Assembly: GCA_018701395.1 (NCBI GenBank)
Contig: JABIWU010000025.1
Span: 1-41,322, forward strand
Origin: Phycisphaerae bacterium
Lineage (GTDB): Bacteria > Planctomycetota > Phycisphaerae > Phycisphaerales > SM1A02
DNA length: 41,322 bases
Direction of reading: 5' to 3'
Positions 1-41,322 of this stretch are shown here, in pieces. The notes beneath the pieces are model-generated. The model searched no databases. It worked only from the letters and a program-made list of their open reading frames with translations, and was not told the DNA's origin. Position numbers and translations under genes: made by a program. Every line of letters starts with the position of its first letter. Positions within the stretch are counted from its first letter, which is position 1.

Positions 1-2
1 AA

Positions 3-1364
3 TCAGCATCCGAACTTGCGGGCGACATTCAACATTACTTAAACAACGAACCAATCATCGCACGTCCGTTAAGTATTGCTTACCAATTAAGGTTGTTTAC
101 AAAAAAATACAAACGAACTTGTGCTGCAACAATTCTACTTGCAATTTCAGTCATGCTTGGCTTAGTTGGCACAACAATGGGGTATGTTGAAGCGAACCGT
201 CAAAAAGTTGTTGCTGAAAAACAGACAATCGTTGCAGAAGAGCAACGCAATATTGCGCAAGCGGGTTTCGATGAAATTCTTGGAATGTCCCACATGTTTG
301 GCGGCGATTTTTACAACGGCATCGTTAAATTAAATGCGGCATCGGAAGTTCGCAAATTAGTACTGGATACCACGCTGGGCTATTTAGAAAACTTACAGAA
401 GAATGCTGGCGATTCGCCTGAAATTAGGGCTGAAATTGCGTATATCAATTTGCGTCAAGGCGCGTTTTTCGGAAGTATTCGCGGCTCCAACGAAGGCGAT
501 TTTATCCAAGCGCTTAAGTATTATCAAAAAGCCATTGCTATATATGAAGATTTAGTTGTTAGCGGTGAATCAAAACATCAATACTACCTCGCAGTTGCCA
601 ACAACTTTATTTTTGATATGCATTGGGTGAAAGAAGAGTATATTCAGTGCCTCGAAGCGTTAGCAAAAGCAGATTCGTACCTCGATAAATATATGGCTGT
701 ATTTCCTGAAAAGTCAGTAACGAGATTAAAAGATAGTTTTGCAATGTCGAGATTAGATACGTACCAAAAACTAGGTGACAGTGCAAAAGTGAATGAACTC
801 CTAAATGATGCAATTTCTTCTAGGCGAAACCGTGTTGCATTAAATAGAAATGAACCAAAATTTAAAAGAGATTTAGCAAACATTCTTCAACGTGCTGGAC
901 ATTCTAAATCAACAAAAAAAGAATATGCTGATGCCTCTGCTTACTACACAGAAGCTAGGAATATCTACCAGGGGCTTGTTGCGGAAAGCCCAGAAGATGG
1001 CAGGGCGCCTCGTGACCTAGCATGGTGTACTTACTTTTTTGGAGAAATGATCGTTGAAAGTGGAGAACTTGATAACGGCCTTGATACCATTGAAATTGCT
1101 CTTATATTGTTGCAAGATCGGTCTGTAATAAACGCAGATGATTCAGATGCAAGAAAAGATATAGTGGCGATGGTCGATTCATATGCAAATATGTGCCATG
1201 AAGGGCAGCGAATTGGTCGTTCAAATGCGTTTATTCGAAAAATGCTAGTGGTGATTCAGCCTGTCGTGGAGGCAAATCCGACTAATTTTGCCTTCGCTGA
1301 TATGTTTATAAGGGTACAAAAGAAGCTTTTTGAAACAGATGAAACTGCATTAGTAGAACAATAA
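3..1364 (+). CDS. C-terminal part of a eukaryotic-like Ser/Thr protein kinase with TPR-type repeats (5' end outside window)
   Basis: The frame is open from base 3, so the ATG/TTG codons inside the window are not the true start. The first visible residues read ELAGDIQHYLNNEPIIARP. This is the stretch that follows the catalytic domain in many planctomycete Hanks-type kinases, just before the membrane anchor. A membrane segment follows (about TCAATILLAISVMLGLVG), then an Ala/Glu/Lys/Gln-rich coiled linker (residues about 63-85 of the fragment), then about 330 residues of helical pairs with TPR spacing, for example IQALKYYQKAIAIYEDL and ADASAYYTEARNIYQGL. The kinase domain itself is not visible, so kinase identity rests on the linker and architecture. 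The TPR part should lie on the extracytoplasmic side and probably senses or scaffolds partners. The gene converges on the APC permease and ends before a strong hairpin. Confidence 0.8.
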   Translation, partial: SASELAGDIQHYLNNEPIIARPLSIAYQLRLFTKKYKRTCAATILLAISVMLGLVGTTMGYVEANRQKVVAEKQTIVAEEQRNIAQAGFDEILGMSHMFGGDFYNGIVKLNAASEVRKLVLDTTLGYLENLQKNAGDSPEIRAEIAYINLRQGAFFGSIRGSNEGDFIQALKYYQKAIAIYEDLVVSGESKHQYYLAVANNFIFDMHWVKEEYIQCLEALAKADSYLDKYMAVFPEKSVTRLKDSFAMSRLDTYQKLGDSAKVNELLNDAISSRRNRVALNRNEPKFKRDLANILQRAGHSKSTKKEYADASAYYTEARNIYQGLVAESPEDGRAPRDLAWCTYFFGEMIVESGELDNGLDTIEIALILLQDRSVINADDSDARKDIVAMVDSYANMCHEGQRIGRSNAFIRKMLVVIQPVVEANPTNFAFADMFIRVQKKLFETDETALVEQ

Positions 1365-1516
1365 ACTGCTTTTTTTGGCAATAAACAGACTTTTTTAAAT
1401 TATTTGGAAATGGGATTCACATTTCCAATTATTCCGCATAGTAGGAGTAGCAAGATTATTAAAAAACAACAAAACAAACGAACTCCTTAAAAACAAATTC
1501 GTACTAAAAAAAGAAA

Positions 1517-1564
1517 CTTCTCCTCTCCTAATTCTCTCTCTTCCTCTCTCCTAGCTTTCTCCTC
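1517..1564. repeat. Polypyrimidine (CT-rich) tract in the intergenic region
   Basis: About 48 nt made almost only of C and T on the plus strand, between the kinase and permease genes. A 9-bp hairpin (TTGGAAATG at 1404-1412 with CATTTCCAA at 1420-1428) lies upstream, without a T-run. A similar but shorter purine run occurs at 27208-27226. No function can be assigned. Confidence 0.6.
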
Positions 1565-1567
1565 AAG

Positions 1568-1609
1568 AAATAACAAAAGCCCTAACTTAAGTTAGGGCTT
1601 TTGTTATTT
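1568..1609. terminator. Perfect 42-nt palindromic bidirectional terminator
   Basis: Every base from 1568 to 1588 pairs with 1589 to 1609. The centre is CTTAAG and the core arm is AAAAGCCCTAAC, with A-rich and T-rich outer ends. It sits between two convergent genes (kinase, plus; APC permease, minus). It can therefore serve as an intrinsic terminator for both. Confidence 0.85.
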
Positions 1610-1638
1610 ATATGTTTATCCAACAATTTAATTAGCAC

Positions 1639-3762
1639 TTAGTCACTCTCTGAAAACGTTGTTTTAAACCGTTTTTTCAATGCTCTTGTTCCACGCTCAT
1701 CACCGATAATTGTAAGTTGGTCGCCGTCTTCAAGTATTGTGCTACCGCGTGGGACAACCATATGACCTCTACGGTGGATCAGTGCAACAAGGCAACCTTC
1801 TGGGAACCCAAGTTTGTGAATTGGCAAATCAATTAAATGTTCCGTTGGCGTGCCAATTTCAAGGTGCAATGATGCGAATCTATCTTCACGCAATAAAATT
1901 TCTTTCATCTCTTGATTTGTATTTGCAGTTAGCCAGCGAGGCATAAATCCTTGTTGGTCAACATGCCCAGCAAGTTGCGCGAGTAATCTTAAGTGCTGCG
2001 ATGGGTCAGATTCAGGGCTGACTAAGAAAAAGATGGCATGAATGGCTTGTTCTGCGTGGTTGCCTCCAAATACATCGCCAACATTAATTGTAATTCCATC
2101 ACGACTTCTTGCGATAATCATGATGGGTTGTTCAATATCTGGAACTCGCAAGTGAGGGAGAGCAACTCCGCCTGTTACAGGGGTTGCGCCAACTCGAGTT
2201 CCTTCTAAGAAACCATCTGCAAGAGCAGTTGCGGTGGTTGGTAGTAAAGAAGCAAGTTCTTCAGATGCTACGGTAACAATGTCTTCGAACGATGCGCCGG
2301 TCGGTGCATCGATGACTCTTGATTTTGCCACGATTTCATCGAAGGGGTCGTGAGCTCGTAGTCCTTTTTCTTTGAGGATTCCACGCAGTTCTGCATCAAG
2401 GGCAACAAATCGTTTTCGTCCAAGTCTTTCAAAGATGTGGTAAATCGCACCGTATCTATCGACACGTTTTCTTGCGTAGACGAAGTACCAGATAATTCCT
2501 ACGCCGACTATGCCAGCAGAAAATAGTGTGGGCAACCAGCCCATCAAGCCAATAATTGTAATGCAAGCCAGAGTGCCAATTATTTGCAACCAAGGATAGA
2601 ACGGGGCACGAAATCCTGGGTCATACGAATCTAGTTTTGCTTCTCGCATCACAATTACCGAAATGCAAAGAAGTGCAAACATGAGTAGTTGAAATGCACT
2701 CGCTAACTTCGCAATTTTGAGGGGGTCTAAAAACAAAATGACAAGAACAATAAAACTTGCAGAAATAATAATTCCAATAATCGGTGTTCCTTTTCCATCC
2801 ACTTTTCGAAGCGCAGGAGGAAGCAAGTGGTCTCGACTCATTGCAAGCGGATATCTTGAAGCACTAAGGATTCCTGCATTGGCAACAGAGAGAAAAGCAA
2901 AGATTGCTGCAATTGCCATAATGAAACCCCCAGTTGAAGAACCAGTAATTTCAGATGCAACAGATGAAACTGGTGTCATATTGATTTTGCCGTCAGCATA
3001 TATGAGACCTTCCGTTCCACTAACTCCGATCATGACGATGAGACCAATAATATAAACAGTGATGGCTGTTCCAATCGCAAGAAATAACCCAAGAGGCAGG
3101 TTCCGTTCTGGATTTTTAATTTCACCCGCAACGCTAATTACTTTTGTAACGCCGACATAACTAATAAACACAAGACCCGCTGCTGAGAGAATATTTTCTG
3201 ACCCCTTGCCGAAGAAATTTGAGAAGTTGGCAGGTTTAATTTCTAAACTTCCAGCGGTGAGAAACCAACTTAGAAGTGCAAGTAACATCACAACGAGCAC
3301 GATTTGGAACGAAGTTGTTTTCTTTGCTCCTAAAATATTCAACCCACTAAAAAAGACAACAAGTCCCAGTGCAATCAGGGTGTAAACCGATTCATGTGTT
3401 TCTGCGGGTAGAAATAATTGTATGTACGCACTCATCCCAACAAGTGCGAAGGCGGTTTTTAAAAGTAGCGCAAGCCAAATGCCTAACCCGCCTATTGTTC
3501 CAACCATTGGGCCCAGACTTCGATCTAGAAAATAATATGCCCCACCAGACCGCGGCATCGCGGTGGCGAGTTCAATTTTACTTAGCATTGGCGGTATTAA
3601 TAGTAACCCTGCAATAAGGTAGGCAAGGACTACCGCAGGCCCTGCAATTTCCGTTGCGAAACTTGGCAAAAGAAAAAAACCACTACTCAACGTTGCGCCG
3701 GTTGCCAGAGCAAACACGCCAAACAATCCAAGATGTTTCTTTGTGGGTGAGTGTATTGCCAT
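1639..3762 (-). CDS. APC-family amino acid permease fused to PTS EIIA-like and TrkA-C domains
   Basis: Predicted inner-membrane transporter of 707 residues. Residues about 10-430 form an APC-superfamily permease with about 12 hydrophobic segments; it begins with GVFALATGATLSSGFFLLP and has the early SGGAYYFLDRSLGP motif. Residues about 490-625 resemble a PTS EIIA (fructose/nitrogen type) domain and keep the phosphoacceptor-type His in GGVALPHLRVP (His537). Residues about 635-700 match a TrkA-C regulatory domain (EGCLVALIHRRGHMVVPRG...). Family knowledge: EIIA and TrkA-C modules on permeases act as regulatory inputs, by phosphorylation and by nucleotide or ligand binding. The substrate is probably an amino acid or amine but cannot be read from sequence. 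It lies 64 nt downstream of fumC on the same strand and is probably its last operon partner. Confidence 0.9.
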   Translation of the reverse strand: MAIHSPTKKHLGLFGVFALATGATLSSGFFLLPSFATEIAGPAVVLAYLIAGLLLIPPMLSKIELATAMPRSGGAYYFLDRSLGPMVGTIGGLGIWLALLLKTAFALVGMSAYIQLFLPAETHESVYTLIALGLVVFFSGLNILGAKKTTSFQIVLVVMLLALLSWFLTAGSLEIKPANFSNFFGKGSENILSAAGLVFISYVGVTKVISVAGEIKNPERNLPLGLFLAIGTAITVYIIGLIVMIGVSGTEGLIYADGKINMTPVSSVASEITGSSTGGFIMAIAAIFAFLSVANAGILSASRYPLAMSRDHLLPPALRKVDGKGTPIIGIIISASFIVLVILFLDPLKIAKLASAFQLLMFALLCISVIVMREAKLDSYDPGFRAPFYPWLQIIGTLACITIIGLMGWLPTLFSAGIVGVGIIWYFVYARKRVDRYGAIYHIFERLGRKRFVALDAELRGILKEKGLRAHDPFDEIVAKSRVIDAPTGASFEDIVTVASEELASLLPTTATALADGFLEGTRVGATPVTGGVALPHLRVPDIEQPIMIIARSRDGITINVGDVFGGNHAEQAIHAIFFLVSPESDPSQHLRLLAQLAGHVDQQGFMPRWLTANTNQEMKEILLREDRFASLHLEIGTPTEHLIDLPIHKLGFPEGCLVALIHRRGHMVVPRGSTILEDGDQLTIIGDERGTRALKKRFKTTFSESD

Positions 3763-3826
3763 TAGCTAACGCCCATTATGCACGATTGAAGCAATCTTTG
3801 CATTGAAATGATGATTTATCGTCGAG

Positions 3827-5269
3827 TTACCCGTGTGGTTCAGTCATTTCATGGAAATTTAGGTAACTATCTAATTCATCTGCGTTAAGTAATCCTTTAC
3901 GCAAAACAATTTCTCGAATGGTTTCACCTGTCCTAAATGCTTCCTTGGCAATGTTTGAAGTTTGGTCGTATCCAATAACTGGCGCTAAAATTGTGCCAAC
4001 CATAAGACTTTGTTCGACGAGCCCTTCTGCAATTTCCTTGTTGACTTCAAGGCCTTGGATTAATTTTTCATCTAACGTAGAAACAGCACCAGCGAGCAAC
4101 ATGATTGATTCAGTCAATCGCTCCGCGATTACAGGCATGCAAAGATTCAATTCTAAAATAGATCCAATGCCGCCACTGGATGCTGTCGTGATGGCAACGT
4201 CGTTGCCAACTACTTGACAAAAGACTTGCATTGCAGCTTCACAAATAACGGGGTTAACTTTTCCAGGCATAATCGATGACCCTGGTTGGACGGCAGGAAG
4301 TGTTAACTCAAATAGTCCACACCTTGGTCCTGAGCCAAGCCACCGTATGTCGTTAGCAATTTTAGAAAGACTCGTTGCAATGGTTTTTAGTTCGCCATGT
4401 GCTTCAACAACACAATCTCGAGTAGCTTGTGCTTCGAAGTGATTTGCAGCTTCCTTGAACGAGACTTTTGTTGCTTTAGATAGTTCTCGGCATACGATTG
4501 AAGCGAATTTTGGATGCGTATTGATTCCAGTTCCTACTGCAGTACCTCCAATAGGCATGTTTTCAGCAAGCCGTATCATCGCGCGCTCTGCTCGGAAAAT
4601 CCCATATTCGATTGCGGCTTCGTAACCAGAAAAAATCTGACCCATACGAATGGGCGTTGCATCCATGAGATGCGTACGACCAATGGTTACGACCTTATCC
4701 CATTTCTTTACTTTTACCTTTAAACTTTTTCGAAGACCTTTTAATGCTGGAATTAGCACTTCCCGCAAATCTCTGCATGCAGCAAGTTGCATCGCAGTTG
4801 GAAACGTATCGTTTGACGATTGTCCCATGTTGACGTGGTCATTTGGATGCACTGGATTTTTAGAACCAATTTTCATGCCGGCTTCTTTGCATGCGATATT
4901 TGATAGAACTTCATTCATATTCATGTTTGTAGAAGTGCCGGAACCAGTTTGGAAAACATCGATTGGAAAATGTATCATCATTCCGCTTACTCTATGCGGG
5001 TCGTCAAGTGCGGCCATCACTTCATCGCATGCATTGACAATAAGACCCGATTGATATGTATCTAATAATTTTAATTTAGTATTTGCGATTGCCGCAGATC
5101 GTTTCAAAAGTGCAAAAGCGTAGATAATCGAGATAGGTATTGGCCTTCCCGAAATCGGGAAATTTAAAACCGCGCGTTGTGTTGTAGCACCATACAAAGC
5201 GAAGGATGGAACTTCCATTTCGCCCATGGAGTCTTGTTCTATCCGTATTCTTTTTGGTTTTGAAGCCAT
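3827..5269 (-). CDS. fumC: Class II fumarate hydratase
   Basis: 480 residues. Catalyses reversible hydration of fumarate to L-malate in the TCA cycle, in the cytoplasm, as an iron-independent homotetramer. Superfamily marks are all present: the start region IRIEQDSMGEMEVPSFALYGATTQRAV, QTGSGTSTNMNMNEV, GQSSNDTFPTAMQLA, the TAVGTGIN segment, and the signature loop GSSIMPGKVNP. Aspartase and class II fumarase are close. The N-terminal ALYGATTQRAVLNFPISG and the C-terminal GYDQTSNIAKEA favour fumarase. The start ATG lies 13 nt downstream of the HEAT lipoprotein stop, which indicates one transcript. The residues after the signature loop read VICEA, a mixture of fumarase-like and aspartase-like forms, so a small chance of aspartase remains. 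Confidence 0.87.
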   Translation of the reverse strand: MASKPKRIRIEQDSMGEMEVPSFALYGATTQRAVLNFPISGRPIPISIIYAFALLKRSAAIANTKLKLLDTYQSGLIVNACDEVMAALDDPHRVSGMMIHFPIDVFQTGSGTSTNMNMNEVLSNIACKEAGMKIGSKNPVHPNDHVNMGQSSNDTFPTAMQLAACRDLREVLIPALKGLRKSLKVKVKKWDKVVTIGRTHLMDATPIRMGQIFSGYEAAIEYGIFRAERAMIRLAENMPIGGTAVGTGINTHPKFASIVCRELSKATKVSFKEAANHFEAQATRDCVVEAHGELKTIATSLSKIANDIRWLGSGPRCGLFELTLPAVQPGSSIMPGKVNPVICEAAMQVFCQVVGNDVAITTASSGGIGSILELNLCMPVIAERLTESIMLLAGAVSTLDEKLIQGLEVNKEIAEGLVEQSLMVGTILAPVIGYDQTSNIAKEAFRTGETIREIVLRKGLLNADELDSYLNFHEMTEPHG

Positions 5270-5282
5270 GTGTCACTTTCGT

Positions 5283-6755
5283 TTACTGAGATGAATCTTC
5301 AGAAGTAGGGGGTTCGGGGACAACGCCAATCAATAAAAGTTGTTCATTGCTAAGTTGATCTTTGAATCGATGAAGAATTTGTTTTTTTAACACATCAGCA
5401 TCTATAGGATTTTTTGTAAGCAATACTTCCCACGCTTCAATCCAAACATTTGGGTCCGGCCGAGCATCTGCTGCCGCATCCCATGCAAGTAAATTTATTG
5501 CCGCGCTGAAGCGCCAAGTAATTAAGTCTTCGTCATCTTCGTCTATGAACGGTTCTAGCTCATCTAATAATTGTAATGCTCCAACATTATCGTTATATTC
5601 AATCATCAGAGGAACTGCACGCCTTGCAATCGCCTTTCTTGCCGCGAGGCTTTTTTCAGAAGCGTTTTTCCAAATTGAAATCAAAATAGAGAGTCGCAAT
5701 CCGTCCAATTCTTCTGTTCTTTTGAGCATATCATCTGCTCGTAGTAAATCGCTCGTGTTAAGCGAAGTAGCAATTGAAAACACGGCAACTTGCCAAGTTG
5801 CGTTGTCTTTTTTTCTGAGATCTAATACTTCTTTGAAGGCGGTAATGTCAGCGTGTTTTTGCAGTGCGTCAAGAGCGTACAAATATAATTCTGGGTCATT
5901 TGCTCTTTGAATGAGTGGCTCTGAATAGCCAGATGAAGCAAATCCTATTGCAACTGCAATTTTAAGTTGTTCACTGGGACTGTCTAATAAATAAACAAGT
6001 CGTTTTTTGGTGTTTATGTCGCCAAGCATCGCTTCAAGAGTAATGAGGTCTGGCAAGTTGCTCGCCCTGCGCGATTGCTTAATAGCGTTAATAATTTTTT
6101 CAAGTGTCGTATCGGTAACTTGGACATTCTTAAGTAATGCAATCAATGTTTTTGCTGCGCCACCATTTGGGTTTGAAATCAATCTGTTTATCGTCGGTTC
6201 GACTGCACTAATGTGTGGGTTCGTTTGAAAAAATAGAAGTTCTTCTTGAACGACTGCTTGGTTTGTTTCGTTTGTTAAAGATTTTGCAACGTGCTCGCGA
6301 AGCCCAGGAACATTAATTTCTGCAAGCAGTTTTGCAGCAGCAAGGCGAACTATTGGGCTTGTATCATTAAGTCGGTCGACTACTAATTGCAATTCTTCAT
6401 CGGTTGCATCACCATCTCGAAGTAATACGCCAACTCTATCCACACCAAAGGCCCTAAGTTCTTGCATCGGGTCGCCGAGAACACTTGGTAATTGTTGGTG
6501 TTGGTTTTCAATAGAAATGAGCGGCCAATATTTTGCATACGCGTCGACAAGCCGTTTACGTAGGATCACAATTTCTTCAGATTGGGTTACATTTGAATCA
6601 TTTTCGTCTGCGTTTTTTATAGCGGCGGTTGGCTGTGTTTTCAGTATTGGTCTTTGTTCAACGTTTGTTGTTGGTGGCGCTTCGCATGAGATTGTCGAAA
6701 GCAAGCAAAGGGCTGAAATAATCAATGGAAATTTGAATATTTGTAATGTAGACAT
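5283..6755 (-). CDS. HEAT-repeat-like lipoprotein, function unknown
   Basis: 490 residues. The N-terminus has a hydrophobic signal (FKFPLIISALCLLSTISC) whose Cys25 fits a lipobox, so a membrane-anchored lipoprotein is likely. The mature part consists of antiparallel helix pairs with HEAT/armadillo-like spacing (for example DTSPIVRLAAAKLLAEINVPGLREHVAKS... and LIKQRANDPELYLYALDALQ-type units), which suggests a protein-interaction solenoid. No catalytic motif is visible. It is the first gene of the minus-strand set with fumC and the APC permease. It diverges from the TPR gene at 6846 across 90 bp that should hold both promoters. The tie to fumarase could be only transcriptional. Confidence 0.7.
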   Translation of the reverse strand: MSTLQIFKFPLIISALCLLSTISCEAPPTTNVEQRPILKTQPTAAIKNADENDSNVTQSEEIVILRKRLVDAYAKYWPLISIENQHQQLPSVLGDPMQELRAFGVDRVGVLLRDGDATDEELQLVVDRLNDTSPIVRLAAAKLLAEINVPGLREHVAKSLTNETNQAVVQEELLFFQTNPHISAVEPTINRLISNPNGGAAKTLIALLKNVQVTDTTLEKIINAIKQSRRASNLPDLITLEAMLGDINTKKRLVYLLDSPSEQLKIAVAIGFASSGYSEPLIQRANDPELYLYALDALQKHADITAFKEVLDLRKKDNATWQVAVFSIATSLNTSDLLRADDMLKRTEELDGLRLSILISIWKNASEKSLAARKAIARRAVPLMIEYNDNVGALQLLDELEPFIDEDDEDLITWRFSAAINLLAWDAAADARPDPNVWIEAWEVLLTKNPIDADVLKKQILHRFKDQLSNEQLLLIGVVPEPPTSEDSSQ

Positions 6756-6845
6756 GGATTATTGGGCAGTGTATTCGATATTTGATAGAAACAAGGCATT
6801 CTTTAGAGACTCATTTACTCTTTCAACATACAATGCCTTGTTGCG

Positions 6846-8204
6846 ATGAATAACTGGCAAGATGCTGAACAATTTGCTGACCGAGCGTTAGAAATGTATG
6901 AGCGTGGCAAGTGGGCCGACGCTGAGGTCGAGTTGCGTAAAGCGTTAGAAATTGACCCTGATCAGGGGGATTGGCATTTTAACCTTGGCTTGACGCTTGA
7001 ACGAGTTGGCCGTGATGCTGAATCGCTTTCTAGTTTTGAACAGGCATCTCGTCTTCTTGAGGATGCTATTGACCCACAACTTGCTGCAGGTGCGGCATGT
7101 TTACGGCTTAGTCGCTTTGACGACGCAGTTATTTGGTTGAATAAAGTTCTTCAGATTGATCCGAAAGTTGAACCTGCTTGGGCGATGCTCGTTGATGCTT
7201 ATGCATCGAATGAAAACCATGATGAAGCAGAAACTGCTTTCTATATGGCGCAAGATGCACTTAATGAACAAAGTGCGAATGTCCTCGTCGCAATGAGCGG
7301 AAGTTTACTTAGCAGAGGTCTAGCTGAGCGCGCAGTCTGGTGCGCAACGGAAGCGATGAAGAAAGATCCTGAAGTCCACGGCGGTCGATTGCGATTAGCA
7401 GGCGGTCTTGTTGTAACGGGTCAAAATCAGCGTGCATCACAAATACTATTACAAGAACTACGAGAAGATCCAGGCAGCATTCAGGCATTACTTTTGCATG
7501 CAGATGTTCTCGCAGATACGGGAAAAATAAATGAAGCGTTAATTTGTTTGCATCGAGTTCTAGAACTTGAACCTGCAAACATTGATGCGCATATTCGCGC
7601 TGGTTCTCTCGCCATGCATGGTGGAAGAAATGAAGAAGCGTATATTGCTTGGGGATTAGTTCGACGGCTTGACCCAAACCATCAAACCGCTAGTTTGCGC
7701 CTTGCGCAAACGTTACTTGCAATGAATAGACCTGTTGCTGCCAGACCGCATTTGCAGGAGTATTTGGAAAAAATGAGTGATTCGGCGAGCTGTGAAGAAA
7801 AAATTGATGTTGCAGAATTGCTACTTGCTTCAGGCGAACCAACAGTCTGTGCTGCATTGCTTGAGACATTACGCGATTCTTTGCACGAAGATGACCCAAA
7901 TAAAATCAAATGCCTCAGAGTGCTTGCAGTTTCGTTATTCGAAAGCGATAAGATTGACGAGGGCGCTGGGGTAAGTAGAAAAGTGCTTCGGATGGATCCA
8001 AATTGCATCGCATCGATGCATAACTTAGCACTTGCATCAGTAAAAAACAACCGCTATCGAAGTGCGTGGGGTTGGGTTCGACGAGGTCTCGCTCAGGATC
8101 CTTTGGATAACGATTTGCGAAGGCTTCGATCCAAATTAATCTGGGAAAGCATCAGCAAATTTTTTGGTCAATTAACAAGTAAAATAATTGGCAAGCGGAT
8201 TTAA
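6846..8204 (+). CDS. Tetratricopeptide-repeat protein
   Basis: 452 residues with no signal peptide visible, so probably cytoplasmic. Almost the entire length is TPR units of about 34 residues, with the classical W-LG-Y-A-P spacing. Examples are AEVELRKALEIDPDQGDWHFNLGLTLERVGR near residue 25 and a last unit at RYRSAWGWVRRGLAQDPLDNDLRRL. The extreme C-terminus is basic (KFFGQLTSKIIGKRI) and could touch membrane or nucleic acid. TPR arrays serve as scaffolds, and no enzymatic domain is attached. It diverges from the HEAT lipoprotein and converges on rpsR. The specific role is unknown. Confidence 0.75.
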   Translation: MNNWQDAEQFADRALEMYERGKWADAEVELRKALEIDPDQGDWHFNLGLTLERVGRDAESLSSFEQASRLLEDAIDPQLAAGAACLRLSRFDDAVIWLNKVLQIDPKVEPAWAMLVDAYASNENHDEAETAFYMAQDALNEQSANVLVAMSGSLLSRGLAERAVWCATEAMKKDPEVHGGRLRLAGGLVVTGQNQRASQILLQELREDPGSIQALLLHADVLADTGKINEALICLHRVLELEPANIDAHIRAGSLAMHGGRNEEAYIAWGLVRRLDPNHQTASLRLAQTLLAMNRPVAARPHLQEYLEKMSDSASCEEKIDVAELLLASGEPTVCAALLETLRDSLHEDDPNKIKCLRVLAVSLFESDKIDEGAGVSRKVLRMDPNCIASMHNLALASVKNNRYRSAWGWVRRGLAQDPLDNDLRRLRSKLIWESISKFFGQLTSKIIGKRI

Positions 8205-8232
8205 CCGTAGAAAATTATTTACAAGGCGTTAA

Positions 8233-8472
8233 TTACATTGTGCCTGAAGTGAATGGAAGCAATGCCATGAAACGAGCACGTTTGATAGCTTGCGCAACCA
8301 TTCGTTGTTCCTTAGCAGAAGTTCCTAGGCGTTTGCGGGAGTAGATTTTCCCGTTTGGCGTCATGAGTCGTCGTAAATCTTCTACGGATTTGTAGTCGAT
8401 GTATTTTCGATCTCGGTTGTCTGTTTTTAGATATGTTTTGGCTACTGGTCGGCCGTAATCTCTGCTGCCCAT
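8233..8472 (-). CDS. rpsR: 30S ribosomal protein bS18
   Basis: 79 residues starting at MGSRDYGRPVAKTYLK. The core IDYKSVEDLRRLMTPNGKI, SRKRLGTSAKEQR and AIKRARFMALLP is typical of bS18, which binds 16S rRNA in the platform as a heterodimer with bS6. The open frame extends 40 codons upstream, but the ATG at 8472 is preferred because it matches family length and has AAAGGA about 10 nt upstream. The usual rpsF-ssb-rpsR-rplI context is absent: the gene stands alone between a TPR gene and a divergent amidotransferase operon. It carries no zinc-ribbon cysteines. A structured leader precedes it (8486-8527). Confidence 0.95.
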   Translation of the reverse strand: MGSRDYGRPVAKTYLKTDNRDRKYIDYKSVEDLRRLMTPNGKIYSRKRLGTSAKEQRMVAQAIKRARFMALLPFTSGTM

Positions 8473-8485
8473 AGTGTGGGTCCTT

Positions 8486-8527
8486 TCGTCGTGGGTACTG
8501 TGCAGCCCCAATACTGTGGGGCGACGA
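8486..8527 (-). promoter_or_regulatory. Structured leader of rpsR (candidate autoregulatory element)
   Basis: Read on the minus strand, a hairpin of GCCCCA/TGGGGC (8522-8517 with 8510-8505, loop CAGTAT) stacks directly on a second helix TCGTC/GACGA (8527-8523 with 8490-8486). On the 3' side the two helices are separated by a 14-nt bulge. The Shine-Dalgarno sequence follows at once. Known S6:S18 leaders also bind the protein at a bulged hairpin, but their hallmark CCG bulge is not seen here. The structure is visible; autoregulation is inference. Confidence 0.4.
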
Positions 8528-8595
8528 GAACGTAGTATTGTACAAAATAAAGAAGATGAGGGCAAGCAAGGAAAAGGGTGTGTATCCTGCACATA

Positions 8596-9252
8596 ATGTC
8601 AGCTCCAATCATAGGAATTACTGTAGATCAGCATGAAAAACGCTTCAGGGTGTCTTTTGCGTATGCAGATGCCGTTGTGACGGCTGGGGGTATTCCGATT
8701 CTATTACCGCCAATTCTTGGTCAAGAAGAGCATTTTATGACACTTTGTGATGGTTTTGTCTTTACAGGTGGTGACGATCCAAAGATGGAGACCTGGAATT
8801 TGACAACGCATGAAAAAGCAACTCCTGTTGCTAAAGAACGTCAGGAATTTGAATTGTCCTTATTACAAAAGTTACAAAAAATGCCAAATGTTCCAGTTTT
8901 GGGAGTTTGCTTAGGGATGCAGTGGATGGGTCTGCTCGCTGGCGGGTCATTGGAACAAGATTTGCCAGAGCCCCTTGCATCGCACCATGGTGCTGGCGAA
9001 CATAAAGTGGCCGGAAGTATTGGAGAAGGTATTGTGCACACGCACCACCACCAAGCGCTTACCAACGCAGGTTCACTTACAGTTGTTGCAAGTGCCGATG
9101 ATGGAGTCATTGAAGCAGTACGCGATGAATCCCGTTCGTGGTACGTCGGCGTGCAGTGGCACCCTGAACGAACCAAAGACCACCAACTCGGGCAAGGTCT
9201 TTTTGAACAATTACTAACCGCTGCAATTTTCAAGAAACATACTAACGCATGA
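8596..9252 (+). CDS. Class I glutamine-amidotransferase-like hydrolase (peptidase C26, gamma-glutamyl-GABA hydrolase type)
   Basis: 218 residues from the ATG at 8596. A GTG at 8578 would add six residues and has a nearby AAGGA, so the start is not settled; MSAPIIGIT is the usual family beginning. The triad is present: nucleophile Cys105 in LGVCLGMQ, and His189 and Glu191 in VQWHPE. Early family features GGIPILLPP and DGFVFTGGDD mark the PuuD/C26 branch, which hydrolyses gamma-glutamyl amides such as gamma-glutamyl-GABA. No PuuA/B/C partners are in view, so the true substrate is open. Its stop overlaps the next start as ATGA, indicating translational coupling with the YgfZ-like gene. Confidence 0.85.
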   Translation: MSAPIIGITVDQHEKRFRVSFAYADAVVTAGGIPILLPPILGQEEHFMTLCDGFVFTGGDDPKMETWNLTTHEKATPVAKERQEFELSLLQKLQKMPNVPVLGVCLGMQWMGLLAGGSLEQDLPEPLASHHGAGEHKVAGSIGEGIVHTHHHQALTNAGSLTVVASADDGVIEAVRDESRSWYVGVQWHPERTKDHQLGQGLFEQLLTAAIFKKHTNA

Positions 9253-10346
9253 CATACCCTTCACCAATACAAAAAGTCTTAGAGCAATTTGAACTTTCAA
9301 TTGACACAAACGAAGAAGCCGAAAAACGTGAAGGCGCTGCGACTGGTACTTTTCAACCCCAAATTCTTACAGAATTTTTAGCATGGGGAGAAGATGGATG
9401 TTTTGTTTTGGCAACAACAGGAGTTGTTGAATTAGAATATGCATCGATTCGAAAAGGCGCTGGTGTTTTTGACGCACCCTGTCGAGGCACGATTGAACTA
9501 ACTGGTGTCGATCGAATAAGTTCTGTTGGCCGTTTGTCATCTCAAAAAGTTGAAGGCATGCAAGTCGGCGATGTGTTACTCGGTTTTATTACAAGCCGCA
9601 AAGGGACCATCGTTGCAGATGTTGTAATTCGTGTTCTCGAAGATCGCGTATTACTTGATGTTGATATAAATGTCGTACAACAACTCTGCGACCATCTAAA
9701 GGCGTACATCGTGATGGAAGATGTTTCGATAGAGAACATCACCGCGGATTCACATTGGTTGTGGTGCATTGGGCCAGAAGCAAGCGCACTTCAACTTGAC
9801 GGAGTAGACGCACATCCGTTGCCCAAAGAACTGTTAGGTGTCGAAGGGAATGCTTTTTTGGTGAAAGCAGAGAATGCAGTTTCAGTTTGGGAAGCATTGC
9901 TTGACCAGAAGTGTAAACCGATCGGATGGTATGCGCTGAATATGGCAAGAGTCGAATACAGCGCCCCGATGTTCATGATTGATTTTGATACTTCAAATTT
10001 ACCACATGAAACGAGTTTGCTTTCAAGTAGAGTTCGGTTCGACAAGGGGTGTTATCTTGGACAAGAAATTATTGCTCGAATGGAGTCGCTTGGCAAGCCA
10101 AAGAAAAAAATTATTACATTGAGCATGCAGTGTGACGAGATGCCAGTTGCAGGATCTCAGCTTTGGGCAGACGATACAACGAGCGGAACACCCGTTGGCG
10201 TAGTTACATCGAGTGCCATTAGTCCACAACATGGATTAAGCCCTGCTGTGATTGCGATGGTTGGGAAAAAACACAACGCAGACGAAACAAAAGTGTTTAC
10301 CCATGTTGGGAATGAAGTAGTAGAGGCAATAGTAAAACCGTTATGA
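9249..10346 (+). CDS. YgfZ/GcvT-domain folate-binding protein (Fe-S cluster maintenance)
   Basis: 365 residues. The diagnostic YgfZ motif KGCYLGQE occurs at residues 266-273. It is preceded by a GcvT-like aminomethyltransferase fold with GVFDAPCRGTIELTGVDR near residue 72 and LLGFITSRKGTIVADVVIRVL near 110. YgfZ/IBA57 proteins bind tetrahydrofolate and support assembly or repair of certain [4Fe-4S] enzymes, including MiaB in E. coli; a miaB gene lies 6 kb away in this window. The gene overlaps both neighbours by 4 nt (ATGA), so the three-gene plus-strand operon is tightly coupled. It is somewhat longer than E. coli YgfZ (326 residues) owing to an N-terminal extension. Confidence 0.88.
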   Translation: MTYPSPIQKVLEQFELSIDTNEEAEKREGAATGTFQPQILTEFLAWGEDGCFVLATTGVVELEYASIRKGAGVFDAPCRGTIELTGVDRISSVGRLSSQKVEGMQVGDVLLGFITSRKGTIVADVVIRVLEDRVLLDVDINVVQQLCDHLKAYIVMEDVSIENITADSHWLWCIGPEASALQLDGVDAHPLPKELLGVEGNAFLVKAENAVSVWEALLDQKCKPIGWYALNMARVEYSAPMFMIDFDTSNLPHETSLLSSRVRFDKGCYLGQEIIARMESLGKPKKKIITLSMQCDEMPVAGSQLWADDTTSGTPVGVVTSSAISPQHGLSPAVIAMVGKKHNADETKVFTHVGNEVVEAIVKPL

Positions 10347-11245
10347 GTGAATGGCCAATAAGAATTCAAATAACGGAAGTTGGCCCACGCGATGGATTGC
10401 AAAATCAATCAAAGCCAATTTCGACTGAAACAAAAATAGCATTAATAAATGCACTTTCAAAAACGGGATTGACAAATATTGAAGCATCTGCATTTGTTCA
10501 TCCTTCTTGGGTTCCGCAATTGGCTGATGCCGATGCTGTTTTTGCAGGAATAGACAGGGAAAATGGCGTTACGTACAGTGCGTTAGTTCCGAATGAGCGT
10601 GGTTTGAAAAGAGCGCTTGATGCGGGTGCAGATGAAATTGCAGTTTTAACCGCTGCTAGCGAAACATTCAGCCAAAAAAATACGAACAATTCGATAGATA
10701 GTTCAATCGAGAAAATCCAACCAATTGTTGAACAAGCAAACTCGAATGGAATGAGCGTTCGTGGCTATATAAGTTGCGTCATCGCTTGCCCGTATGAAGG
10801 CGTAACGGATTTACAAAAGGTACGGATTATCTCACAACGTATGTTGGACATGGGAATCGAAGTGATTGCGTACGGTGAAACACTCGGTGTTGCAAAGCCG
10901 GACGACATTAAGCGAATGTACGATGCGCTTGATGGTGTAGTTTCACCTGAAAGTTCAGTGTTACATTTGCACGATACGCAGGGTATGGCGATTGATTGTG
11001 TGGCGGAGGCAATGAAATGCGGCGTCATTTCATTTGACGCTTCTTGTGGGGGTCTCGGTGGTTGTCCGTATGCTCCAGGGGCTGCGGGGAATATGGCAAC
11101 AGAAGACTTGGTTTTCTTCGCTCAACAAATAGGCGTTGAAACTGGCGTAGATCTAGATGCCTTAATTTCTGCTTCAAGGATTATTGAAAGAGAGTTGGGC
11201 TGTAAGTTGCAAAGTAAGACTTATCGTGCATTCCAAGACGAGTAA
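10343..11245 (+). CDS. mvaB: Hydroxymethylglutaryl-CoA lyase
   Basis: 300 residues. Cleaves HMG-CoA to acetoacetate and acetyl-CoA, the last step of leucine degradation. DRE-TIM metallolyase features are complete: EVGPRDGLQN with Asp17, the metal-binding HLHD motif (His208, His210, Asp211), and the HMG-CoA lyase signature GLGGCPYAPGAAGN with the active-site Cys241. The start overlaps the ygfZ stop by 4 nt. The 3' end overlaps the convergent metallophosphoesterase gene by 25 bp. No other leucine-degradation genes (methylcrotonyl-CoA carboxylase, isovaleryl-CoA dehydrogenase) are in the window. Confidence 0.93.
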   Translation: MSEWPIRIQITEVGPRDGLQNQSKPISTETKIALINALSKTGLTNIEASAFVHPSWVPQLADADAVFAGIDRENGVTYSALVPNERGLKRALDAGADEIAVLTAASETFSQKNTNNSIDSSIEKIQPIVEQANSNGMSVRGYISCVIACPYEGVTDLQKVRIISQRMLDMGIEVIAYGETLGVAKPDDIKRMYDALDGVVSPESSVLHLHDTQGMAIDCVAEAMKCGVISFDASCGGLGGCPYAPGAAGNMATEDLVFFAQQIGVETGVDLDALISASRIIERELGCKLQSKTYRAFQDE

Positions 11246-12006
11246 GCCCCGTCAAGCACAAAAGAACCGTTTCGTTTTTTAATAGCATGGACGGTGAGTG
11301 TATCGTTATCGAGTACGACCGCTCTTGGATGCGACGGGAAACCAAAACAGCCCGTGTTAATGATTACTTTTCCATCTCGCTCCCAGATGCCAGCGTGATG
11401 TGTATGACCGGTAATTATATATGTAGCACTAGGAGCAAATTGTTTTGTCCACATTGCTACGATGGTTGGGTATCGCTTCCAACATTTGAGAATTTTAATA
11501 ATAGCCGGTGCGATTAACAACAGCATTTGCAGGCGCGAGGGTTTGTGCTGTCTGTACTCGCCTGATGCTGCTTGAATTGAAGCAACCCTAACAGCAGAAA
11601 GTTGTTCGTTAAAACCGTTGCCAGATTGTTGCAGTTGTTCCTCGTACGTTTTTGCGAAATGTTTGTATCGCCAACTCCACGGCGCACCTCCATAAATAGG
11701 TGCGTGACCGTGAAAAACGAGAATTTTGTTATTCCAATACCATTTGTGTTCAATTTTGCTAACGGTTGGGTCATGGTTACCGCAAATCATCGTGAGTTGC
11801 ACACCATCTTCTTTTGCCAGTTCCTTTAGCCGATTATTGGCTTGTTTTGCGAGTTCAGTATATTTGTTACAGTGAAGTTCTGTCGTGTCGCCATTAAATA
11901 CAACTTCGTCAAATCCTTGCCAAAGTGGTCGTAATTGTTCAATTGAATGAACAGTTGAGCCTCTTTTACAAACGTGAGTATCAGAAAGAATTAGCGTCTT
12001 GCACAT
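11221..12006 (-). CDS. Calcineurin-like metallophosphoesterase
   Basis: 261 residues. The five metal-binding blocks are present: LSDTH (Asp9, His11), FNGDTTE (Asp40), CGNHD (Asn77, His78), HGHAP (residues 99-101) and ITGHTHHAG near residue 200. This supports an active dinuclear-metal phosphoesterase. Between blocks 4 and 5 lies an insertion with a hydrophobic helix (LQMLLLIAPAIIKILKCW) that may associate with the membrane. The fold resembles UDP-2,3-diacylglucosamine hydrolase/YfcE-type enzymes but the substrate cannot be told. The gene lies 50 nt behind the GGDEF gene on the same strand and is probably co-transcribed. Its 3' end overlaps mvaB by 25 bp. Confidence 0.85.
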   Translation of the reverse strand: MCKTLILSDTHVCKRGSTVHSIEQLRPLWQGFDEVVFNGDTTELHCNKYTELAKQANNRLKELAKEDGVQLTMICGNHDPTVSKIEHKWYWNNKILVFHGHAPIYGGAPWSWRYKHFAKTYEEQLQQSGNGFNEQLSAVRVASIQAASGEYRQHKPSRLQMLLLIAPAIIKILKCWKRYPTIVAMWTKQFAPSATYIITGHTHHAGIWERDGKVIINTGCFGFPSHPRAVVLDNDTLTVHAIKKRNGSFVLDGAYSSWNAR

Positions 12007-12056
12007 CTACTAACTTACTCGGCAAACTAGTGGGATGTTCACAAAAAAGAGTGCGT

Positions 12057-13310
12057 TTATTCTTTGTTACCGATGGTGATGGAATTCTTGCCTTGCCGTT
12101 TAGATTGAAGCAATCGTTGGTCTGCTTTGAGTAAAAGAGCATCAACGTCCGTTGCGTCCCAAGGGAATGTCGCGAGACCACCCGAAATAGAAAGTACTCC
12201 AGTTGCTTCATCGCCAAGTTTTGGAAAGTGTACCTCTTGTACTTGTTCACGAAAACGTTTTGCAAGAATTTCAATTGTTGTGGGGTGGTTTGAACCAGGT
12301 TCGCGAGGCGGTTCCGGGTCGCAAAATAAAACTGCAAATTCGTCGCCACCTATACGGCAGACATGATCACCTTTGCGAATAATTGTTCGAAGTAACTTTA
12401 CAATTTCTTTAATGATTTCATCTCCAGCATCGTGTCCCCACTGGTCGTTGTAATGTTTGAAATCATCAATATCAAAAATCATGACTGTTAAATGCCTACG
12501 AGAGTCGCGGGCTATTTTTAATTCTTTTGTCAAGCACGTGTGTAGGAACCGCCTATTCCAAGCGCCAGATAATTCATCTTGGTAAGCAAGTAACTTTAAG
12601 TTTTGTTGTCTTCGTGCTAAATTAAGCCAGCAGGCTGCCCAGCGTCCCCAGCGAGTTAAGTCGTCAGAGGTCGCACCAATCGCAGCAAGGACACCATGTT
12701 CTTCATGCCCGTACCGAAGTGGTGTAGTCTTCGCTGTTTGAGGAGCACATGAATTGTCATCTACAAATGCGCAGTAAGACCAACCAGTTTGCTGTTTTAG
12801 TAAGTCGACTAATGTATTTTTGAAACTAATTGGAGCATGCATTAGCGAACGCACTAAATCTATATCTCCAAGCGATGAAGAATCTGTTTGTAATTGTGTT
12901 TCATCGGAAATACCAAGTACTTCATCAAGGTCAATGTCACATATTTGGCGCTGAATCATTGGTTGTGATTTTACATTCGCAATTGCAGAAAGCAATCTCG
13001 TTGCGGTGGTATTTTTTGCAACATTTGCATCAGCGGAAGTGCGGCTGTTCGTTTCGCTTGCAACCACGATAACCGCGGTTGGATCAACTCTTCGTAACGC
13101 GTCTATACTTGCCTTTGGATTAGATTCAATTAAAGTGTCATCTATAATCACAGCTTCGACTAAATCTGAAGCACTGCAAGTTGCAAGTTCGCCGATTGCA
13201 TCGTAAATGGAATTCACAGATTTTACAGATTGGTCCATACCAGAAACAAGTTGCTCGTCAAACGAACCTGCAAAAATACAAACACCACGAGAATGTCTAG
13301 TGCTACTCAT
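12057..13310 (-). CDS. GGDEF-domain diguanylate cyclase with receiver-like N-terminus
   Basis: 417 residues. The GGDEF domain spans about 245-415. The active-site motif is intact (RIGGDEFAVLF, GGDEF at 321-325), as are the substrate segment FDIDDFKHYNDQWGHDAGD and the product-inhibition I-site R312-K-G-D315 exactly five residues upstream. It should therefore make cyclic di-GMP and be feedback-inhibited. Residues about 8-95 look like a degenerate response-regulator receiver (AVIIDD near 54-58, TAVIVVAS near 78-85). Residues 150-245 resemble a small sensor-like segment. The start overlaps the upstream gene stop by 4 nt, so the two proteins are translationally coupled. Confidence 0.9.
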   Translation of the reverse strand: MSSTRHSRGVCIFAGSFDEQLVSGMDQSVKSVNSIYDAIGELATCSASDLVEAVIIDDTLIESNPKASIDALRRVDPTAVIVVASETNSRTSADANVAKNTTATRLLSAIANVKSQPMIQRQICDIDLDEVLGISDETQLQTDSSSLGDIDLVRSLMHAPISFKNTLVDLLKQQTGWSYCAFVDDNSCAPQTAKTTPLRYGHEEHGVLAAIGATSDDLTRWGRWAACWLNLARRQQNLKLLAYQDELSGAWNRRFLHTCLTKELKIARDSRRHLTVMIFDIDDFKHYNDQWGHDAGDEIIKEIVKLLRTIIRKGDHVCRIGGDEFAVLFCDPEPPREPGSNHPTTIEILAKRFREQVQEVHFPKLGDEATGVLSISGGLATFPWDATDVDALLLKADQRLLQSKRQGKNSITIGNKE

Positions 13311-13762
13311 TCGTCCACCTCTTGCGGTTTTTTGTAAAGTAGCATTGATAATTCTTCTGCATCAACAGATTCAGAATGAACAACTGGCATCTCCGTAATC
13401 GAGTCGACAACTGAGCGTTGGATTTTAATTTCTTCAATTCGCCCATCTCTAAGTTCAGAGACAACAACATTTGGTAAATATTTTCTAATCCCAGCTAGCA
13501 TTTGAGTCACGCCTGGCAAATCACTCGCGTGCATGAGAATCAACCGTACAGTTTGTGTGGAGGCATCCCATCCTTGAATCGCTTGTGTTTGTTTAAACAA
13601 CAAGCAAATCTCAGCCATTGCTAGTGGAGTTTCGTGTTCATACGAAGCTTGAATTTCAAATTTATGTGCAATAGCTACGGCTGTATCGATGCGTTCCAAC
13701 GGAACCAATACAACACACCTATCTAGAGAACTAGCTTGAGGATTGTTGGTAATCTCAGTCAT
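13307..13762 (-). CDS. Unknown protein coupled to the diguanylate cyclase
   Basis: 151 residues from the ATG at 13762; a TTG three codons upstream is an alternative. I do not recognise the family. The first 80 residues have an alternating strand/helix pattern (CVVLVPLERIDTAVAIAHKF..., VRLILMHASDLPGVTQMLAGIRKYLPN) resembling a degenerate receiver or small alpha/beta regulatory domain. The C-terminal 45 residues are acidic and probably flexible. It has no signal peptide, membrane segment or obvious metal site. The 4-nt overlap with the GGDEF gene suggests a stoichiometric partner, such as a sensor or adaptor for cyclic di-GMP synthesis. This is inference from position only. Confidence 0.6.
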   Translation of the reverse strand: MTEITNNPQASSLDRCVVLVPLERIDTAVAIAHKFEIQASYEHETPLAMAEICLLFKQTQAIQGWDASTQTVRLILMHASDLPGVTQMLAGIRKYLPNVVVSELRDGRIEEIKIQRSVVDSITEMPVVHSESVDAEELSMLLYKKPQEVDE

Positions 13763-13859
13763 CTTTCTCAACTAAAGAATACTCCGTTTTGCCGTAATTG
13801 CCACAATTTCTCTTCTGTTTTTATGTTTAATTGCAGTTTTGAGCGTTTGAGGGACGGGT

Positions 13860-14954
13860 TTATCGCAGGCAAGCGTTCGCAATGGAGATTGCACCATTAA
13901 TCGCAGGTGCATTCAACATAGCTTGCCGCATTGTAAACCTCGTTTGATGGTCTGCCATAAGCTCTACAATTTGAGGTCCGATGTCTTGGATATTTAACGT
14001 AAGTTCTTTGTGGTCTTCGACAATGACAATTCCGCCTAACTGTTCTAAGGGTTCAGCATTTGTTCGCTGATGGTCATCCTTATGATATGGATATGGAAGA
14101 ACGATTGAAGGTACAGAGTTGATTGCGATTTCTGCAACTGTATTTGCACCACCTCTTGTAATTGCAAGATCTGCGGCACCCCATGCGTCTGCCATCAAAT
14201 GTGTAAAACCTAAAACTTTATTTGGTACGCAACAATCTGCCCATAATTGTTTTACCTCTACCGTGTTTGCAGCACCAGCTATATGCAAAATGTCCCAACC
14301 GTGAAAGAGTGTGGGATTATTTTTTGCAAGTGCTGGAATAAGGTGGTTGATAGTTGTTGCTCCTTGTGATGCTCCTGTGACGAGGAGCGTCAACCGTTTT
14401 TGATCAAGACCTAATCGACTTTTGCATGTTTGTGCATCATCTGAAGCAATGACGCTTTGGCGTAAAGGTGGCGAAATAATGATTGCGTCGTTTAGATTGC
14501 ATAGCACTGTAGAAAGGACGGTGTCTGCCCATCGAACAGCAAGTTTGTTCGCTTTACCTGGTGGGTTATCTAGGTTTAACAAAACGGTTTTGCAACCTAG
14601 TTTTCTTGCCGCATGCAATGCAGGAGCAGAGACAAAACCACCAGTTGCTAAAACACAAGTAATGTCTCGTTGTTTAATTAACGATTGTATTTTTTTTGAA
14701 GCGTTGAAAAAATTAATACAAAATCGAATGAAACCAATTGGTTTCAACGAAAGTGGCGATGCAGAAATGGATAGACTTTCAAAAGGGGACTCTCGCATCA
14801 TTTCGAAATCTACTTTACGAGTGGAGTGCGCAAGAAGTACGCTTGCCCCTTGTTCGACTATCGCTTCCGCAGCAGCAATTGCAGGGGCAACATGTCCGCC
14901 GCTTCCACCGCCGGCAATCAAAATGTTAGACAAGTGCTGTTGTGGGGAGCGCAT
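13860..14954 (-). CDS. murG: UDP-N-acetylglucosamine--N-acetylmuramyl-(pentapeptide) pyrophosphoryl-undecaprenol GlcNAc transferase
   Basis: Converts lipid I to lipid II at the inner face of the membrane. The N-terminal acceptor-side glycine loop ILIAGGGSGGHVAPAIA (residues about 11-27) and the C-terminal donor-site block AITRGGANTVAEIA, followed by PYPYHKDDHQ, are diagnostic. From the ATG at 14954 the protein has 364 residues, a typical MurG length. ATGs at 14981 and 14996 and a TTG at 15008 are in frame and would add 9-18 residues. All choices overlap the ftsW 3' end (29 nt for the ATG at 14954), so the pair is coupled. Presence of murG, ftsW and alr argues for a peptidoglycan-making cell. 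Confidence 0.93.
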   Translation of the reverse strand: MRSPQQHLSNILIAGGGSGGHVAPAIAAAEAIVEQGASVLLAHSTRKVDFEMMRESPFESLSISASPLSLKPIGFIRFCINFFNASKKIQSLIKQRDITCVLATGGFVSAPALHAARKLGCKTVLLNLDNPPGKANKLAVRWADTVLSTVLCNLNDAIIISPPLRQSVIASDDAQTCKSRLGLDQKRLTLLVTGASQGATTINHLIPALAKNNPTLFHGWDILHIAGAANTVEVKQLWADCCVPNKVLGFTHLMADAWGAADLAITRGGANTVAEIAINSVPSIVLPYPYHKDDHQRTNAEPLEQLGGIVIVEDHKELTLNIQDIGPQIVELMADHQTRFTMRQAMLNAPAINGAISIANACLR

Positions 14955-16068
14955 GGTGTACAGTTGAACTTGCTTTGGCATTTCTGTCAATTGCATCGAT
15001 AAGTCCAATGCAAAAAGCTGTTAGTAGCCAACCGGTTCCGCCATTACTTAAAAGAGGCAGGGCAATTCCCTTGGTTGGAACGAGTGCAGTAACTACAAGG
15101 ACATTTATAGATGCTTGAAGCCCGATGGTGACAACAATTCCAAGTGCGAGCAATTGGTGAAAGGACGAACTGATTTTATTGATAATACAGAAACCCAGGA
15201 CAGTCAAACTTATATATAGAGTAGCAACGGCAATTGCTCCAAATAAACCGAGTTCCTCGCAAATGATTGAGAAAATGAAATCGGTTGTGTCTTCAGGAAG
15301 GTAACCGAACTTATGTATGCTATTTCCAAGTCCCAGCCCAGAGATTCCACCTTCTGAAATTGCAGAGAGCGATTGAAGAATATGGTATCCATCACGCTCT
15401 GGATCTTTATATGGGTCTAGGAATGTTTGCAACCTGGTCATTCGATATTCACTTCGATAGACTGCAAGGTAGAAACCTCCAGCGGCAACGGGCAAAAATG
15501 TAACAAAATGCCAAAACTTAGAACCTGCAGCGAAGAGAATAAAACACGTTACAGAAAACAAAAGTACTGCCGTGCCGAGGTCTTCAATAGAAATCATCGC
15601 TGAAATTGCACCAACTCCTATTATGGGCGGGATGAACCCTTTCCAGTACGAGGTGATGTTTTTTACGTTTTTTGAACTCCACCACGCAATGACGGCAACC
15701 ATCGACCACTTTGCAACTTCACTAGGTTGAAAGTTAAAACCACCAAAATCTACCCAGCGCCTTGAGTTATTGACCTCTTTGCCAACAACTGGTGCGTACA
15801 CCAAAAGCAAGAGGATAATTGAGATTGGCAAAAGGAAGTAAATGATTGGAATGTTGAGTGGCTTGTATTCAAGCCAGCGCAGTGGGAATCTGCTACCGAG
15901 GTACATCGCAACAATGGCAAAAAAGGCTAACAGAGTCGGCCTGTTTGTCAGAATATCTAAAAGTGATAGTGGTTCCTCTGAAATTTGTGTACCTGCAGAA
16001 TTTACCATAACGACGCCAAGCATCAGAAGGATGATAGAAATAACGATGATGCCTTGACCTGCTCGCAT
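14926..16068 (-). CDS. ftsW: FtsW-type SEDS lipid II polymerase of cell division
   Basis: 380 residues with about ten membrane segments. SEDS-family motifs are present: NNSRRWVDFGGFNFQPSEVAKW near residues 104-125, GYHILQSLSAISEGGISGLGLGNS, and FGYLPEDTTDFIFSIICEELG. The last matches FtsW/SpoVE better than RodA. The end SNGGTGWLLTAFCIGLI is the conserved final helix. FtsW polymerises glycan from lipid II together with a class b PBP at the septum. It is upstream of and overlaps murG. The usual mur/fts cluster neighbours are missing, so the division cluster is fragmented. It diverges from miaB across about 70 bp. Confidence 0.92.
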   Translation of the reverse strand: MRAGQGIIVISIILLMLGVVMVNSAGTQISEEPLSLLDILTNRPTLLAFFAIVAMYLGSRFPLRWLEYKPLNIPIIYFLLPISIILLLLVYAPVVGKEVNNSRRWVDFGGFNFQPSEVAKWSMVAVIAWWSSKNVKNITSYWKGFIPPIIGVGAISAMISIEDLGTAVLLFSVTCFILFAAGSKFWHFVTFLPVAAGGFYLAVYRSEYRMTRLQTFLDPYKDPERDGYHILQSLSAISEGGISGLGLGNSIHKFGYLPEDTTDFIFSIICEELGLFGAIAVATLYISLTVLGFCIINKISSSFHQLLALGIVVTIGLQASINVLVVTALVPTKGIALPLLSNGGTGWLLTAFCIGLIDAIDRNAKASSTVHHALPTTALV

Positions 16069-16145
16069 GTACGCTACATATCGTCAAAATTGACACAATT
16101 TCCACACAAACTCGTGGCGTTTCGGTCATACTATCTCCTTTGAAA

Positions 16146-17714
16146 ATGACAAATGCCACAAGCCAATTTAGCGATATGCGTACCATTTATCTAGAAACAT
16201 TTGGTTGCCAAATGAATGAACTCGATAGCGAACTTGTTCAGGATCAACTAACTGCACTTGGATATACTTTTCAAGGTGAAAGGGCAACGGCCGATGTTGT
16301 TTTATTCAATACCTGCTCTGTTCGTGAACAAGCTGAAAATAAAGTATTAAGCAGAATTGGCGAATTAGGCGTGGAGAAAATAGAAGGTAGAGAAGTTGTT
16401 ATTGGCATGCTTGGCTGTTTGCCAGAACGAGAAGGCAAAAAATTACTTGGCACCTATCCTCAACTTGACTTCATCTGTGGACCGAGCGAACTCGACCACT
16501 TGCCAACGATGCTCCACAACGCAGTCGCAGGCGAAAGATTAAGCGCAGTAGAGCGAAGTGCTTTGCAAGGGAATCGCTCGAGACGATCCGCAGCACTTAC
16601 TGCCGCAGATGACAATTTAGAACTACTTGACCTTGCAAGAGCATTTAATCCTGACCACAGAAGGTCCTCTGGCAAAAGCGCTTATGTTCGAATTACCCGT
16701 GGGTGTAATAAGTTTTGCACATACTGCGTTGTTCCAAATACACGCGGCGCAGAAGTTCATAGGCCGCCATGTGCAATTGTTGAAGAATGTAGGGTATTAG
16801 TCGAAACCGGCGCTGTAGAAATCACGCTACTAGGCCAAACGGTAAATCACTATCGTTATACGCATGATATTGCTTTGAATAGTGAGGGCAGGGAAGTTCC
16901 ACAAATTGGCCCTGGCTTAACTGCATTTAAAAAACCACTTGACTCAACGCAACGTACCACGACGTTCGCGAATTTATTGAAAAGAATTCACGATGAAGTA
17001 CCGAACTTATTGCGACTTCGTTTCGTCACTAGTTACCCAATTGATTTCGGAAACGATATTTTGGAAGTAATGCGAGATTGCCCACGTATTTGCAATTATT
17101 TGCATGTACCTGCGCAGTCTGGGTCGAACAGGATTTTAAAATTAATGAATCGCGGCTATACGGTTGAAGAGTATTTAGAATTTATTGAACGCGCAAGAAC
17201 AATTATTCCAGAAGTTGAAATCGCTGGCGATATTATTGTTGGATTCCCAACCGAAACAGAAGAAGATTTCGAAGCAACGTGCGATTTGATTAGAAAAGTC
17301 CAGTTCAAGAATAATTTTGTGTTTCACTATTCCCCAAGACCTGGCACGGTCGCGATAGACCGTTTTGAAGACGATGTGCCTCGCGAAAATAAGCGGCGGT
17401 GGTTGAATTCGATTCTAGAATTGGGTGCTGAAATCAGCGGTGATGTACATAAGTTGTACGAAGGTAAAACTGTCGAGGTCTTTGTTGAGCGGTTAAGCCC
17501 AAAGGAGACAAAAAAAGCTGGTATTGAATTGATGTGGGAATCAGGGAAAGTACAACTGTCTGGCAGAACGCAAGGGGACTTAATTTGCGTATTTGATGTT
17601 GATTCTAAAGAGGAAGCAAACATGCTCATGGGATGCGTTGTGCCTGTGAAAATAACAAGCTCTGCGCCATTACTACTACAAGGAACCTTGCAGACGTCGC
17701 TTTTGGTAAAATAG
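16146..17714 (+). CDS. miaB: tRNA-2-methylthio-N6-dimethylallyladenosine synthase
   Basis: 522 residues from the ATG at 16146; a TTG at 16140 would add two. Radical-SAM methylthiotransferase acting on i6A37 of tRNAs. The N-terminal UPF0004 domain keeps its three cluster cysteines (FGCQMN, NTCSVRE, LGCLPERE; about residues 21, 57 and 91). The radical-SAM triad is CNKFCTYC (about 187-194), and a TRAM domain closes the protein. It is longer than the roughly 440-475 residues usual for bacterial MiaB because of two insertions: about 45 residues before the radical-SAM core (around 135-175) and about 35 residues after HYRYTHD. The full cysteine set argues for activity. Confidence 0.93.
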   Translation: MTNATSQFSDMRTIYLETFGCQMNELDSELVQDQLTALGYTFQGERATADVVLFNTCSVREQAENKVLSRIGELGVEKIEGREVVIGMLGCLPEREGKKLLGTYPQLDFICGPSELDHLPTMLHNAVAGERLSAVERSALQGNRSRRSAALTAADDNLELLDLARAFNPDHRRSSGKSAYVRITRGCNKFCTYCVVPNTRGAEVHRPPCAIVEECRVLVETGAVEITLLGQTVNHYRYTHDIALNSEGREVPQIGPGLTAFKKPLDSTQRTTTFANLLKRIHDEVPNLLRLRFVTSYPIDFGNDILEVMRDCPRICNYLHVPAQSGSNRILKLMNRGYTVEEYLEFIERARTIIPEVEIAGDIIVGFPTETEEDFEATCDLIRKVQFKNNFVFHYSPRPGTVAIDRFEDDVPRENKRRWLNSILELGAEISGDVHKLYEGKTVEVFVERLSPKETKKAGIELMWESGKVQLSGRTQGDLICVFDVDSKEEANMLMGCVVPVKITSSAPLLLQGTLQTSLLVK

Positions 17715-17893
17715 GTAGTTTTTGTTGATTTTTTTATAAATACATAAAAAAAGTGGGCGAATAAAGTTGACTGGCTCCGTCCAACTGCTACTCTTTACTT
17801 CGGTGTCGGAACATTAGTTTTGGCACTTCCCAGTGGAGAAAGAGAGTTTCATTGCAAGTTGTGGGAACCGACTTAGTAATTTTACGAATATCT

Positions 17894-17957
17894 TCGATAT
17901 TGGGGAATATTATTGGCTCTATTGGTCTCAAAGTCAGCTCTTGTAGCCCAATATCGA
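17894..17957 (+). promoter_or_regulatory. Long-range inverted repeat in the leader of the first tagged paralogue
   Basis: The 308 nt between miaB and the gene at 18023 hold no credible long gene. Within it, TCGATATTGGG (17894-17904) is perfectly complementary to CCCAATATCGA (17947-17957). A smaller competing hairpin AATATC-TTC-GATATT (17887-17901) shares the first arm. Two mutually exclusive structures upstream of a strong Shine-Dalgarno sequence suggest RNA-level control. The structure is seen; regulation is inference. Confidence 0.4.
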
Positions 17958-18022
17958 CAATTACTAACGTTTGTTTTTTACTAGATCTAGTTTTATTTAA
18001 GAAAAAGAGGAAGGAAAGCATT

Positions 18023-18682
18023 ATGAATATCAAAACGCTTTCAATGACTATTGCAGCTGGTTCGCTTCTAGCAACTGGTGCAATGGCAGATTACACAGGG
18101 TTGAGCTATGACGCTACCGATAATGGTGACGGTACATGGACAGCTCGTCTTTACGCTGACTTTAGCGCTGCTTCAGATGAACTTGACGCAGTGTACGGTG
18201 ACGCAGCAAATCTTCTATCAATTAGCTCAACTGGTGGTTTCTACCAAAACGCTTTTGGTGGTAACACATCCGCAGCTATTAACCCAGCACTTTATGCAGC
18301 TTTTCCAAGCTTAATGGTGGATAGTTGGGTAACAATCGGCCTTGAAGACCAAGTTGGCAATAACATGCTTAACATCGGTATTGACTGGTCTGATTTCGAA
18401 GCTGGTGGCAACATCGCTACTGATAACGGAACATGGTTTGCAACTCCAGATGACGCTCAAGTATTAGCCGGTGCTGATATGCGCGTTATGTTTGGTCAAT
18501 TCACAATGTATGGTCTTGATTCACACGTATCAGGCCTAATTAACATTCAAGGCAAATCTGGCAATTTTGAAACATTCCAAGAAACTGGAATCGCTTTTGA
18601 CTTTAGCTACGGTGTTCCAGCTCCGGGTGCTCTTGCACTTTTAGGACTTGCTGGTGTAGCTAGCCGTCGTCGACGCAAGTAA
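18023..18682 (+). CDS. Secreted protein with PEP-CTERM-like C-terminal sorting tag (paralogue 1 of 3)
   Basis: 219 residues. The open frame runs 57 codons further upstream, but the ATG at 18023 is chosen because GAGGAAGGA lies about 8 nt before it and a clean signal peptide follows (MNIKTLSMTIAAGSLLATGAMA, cut before DYTG). The mature part is predicted beta-rich, with the family core IGIDWSDFEAGGNIATDNGTWFATPDDAQVL. The C-terminus has a short Pro motif, a hydrophobic helix and a basic tail (VPAPGALALLGLAG-VAS-RRRRK). This is the exosortase/PEP-CTERM-like tripartite tag common in Phycisphaerae. Probable fate: export, tag processing and anchoring to the surface or matrix. Function unknown. It is more diverged than paralogues 2 and 3 and has its own terminator. 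Confidence 0.8.
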   Translation: MNIKTLSMTIAAGSLLATGAMADYTGLSYDATDNGDGTWTARLYADFSAASDELDAVYGDAANLLSISSTGGFYQNAFGGNTSAAINPALYAAFPSLMVDSWVTIGLEDQVGNNMLNIGIDWSDFEAGGNIATDNGTWFATPDDAQVLAGADMRVMFGQFTMYGLDSHVSGLINIQGKSGNFETFQETGIAFDFSYGVPAPGALALLGLAGVASRRRRK

Positions 18683-18731
18683 TTGCATTTGACGATTCTG
18701 CGCGCCTTCGGGCTTTGTAGAACGAACACTT

Positions 18732-18763
18732 AAAACGCCCTTGCATTTATGCAAGGGCGTTTT
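18732..18763 (+). terminator. Intrinsic terminator after tagged paralogue 1
   Basis: A 14-bp perfect stem: AAAACGCCCTTGCA (18732-18745) pairs with TGCAAGGGCGTTTT (18750-18763) around a TTTA loop, followed by another T and pyrimidines. Confidence 0.9.
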
Positions 18764-18779
18764 TCTATTGGTTTCTTTG

Positions 18780-18817
18780 TTGGGACTGCGGGACAGTCCC
18801 AATTGGGGATAGTCCCG
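18780..18817 (+). ncRNA. Candidate H-type pseudoknot in the 371-nt gap before paralogue 2
   Basis: Stem 1 pairs TTGGGACT (18780-18787) with AGTCCCAA (18795-18802). Its 7-nt loop contains CGGGAC (18789-18794), which is perfectly complementary to GTCCCG at 18812-18817. This gives either a pseudoknot or two mutually exclusive hairpins. The rest of the gap (18683-19053) holds a terminator, a small ORF candidate and a GAAGC/GCTTC hairpin at 18944-18957. Whether the element is transcribed is unknown. Confidence 0.4.
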
Positions 18818-18852
18818 TAATATAGCAAGGAGCAATAGAGGGAGGAGGGAAA

Positions 18853-18933
18853 ATGGTTGTAAACAGAATAACCCGAACACAAAACGATTCAGATTGGCTT
18901 GCGTACTTGCACCCCTCAATTCATGTGGCATAG
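18853..18933 (+). CDS. Possible 26-residue small ORF or leader peptide
   Basis: An ATG at 18853 directly follows GGAGGAGGGA (18841-18850), one of the purest Shine-Dalgarno runs in the window. It opens a 26-codon frame, beginning MVVNRITRTQ and ending in TAG at 18931. No homology is recognised and no hydrophobic or stalling motif is evident. It ends 120 nt before the second tagged paralogue. It could be a small protein, a leader peptide, or a chance frame behind a purine-rich run. Confidence 0.25.
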   Translation: MVVNRITRTQNDSDWLAYLHPSIHVA

Positions 18934-19053
18934 TTGTTCTGTGGAAGCGATTGCTTCGAGCAGATGCCTTGGGAAGGGCAAACGCGACAAGCTTCGTAGT
19001 ATTTTTGTAGTTTAGTTTTAGAAAACAATTAGAATAGAATGAGGAATTTTAGA

Positions 19054-19704
19054 ATGAACAAATTAATGTTTACAATCTCAGCCACAGCAGTGAGTTCGCT
19101 CCTTGCAGTTGGCTCAGCATCTGCAGACTTTACAGGCATGCAATTTGAAAATGTAGAAAACGGCTTAGCTGGTTTGACTACAGTTCGAGTGTATGCAGGT
19201 GTTTCAGTAGGTGGTGAAGTGGATGCAGTGTATGGTGATGGCGTAAATGCTCTTGCTATCTCATCCAATAGCGGTTTCTATCAAAACCAATTTGGTGGTT
19301 ACGGTACACCAAGTGCAGCGCTCTTTGGGTTCTTTCCAAGTCTTGAGTTTGATAGTTTCGTCACAATTGGTCTGACAGACGACGCAGGTGATGCGATGCT
19401 TGACATCGGTATCGACTGGGCAGATTTTGAAGCTGGTGGCGATATCGCTACTAGCAACGGAACTTGGTTTGCTACACCATCAGATGCGCAAGTATTGGAA
19501 ATTGGTGGCCGTGTTTTGATTGGCCAGTTCACAGTGAATGATGGCGATAGTGTATTTGGCTCAGTAAACTTGCAAGGCAAGAACGCTGATCTAAGCAATT
19601 GGAACGCCGAAGGCGTTGCATTTGATTCTGCTGCTATCCCTGCGCCTGGTGCAATTGCACTTCTTGGACTCGCAGGTTTTGCTGCTAGGCGACGTCGAAA
19701 ATAA
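19054..19704 (+). CDS. Secreted protein with PEP-CTERM-like C-terminal sorting tag (paralogue 2 of 3)
   Basis: 216 residues from the ATG at 19054, which has GAGGA eight bases upstream; the ATG five codons earlier lacks such a site. The signal peptide ends around VGSASA, before DFTGMQFENVENG. The mature domain shares the core of paralogues 1 and 3 (VTIGLTDDAGDAMLDIGIDWADFEAGGD...). The tag is IPAPGAIALLGLAG-FAA-RRRRK. A 116-nt block (19363-19478) is identical but for one base to paralogue 3, showing recent duplication or gene conversion. The protein contains no cysteine and no visible catalytic motif, so a structural or matrix role is more plausible than an enzymatic one (inference). Confidence 0.8.
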   Translation: MNKLMFTISATAVSSLLAVGSASADFTGMQFENVENGLAGLTTVRVYAGVSVGGEVDAVYGDGVNALAISSNSGFYQNQFGGYGTPSAALFGFFPSLEFDSFVTIGLTDDAGDAMLDIGIDWADFEAGGDIATSNGTWFATPSDAQVLEIGGRVLIGQFTVNDGDSVFGSVNLQGKNADLSNWNAEGVAFDSAAIPAPGAIALLGLAGFAARRRRK

Positions 19705-19737
19705 GATTTTCGTCTCCCATATGAAATAAAGATTTCG

Positions 19738-19767
19738 CCGCCCCAGCATTGCTGGGGCGGTTTTTTT
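19738..19767 (+). terminator. Intrinsic terminator after tagged paralogue 2
   Basis: A 10-bp GC-rich stem, CCGCCCCAGC/GCTGGGGCGG (19738-19747 with 19751-19760, loop ATT), followed by seven T residues. A textbook Rho-independent terminator. Confidence 0.92.
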
Positions 19768-19782
19768 AATTCTTTTTTCACT

Positions 19783-19863
19783 GTATCTGCACGAAGACGA
19801 CGCAGGTAATTGTCTAAAACAAGATTTAGAAATAACGCACAGGGGTACTGCTGGGGCGTTATT
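19783..19863 (+). pseudogene. 3'-end relic of a lost fourth tagged paralogue, with remnant terminator
   Basis: Bases 19783-19812 read GTATC-TGCACGAAGACGACG-CAGGTAATTG. They match the 3' end of paralogue 3 (20705-20735), including the Arg-rich codons and the TAA stop, apart from a 2-base gap and two substitutions. No coding body precedes it; the paralogue 2 terminator lies directly upstream. A weak hairpin AATAACGC/GCGTTATT (19831-19838 with 19856-19863) follows, as expected for the terminator of the missing gene. This implies deletion of most of a copy. The remainder of the 384-nt gap contains the paralogue 3 leader. Confidence 0.6.
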
Positions 19864-20008
19864 AATCGGTAATTTTGTTAAGTTAGGCAAAATAATCAAT
19901 TGCGGACGTAAAAATAGTGCATTATTTCTATTAAATGGTCTTGAAACTAGTAGTCGCTATGCTACCTTATTGATGGAAGCAGACAGTATTTGTTTTTGCA
20001 GGTATTGT

Positions 20009-20059
20009 CGGGAAATTGGAGAACAATATGTTCTCTCGTTTGTTCCCGTACGTAACGGG
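20009..20059 (+). promoter_or_regulatory. Alternative hairpins in the leader of paralogue 3
   Basis: GAGAACA/TGTTCTC (20019-20025 with 20029-20035) forms a tight hairpin enclosed by CGGGAA/TTCCCG (20009-20014 with 20043-20048). The same CCCG bases can instead form CCCGT/ACGGG (20045-20049 with 20055-20059). The AAGGAG Shine-Dalgarno sequence (20073-20078) follows 14 nt later. Mutually exclusive folds near a ribosome-binding site suggest translational or attenuation control; unproven. Confidence 0.35.
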
Positions 20060-20088
20060 TCAACGAGTTATGAAGGAGAAGTGTTCTT

Positions 20089-20733
20089 ATGAACAATCTT
20101 AAACTTTCTAGCCTAATGGCTGGTACATTAATTTTAGCGGGCACTGCATCAGCAGGATTCACTGGAATGTCATTTGACGAAGTAGAAAACGGTATGGCTG
20201 GTTTTACAACATACCGTGCCTACGCTGGCGTTACTGCTGGTGGTCAAGTGGATGCAGTGTATGGTGATGAAGCATGCGCGTTATTAGTCACTTCAGGTGG
20301 CGGTTTCTACCAAAATGGATTTGGTGGATACGGTACACCTAGTGCAGCTCTCTTTGGGTTCTTCCCAAGTCTTGAGTGGGACAGTTTTGTGACAATTGGT
20401 CTGACAGACGACGCAGGTGATGCGATGCTTGACATCGGTATCGACTGGGCAGGTTTTGAAGCTGGTGGCGATATCGCTACTAGCAACGGAACTTGGTTTG
20501 CTACACCTTCGGATGCGCAAGTATTCGAAGTTGGTGGCCGTGTTTTGATTGGCCAGTTCACAGTAGCTGATGGCGACCATGTATATGGTTCCATGAACTT
20601 CCAAGGCAAAAATGCTGATTTGTCAAACTGGAACGCCGACTGCGTTACATTTGACTCAGCTGCTATTCCTGCTCCAGGTGCTTTAGCACTATTGGGTCTT
20701 GCAGGTATCGCTGCGCGAAGACGACGCAAGTAA
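20089..20733 (+). CDS. Secreted protein with PEP-CTERM-like C-terminal sorting tag (paralogue 3 of 3)
   Basis: 214 residues from the ATG at 20089, preceded by AAGGAG at a 10-nt spacing. The signal peptide is MNNLKLSSLMAGTLILAGTASA, with mature start GFTGMSFDEVENG. The domain is the same as in paralogues 1 and 2, with DSFVTIGLTDDAGDAMLDIG and GTWFATPSDAQVF. The tag is IPAPGALALLGLAG-IAA-RRRRK. Unlike paralogue 2 it contains two cysteines (in DEACALLV and NADCVTF), which might form a disulfide after export. It has its own leader and terminator, so the three genes are separate transcription units despite their tandem order. I know of no characterised member. Confidence 0.8.
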   Translation: MNNLKLSSLMAGTLILAGTASAGFTGMSFDEVENGMAGFTTYRAYAGVTAGGQVDAVYGDEACALLVTSGGGFYQNGFGGYGTPSAALFGFFPSLEWDSFVTIGLTDDAGDAMLDIGIDWAGFEAGGDIATSNGTWFATPSDAQVFEVGGRVLIGQFTVADGDHVYGSMNFQGKNADLSNWNADCVTFDSAAIPAPGALALLGLAGIAARRRRK

Positions 20734-20770
20734 TTGCGAAGGCTTAGCTAATTTATTAGCAAACTCGTAC

Positions 20771-20797
20771 AACACCCCAATCTTTGATTGGGGTGTT
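20771..20797. terminator. Intrinsic terminator between paralogue 3 and the convergent sulfotransferase gene
   Basis: A 12-bp stem, AACACCCCAATC/GATTGGGGTGTT (20771-20782 with 20786-20797, loop TTT), followed by GTCTTTT. It lies between convergent genes and may work both ways. Confidence 0.85.
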
Positions 20798-20832
20798 GTC
20801 TTTTATGCGACGGTTCTACCCTAGCATTGCTC

Positions 20833-22287
20833 CTAGCGTTTCTGCCCCATACCTAATGCATCCCTTAGTGGGCTTAGCAATTCGCCAAATTGCTCATGTC
20901 TTGCAATCGAAGAGGTGTACATAGGTCTTCGAACTTGATCTTGGCTAAGTGTAAGAACAGTACGTCCTGTTTTCCAGAATTCTATACATCGTGGGTCAAA
21001 GTCTAGCCCACAAAAATCGAGGATTCTTCGTGTAGTTGTTTCCTGATTTGTAACGAGTTCCTCATACGAAACTTCTAGCATTGCGCTTCCAAGGCAATCG
21101 TTCCAGTGCAGCATCATTCGCTTGTACTCATTGTAAAAGTGTCCAATAGAATGTAAGCCACTCGCCCAAGCATTTGTATATGGCGGTAATTTTTGCGCAA
21201 AACAAGAGACACCCATTGACAATGGATTTCTTGTGCAGTGAATTATTTTAGCATTTGGAATTAGTTTCTTAATTACTCCAACAAATTGATAGTTGCCAAG
21301 TTGTTTGTCTACCAAGACAGTTTCATTTGTATTGCATTGTGCATCATGAAGGTAAGCGCTTGCGAGTTCATCTAATTGCGCTGTGTCTAATGAAGACCAT
21401 CTAGAAGAAAGCAAGTCTTCGCCGAAAGCAGTGTTTAGAATTCTTGGTAAGGTTTCTAGTTCTCCAAGCCCTTTGCCATTAGGATGTGCATCAATAATTT
21501 GTTCTGTCAGCGTGGACCCGCTTCTTAGCATGCCGACAATGAAGACTCTTCCAGAATCATAGTTTGTCGATGTCGGCATCGAAGCAAATGAATCAACTGG
21601 AAACGCTTTTATGCAATCGTCATGCATATTTACGCAAGCGTTAATGTCAAAACCACTCGAGGAAAGGTTGTTTCCTTCTTGATATGCTTCAAATGCGCCG
21701 TTGTATTCGCCGGCTTTTTCCATCGCCTTGCCAAGAACGAAGTAAAGCGTTCGTCGTGTTTCAATTGGTTCTTTTTTCGCGGGTAGGTGTTTTAATAGTA
21801 CATCTGCAGCATCATGAGGTTTGCCACCTTCGATAAGAGCTTTTGCATAGACGATTGAGATGGTGATATCTTCGCCCCCCTTTTTGATGAATGGCTCGAC
21901 TAGTTTTATTGCTTTGTTTGGTTCGTTTAAGCGAAGCCAAGTGTTCGCTTTGCCTGCGATAACGCCATGATGGTCTGGTTGCAATTTTAGTGCTTTGTCG
22001 TAAGCGCCAAGCGCATTTCGAAAATCGCCCTTAGTTGTGAGCATGTCGCCAAGTAGTCCATGATAGTCAGCGCGTTTATTATTTTTTGCAATAGCATTGC
22101 GAATAAGTTGCATTGATTCTTCGTATTTTCCAGTTGCATTGCATACTTGCGCGAGTAACGCCATCGCTAAATCGTCCCGTTTTTTTTCTGCTAACACTGA
22201 CCTACATAACATTTCTGCCTGTTGTGTTTGCCCTGACGCAAATGCCTGCATGGCTTGAATCAATCTTGGGTCAGTCTGTTTCGCCAT
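20833..22287 (-). CDS. TPR-sulfotransferase fusion protein
   Basis: 484 residues. The N-terminal half (1-215) has about five TPR units (for example GDFRNALGAYDKALKLQPDHHGVIAGKA). The C-terminal half is a PAPS-dependent sulfotransferase. The 5'-phosphosulfate loop is VFIVGMLRSGSTLTEQII at 248-265, and the 3'-phosphate block is HCTRNPLSMGVSCF. A GLGELETLP segment typical of the TPR-linked sulfotransferase family is also present. It transfers sulfate to a glycan or protein acceptor that cannot be named. No signal peptide is seen. Its start codon shares a base with the rho stop (TAATG), so translation is coupled to Rho, an unexpected pairing. Sat at 40.9 kb could supply the sulfate donor pathway. 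Confidence 0.88.
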   Translation of the reverse strand: MAKQTDPRLIQAMQAFASGQTQQAEMLCRSVLAEKKRDDLAMALLAQVCNATGKYEESMQLIRNAIAKNNKRADYHGLLGDMLTTKGDFRNALGAYDKALKLQPDHHGVIAGKANTWLRLNEPNKAIKLVEPFIKKGGEDITISIVYAKALIEGGKPHDAADVLLKHLPAKKEPIETRRTLYFVLGKAMEKAGEYNGAFEAYQEGNNLSSSGFDINACVNMHDDCIKAFPVDSFASMPTSTNYDSGRVFIVGMLRSGSTLTEQIIDAHPNGKGLGELETLPRILNTAFGEDLLSSRWSSLDTAQLDELASAYLHDAQCNTNETVLVDKQLGNYQFVGVIKKLIPNAKIIHCTRNPLSMGVSCFAQKLPPYTNAWASGLHSIGHFYNEYKRMMLHWNDCLGSAMLEVSYEELVTNQETTTRRILDFCGLDFDPRCIEFWKTGRTVLTLSQDQVRRPMYTSSIARHEQFGELLSPLRDALGMGQKR

Positions 22288-23429
22288 TAGCCACCTACGA
22301 GTTGTTCGTTTGTTTCAAAACGTTCGAGTGCAGATAGTAGTTGTTTGATTTGCACCGGTGGTTTCATACTTAGAAGCCGCCTTCGTAAGGCGATGACAGT
22401 TTTGCACTCTTCAGGTGTCATTAATAAGTCTTCTTTTCGTGTGCCTGAGGCAGCGAGGTTTATTGCTGGGAATAATCGTTGCTCAGAGATGGAACTGTCA
22501 AGGATGAGTTCCATATTACCTGTGCCCTTAAACTCTTCAAAGATTATTTGATCAGCGCGCGAACCAGTATCTACAAGACAACTTGCAATGATTGTGAGCG
22601 AACCCTCTTGCTCAACATTTCGTGCAGCACCAAAAAGTTGCTTAGGAACATCAAGTGCCTTTGCATCAAGACCGCCAGACATAGTGCGACCGCTACTAGC
22701 GTATTTTTTAGAATTATTAAACGCGCGACCAAGACGAGTTAGCGAGTCTAGTAAAACAACAACGTTTTTGCCAGCTTCAAGCTTTCGTTTTGCTCTTTCG
22801 ATTGCCATGATGCCAAGTTCAATGTGTTCGTCAACGTCTTGATCGTTTGATGATGCGAGCACTTCGGCTGGAACCGTTCGTTTGAATTCGGTAACTTCTT
22901 CGGGGCGTTCATCAATAAGCAGGGCGACAACTTCAATATCTGGGTGATTATGATGGATGCCTTGGGCAATGTTTTGCAGTAAAACAGTTTTACCTGCTTT
23001 TGGTGGGGCAACAATAAGACCACGGGTTCCGTAACCAATCGGGCAGAACAAATCAATTAATCTACAAGCTGGGGGGCAACCTTTGTACTCAAGTGTAATT
23101 CTTGGGTTCGGGTCGATTACGGTCATCTCTTCAAATGGTTGGTGTTTGGCGTAAGCAGATGGTTCAATACCTTCGATTGAAATTATTTCAGATACGACTG
23201 ATCGAACATTTCTTGGCTTCCCCCTTTTTTTGTTTTTAGATTTTTTTTGTATGACAGTTGCCGTGAGCATTTGTCCTGCGCGAAGGGGGTACTCATCCAT
23301 TAAAGACGCAGGGACGTACGGATCACTTTCCGCTTGTACTGGACCATTAATCCATTGGCGTAATCTACCTTCGTATGGAGTTTCCCAATCAAGGAAACCG
23401 ATGACTGTTTCTGTCTTTATTTCTGTCAT
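22287..23429 (-). CDS. rho: Transcription termination factor Rho, short form
   Basis: 380 residues. RNA-dependent ATPase/translocase that ends transcription. Core motifs are clear: Walker A GLIVAPPKAGKT, VVALLIDERPEEVTEF, VVVLLDSLTRLGRAFN, and FEEFKGTGNMELILD near the C-terminal side. It begins directly near the cold-shock-like primary RNA site and lacks the N-terminal helical domain of about 45 residues found in E. coli Rho (419 residues). An in-frame TAA sits two codons before the ATG, so no upstream extension is possible. A G-rich GGGGGTGG lies upstream as a plausible ribosome-binding site. The recognisable GFGFLR motif of the primary site is also altered here. Confidence 0.95.
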   Translation of the reverse strand: MTEIKTETVIGFLDWETPYEGRLRQWINGPVQAESDPYVPASLMDEYPLRAGQMLTATVIQKKSKNKKRGKPRNVRSVVSEIISIEGIEPSAYAKHQPFEEMTVIDPNPRITLEYKGCPPACRLIDLFCPIGYGTRGLIVAPPKAGKTVLLQNIAQGIHHNHPDIEVVALLIDERPEEVTEFKRTVPAEVLASSNDQDVDEHIELGIMAIERAKRKLEAGKNVVVLLDSLTRLGRAFNNSKKYASSGRTMSGGLDAKALDVPKQLFGAARNVEQEGSLTIIASCLVDTGSRADQIIFEEFKGTGNMELILDSSISEQRLFPAINLAASGTRKEDLLMTPEECKTVIALRRRLLSMKPPVQIKQLLSALERFETNEQLVGG

Positions 23430-23466
23430 GTTTTAATACCACCCCCTTTAGTTCCCGACGTTGTGA

Positions 23467-24447
23467 TTATAGCTTACTTGCAAAGGAAACGGCGATTTTT
23501 GCCGCAGCTTTCGCGTTATTGCAGAGTAATGCGAGGTTGGCGACAAGGGATTTACCTTGTGTGCTTTTAGCCATGCTGTCAAGAAGAAACGGGGTTCTAG
23601 TTGAAGAGGGCTGTTTTGTCCTTGCCCAGTTCTCTTCCGCTTGATTCAACGACTCAATTAATGTGCCTTGTTGAAGTGCTACATTTTCTGGTACAGGCAC
23701 TGTGGCTAAAACTCCTGAATGCAATTGCAAGTGTTGCCAATGATGTTTGCAAATTTCTGCAACTTCACTTGGCGAATGTACTTGGTGAACTGCAGGGTCG
23801 TCTTCTATATTTTGTTCAATGAATCTTGGGAACATTGATGTTCCTAATCCTAGAACTGGAACGCCAATTGTCTCAAGCGATTCAACAGTTGCTGGAATGT
23901 CGAGGATAGATTTTGCTCCGCTGGCAATTACGCAGGTCGGGGTCGTTGCTAGAGCGGTTAAGTCTGCAGAGATGTCAAGTCGATTTGTCCAATTTTGGTG
24001 TATCCCACCAATTCCACCTGTGGCAAAAACTCGAATGGGGTTTTTCGTAGAAGCAAGACGGCAAGCAAGTAGTGTTGTGGCGACCGTTGTGCCAGCGGAT
24101 TGCTTTGCATGCATCGCTTGTGCAAGTGTTGCTAACGAGACTTTGCCTGCTACGGGATTTGAAGCAAGTTGTGTAAGTTCATCTGAAGCTAACCCAATTC
24201 GTAATGTTCCGTTTATGACGGCAATCCACGCAGGTAGTGCTCCATTGGTTTGCACAGTATCTGTCATAGATTGCGCTAAGGCAATATTAATCGGTCTCTG
24301 GGAATCGATATAGGAAGGGCACCCGCCAAAGCTTGTGTTCCACTTTGTTTTTGGTAACCCCGCTGTAAGCACAGCGGTTTCAAGGGCAACAATTGGCTCA
24401 CTAGCGAGAAGCGCCTCTTGAATACTATCCGAGATATAAACGTTCAT
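23467..24447 (-). CDS. psuG: Pseudouridine-5'-phosphate glycosidase
   Basis: 326 residues. Reversibly splits pseudouridine 5'-phosphate into uracil and ribose 5-phosphate, in pseudouridine salvage. Conserved features: PIVALETAVLTAGLP near the start, IAVINGTLRIGL, VFATGGIGGIH (residues 140-150), the metal-site region LDISADL, and the catalytic Lys in ASGAKSILDIP (Lys179). The length fits the family (about 310). Its start overlaps the stop of the DEAD-box helicase by 4 nt (ATGA), suggesting one operon. The companion kinase PsuK is not in the window. Confidence 0.92.
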   Translation of the reverse strand: MNVYISDSIQEALLASEPIVALETAVLTAGLPKTKWNTSFGGCPSYIDSQRPINIALAQSMTDTVQTNGALPAWIAVINGTLRIGLASDELTQLASNPVAGKVSLATLAQAMHAKQSAGTTVATTLLACRLASTKNPIRVFATGGIGGIHQNWTNRLDISADLTALATTPTCVIASGAKSILDIPATVESLETIGVPVLGLGTSMFPRFIEQNIEDDPAVHQVHSPSEVAEICKHHWQHLQLHSGVLATVPVPENVALQQGTLIESLNQAEENWARTKQPSSTRTPFLLDSMAKSTQGKSLVANLALLCNNAKAAAKIAVSFASKL

Positions 24448-25808
24448 CGACGTCGAGTACGAACTCGCCCACCCATGCGTTTATTTGGTAAACCTTTTGG
24501 TACGACTCCTCCAGGAAAGCTCTTGTCGTCTTTGCTTTCTTGTTCGTTTGGAATTTCAACTTTCGTTCTGCTTTTGCCTTCGCGTGCAGATTCAATGCGT
24601 TGTTCTTCTACTTTGCGTCGTTCTCTTACAACACTTGGTTCGGGACCCGGTTTGAAATCTGGGTATTCTTTTATTGGGATTTCAACATTTGTAAGAGCTT
24701 CGATTTGTGTTAGAAGTTGTCCTTGTTCAGGAGTAACAAACATCCATGCCACACCCTTTCTTCCAGCACGCGCTGTGCGACCAATTCGGTGAACATATAT
24801 TTCGGGGTCTTCCGGGACATCGTAATTGATGACGTGCGTAATATTTTCAACATCAATTCCTCTCGAAGCAAGGTCAGATGCGATTAATACGCTAAGTTTT
24901 CCATCGCGAAGTTCTTGCATAACTTTGTTGCGTTTGCTCTGTTGCAAATCGCCATGTATAGCTGCGGCTTCGACATTTTTCTTTTGAAGGAAGCGGGTCA
25001 ACTTATCTACAGTTGCTTTTGTTTTGCAGAAAATTAGTGTCATTGCTGCATCTTCATGTGTCAACAGGTGATGAAGGAGACGCTGTTTATCCCACGGTTC
25101 TACTGGTAGATATTCTTGGCTAACTTGTGAGACCGTTAAACTTCCTGATGATGAAGTAACATCAAGTTGCTTCGGGTCAGTCATGTATTTTTTCGCCAAC
25201 CGTTTTATTTCATCAGAGATTGTTGCGGATACGAAAATAGTCTGGTGTTTTTGTTTAAGACCACCAAGGATTTTTCGAATGTCATCTCGGAATCCAATAT
25301 CAAGCATTCTATCGACCTCATCTAGAATTGCGATTTTAATTTGATCGTAAGGAAGATGACCTCTTTGATGTAAATCCATAACACGGCCTGGCGTGCCAAC
25401 AATAATCTGTGGTCGTTTTTCTAATTTAGTAATTTGAGTATTGATACTTTGTCCGCCATATATTGGGACAGACTTTAGATTGGTAAATTTACCTAACACT
25501 TCTAATTCTGCTGCAACTTGAATTGCTAATTCTCGCGTTGGAACTAAAATCAATGCACCGTACGCATCGCCTTCTTCAAGGATATTCAGTGCGGGTAATC
25601 CGAATGCAGCAGTCTTTCCTGAGCCAGTTCTTGATTGGCCGAGGATATCTCCACCCGTGATTGCAAGTGGGATTAATTTAGACTGGATAATAGTAGGGTG
25701 CACGAAGCCGATTAATTCGGCTGCTTTTTGCAGGTGCTCATTCAGACCGATGTCTCTGAATGTCTGCTTAGTGTCAAATATTTCAAGATCAAATTTTGGA
25801 GTTGTCAT
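24444..25808 (-). CDS. DEAD-box-family ATP-dependent RNA helicase
   Basis: 454 residues from the ATG at 25808 (MTTPKFDLEIFD); the frame continues upstream, but that part has no helicase homology. Motifs in order: Q motif around FVHPTIIQSKLIPLAI, motif I SRTGSGKT (59-66), Ia PTRELA (90-95), motif II DEVD (163-166, a variant of DEAD), motif III SAT (194-196), and motif VI HRIGRTARAGR. The C-terminal tail of about 70 residues is basic (ending RMGGRVRTRRR), as in RhlE/RhlB-like cold or ribosome-assembly helicases that hold RNA non-specifically. It is coupled with psuG, and both products act on RNA metabolism. It diverges from alr across 103 bp. Confidence 0.92.
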   Translation of the reverse strand: MTTPKFDLEIFDTKQTFRDIGLNEHLQKAAELIGFVHPTIIQSKLIPLAITGGDILGQSRTGSGKTAAFGLPALNILEEGDAYGALILVPTRELAIQVAAELEVLGKFTNLKSVPIYGGQSINTQITKLEKRPQIIVGTPGRVMDLHQRGHLPYDQIKIAILDEVDRMLDIGFRDDIRKILGGLKQKHQTIFVSATISDEIKRLAKKYMTDPKQLDVTSSSGSLTVSQVSQEYLPVEPWDKQRLLHHLLTHEDAAMTLIFCKTKATVDKLTRFLQKKNVEAAAIHGDLQQSKRNKVMQELRDGKLSVLIASDLASRGIDVENITHVINYDVPEDPEIYVHRIGRTARAGRKGVAWMFVTPEQGQLLTQIEALTNVEIPIKEYPDFKPGPEPSVVRERRKVEEQRIESAREGKSRTKVEIPNEQESKDDKSFPGGVVPKGLPNKRMGGRVRTRRR

Positions 25809-25911
25809 GTGTATATATTGTTTTGGTGTTAGAATCGTTTTGTTGACGATAGTAACCAAGGAAGGTTTTCGTTTGGGATAAAATTTGGGAAAGTAATTCA
25901 GAATTGCACGG

Positions 25912-27129
25912 ATGCATACATTTCGAACAATACAACATAGCACTGTCCAGATTGACCTTGGAGCAATTAATCACAATTGTACCGTTATTCGCAATCATAT
26001 TGGAAAAGATTGTGCTCTATGCGCCGTTGTTAAAGCTGATGGATATGGCTTGGGCGCGGCCCGCGTTGCACCGCAGTTAGCCAAGAACGCTGAAATGCTT
26101 GCGGTATACAGCCCAGATGAAGCAGGCGAAGTGCTATCAGCAGGTATTAACACGCCCGTTCTGATTTTGGCACCTGTTTATTCAATTGACCGTTTTCACC
26201 CAATGTACGAAGGAATTGCATCAGGTCAATTGCATTTAGTGCTCCATGGTGAAGAACATTTGCGGTCACTATTGGCAATTTCAAGCGCATGCAGAGTTCC
26301 GCTAAATGTTCATATTAAAATTGACACGGGTCTCCATCGTGGTGGTTGTCAGTTAGACACCGCTAGCGCACTTATTGCAAAAGTTCTGGGCGATAATCGC
26401 TTGCGCTTGACAGGCATTTTTACGCACTTCATTTCTGCTGTACATGATGAAGAATTGACACGTTTGCAACACGACCGGCTCTCGCAATTAGTACGTGACT
26501 TTGGTCCAGCGATCCCTGCAAATTGCATTGTGCACGAAGCAAATACAGCTGCGACTGTGCAATGGGATTGGACACACCGTTCTATGGTTCGCGTTGGTTT
26601 AGCGTGGACAGGAACTGTTCCAAATGGTATTAAAACACTTGATTCATTTCGTCCTGTCGTTTCATGGCGGTCACGGCTTGCGCATGTAAAAACTGTTTTT
26701 GCAGGCGATCAAGTTGGCTATTCAGGGAAGTGGACCGCGAACCGACCCTCTCGAATCGGCATTGTTCCTGTTGGGTATGCAGCGGGCTATCCGATGGAAG
26801 TCGGAGCAGAAGGCAACAAGGAAGGTGCGTATGTTCGTGTACTTGATGAGCAGTTTAAAACATCGTTAGGCGACGCACCTGTAATCGGAAGTGTTTGTAT
26901 GGACCAGATTGCAATAGATTTAACAGACATCCCTAATAACGGCATTGGATGTGGAGTGGAATTAATTACTACTCACGCAAATAGTAAAGCAACGCTGGAC
27001 AGAATAGCACAAGCTGCTGGAATTGTTCCGCATGCAATAATCAGTCGAATTTCTCCAAAGGTGCATCGCGTATATTTAGAGCAAACTTGCGAAGTTGTTA
27101 CCTCAACCCTCAAACGCAAACACGCCTAA
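25912..27129 (+). CDS. alr: Alanine racemase
   Basis: 405 residues. PLP enzyme making D-alanine for peptidoglycan. The PLP lysine lies in VVKADGYG (Lys41) and the second catalytic base is Tyr270 in VGYSGKW. Further family features are the GIFTHF segment, the carboxyl-binding stretch RVGLAWTG, and SVCMDQIAIDLTD near the C-terminus. The length is slightly above the usual 360-390. The start ATG at 25912 gives MHTFRTIQHSTVQIDLGAINHN, where STVQIDLGAINHN is the standard beginning. The gene ends before a strong hairpin. Confidence 0.95.
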   Translation: MHTFRTIQHSTVQIDLGAINHNCTVIRNHIGKDCALCAVVKADGYGLGAARVAPQLAKNAEMLAVYSPDEAGEVLSAGINTPVLILAPVYSIDRFHPMYEGIASGQLHLVLHGEEHLRSLLAISSACRVPLNVHIKIDTGLHRGGCQLDTASALIAKVLGDNRLRLTGIFTHFISAVHDEELTRLQHDRLSQLVRDFGPAIPANCIVHEANTAATVQWDWTHRSMVRVGLAWTGTVPNGIKTLDSFRPVVSWRSRLAHVKTVFAGDQVGYSGKWTANRPSRIGIVPVGYAAGYPMEVGAEGNKEGAYVRVLDEQFKTSLGDAPVIGSVCMDQIAIDLTDIPNNGIGCGVELITTHANSKATLDRIAQAAGIVPHAIISRISPKVHRVYLEQTCEVVTSTLKRKHA

Positions 27130-27166
27130 GTAATTAACTGCGTGTAACAATTAACTACCCATTTAA

Positions 27167-27205
27167 AAAACGGTTCCCGTCACAAGTGACGGGAACAAAC
27201 GTTTT
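27167..27205 (+). terminator. Terminator after alr
   Basis: An 11-bp perfect stem, GTTCCCGTCAC/GTGACGGGAAC (27173-27183 with 27186-27196, loop AA). It can be extended by AAAACG/CGTTTT (27167-27172 with 27200-27205) across an AAA bulge. Confidence 0.85.
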
Positions 27206-27225
27206 ATAGAGAGAGAGGAGAGAGA

Positions 27226-27328
27226 GTGTGACGAATGTCGTCGAGCCCAAGAAACACTAAGAGCAAAGTGGGTCGGCCCGTGGGCGGTCCCTTGTGTTTT
27301 CTTCTGTTACTTGGGCTCAAGAACACAC
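27226..27328 (+). ncRNA. Candidate structured non-coding RNA between alr and mqnA
   Basis: The 325-nt gap holds no gene-like frame but shows nested pairing. GTGTG (27226-27230) pairs with CACAC (27324-27328). GAGCCCAAG (27243-27251) pairs with CTTGGGCTC (27310-27318). AAACAC (27252-27257) pairs with GTGTTT (27294-27299) across a 10-nt one-sided bulge. A G/C-rich inner hairpin lies around 27270-27291. A purine run (27208-27226) precedes it. The local G+C is much higher than the surroundings. The long bulged-rod shape recalls regulatory RNAs such as 6S, but no family signature is recognised. It could equally be an mqnA leader. The strand is assumed from mqnA. Confidence 0.4.
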
Positions 27329-27454
27329 ATCTGTCTAGCACCTCTATCGGCAACTCTTTCTAGTTTAGTCAGTAAGGATTGAAAAAAAATTAATACGACC
27401 GATAACGACCTGTTTTTATGTGTTTTCTTTGCTTACGCACCCTATGATGCACAA

Positions 27455-28282
27455 ATGCAGCAAGTGAAACAAGAAATTCTAAGACTCGGAGTGGTAAATT
27501 TTCTTAATGCAACACCATTAATAGATGGAATTGAAACAACTCAAGGAATTAATCTCATTCAAAAAGTTCCAAGCGAACTTGTCGGATGCCTTGAAAGGGA
27601 CGAAGTCGATTTTGCGCTTGCGTCTTCTATTGATTATCAAAAAAGCAATAAAGATTTCGCTATTCTACCAGTGGGAGCGCTTAGCAGTGATGGCGAAACA
27701 TTAACAGTACGCCTTTGCAGTCGAATTCCTTTTGAAAAAATCGCAGAAGTGTATTGCGACATTGATAGCCACACCTCAATTGCTTTATTGCAAATTGTTT
27801 TGTATAAAACTTATGGCATCAGACCAAAGATAATTTCTTGCGATGTAAAATCACTTGATAACAACAATTTAAAATGGCCAGATACGGTTTTATTGATAGG
27901 CGATAAAGTCGTAACAAGTTCTGCGGAAACGAAATATCCATTTCAATTAGATTTAGGCGAAGCATGGTCTTCACAAACTGGCTTGCCATTTGTATTTGCA
28001 ATGTGGTTTGGAAATGCCAGTCTTTCAAATGACTTAGTTAACAGGGCTTTTATCATTTTAGATAGGCAAAGACGGTGCAATGCAACGAGTTTGGAACAAG
28101 TTGTTTCAGAAAATGCACAAAGCAGGGGATGGGATGTCGAATTAGCATTTCGGTATGTAACTGAGCATATTCAATATGCATTTACTGAATCTCACAAGAA
28201 GTCACTAGATTTATTCTATGAACTTTCCATGTCGCTTGGAATTATAGATGAGGTAGCACCACTTCGTTTTCATATTATTTGA
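27455..28282 (+). CDS. mqnA: Chorismate dehydratase of the futalosine menaquinone pathway
   Basis: 275 residues. MqnA dehydrates chorismate to 3-[(1-carboxyvinyl)oxy]benzoate, the first committed step of futalosine-type menaquinone synthesis. Family landmarks: LRLGVVNFLNATPL at the start, VPSELVGCLERDEVDFALASSIDY, SDGETLTVRL, and LDLGEAWSSQTGLPFVFAMW, all in a periplasmic-binding-protein-like fold. No other mqn genes are nearby. The next gene begins 3 nt after the stop, so the two are probably co-transcribed. The pathway implies anaerobic or microaerobic respiration using menaquinone. Confidence 0.93.
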   Translation: MQQVKQEILRLGVVNFLNATPLIDGIETTQGINLIQKVPSELVGCLERDEVDFALASSIDYQKSNKDFAILPVGALSSDGETLTVRLCSRIPFEKIAEVYCDIDSHTSIALLQIVLYKTYGIRPKIISCDVKSLDNNNLKWPDTVLLIGDKVVTSSAETKYPFQLDLGEAWSSQTGLPFVFAMWFGNASLSNDLVNRAFIILDRQRRCNATSLEQVVSENAQSRGWDVELAFRYVTEHIQYAFTESHKKSLDLFYELSMSLGIIDEVAPLRFHII

Positions 28283-28285
28283 CGT

Positions 28286-29812
28286 ATGCCTATTGCACCA
28301 GAATTTCATCTTGAAGAGATGCGCGCACTTGCGATGCAAATGAGACGTTCGCCAGAGAAGATTCGGTTAAAACAAATTAAAGCAGTGGAAGATGTGTTGC
28401 AGGAAATAGAAGGCAACACTTTGTATCCATTAGATTACATTGTTTTTCGAATTACCAAATTCCGTAGCGATAATGTAGACCAACCAATGTTGTTTGGTCA
28501 TGCTTTACTTGGTGATTTAGTTTCTCTCATTGCTATTGTTACGTGGACGTTGCAATTGCCATCAGACGGCATGTTGACAGTAAAAGAAGCAGCAAGTTTT
28601 TTGAGTGTGTCGCCTCGGACAGTAAGTCGACTTCGAAGAGAAGGGCTAGTTTTCTATTGGGTTGTTGAGAATGGGAAAAAACGACTGGGATGTACTGAAA
28701 AAATGCTTTCCAGATTTCAAAACCAGAGCAGGAAGCGTCTTGAGTCTGCTTCACGGTTTTCAAGGTTGACCCGAAATGAAAAACAACAAATTATTATTGC
28801 TTCAATGCACTACACTGGCAGTGGCAGATCATTAAATGATGTTGCTTCTGAGTTGGCAAAAAAAACTGGACGTGGTCATGAAACGATTCGATCATTGTTG
28901 CAATCTGTTAACCAAACAAGCCAATCTTTAAATACAAAAAAACCGTTGTCAAAACAAGATGCAAAAGTGGTTGAACGAGAACGCAGTTGCGGCATTCCCT
29001 GGAATGTATTAGCAAAACGATTCAACAAGTCAGTTGGTTCATTGCAAAAATCGGTTGTTCGATTGCGAGCAACACGTTTGAAGCAACTCGATATTTTATA
29101 TATCAAACTTGATGTGTTTCAGAGAGATGATGCGGAAGAAGTTATATTAAGTCCGTTAGCCGTAAAGAAATTACTGCCTCCTGTTCTTTTAATTGACCCA
29201 TTGCATTTTGGTTTTGATTCTGAAATGCAAGTTCAAACGAATGAAACGGCAATGGTTTCTGCAATGCACTTGTTAAGACGTAGAGCGAAACTCAGCATAC
29301 AACAACTGCCATATTCGCCAAAAGTCGAAGTTATAGATCGCATCGAAACAGATTTGCGATGGTCCTATTTGCTGCAACAGCAGTTGGTGTTGTTTGCAAT
29401 TCAACCATGTATTGCTGTCGCAATTCAACACATTGGTCGACCATTGCATGAATTGCCGCCACTTGAAGTAATCGGAATTATTAAAGAAGTTATTTCAATT
29501 GCTAGCGACTCTTGTGTTTCGCTTGACCCTTCAAAAGGGCAATCTACAATACGAACACCTGCTGCGACACTGGATAGAACGTTGTCAAAATCAAGTACAT
29601 TAAAAGTTCAAGACCGCGCAGCAACTCGTTTGAAAATTCCATCTATTAAACTTCCCTTTAAACACCTAGTTCCATGGAGTTACTTAATCCCAGATAAGGA
29701 GCAGAGCGGAATTTTTGCAATGCACCTTGGTTGGAAGGGCTATCCGAAAACAGTAGATGAAATTTCTATTGAACTAGGAAAAAGTTCAAACTGGGTACGT
29801 AGACAAATGTAA
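28286..29812 (+). CDS. Multi-HTH protein resembling a degenerate sigma-70 factor
   Basis: 508 residues, no close family recognised. Visible parts: an excisionase/MerR-type HTH at about 96-122 (LTVKEAASFLSVSPRTVSRLRREGL); two sigma-region-4-like HTH segments at about 180-206 (SLNDVASELAKKTGRGHETIRSLL) and 221-262; a segment at about 319-435 that follows the layout of sigma-70 region 2 (ETAMVSAMHLLRRRAKL..., LDPSKGQSTIRTPAATLD where sigma factors have FDPSRGxxFSTYAxWWIRQ); and a region-4-like end, 470-508 (KEQSGIFAMHLGWKGYPKTVDEISIELGK...VRRQM), that stops within the recognition helix. Region 2 lacks the usual promoter-melting aromatics. It starts 3 nt after mqnA. It could be a specialised sigma factor, an anti- or co-regulator derived from one, or a DNA-binding regulator. 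The sigma relation is my alignment by eye. Confidence 0.55.
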   Translation: MPIAPEFHLEEMRALAMQMRRSPEKIRLKQIKAVEDVLQEIEGNTLYPLDYIVFRITKFRSDNVDQPMLFGHALLGDLVSLIAIVTWTLQLPSDGMLTVKEAASFLSVSPRTVSRLRREGLVFYWVVENGKKRLGCTEKMLSRFQNQSRKRLESASRFSRLTRNEKQQIIIASMHYTGSGRSLNDVASELAKKTGRGHETIRSLLQSVNQTSQSLNTKKPLSKQDAKVVERERSCGIPWNVLAKRFNKSVGSLQKSVVRLRATRLKQLDILYIKLDVFQRDDAEEVILSPLAVKKLLPPVLLIDPLHFGFDSEMQVQTNETAMVSAMHLLRRRAKLSIQQLPYSPKVEVIDRIETDLRWSYLLQQQLVLFAIQPCIAVAIQHIGRPLHELPPLEVIGIIKEVISIASDSCVSLDPSKGQSTIRTPAATLDRTLSKSSTLKVQDRAATRLKIPSIKLPFKHLVPWSYLIPDKEQSGIFAMHLGWKGYPKTVDEISIELGKSSNWVRRQM

Positions 29813-29828
29813 TATAGAATGGCAAAAA

Positions 29829-29864
29829 AAAACGGCTTGAACATTTTAATGTCCAAGCCGTTTT
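29829..29864. terminator. Bidirectional terminator between the sigma-like gene and rpsI
   Basis: AAAACGGCTTG (29829-29839) pairs with CAAGCCGTTTT (29854-29864), continued after one mismatch by ACAT/ATGT around a TTTA loop. It is flanked by an A-run on one side and a T-run on the other, between convergent genes. Confidence 0.9.
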
Positions 29865-29881
29865 GTTGAAAATAATAAAAC

Positions 29882-30427
29882 TTAACGTTTTGAGAACTGG
29901 AAACGTTTACGTGCGCCAGGCTGACCTGGTTTTTTCCGTTCAACACGACGTGGGTCACGACTTAGGTACCCGTTTGATCGTAATAGACTTTCAAGGGATG
30001 GATCATATTTAGCAAGGGCGCGGCTAAGTCCTAAAATAATTGCGCCTGCTTGGCCGGTGTAACCACCACCATTTGTATTTACATGAACATCAAGCGAGCT
30101 ATTTGTATTTGTTTTTTCAAGAATTTTCAAAACATTTTGGTGGTCGCGTAATTCAGTGAAATATTCAGTGAGGTCCTTCTTATTTACAATGAATGAGCCA
30201 GTTCCAGGGCGGATTCGAACACGCGCAACAGCAGCTTTTCGACGTCCTGTTCCCCACCACCAATGACCATCTTGAGGAGTAGTCTTTGGCGCGGATGCTG
30301 TTTTTGTTTCTGGTGCTACTTCTGTCACAGTTTTAACTGCTACTGGAGCAGGAGTTGTTTCAGTTACTTCAGCGGCCGCTTCAGTAGTAGTCTCGTTAGT
30401 TTCTGTTGTAGATTGGTCTTCGGTCAT
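29882..30427 (-). CDS. rpsI: 30S ribosomal protein uS9 with an N-terminal acidic/Thr-rich extension
   Basis: 181 residues against about 130 in most bacteria. The conserved body runs from GTGRRKAAVARVRIRPGTG (about residue 59) to the basic C-terminal tail ending KKPGQPGARKRFQFSKR, which contacts P-site tRNA. The first 52 residues are low-complexity Thr/Glu/Ala/Pro (MTEDQSTTETNETTTEAAAE...), probably disordered. The ATG at 30427 is the only reasonable start for the extended frame, and no better internal ATG precedes GHWWWGTGRRK. It follows rplM by 77 nt on the same strand, the standard rplM-rpsI order. Confidence 0.96.
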   Translation of the reverse strand: MTEDQSTTETNETTTEAAAEVTETTPAPVAVKTVTEVAPETKTASAPKTTPQDGHWWWGTGRRKAAVARVRIRPGTGSFIVNKKDLTEYFTELRDHQNVLKILEKTNTNSSLDVHVNTNGGGYTGQAGAIILGLSRALAKYDPSLESLLRSNGYLSRDPRRVERKKPGQPGARKRFQFSKR

Positions 30428-30504
30428 TGTTGTTCGTAAGCTCTTGGAGCTCCTCTTGAGAACTTGTTAATGAAGTTGCAAACGTTAGCAACTTCGAAAT
30501 TACA

Positions 30505-30939
30505 TCAGCACGCAAGTGCTTCTGGTTTTTGATTTGCATGTGGGTGCGTATTGCCCGCGTACACTTTAAGTCGGCGGAACATATCACGGCCCAATTTTGT
30601 TTTTGGAAGCATTCGTCGAACAGCTTGCTCGATAATTCGCTCAGGGTGCTTTTCAATCATGTCGCTGTATTTATGTGCTTTCAAACCACCGGGGTAGCCA
30701 CTGTAAATTAGCTGTGTCTTTTGCTCGAATTTCTTGCCAGTCATTTTGACTTTTTCAGCGTTCGTTACGATGACAAAATCACCAGTAAGAACATGCGGAG
30801 TCCACTCAGGACGATGCTTTCCCATGAGGTGCGTAGCAATTGTGGTCGCCATACGACCGAGAGTTTGACTTTCAGCATCAACGAGGCGCCAATTTGGCTC
30901 GACTTCACCTTGTTTTGCAAATGTAGTTTGACGTGGCAT
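30505..30939 (-). CDS. rplM: 50S ribosomal protein uL13
   Basis: 144 residues. Landmarks: [48 protein letters not shown] at the N-terminal part, [14 protein letters not shown], then [41 protein letters not shown]. Early assembly protein of the large subunit. It is the first gene of the rplM-rpsI unit. The Shine-Dalgarno sequence AGAAGGA lies about 9 nt upstream. A small hairpin (GCCCT/AGGGC, 30958-30962 with 30972-30976) precedes it and could be part of an L13 autoregulatory leader. Confidence 0.96.
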
Positions 30940-31038
30940 AATCTAGATTCCTTCTGTGCCCTCATAACAATAGGGCGAACATGGAAATGTACCGAAAATC
31001 GCGCATTTTGTCAACTCAACTGATGGTATTATTCGTGG

Positions 31039-32430
31039 ATGAAGCAACATAAAGCACCTCTGGTTAAGGCAACTTGGGTTGGTATTACGCTACTCGTTCT
31101 TGGCACGGCTTTCATGCAAGCAATGCCTGAAAAAGTTAATAAAAGCGATTCTAGCGATCCAACGGGGCTTGTAATGGCTCAACTACAGGCAGAATATTTA
31201 CTTGGCGTTGCGGATTTGCTCGATTCGACCGAGGAGATAGCCGCTCAGGCGTTTCTTCTCGATGTTGGCACAGTAGGGCAAAGACAAAGATATATGGCAT
31301 TTATGATTGCACTTGGCGATCCAGAAGGAGCAAAGGCATCTGCTCTCAAAATGCATATTGAGTTGAAAGAAGCAAATTTGGAGCTCACCGAGCAGGAATC
31401 AAAAACGCAGGACGCGTTAAACCAATTAGCAGATGGATCCCCTAGCCCAAGCGATAGTCAATCTTTGCAAGAAGAATTGGGTTGGTTTGGAACGTTGGTC
31501 GAGGCGGATGCACAGCAACGACAAGTATTGAATAGTGCAGCAGGGAAAAAAGTGCTCTACGCTGGTTCGATTTTTTTATGCATCGTCATTGCATCAATTG
31601 CCGGATTTATTGGTTTGCTCGTTTTCATCGTTCGAGTAATTAACTGCAAAGTGCAAACGGGAATGGTCAAAGGAGAAACACGACACGGCATATACGCTGA
31701 AGTATTTGCAATTTGGTTACTTTTGTTTTTTGGTTTGATGCTTGGAGCAGGGGTGCTGGGCGCAGCAATTTCTAAAGACAACACCACGATTGCAATGTTG
31801 TTTTCTCTGGTAGCATTTTTTGCAAGTTTAAGTGCTTTGTCATGGGCACGATACCGCGGTAACTCGTGGCTGCAAATTCGCACAGATATCGGGTGGACTT
31901 CTGGTGCTGGGTTCTTTAAAGAATTATTGTTTGGAATTGCCGGGTATGCGATGATGCTTCCATTTTTGTGTATTGGCATATTTTTAACGCTACTTCTCAT
32001 GCTCATTCAAGGCACACTTGCAGGTGGTACTGGCGGCGACGCATTCGGTGGAACAGGCGGAGGCGCACACCCTATTGTGTTAGAAATTGCCAATGGCGAT
32101 TTACAGTTACGAATTCTTCTCGTTGTATTGGCTGCGATCGCGGCTCCAATTGTTGAAGAGACAATGTTTCGGGGTGTGTTGTATCGACAGCTACGAACAT
32201 CGATGAAACGATTTGGCTTTGCATTAAATGTTGCGATAAGTCTGCTACTTACATCATTTATTTTTGCGGCTATTCACCCTCAGGGTTGGGTTGCAATTCC
32301 TGCGCTGATGGGAATTGCAGTCGGAATGAATATGATGAGAGAGTGGCGGGGAAGTTTGATTCCATCAATGGTTGTCCATAGTATGAGCAATGGGATAGTC
32401 ACTTCTATGATGCTCATTTTTTTTAGTTGA
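31039..32430 (+). CDS. CPBP-family intramembrane metalloprotease (CAAX protease/bacteriocin-processing type)
   Basis: 463 residues. The C-terminal 170 residues carry the family motifs: EETMFRGVLYRQL (Glu373-Glu374, Arg378), AAIHPQGW (His413) and MVVHSMSN (His447), which form the intramembrane glutamate/histidine active site. Eight or so membrane segments follow a long N-terminal part (about 35-165) that is helical, predicted soluble and of unknown role. A glycine-rich loop (GGTGGDAFGGTGGGAH) sits before the active site. Substrates of bacterial CPBP proteases are mostly unknown. It diverges from rplM. Confidence 0.87.
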   Translation: MKQHKAPLVKATWVGITLLVLGTAFMQAMPEKVNKSDSSDPTGLVMAQLQAEYLLGVADLLDSTEEIAAQAFLLDVGTVGQRQRYMAFMIALGDPEGAKASALKMHIELKEANLELTEQESKTQDALNQLADGSPSPSDSQSLQEELGWFGTLVEADAQQRQVLNSAAGKKVLYAGSIFLCIVIASIAGFIGLLVFIVRVINCKVQTGMVKGETRHGIYAEVFAIWLLLFFGLMLGAGVLGAAISKDNTTIAMLFSLVAFFASLSALSWARYRGNSWLQIRTDIGWTSGAGFFKELLFGIAGYAMMLPFLCIGIFLTLLLMLIQGTLAGGTGGDAFGGTGGGAHPIVLEIANGDLQLRILLVVLAAIAAPIVEETMFRGVLYRQLRTSMKRFGFALNVAISLLLTSFIFAAIHPQGWVAIPALMGIAVGMNMMREWRGSLIPSMVVHSMSNGIVTSMMLIFFS

Positions 32431-32474
32431 AACTTGCTTAGTTAAAACTAAAAAATTCCAATGCGGTTGTCGGA

Positions 32475-33563
32475 TTAATGAACACTTAGTGTCGGTCTAT
32501 CTTGTGTTGTATTTCCAGCAACAGAAACAAAAGTAGTGCAAACAGCATCAAATGCATTTGACATTATTTCGTTTATTTCCCAGTTTTTCATAGGTTCACC
32601 AGTGTCAGCAGCAATACGCATGTCTGGATGAATTGGAATCGAGCCGAGGTAATTTAAATTCATTGCGGAAGCCATTTGTTCGCCTCCGCCTCGACCAAAA
32701 ATATCGTATTCCTTGCCATCATCGGCGACAAAGTAAGACATATTTTCTACGAGTCCTAAAATTGGAACTCCAAGTTGCTGAAACATTCGTACAGCTCGTC
32801 GTGCATCGTCTTGTGCAACTACTTGCGGTGTGCAAACTATGACAGCACCTGAAAGTGGTAACAATTGTGCAAGTGAAAGCGGTACGTCGCCAGTTCCTGG
32901 TGGCAGGTCAACGATTAAATAATCAAGATCGCCCCATTTTGTCTGAGTCGCAAGTTGGCTAAACGCACTGTGAGCTCGAGGTCCCCTCCAAATTAATGCT
33001 TTATCTGGTTCGACAAGTTTTCCTATGGTCATCGCTTTAATGCCATGAACTTCAAATGGCAGAAGAAAATTACCTTCAGCGTGTGATTCCTCTCGGTGCA
33101 AGCCGAGCATTGTTGTCATTGAAGGTCCATAAATATCTCCATCAAGCAGACCGACCTTGTGGCCTTGTCTTGCAAGCCCAACCGCAAGTATTGTTGATAT
33201 TGTAGATTTTCCAACTCCGCCTTTACCCGCACCAACTGCGATAATTTTTTTAACGTTAGGGAGCGGATTTGTTTCATCCCGAACACGTTCGTTGGCGCTG
33301 CGAGTATCTGCAACAAACGTGACTTCGATAGCACCGACATGCTCTTGGCATTCTTGGCTGGTAGTTCGAATTGCTTGTTCAATTTGTTCGGTGAAGCGTA
33401 TTTGCATTGGACTGTCAGCGGCAATTAGTTCAATTTCGATTGAAATTGCATTGCCTTCTGTTTTAATATCTTTGACCATGCCTGCAGTAACAATGTCCTT
33501 CCCTGATTCAGGATCGATGATAGTGCCAAGCGCTTTACGTAGATTTGATGGTTGTAGGGCCAT
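32475..33563 (-). CDS. mrp: Mrp/ApbC-family iron-sulfur cluster carrier ATPase
   Basis: 362 residues. An N-terminal DUF59/MIP18-like domain (1-95; LGTIIDPESGKDIVTAGMVKDI) is followed by a ParA/MinD-like P-loop ATPase with the deviant Walker A GAGKGGVGKS (111-120), DGDIYGPSMTTMLG, and DLPPGTGDVPLSLAQ. Mrp proteins transfer Fe-S clusters to apo-targets. The usual cluster-binding CxxC after ENMSYF is missing: here the stretch reads ENMSYFVADDGKEYDIFGRGGG. The ATPase features are complete, so it is not a pseudogene. It diverges from the secreted protein at 33646. Confidence 0.93.
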   Translation of the reverse strand: MALQPSNLRKALGTIIDPESGKDIVTAGMVKDIKTEGNAISIEIELIAADSPMQIRFTEQIEQAIRTTSQECQEHVGAIEVTFVADTRSANERVRDETNPLPNVKKIIAVGAGKGGVGKSTISTILAVGLARQGHKVGLLDGDIYGPSMTTMLGLHREESHAEGNFLLPFEVHGIKAMTIGKLVEPDKALIWRGPRAHSAFSQLATQTKWGDLDYLIVDLPPGTGDVPLSLAQLLPLSGAVIVCTPQVVAQDDARRAVRMFQQLGVPILGLVENMSYFVADDGKEYDIFGRGGGEQMASAMNLNYLGSIPIHPDMRIAADTGEPMKNWEINEIMSNAFDAVCTTFVSVAGNTTQDRPTLSVH

Positions 33564-33645
33564 TATTACCTTTCTTCTCTGGAATATGGCATTATATGGT
33601 TTAGATGACCGTTGTACCTCTAACTAACAAAAAAAGGAATTCTCT

Positions 33646-34371
33646 ATGAAATTTTTGACAACTACAGCAGTCGCAACATTCGTTTTTGGTGGGTTTGCAT
33701 TTAGCGCACCCCCGGCAGACGATTTGCTATCTGGGCCAACGATTGAAGAAGAAACAGTAACGAACGAAGAAATGGTTACAAGGAAACTTCAAGAGTCTGG
33801 TAAAACAAATAAACTTCAATCACAAAAAACGCAGAAAACTTGGATGCTCGCACTTGACTCAGTTGGGTTGAGCGAAGAACAAAAAGGCAACGTGAAACTT
33901 TTAGTCATTGAATTAAAAAACGCACAAAAAGAATTTCATACTTTACATGGCAAAGAAGTTGCAAAACTTCGTACAGATGCTCGTGCAGCAAGAAAAGAAG
34001 GTTCAGCTTTGTCAGACATTTCAAGAACAAGGTTGCTTGAGTTGATGGAATTTGCACCAGACATTGTCGAGCATCAAGACAAAGTGTGGAAATTGTTAAG
34101 TGCAGATCAACAAAAAACATTTCAAATTAATTACCAAAATCTATTAGATGAAGAGGCTAAACGCAGTTTAGAAAAAAAGGAGAATAAAAGTCAGCTTGAA
34201 GCAAAAGACAAAGATAGCCGCGGGCTTTCTCCGAAGGATCCAAAATTCAACAATCGCGAAAACAAGCCAGAAGGCGACAGAATAGACCGCAGGGGCGATT
34301 CAATCGACGATGCTTCGCTGCGTCGAATTAAATTTTTAAGAAGATTACAACAGTTAGAAAACGAAAGTTAA
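33646..34371 (+). CDS. Secreted helical protein, LTxxQ-like, unknown function
   Basis: 241 residues. The signal peptide is MKFLTTTAVATFVFGGFAFS, cut before APPADD. The mature protein is predicted almost fully helical and highly charged. Residues 70-165 contain SVGLSEEQKGNVKLLVIEL and LLSADQQKTFQINYQ, both of the L-S/T-xx-Q type seen in CpxP/Spy-like periplasmic proteins and in many planctomycete secreted proteins. The last 75 residues are a Lys/Asp/Arg-rich disordered tail ending RRIKFLRRLQQLENES. The ATG at 33646 has AAAGGA about 8 nt upstream. A chaperone or stress role would be guesswork. Confidence 0.7.
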   Translation: MKFLTTTAVATFVFGGFAFSAPPADDLLSGPTIEEETVTNEEMVTRKLQESGKTNKLQSQKTQKTWMLALDSVGLSEEQKGNVKLLVIELKNAQKEFHTLHGKEVAKLRTDARAARKEGSALSDISRTRLLELMEFAPDIVEHQDKVWKLLSADQQKTFQINYQNLLDEEAKRSLEKKENKSQLEAKDKDSRGLSPKDPKFNNRENKPEGDRIDRRGDSIDDASLRRIKFLRRLQQLENES

Positions 34372-34378
34372 TTTTCGG

Positions 34379-35467
34379 TTACTCAGTTACTCGATCACTT
34401 GGAACACGACCGCTTGAAACTCGGTCGTTTTCTTTCGCAGGGTTTTTTCTAGTTGAGTGAATGTTAGTAGCATCTACTCCTTGATTTTTTGTTCTCAGGG
34501 TATCAAGGCTATTCTGCGGTTCTGAAAGACCATACTGCGCCGAAGGACATGATGGCAAATCTGTTTCAACAGCGATTCCTTGCATAGAATTGCACCACGC
34601 TTGTTTTAGCGCTTGGAGTAACTGGAAATAATGTTTGTGTTTGTCATCGAGTTCATTCCATTCTGATTCTTCACTAAAACTGTATGAATCCCATAAAATA
34701 ATTCCTTGGATGCGATGCTGCACGCCACTTTCATCTATCCAACTTGCCTGTAAAGCGGCATTTGCTTTACGCAAAAACACATCATCTGGAATAAATTGCG
34801 AATGGTCGCCATGTTGTCCTGTGAATCTTGGAGATGAAAAAACATAAACAGGAATTTTGCCATTTGCCAGTTTCAATACTTTTTCGATATGGCTTCTTGT
34901 TTGCTCAAGTAGTTCGTTGTTCGGATTGCCATTGTAAATGTCAGGGTATAGGGCTGCGGATTGCGATGTGAGTGCCTGAAAAGATAAGCCGCACTCTGTC
35001 CATACTGGGCCTGAACTTCGAAGTGAAGGTAAGCCCCAATATCCCCATTGTGCATTTGGATGAACTTGTTTTGCGACTTGAGCACCCTCGATATAAACAG
35101 TTAATATTTCTTGAAGGGTATCTTTATCTAGATTTTTGTCTGAAAGTTCTTTCCACCACGGTTGCTCATAATCCAAAACAATCGGACCGCAGTAATCGCT
35201 TGAAATTGTCTCACGCACCCAATTTGTAAATTGATTGATATTACGGTCAGTAATTTTACCTGAAGCATCGGTGTCAACACCACCATGATATGCAAGCGGG
35301 ACTCGGGTGATTCCTTCGAATGTGGTGTAAGAAATCGTATTTTTACCTTGGTTACCAGCAGTCCACTTTATCGCGTTGTAAATTTGGAGATTCCATTGCG
35401 CGTGAACAACTTTAGAGGAAGAAATTGCGACAACGAACGAAATTAAGACTGTAGGATAGGTAAACAT
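34379..35467 (-). CDS. Secreted protein resembling GH56 hyaluronidases
   Basis: 362 residues. Signal peptide MFTYPTVLISFVVAISSSKVVHA. The body follows the GH56 order by eye. IVLDYEQPWW (Asp99, Glu101) sits where hyaluronidases have the catalytic D-x-E (IDWEEW). PNAQWGYWGLPS corresponds to PNxLWGYYxFPD, SAALYPDIY to STALYPSIY, IPVYVFSSPRF to LPVFVYTR, and IQGIILWDSY to the strand before the C-terminal helix. The enzyme would be an endo-acting glycosidase on hexosamine-containing glycans, exported. The C-terminal 60 residues are low-complexity and charged. Bacterial GH56-like proteins are uncommon; the alternative is another TIM-barrel family of unknown activity. It is adjacent to polysaccharide genes. 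Confidence 0.5.
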   Translation of the reverse strand: MFTYPTVLISFVVAISSSKVVHAQWNLQIYNAIKWTAGNQGKNTISYTTFEGITRVPLAYHGGVDTDASGKITDRNINQFTNWVRETISSDYCGPIVLDYEQPWWKELSDKNLDKDTLQEILTVYIEGAQVAKQVHPNAQWGYWGLPSLRSSGPVWTECGLSFQALTSQSAALYPDIYNGNPNNELLEQTRSHIEKVLKLANGKIPVYVFSSPRFTGQHGDHSQFIPDDVFLRKANAALQASWIDESGVQHRIQGIILWDSYSFSEESEWNELDDKHKHYFQLLQALKQAWCNSMQGIAVETDLPSCPSAQYGLSEPQNSLDTLRTKNQGVDATNIHSTRKNPAKENDRVSSGRVPSDRVTE

Positions 35468-35548
35468 GTCTATAGTTTTATCATATCGAGAGATATTTAG
35501 CGAGCGGAAAGTAGCGTGTTGCCGATAATCACAGGATAGTATTGAATT

Positions 35549-36937
35549 ATGGATAGAGCAGATATTTACCTAGAGATTATTGCGGAGCAGCCAATATTAT
35601 TGGCTCCTTTTGCCCTATTGATTTTCATATTTGCAGCCACCCCATCGGACAAAAAACTATTTATTTCGTTGGTGATTTTGGTGCCATGGTTGACGGTTGC
35701 TCGGTGCGAAGATCTTGGGCCAATTGCATCAACTGCAAAACTTACATCTGGTGTTGCGTACTTAATCGTTGCAATTTCAGCGGCGATGTATCCAGGACCT
35801 AAGCGATCTATTCCTGCAGTGGTTTGGCTATTTGTAATTATTGCATTTGTTAGTATTTTTTATGTGATGACAACAGAGGGTGTTGCAAGAGCATTGGTCA
35901 TGCGATTGCAATGGACTTGCGTAACAATTGCGGGTGTCTACACCGCAAGAATGGTTGTGAGTTACTCAAACCTTACGTACATACTTGACGCACTTACTTT
36001 GGGTTGTATTTTCGCGTTGGCGCTGCCAGTATCAGCTTATTTGATAGATCCAGTCGCGTCATTTTTGAAAGGGCAGGGGCGATTTGAACCGTGGGGAGCT
36101 AATTCAAATCAAATTGGTATGTTGTTCGCACTTGCAACCCCATTATTCGCGTATGCGCTTATGACGCTTAAAAAAGATTCGCTTAAGCCATTATTGATGT
36201 CGGCTTTGATTGCAACAATCGGCATGTCGGTCTTGACAGCAAGTCGTCAAACCATTTTAGCAATTGCTCTTGTTATGTCTCCTGTGCTTTTTGTGCTAAT
36301 CAAACGACCCATTATTTTGATTCTCCTTTTAGCATTTGGTCTTGGTGGATTAGCACTTATAATTTCGATGACTGAGACTGCAGAGTTCGATCGTTTGGGC
36401 TCACTTGAAACGGGCCGTTTGGATATCTGGTCCGCGTATTTTACGGAAGTCTTTCCAAAGCGACCAATATTTGGGCTTCTGGGTACGAGCGGTGAATCTT
36501 TTGAAAAATCAATGAACGAAGTTGGAATGCACCCGCATAATGCTTGGTTATATTGGATGTATTTGGGCGGCCTTTCGCTTGCGCTACCAATGTTATTTTT
36601 GGCCGTCTATTCGTCGTATTGTGGTATTCGAATTTGGAAATTACGAAAGTATCTTCCAGGCACACCACTCCTTTATAGCATTTTGGTGATGTTGCTTTTG
36701 ACGATGTATTTCCAAGGATTGTTTAACCAAGTTGTATATTGGCCAACGTATACATGGTCGTTTTTACACGTGGTGCTTTCTGCGCTCTTTATTTGCATTT
36801 GGCACGACATTAAAAACGGAAACTTTAGTGAAGCACTTTATGATGACACGGTGACATACGACTATGAAGAGTATGCGTTAGATACAGTTGAAGATTTTGA
36901 AGACTTCGACTCTTTAGGTCAGCGCCCGACTAGTTGA
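35549..36937 (+). CDS. O-antigen ligase/polymerase-like membrane protein (Wzy type)
   Basis: 462 residues with about 11-12 membrane segments. The large external loop carries the Wzy_C-family pattern SLETGRLDIWSAYFTEVFPKRPIFGLLG...HPHNAWLYWMYLGG. This includes the conserved Arg and the H-x-N-x-x-L motif near residue 330. Such proteins polymerise or ligate undecaprenyl-linked glycans on the outer face of the inner membrane. The C-terminal 50 residues are strongly acidic with many Tyr (TYDYEEYALDTVEDFEDFD) and cytoplasmic by prediction; this tail is unusual. Its 3' end overlaps the convergent flippase gene by 19 bp. Confidence 0.85.
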   Translation: MDRADIYLEIIAEQPILLAPFALLIFIFAATPSDKKLFISLVILVPWLTVARCEDLGPIASTAKLTSGVAYLIVAISAAMYPGPKRSIPAVVWLFVIIAFVSIFYVMTTEGVARALVMRLQWTCVTIAGVYTARMVVSYSNLTYILDALTLGCIFALALPVSAYLIDPVASFLKGQGRFEPWGANSNQIGMLFALATPLFAYALMTLKKDSLKPLLMSALIATIGMSVLTASRQTILAIALVMSPVLFVLIKRPIILILLLAFGLGGLALIISMTETAEFDRLGSLETGRLDIWSAYFTEVFPKRPIFGLLGTSGESFEKSMNEVGMHPHNAWLYWMYLGGLSLALPMLFLAVYSSYCGIRIWKLRKYLPGTPLLYSILVMLLLTMYFQGLFNQVVYWPTYTWSFLHVVLSALFICIWHDIKNGNFSEALYDDTVTYDYEEYALDTVEDFEDFDSLGQRPTS

Positions 36938-38487
36938 AAACAGAGTCGTTGTAAGCCTTGTCGCTCATTTTTCGTGAAGAGGAACCACCAACTTGCAAGT
37001 AGATATGCCAAGCTATAAATACAGACGCCCAAAATAACGCCGTTCCAATTTAGAAGTTCAGTTTCTGAAAAATAATCTGCAGAAAATAGTGCGGGAGAAA
37101 CTGCAACTGCAATGATAAATGGTCGGATCGCGGGTCGAATTATTTTTTTGTACGATAACCCAACGCTTGCCGCTGTTACTTTTGGCATGATGACTATGTG
37201 GAAGATTAGAAGCACGGCGGTGTATGCGACCGCCACTCCAATGTAGTTTTGGTCTTCTGGTAGAACGACAATGAGAAGAATGGACAAAATAGGATTGCAA
37301 ATGCCACCAGCGAAAATATACGGTGCATATTTTCTGATATGTCCAGCGCCATAAAATAATTTCATCCAACCGTCAGACACAGCTCTGCACGCTAAACCGA
37401 GAACCATTATTTTTACAAGGATTTCAGTGGGCGGCAACATCAATTCCGGGTTTTCCAAACTTCTTCCGACCCACATTCTTAGAAGTGGTTCTGCGATGAT
37501 AAACACGACAACCATTGCGGGGAACGCAACGAAACTTAACATTCTTGTACTGTGCCGAAACATTTGTGTTAGCCCAGTATTTTCCTCAGAGGAACTTAAT
37601 CTTGCACTTACAGAGTCAAGACCAAAAGTTATACCAAGCGACATCATTCGAATGTAACTGACTAACCGCAGCGCAAGCGAGAAGATTGCAGTTCCTACAA
37701 GACCAAAGAATAAGTTCATTATGACATTAGCGAAAGTTTCATGCAAGTTCATTGCAATAACAACTCCGCTGTTCCATCCGAACGTTCCTGCTATTTTTTT
37801 CATTGCTTCAGGAGTAGCGCCACGAATTGTTGGGATCATTCGTTTGTCAACAAAAATTACGCCAGCAAGAAGCAATAAAGTACTTAATACATTGACTATC
37901 AGGACAATGTTTCCAAAGAGGATGAGTCCTTGGTTCAAATCAGTTACTTGCATTACTAAAAAGGGGATTACAGTTGCAATTAAATAAGAACTACGACGCG
38001 CAACTGTCCACAGATTGTGCCAAAAAAATTGTTCGCGAACTACAAGCATGTTTAATACTGGCGCAAGTAAAACAATTAAACACGAGGCAAGGCCTTCGCA
38101 ACCAGTAATCCATTGGGCTGGTTCTATCCACTCTTCTTTGATTTTTAAGAGTGGGATAATTGCGATGATTATTCCAAAAACGACAGCCGTTAACAGTGCA
38201 ACGACAGCACTAACTTTAAAAGAGGCCGCATAACTTTCTTTAAATTTTCCATTTTCTCTTTGATGCCATGCTTCGCCAAGTTCTCGAACCATCGAACTTC
38301 GCATCATGTCTTGCAACATTCCACCTATTCCAATGGAAGAACCAACGAGAGATAAAAGCCCAAATCCTTCCATTCCAAGCCACTTGATTTGGAGAGGGAC
38401 GGTGGCAATTCCCATCGCCATAGTCGATAGAAGCCTCCCATAATTGGTTGCAATGCGATAAATCCCCTTTCTAATTTCAGATGCCAT
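36919..38487 (-). CDS. Polysaccharide flippase of the MOP superfamily (Wzx-like)
   Basis: 522 residues from the ATG at 38487 (MASEIRKGIYRIATNYGRLL); 13 upstream codons in frame lack a convincing start. About 12-14 membrane helices with the MOP/PST pattern: an amphipathic start, then ATVPLQIKWLGMEGFGLLSLVGSSIGIGGMLQDM, which is typical of the first two helices of O-antigen flippases. It likely moves undecaprenyl-PP-linked oligosaccharide across the inner membrane for the Wzy protein encoded convergently next door. No enzymatic motif is expected. Confidence 0.85.
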   Translation of the reverse strand: MASEIRKGIYRIATNYGRLLSTMAMGIATVPLQIKWLGMEGFGLLSLVGSSIGIGGMLQDMMRSSMVRELGEAWHQRENGKFKESYAASFKVSAVVALLTAVVFGIIIAIIPLLKIKEEWIEPAQWITGCEGLASCLIVLLAPVLNMLVVREQFFWHNLWTVARRSSYLIATVIPFLVMQVTDLNQGLILFGNIVLIVNVLSTLLLLAGVIFVDKRMIPTIRGATPEAMKKIAGTFGWNSGVVIAMNLHETFANVIMNLFFGLVGTAIFSLALRLVSYIRMMSLGITFGLDSVSARLSSSEENTGLTQMFRHSTRMLSFVAFPAMVVVFIIAEPLLRMWVGRSLENPELMLPPTEILVKIMVLGLACRAVSDGWMKLFYGAGHIRKYAPYIFAGGICNPILSILLIVVLPEDQNYIGVAVAYTAVLLIFHIVIMPKVTAASVGLSYKKIIRPAIRPFIIAVAVSPALFSADYFSETELLNWNGVILGVCIYSLAYLLASWWFLFTKNERQGLQRLCFQLVGR

Positions 38488-38695
38488 TAGAGACCTTCTC
38501 CACAGTGAGTGTACGAGAAGTAGCAATGGGTTGTTCTAGTTATGTTTAAAATATCGATGCTTTGGAATAATTTCTAAAGGTATTATGATTATTGCATAAT
38601 ATAGAGTTGGGTCAGTTCCTGTGGGCAGTTCTAAATCGAGACAGTCCCAAAAGTGTAGCGACCGTAAAGTGGAGCAGTCTGCTATATTTCCAATA

Positions 38696-39523
38696 ATGGA
38701 ATCACCGCAGATAGAAGAAAAACCAACTATTTCCTTTCTTATGATTGGTTGTCAGCGCTGCGGTACTACTTGGACAGACGCCGCCTTGAGAACGCATCCA
38801 CAGGTGTTTCTTCCCGAAAGAAAACAGTCCTATTTTTTCGATCGCAATTACGACAAGGGTATTGATTGGTATTTGGAGCGTTTTCGAGATGCTCGAAAAG
38901 AGCAAACAGCAGTTGGTGAAGTAGCGACTGGGTATTGTTTACTTGAAGCCATCCCATTTTTGGCAGAGCACTTTCCAAATACGAAACTTTTAATGGTCAT
39001 GCGGAATCCAATTGACCGTGCCTACAGCAATTTTCAATCGAGGAAAATTGAAGAAGGGTGGGAAACATTTGAAGAGGCGCTCGAATCAAACGCAGATATA
39101 TATGAACGAGGTCAATACATTGACCAAATTGTAAGATTGCTTGCATTTTATAAGCGAGAAAATATTTTGTTCCTTTTGCATGACGATTTGAACTCAAATG
39201 ATAAGGCGTACATACATTCAATCTACGATTTTATTGGCGTCGACTCAGCGGTAGATACGCCAATGATTGGACAAATAAAGAACGCAGCTATGTATACCTC
39301 ATGGAGAAAGAGGTTGCATCAACTTGGCTTGAAGTCGATTGTACGTTTAATTAGTAAATCTTGGATTGGCGATCAAATTAGAAGAAGCCGAAAGAACAAG
39401 GGGCGAGCTTATATGTCAATGAATCCAAAAACAAAAGAGAAGTTACAAAAACACTTCGCGCCGTATAACAAAAAACTTTCTACATTTCTTGGTAGAGATT
39501 TATCCAAATGGGATGAGATTTAA
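38696..39523 (+). CDS. PAPS-dependent sulfotransferase
   Basis: 275 residues from the ATG at 38696; a GTG 25 codons upstream is in frame but gives a non-homologous, polar extension. The 5'-phosphosulfate loop is FLMIGCQRCGTTWTDAAL (about 14-31) and the 3'-phosphate block is LLMVMRNPIDRAYSNFQSR. The catalytic-region pattern RAYSNF and the later tail GRDLSKWDE are typical of heparan/chondroitin-type bacterial sulfotransferases (Sulfotransfer_1 family). It probably sulfates the surface polysaccharide made by the adjacent genes. The glycosyltransferase starts 3 nt after its stop, so the two form an operon. Confidence 0.88.
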   Translation: MESPQIEEKPTISFLMIGCQRCGTTWTDAALRTHPQVFLPERKQSYFFDRNYDKGIDWYLERFRDARKEQTAVGEVATGYCLLEAIPFLAEHFPNTKLLMVMRNPIDRAYSNFQSRKIEEGWETFEEALESNADIYERGQYIDQIVRLLAFYKRENILFLLHDDLNSNDKAYIHSIYDFIGVDSAVDTPMIGQIKNAAMYTSWRKRLHQLGLKSIVRLISKSWIGDQIRRSRKNKGRAYMSMNPKTKEKLQKHFAPYNKKLSTFLGRDLSKWDEI

Positions 39524-39526
39524 TTC

Positions 39527-40690
39527 ATGAAAATTGGTATTTATGTTTCTGTAATTTCTGGGCAAAAAGGATTTGAAAACAATGTGTCTGGGCATATTCA
39601 AGTACCCCTTCGAAGTATCGAAGAATTGCAACGAGCAGGGCATGAGGTACATCTGATTACGAATAAAATTGGAGAAGGGCGCTCCTTGCCGTTTTGTTTA
39701 GATGAGAGCAACATGGATATTCATTACGTTACAGATGCAAGGGAGCGAGGCGGGGTGCTTGAACGCACTGGAAAGCAAACTGGCGGGATGAGTTTCTTTC
39801 GGTTACGAAAACAAGTGCAAGAGATCAAGGCAATTTGCAAAGAGCAAAAATTAGACGTCCTTCATTTATTCGGATACAACAGAACGGCACATTTGGCAGG
39901 CGGACTTTGTTTGTTTGGTTTGAAAATTCCAGTCGTAACCACTATGTTTGGCGCAATTTTTCCTGAACGATTGTCTTTTTTGACCAAGAGACTTTGGAAT
40001 CGCATTGATGCAGTCGTGACCGCAACAGAATTCGTTAAGAATAAACTTGAGTCAAATGGCATCCCAACAAAGCAAATTCGACACGGCGTTATTCGCGACC
40101 TCGTTAAAGAGAAGGGCGATTGTGAAATTCTTCCGAAGCATAGAGTTTTGTTCTGGCGAGATATGACAATTGAAAATGGAGCAGATGTTGCGCTTGCAGC
40201 ATTTGAAAAAATTGCACCTATTTACCCCGATATAAGTTTCAACTTTGCTGTCCGGAAACATTGGGAACCTATTGAAGGGGTTGAAGAAGTTGAAAGCAGG
40301 ATTTCAAATTTTACTGTGTACCATTTTCCATATTCAGATGGAATTACACTTCCAAAATTACTTCTTGAATCGCTTTGCGTTGTAATGCCAATTCGACAAA
40401 TGAGCATCGACCCACAACTTGTTATTGCAGAAACACTTGCCTCAGGTGTTCCTATTATTACCACCAATCAAAGATCAAACCCAGAGTTCATCCAAGAGGG
40501 CGAAACGGGGTGCCTTGTACCACTTGGCGATGTTGACGCAACGACAAACGCACTTGACCTAATGCTTGCAGATCAAGAGAAACTGTTAAGAATGGGCGAA
40601 AGAGCTAAGGAAGATATCTCATCCCGGTGGAATTGGAATGGGTACGCTTCAGAGTTACTTGAATTGTACAAGAGTATTCTTAAAAAATAG
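39527..40690 (+). CDS. Family 4 (GT-B) glycosyltransferase
   Basis: 387 residues. An N-terminal acceptor Rossmann half starts MKIGIYVSVISG and includes the GHEVHLITN pattern. The C-terminal donor half holds the GT4-type stretch LVIAETLASGVPIITTNQRSNPEFIQEGETGCLVPLGD with the retaining-enzyme E-x7-E-like spacing, followed by AKEDISSRWNWNGYASELLELY. The cytoplasmic enzyme adds a sugar to a lipid-linked glycan; sugar and linkage are unknown. It is co-transcribed with the sulfotransferase just upstream. Confidence 0.87.
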   Translation: MKIGIYVSVISGQKGFENNVSGHIQVPLRSIEELQRAGHEVHLITNKIGEGRSLPFCLDESNMDIHYVTDARERGGVLERTGKQTGGMSFFRLRKQVQEIKAICKEQKLDVLHLFGYNRTAHLAGGLCLFGLKIPVVTTMFGAIFPERLSFLTKRLWNRIDAVVTATEFVKNKLESNGIPTKQIRHGVIRDLVKEKGDCEILPKHRVLFWRDMTIENGADVALAAFEKIAPIYPDISFNFAVRKHWEPIEGVEEVESRISNFTVYHFPYSDGITLPKLLLESLCVVMPIRQMSIDPQLVIAETLASGVPIITTNQRSNPEFIQEGETGCLVPLGDVDATTNALDLMLADQEKLLRMGERAKEDISSRWNWNGYASELLELYKSILKK

Positions 40691-40802
40691 CAAAATTCGC
40701 TACCTGCGAGACTCCCGTTTACATCATAAAAATGTGTATATGTACGCAGTTTTTACATCCATATAAAAGTGTTCTCTCGATTTATCATTAAATGGCTTGA
40801 TT

Positions 40803-40901
40803 AAAGGTTGTAAAGTCTCTAAAATCGGTCGTTTCGGCACATTTTGTGCCATTTCTTGCAGAATAACGCAAGAAATGGCACAAAATGTACTTTTAACCTT
40901 T
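40803..40901 (+). promoter_or_regulatory. Large stem-loop with alternative folds upstream of sat
   Basis: A perfect 21-bp stem: ACATTTTGTGCCATTTCTTGC (40839-40859, written here only as its position) pairs with 40868-40888 around the 8-nt loop AGAATAAC. An outer AAAGGTT/AACCTTT pair (40803-40809 with 40895-40901) could extend it. The left arm also folds alone as GGCACA-TTT-TGTGCC (40836-40850), so two exclusive structures exist. Only a short T-run follows, so it is a weak terminator for the upstream GT gene. A sat attenuator, riboswitch or operator is possible. Confidence 0.5.
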
Positions 40902-40927
40902 CCACTTTAGAACGGAGTTCATCAGAA

Positions 40928-41322
40928 ATGACAACAGACAACCTCATCACCCCCCACGGCGGTACATTGGTAAACAGATTTGCTCAAAGCAACCTTGCCG
41001 AAGAAGCTGCAAATCTTCCCACAATTACCCTATCAACAAAGCAAGCATGTGATCTTGAAATGATTGCAATTGGCGCTTTTAGCCCGTTAACAGGTTTCTG
41101 TAAAAAGGCAGACTTCGATTCAATCTGCAATGACATGCGTCTTGCAGATGGCACAGTTTGGCCAATTCCAATAACTCTTGCAGTTAATGAAGACGTGAAG
41201 AACACCCTCGCAGAAGGTGGCAAAGCGGCTCTTTATCACGCAGATGGCACGTTCATGGCAATCATCGATTGCGATGAAATTTACGCTCATGACAAAGCAC
41301 TTGAAATTCCAAATGTTTTTGG
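40928..41322 (+). CDS. sat: Sulfate adenylyltransferase (ATP sulfurylase), 5' part, runs off the window
   Basis: The open frame starts at the ATG at 40928 (GGAG 10 nt upstream) and continues past the window end; 131 complete codons are visible. Translation begins MTTDNLITPHGGTLVNRF and contains EMIAIGAFSPLTGFCKKADF and WPIPITLAV. These are hallmarks of the PUA-like N-terminal domain of single-chain (Sat/MET3-type) ATP sulfurylase. It makes adenosine 5'-phosphosulfate from ATP and sulfate. That feeds either sulfate assimilation or, via APS kinase, PAPS for sulfotransferases such as those in this window. Whether an APS kinase domain is fused at the C-terminus cannot be seen. Confidence 0.93.
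   Translation, partial: MTTDNLITPHGGTLVNRFAQSNLAEEAANLPTITLSTKQACDLEMIAIGAFSPLTGFCKKADFDSICNDMRLADGTVWPIPITLAVNEDVKNTLAEGGKAALYHADGTFMAIIDCDEIYAHDKALEIPNVF

Follow-up and report, generated by a model that had tools for sequence, protein, structure and literature searches.

The open reading frame at positions 28286..29812 (+) of the window, by which we mean the whole 41,322-nucleotide stretch that was analysed, encodes a 508-aa protein with several HTHs and traces of sigma-70, and it raises the question of whether such a protein is an unusual sigma factor with extra DNA-reading modules or a sigma-derived regulator that no longer melts promoters. The first-pass annotation had named both readings, and from the 3-nt spacing to mqnA it had also suggested control tied to menaquinone or respiration. 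That spacing was correct: the stop codon of mqnA lies at 28282 and the start codon, which was set by the conserved N-terminus MPxxxRF in the orthologue alignment, at 28286. The co-directional mqnA gene (27455..28282, +; PF02621, E=7.9e-41) belongs to the futalosine pathway of menaquinone synthesis, and upstream of it, across a gap of 325 bp, lies what we take from the translation to be a racemase-like gene. Just past the stop codon of the ORF, direct sequence reading gave a likely intrinsic terminator (29828..29866, +), a hairpin AACGGCTTG...CAAGCCGTTTTG followed by a T-run, and the next gene, on the opposite strand, is presumably rpsI, again from the translation. A TATGAT at 27443-27448, six bases before the mqnA start codon, is conserved in most of the genus and might possibly be the -10 box of a leaderless mqnA transcript.

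The protein begins with an N-terminal domain (residues 1-92; 28286..28561, +) that carries the conserved motif YPxDxVxxRITGYR in alignments and matched nothing among PDB sequences better than E 0.1. A distant family, f33, has a ~370-aa protein (L165:3995-5104, L166:3140-4240) that consists of this domain and the sigma regions with no HTH array, so the N-terminal domain is a separate module. The excisionase-type HTH and the two further HTHs that had been proposed were all recovered. HTH1 (residues 96-147; 28571..28726, +) is winged and excisionase/MerR-like, was above the gathering cut-off of Pfam HTH_17 when the window protein was scanned alone (E=9e-7, 29.5 bits against 27), and has helices 99-106 and 110-117 and strands 124-128 and 131-137 in the AF2 model. 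HTH2 (residues 163-207; 28772..28906, +) and HTH3 (residues 223-266; 28952..29083, +) each form three helices in the model; Pfam matches of relatives to HTH_23, HTH_38 and Mor run across this stretch, with HTH_38 at HTH2 in intact relatives and all three at HTH3. Next comes a helical bundle like sigma regions 1.2-2.4 (residues 302-441; 29189..29608, +), within which TIRTPAATLDR (residues 421-431; 29546..29578, +), read earlier as an altered melting block, does align with the region 2.3/2.4 block FSTYASWAIMK of intact relatives. The region 4-like end (residues 476-508; 29711..29809, +) stops inside the recognition helix, as had been noted: by alignment and AF2 models the last helix is 501-507 (7 residues) versus 528-549 (22 residues) in an intact relative. 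The short C-terminus was not caused by a frameshift, because the orthologues in G009 and G005 stop at the same place.

When the window protein alone was searched in Pfam, NCBIfam and with phmmer, the first HTH was the only significant match; Pfam gave no Sigma70_r2 match, and the sole Sigma70_r4 match sat on HTH1. The relation to sigma factors therefore had to come from the family. A whole-genome search with the window protein found orthologues in 79 of 81 relatives, almost always as a single copy, and a profile of 30 orthologues detected the family in 143/148 sampled genomes of the class and 36/148 of the phylum. A 93% identical orthologue is that of Phycisphaerales bacterium isolate UWMA-0053. 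Among the aligned members from outside the window's order (taken as Phycisphaerales from that record), Sigma70_r2 was matched in 50/50 and Sigma70_r4 in 49/50 in Pfam, whereas inside the order the numbers were 6/80 and 40/80, and some of these in-order Sigma70_r4 matches may sit on N-terminal HTHs, as in the window protein. Orthologues from outside the order read ...NLRLVVSIAKRH...FFELISDGNxSLMRAVEKFDYxRGxKFSTYASWAIMKNFAR... and align with SigA/RpoD in the PDB at E about 1e-55. The profile check that had been proposed was thus negative for the single window sequence but positive for the family, since a profile of 80 in-order members found sigma factors in the PDB for region 2 (i-E 2.6e-4) and region 4 (i-E 1.7e-7). 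It is well supported that the family is genuinely sigma-70 and that this ancestry is not due to chance. The window genome also has other sigma factors, with 12 Sigma70_r2 places including one RpoD-like protein.

The predicted structure agreed with this ancestry. An AF2 model of the window protein was built from 80 orthologues (mean pLDDT 91.8), and in VIA-align its residues 302-441 superposed on sigma-70 regions 1.2-2.4 with Z 9.2 (2.9 Å, 129 residues, 8% identity); helical bundles may give middling Z values by chance, but the sequence evidence agrees with this match. The match spanned sigma-70 97-447 and the best 50 matches were all sigma factors; the model of an intact relative reached Z 14-15 over sigma regions 1.2-4. 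Foldseek with the whole window model returned nothing at E<=0.001, but its top matches were nevertheless sigma factors. The window protein is thus predicted to have kept the region 2 helical fold of the sigma-70 family, with a 2.3/2.4 helix of 13 residues against 26 in the intact relative.

To place the loss of sigma features, members were scored with HMMs made from intact relatives, and a tree was built from the HTH half only, with the sigma part left out. In the tree the genome families formed clades, and the intact proteins fell outside them; it does not settle the basal branching order of families f5 and f6, so a single loss and several losses look alike in it. Outside the order the median scores were 118-129 bits for region 2 and 84-96 bits for region 4, and family f5, inside the order, still had medians of 84 and 68 bits. 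Region 2 fell to 7 bits (up to 25) in f6, where region 4 was lost, and to about 0-5 bits in f1-f4, which include the window, with region 4 partial. In the window's genus the scores were -1 and 1 bits for regions 2 and 4, about 110-111 bits for the N-terminal part and 74 bits for the HTH part, and the HTH half was better conserved than the sigma part.

Residues were compared by ungapped motif match, with sigma-70 numbering and residue roles as we take them to be. At the melting positions F427, T429, Y430 and W433 the window has T, R, T and A; the family consensus there, F, T, Y and W, occurred in 86-100% of proteins in f5 and 80-98% of those outside the order, against 0-6% in f1. At the core-binding positions of region 2.2, D403, Q406, E407, N409 and M413, the window has G, K, E, I and S, and only E407 is sigma-70-like; the N409 position is N in 96% outside the order and 0% in f1. 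The window protein thus has neither the -10 melting residues nor the 2.2 core-binding residues of a functional sigma-70, nor a complete region 4, and the loss of the core-binding and melting signature residues in f1-f4 is well supported. Region 2 had been called decayed, which needs correcting, as it is remodelled under purifying selection: dN/dS of residues 302-440 (Nei-Gojobori) was 0.111, 0.165, 0.179 and 0.072 in four close pairs, with the HTH half similar, although these estimates are noisy and three pairs gave 0.3 or more for single short segments. Values of about 0.07-0.18 in the remodelled region mean that it was repurposed and maintained and is not dead.

We therefore put a probability of about 70% on the reading that a sigma factor has been turned into a non-melting, multi-HTH DNA-binding regulator, so that of the two options first proposed, the regulator would apply to the window protein and the sigma factor with extra DNA-reading modules, judged by sequence, to the orthologues that have stayed intact, in f5 and outside the order. 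The remodelled region 2 could nevertheless bind a partner in a new way, which counts against this reading. One such possibility is an antagonist directed at polymerase or promoters, a sigma mimic or decoy that binds core or promoters without melting and blocks another sigma factor; a kept bundle shape together with lost melting residues is just how a dominant-negative sigma would be expected to look, but the core-binding positions have been replaced as well and nothing ties the protein to a particular partner sigma, so we consider it unlikely. It is also rather improbable that the protein is still a sigma factor that uses other residues of its remodelled region 2 to bind core and to melt DNA, perhaps at special promoters and with the help of the extra HTHs. 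The predicted survival of the 1.2-2.4 fold, the purifying selection on it and the retention of all motifs in the close relatives of f5 would fit such a protein, but f1-f4 have lost both the aromatic and Thr residues for capture of the -10 strand and the acidic and Asn residues for core binding, region 4 of the window is cut inside the recognition helix, and conservation is higher in the HTH half. A decaying pseudogene retained through its operon position, to which the truncated C-termini of some members of the genus (487 aa in G003, 473 aa in G008) might point, is largely refuted and very improbable, as dN/dS stays well below 1 in almost all segments, the remodelled one among them, 79/81 relatives have the gene and no internal stops were reported, and it persists where mqnA is absent.

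The preferred reading, a regulator derived from a sigma factor, leads to the question of what it would regulate. The link to mqnA is real and order-wide: of the 80 in-order genomes, 68 had mqnA directly upstream of the regulator gene, compared with 0 of 53 outside, and in those outside-order genomes that were checked and have a PF02621 gene, this gene was located elsewhere. The linkage includes f5 (7/7), which means that it is older than the loss of the sigma motifs. Eight in-order genomes keep the regulator although they have no PF02621 (MqnA/MqnD) gene, in three mqnA is located elsewhere and one has neither gene, though some genomes in these absence counts are incomplete (one is 79% complete) and single absences are uncertain. 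Since the regulator is kept in these eight genomes, its role extends beyond menaquinone. The proposed control of menaquinone or respiration is thus supported in part, as outside the order the linkage does not exist; control of menaquinone by the regulator is possible, but it would not be its only job. Within ±4 kb of the regulator gene outside the order, no conserved neighbours were found except antisense artefacts, so the neighbourhood does not point to a function of the intact sigma factor.

Upstream of the operon we found an unannotated structured RNA, antisense to mqnA (27234..27330, -; covariance model R1, 93.8 bits). Two-sided changes occurred in 18 of its 27 pairs and 96% of cells were paired, which was far above shuffled and slid controls, and against Rfam there was nothing at gathering score. 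It was found in 30/81 relatives, with one locus per genome and nearly always at the mqnA operon locus; it is divergent from mqnA in the window's genus and runs in the same direction in most other f1 genera. Two copies (L124:3327-3419 and 3616-3698) lie before the regulator gene in G043, where no MqnA/MqnD homologue was found. An identity as 6S RNA was rejected, as the window genome has no RF00013 match and three other genomes have weak matches at other places, and SRP RNA was also rejected, as candidate SRP RNAs, some below gathering score, lie elsewhere in 11/11 genomes tested.

Between the RNA and mqnA lies a conserved inverted site pair, TATCGG...CCGATA (27345..27404, no strand assigned), whose pattern occurs once in the whole window genome and is found at this position throughout the genus (13/13 genomes). 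The CCGATA-type pair is on the upstream side of the RNA, with a start-to-start distance of 51-55 bp in the genus and about 50-60 in several other genera, and same-orientation CCGATA pairs precede the same RNA in several other genera. There was no sign of a genome-wide regulon, as RCCGATAR was not enriched in the window genome (128 matches versus 174 for the reversed control). Near the RNA, CCGATA was absent from G021, whose regulator gene lies at another place, and likewise from G026, in which the gene is present. In 11 in-order genomes that lack an adjacent mqnA, the 450 nt before the regulator held no paired CCGATA, which gave no indication of autoregulation there. The pair is a good candidate for an operator, but it is tied to the sigma-derived protein by position only.

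Taken together, the ancestor would have been an alternative sigma-70 factor, widespread in the class, with the N-terminal domain and three HTHs before regions 1.2, 2 and 4. In the order's ancestor its gene probably became the second gene of the mqnA operon at a time when the protein, judged by sequence, was still a sigma factor; the residues that bind core polymerase and those that melt the -10 element would have been lost afterwards, and in the window's genus region 4 would have been cut back too. The present protein is most likely a DNA-binding regulator that recognizes its site by the winged HTH and the two further HTHs, while the remodelled sigma-2 bundle would serve for structure or for interactions, and its likely local target would be its own operon and the promoter of the divergent RNA, at the conserved CCGATA pair. 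We infer that it neither binds core nor melts promoters, that its function is regulatory and that the CCGATA pair is an operator. The fullest version of this proposal is tentative and may well fail in some part: a sigma-70 initiation factor would have become a non-sigma regulator within one order, with sister families showing the intact, intermediate and remodelled states, and in the window's family it would control the divergent structured RNA and the mqnA operon through the fixed CCGATA pair.

One orthologous gene, placed by the HTH-half tree, thus encodes an intact sigma factor outside the order and in f5, has lost part of its sigma features in f6 and has lost the sigma signatures under purifying selection in f1-f4, and because all these states exist in living orthologues, the conversion of an initiation factor into a regulator becomes directly testable by comparison. 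Sigma factors and HTH regulators are usually handled as separate classes, and automatic annotation would likely call a sigma factor only for the intact members, so the relation is easily missed; a search of the open-access literature found no paper on such a sigma-derived regulator. The best NCBIfam match of one intact orthologue, through its sigma domains, was MzaA (NF041931), the sigma factor of the MZA anti-phage system, but membership was rejected: the 147-bit score falls short of the cut-off of 800, there was no sign of an MZA context, and the window protein had no match to it in NCBIfam. The protein resembles excisionase/MerR-type HTH_17 regulators (PF12728) in HTH1 with its beta wing, which scores above the gathering cut-off, but in contrast to them it carries this HTH together with two others on a scaffold derived from a sigma factor, and it has no phage context. 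With group 1/2 sigma-70 factors (RpoD/SigA/RpoS; PF04542, PF04545) the family shares regions 1.2, 2 and 4 and their sequential arrangement, a homology made clear by the intact orthologues, and a predicted bundle that superposes in the window protein. Unlike these factors, the family has the N-terminal domain and three HTHs in place of region 1.1 and no recognisable region 3, and the window's lineage has its core-binding and -10 residues replaced and region 4 truncated.
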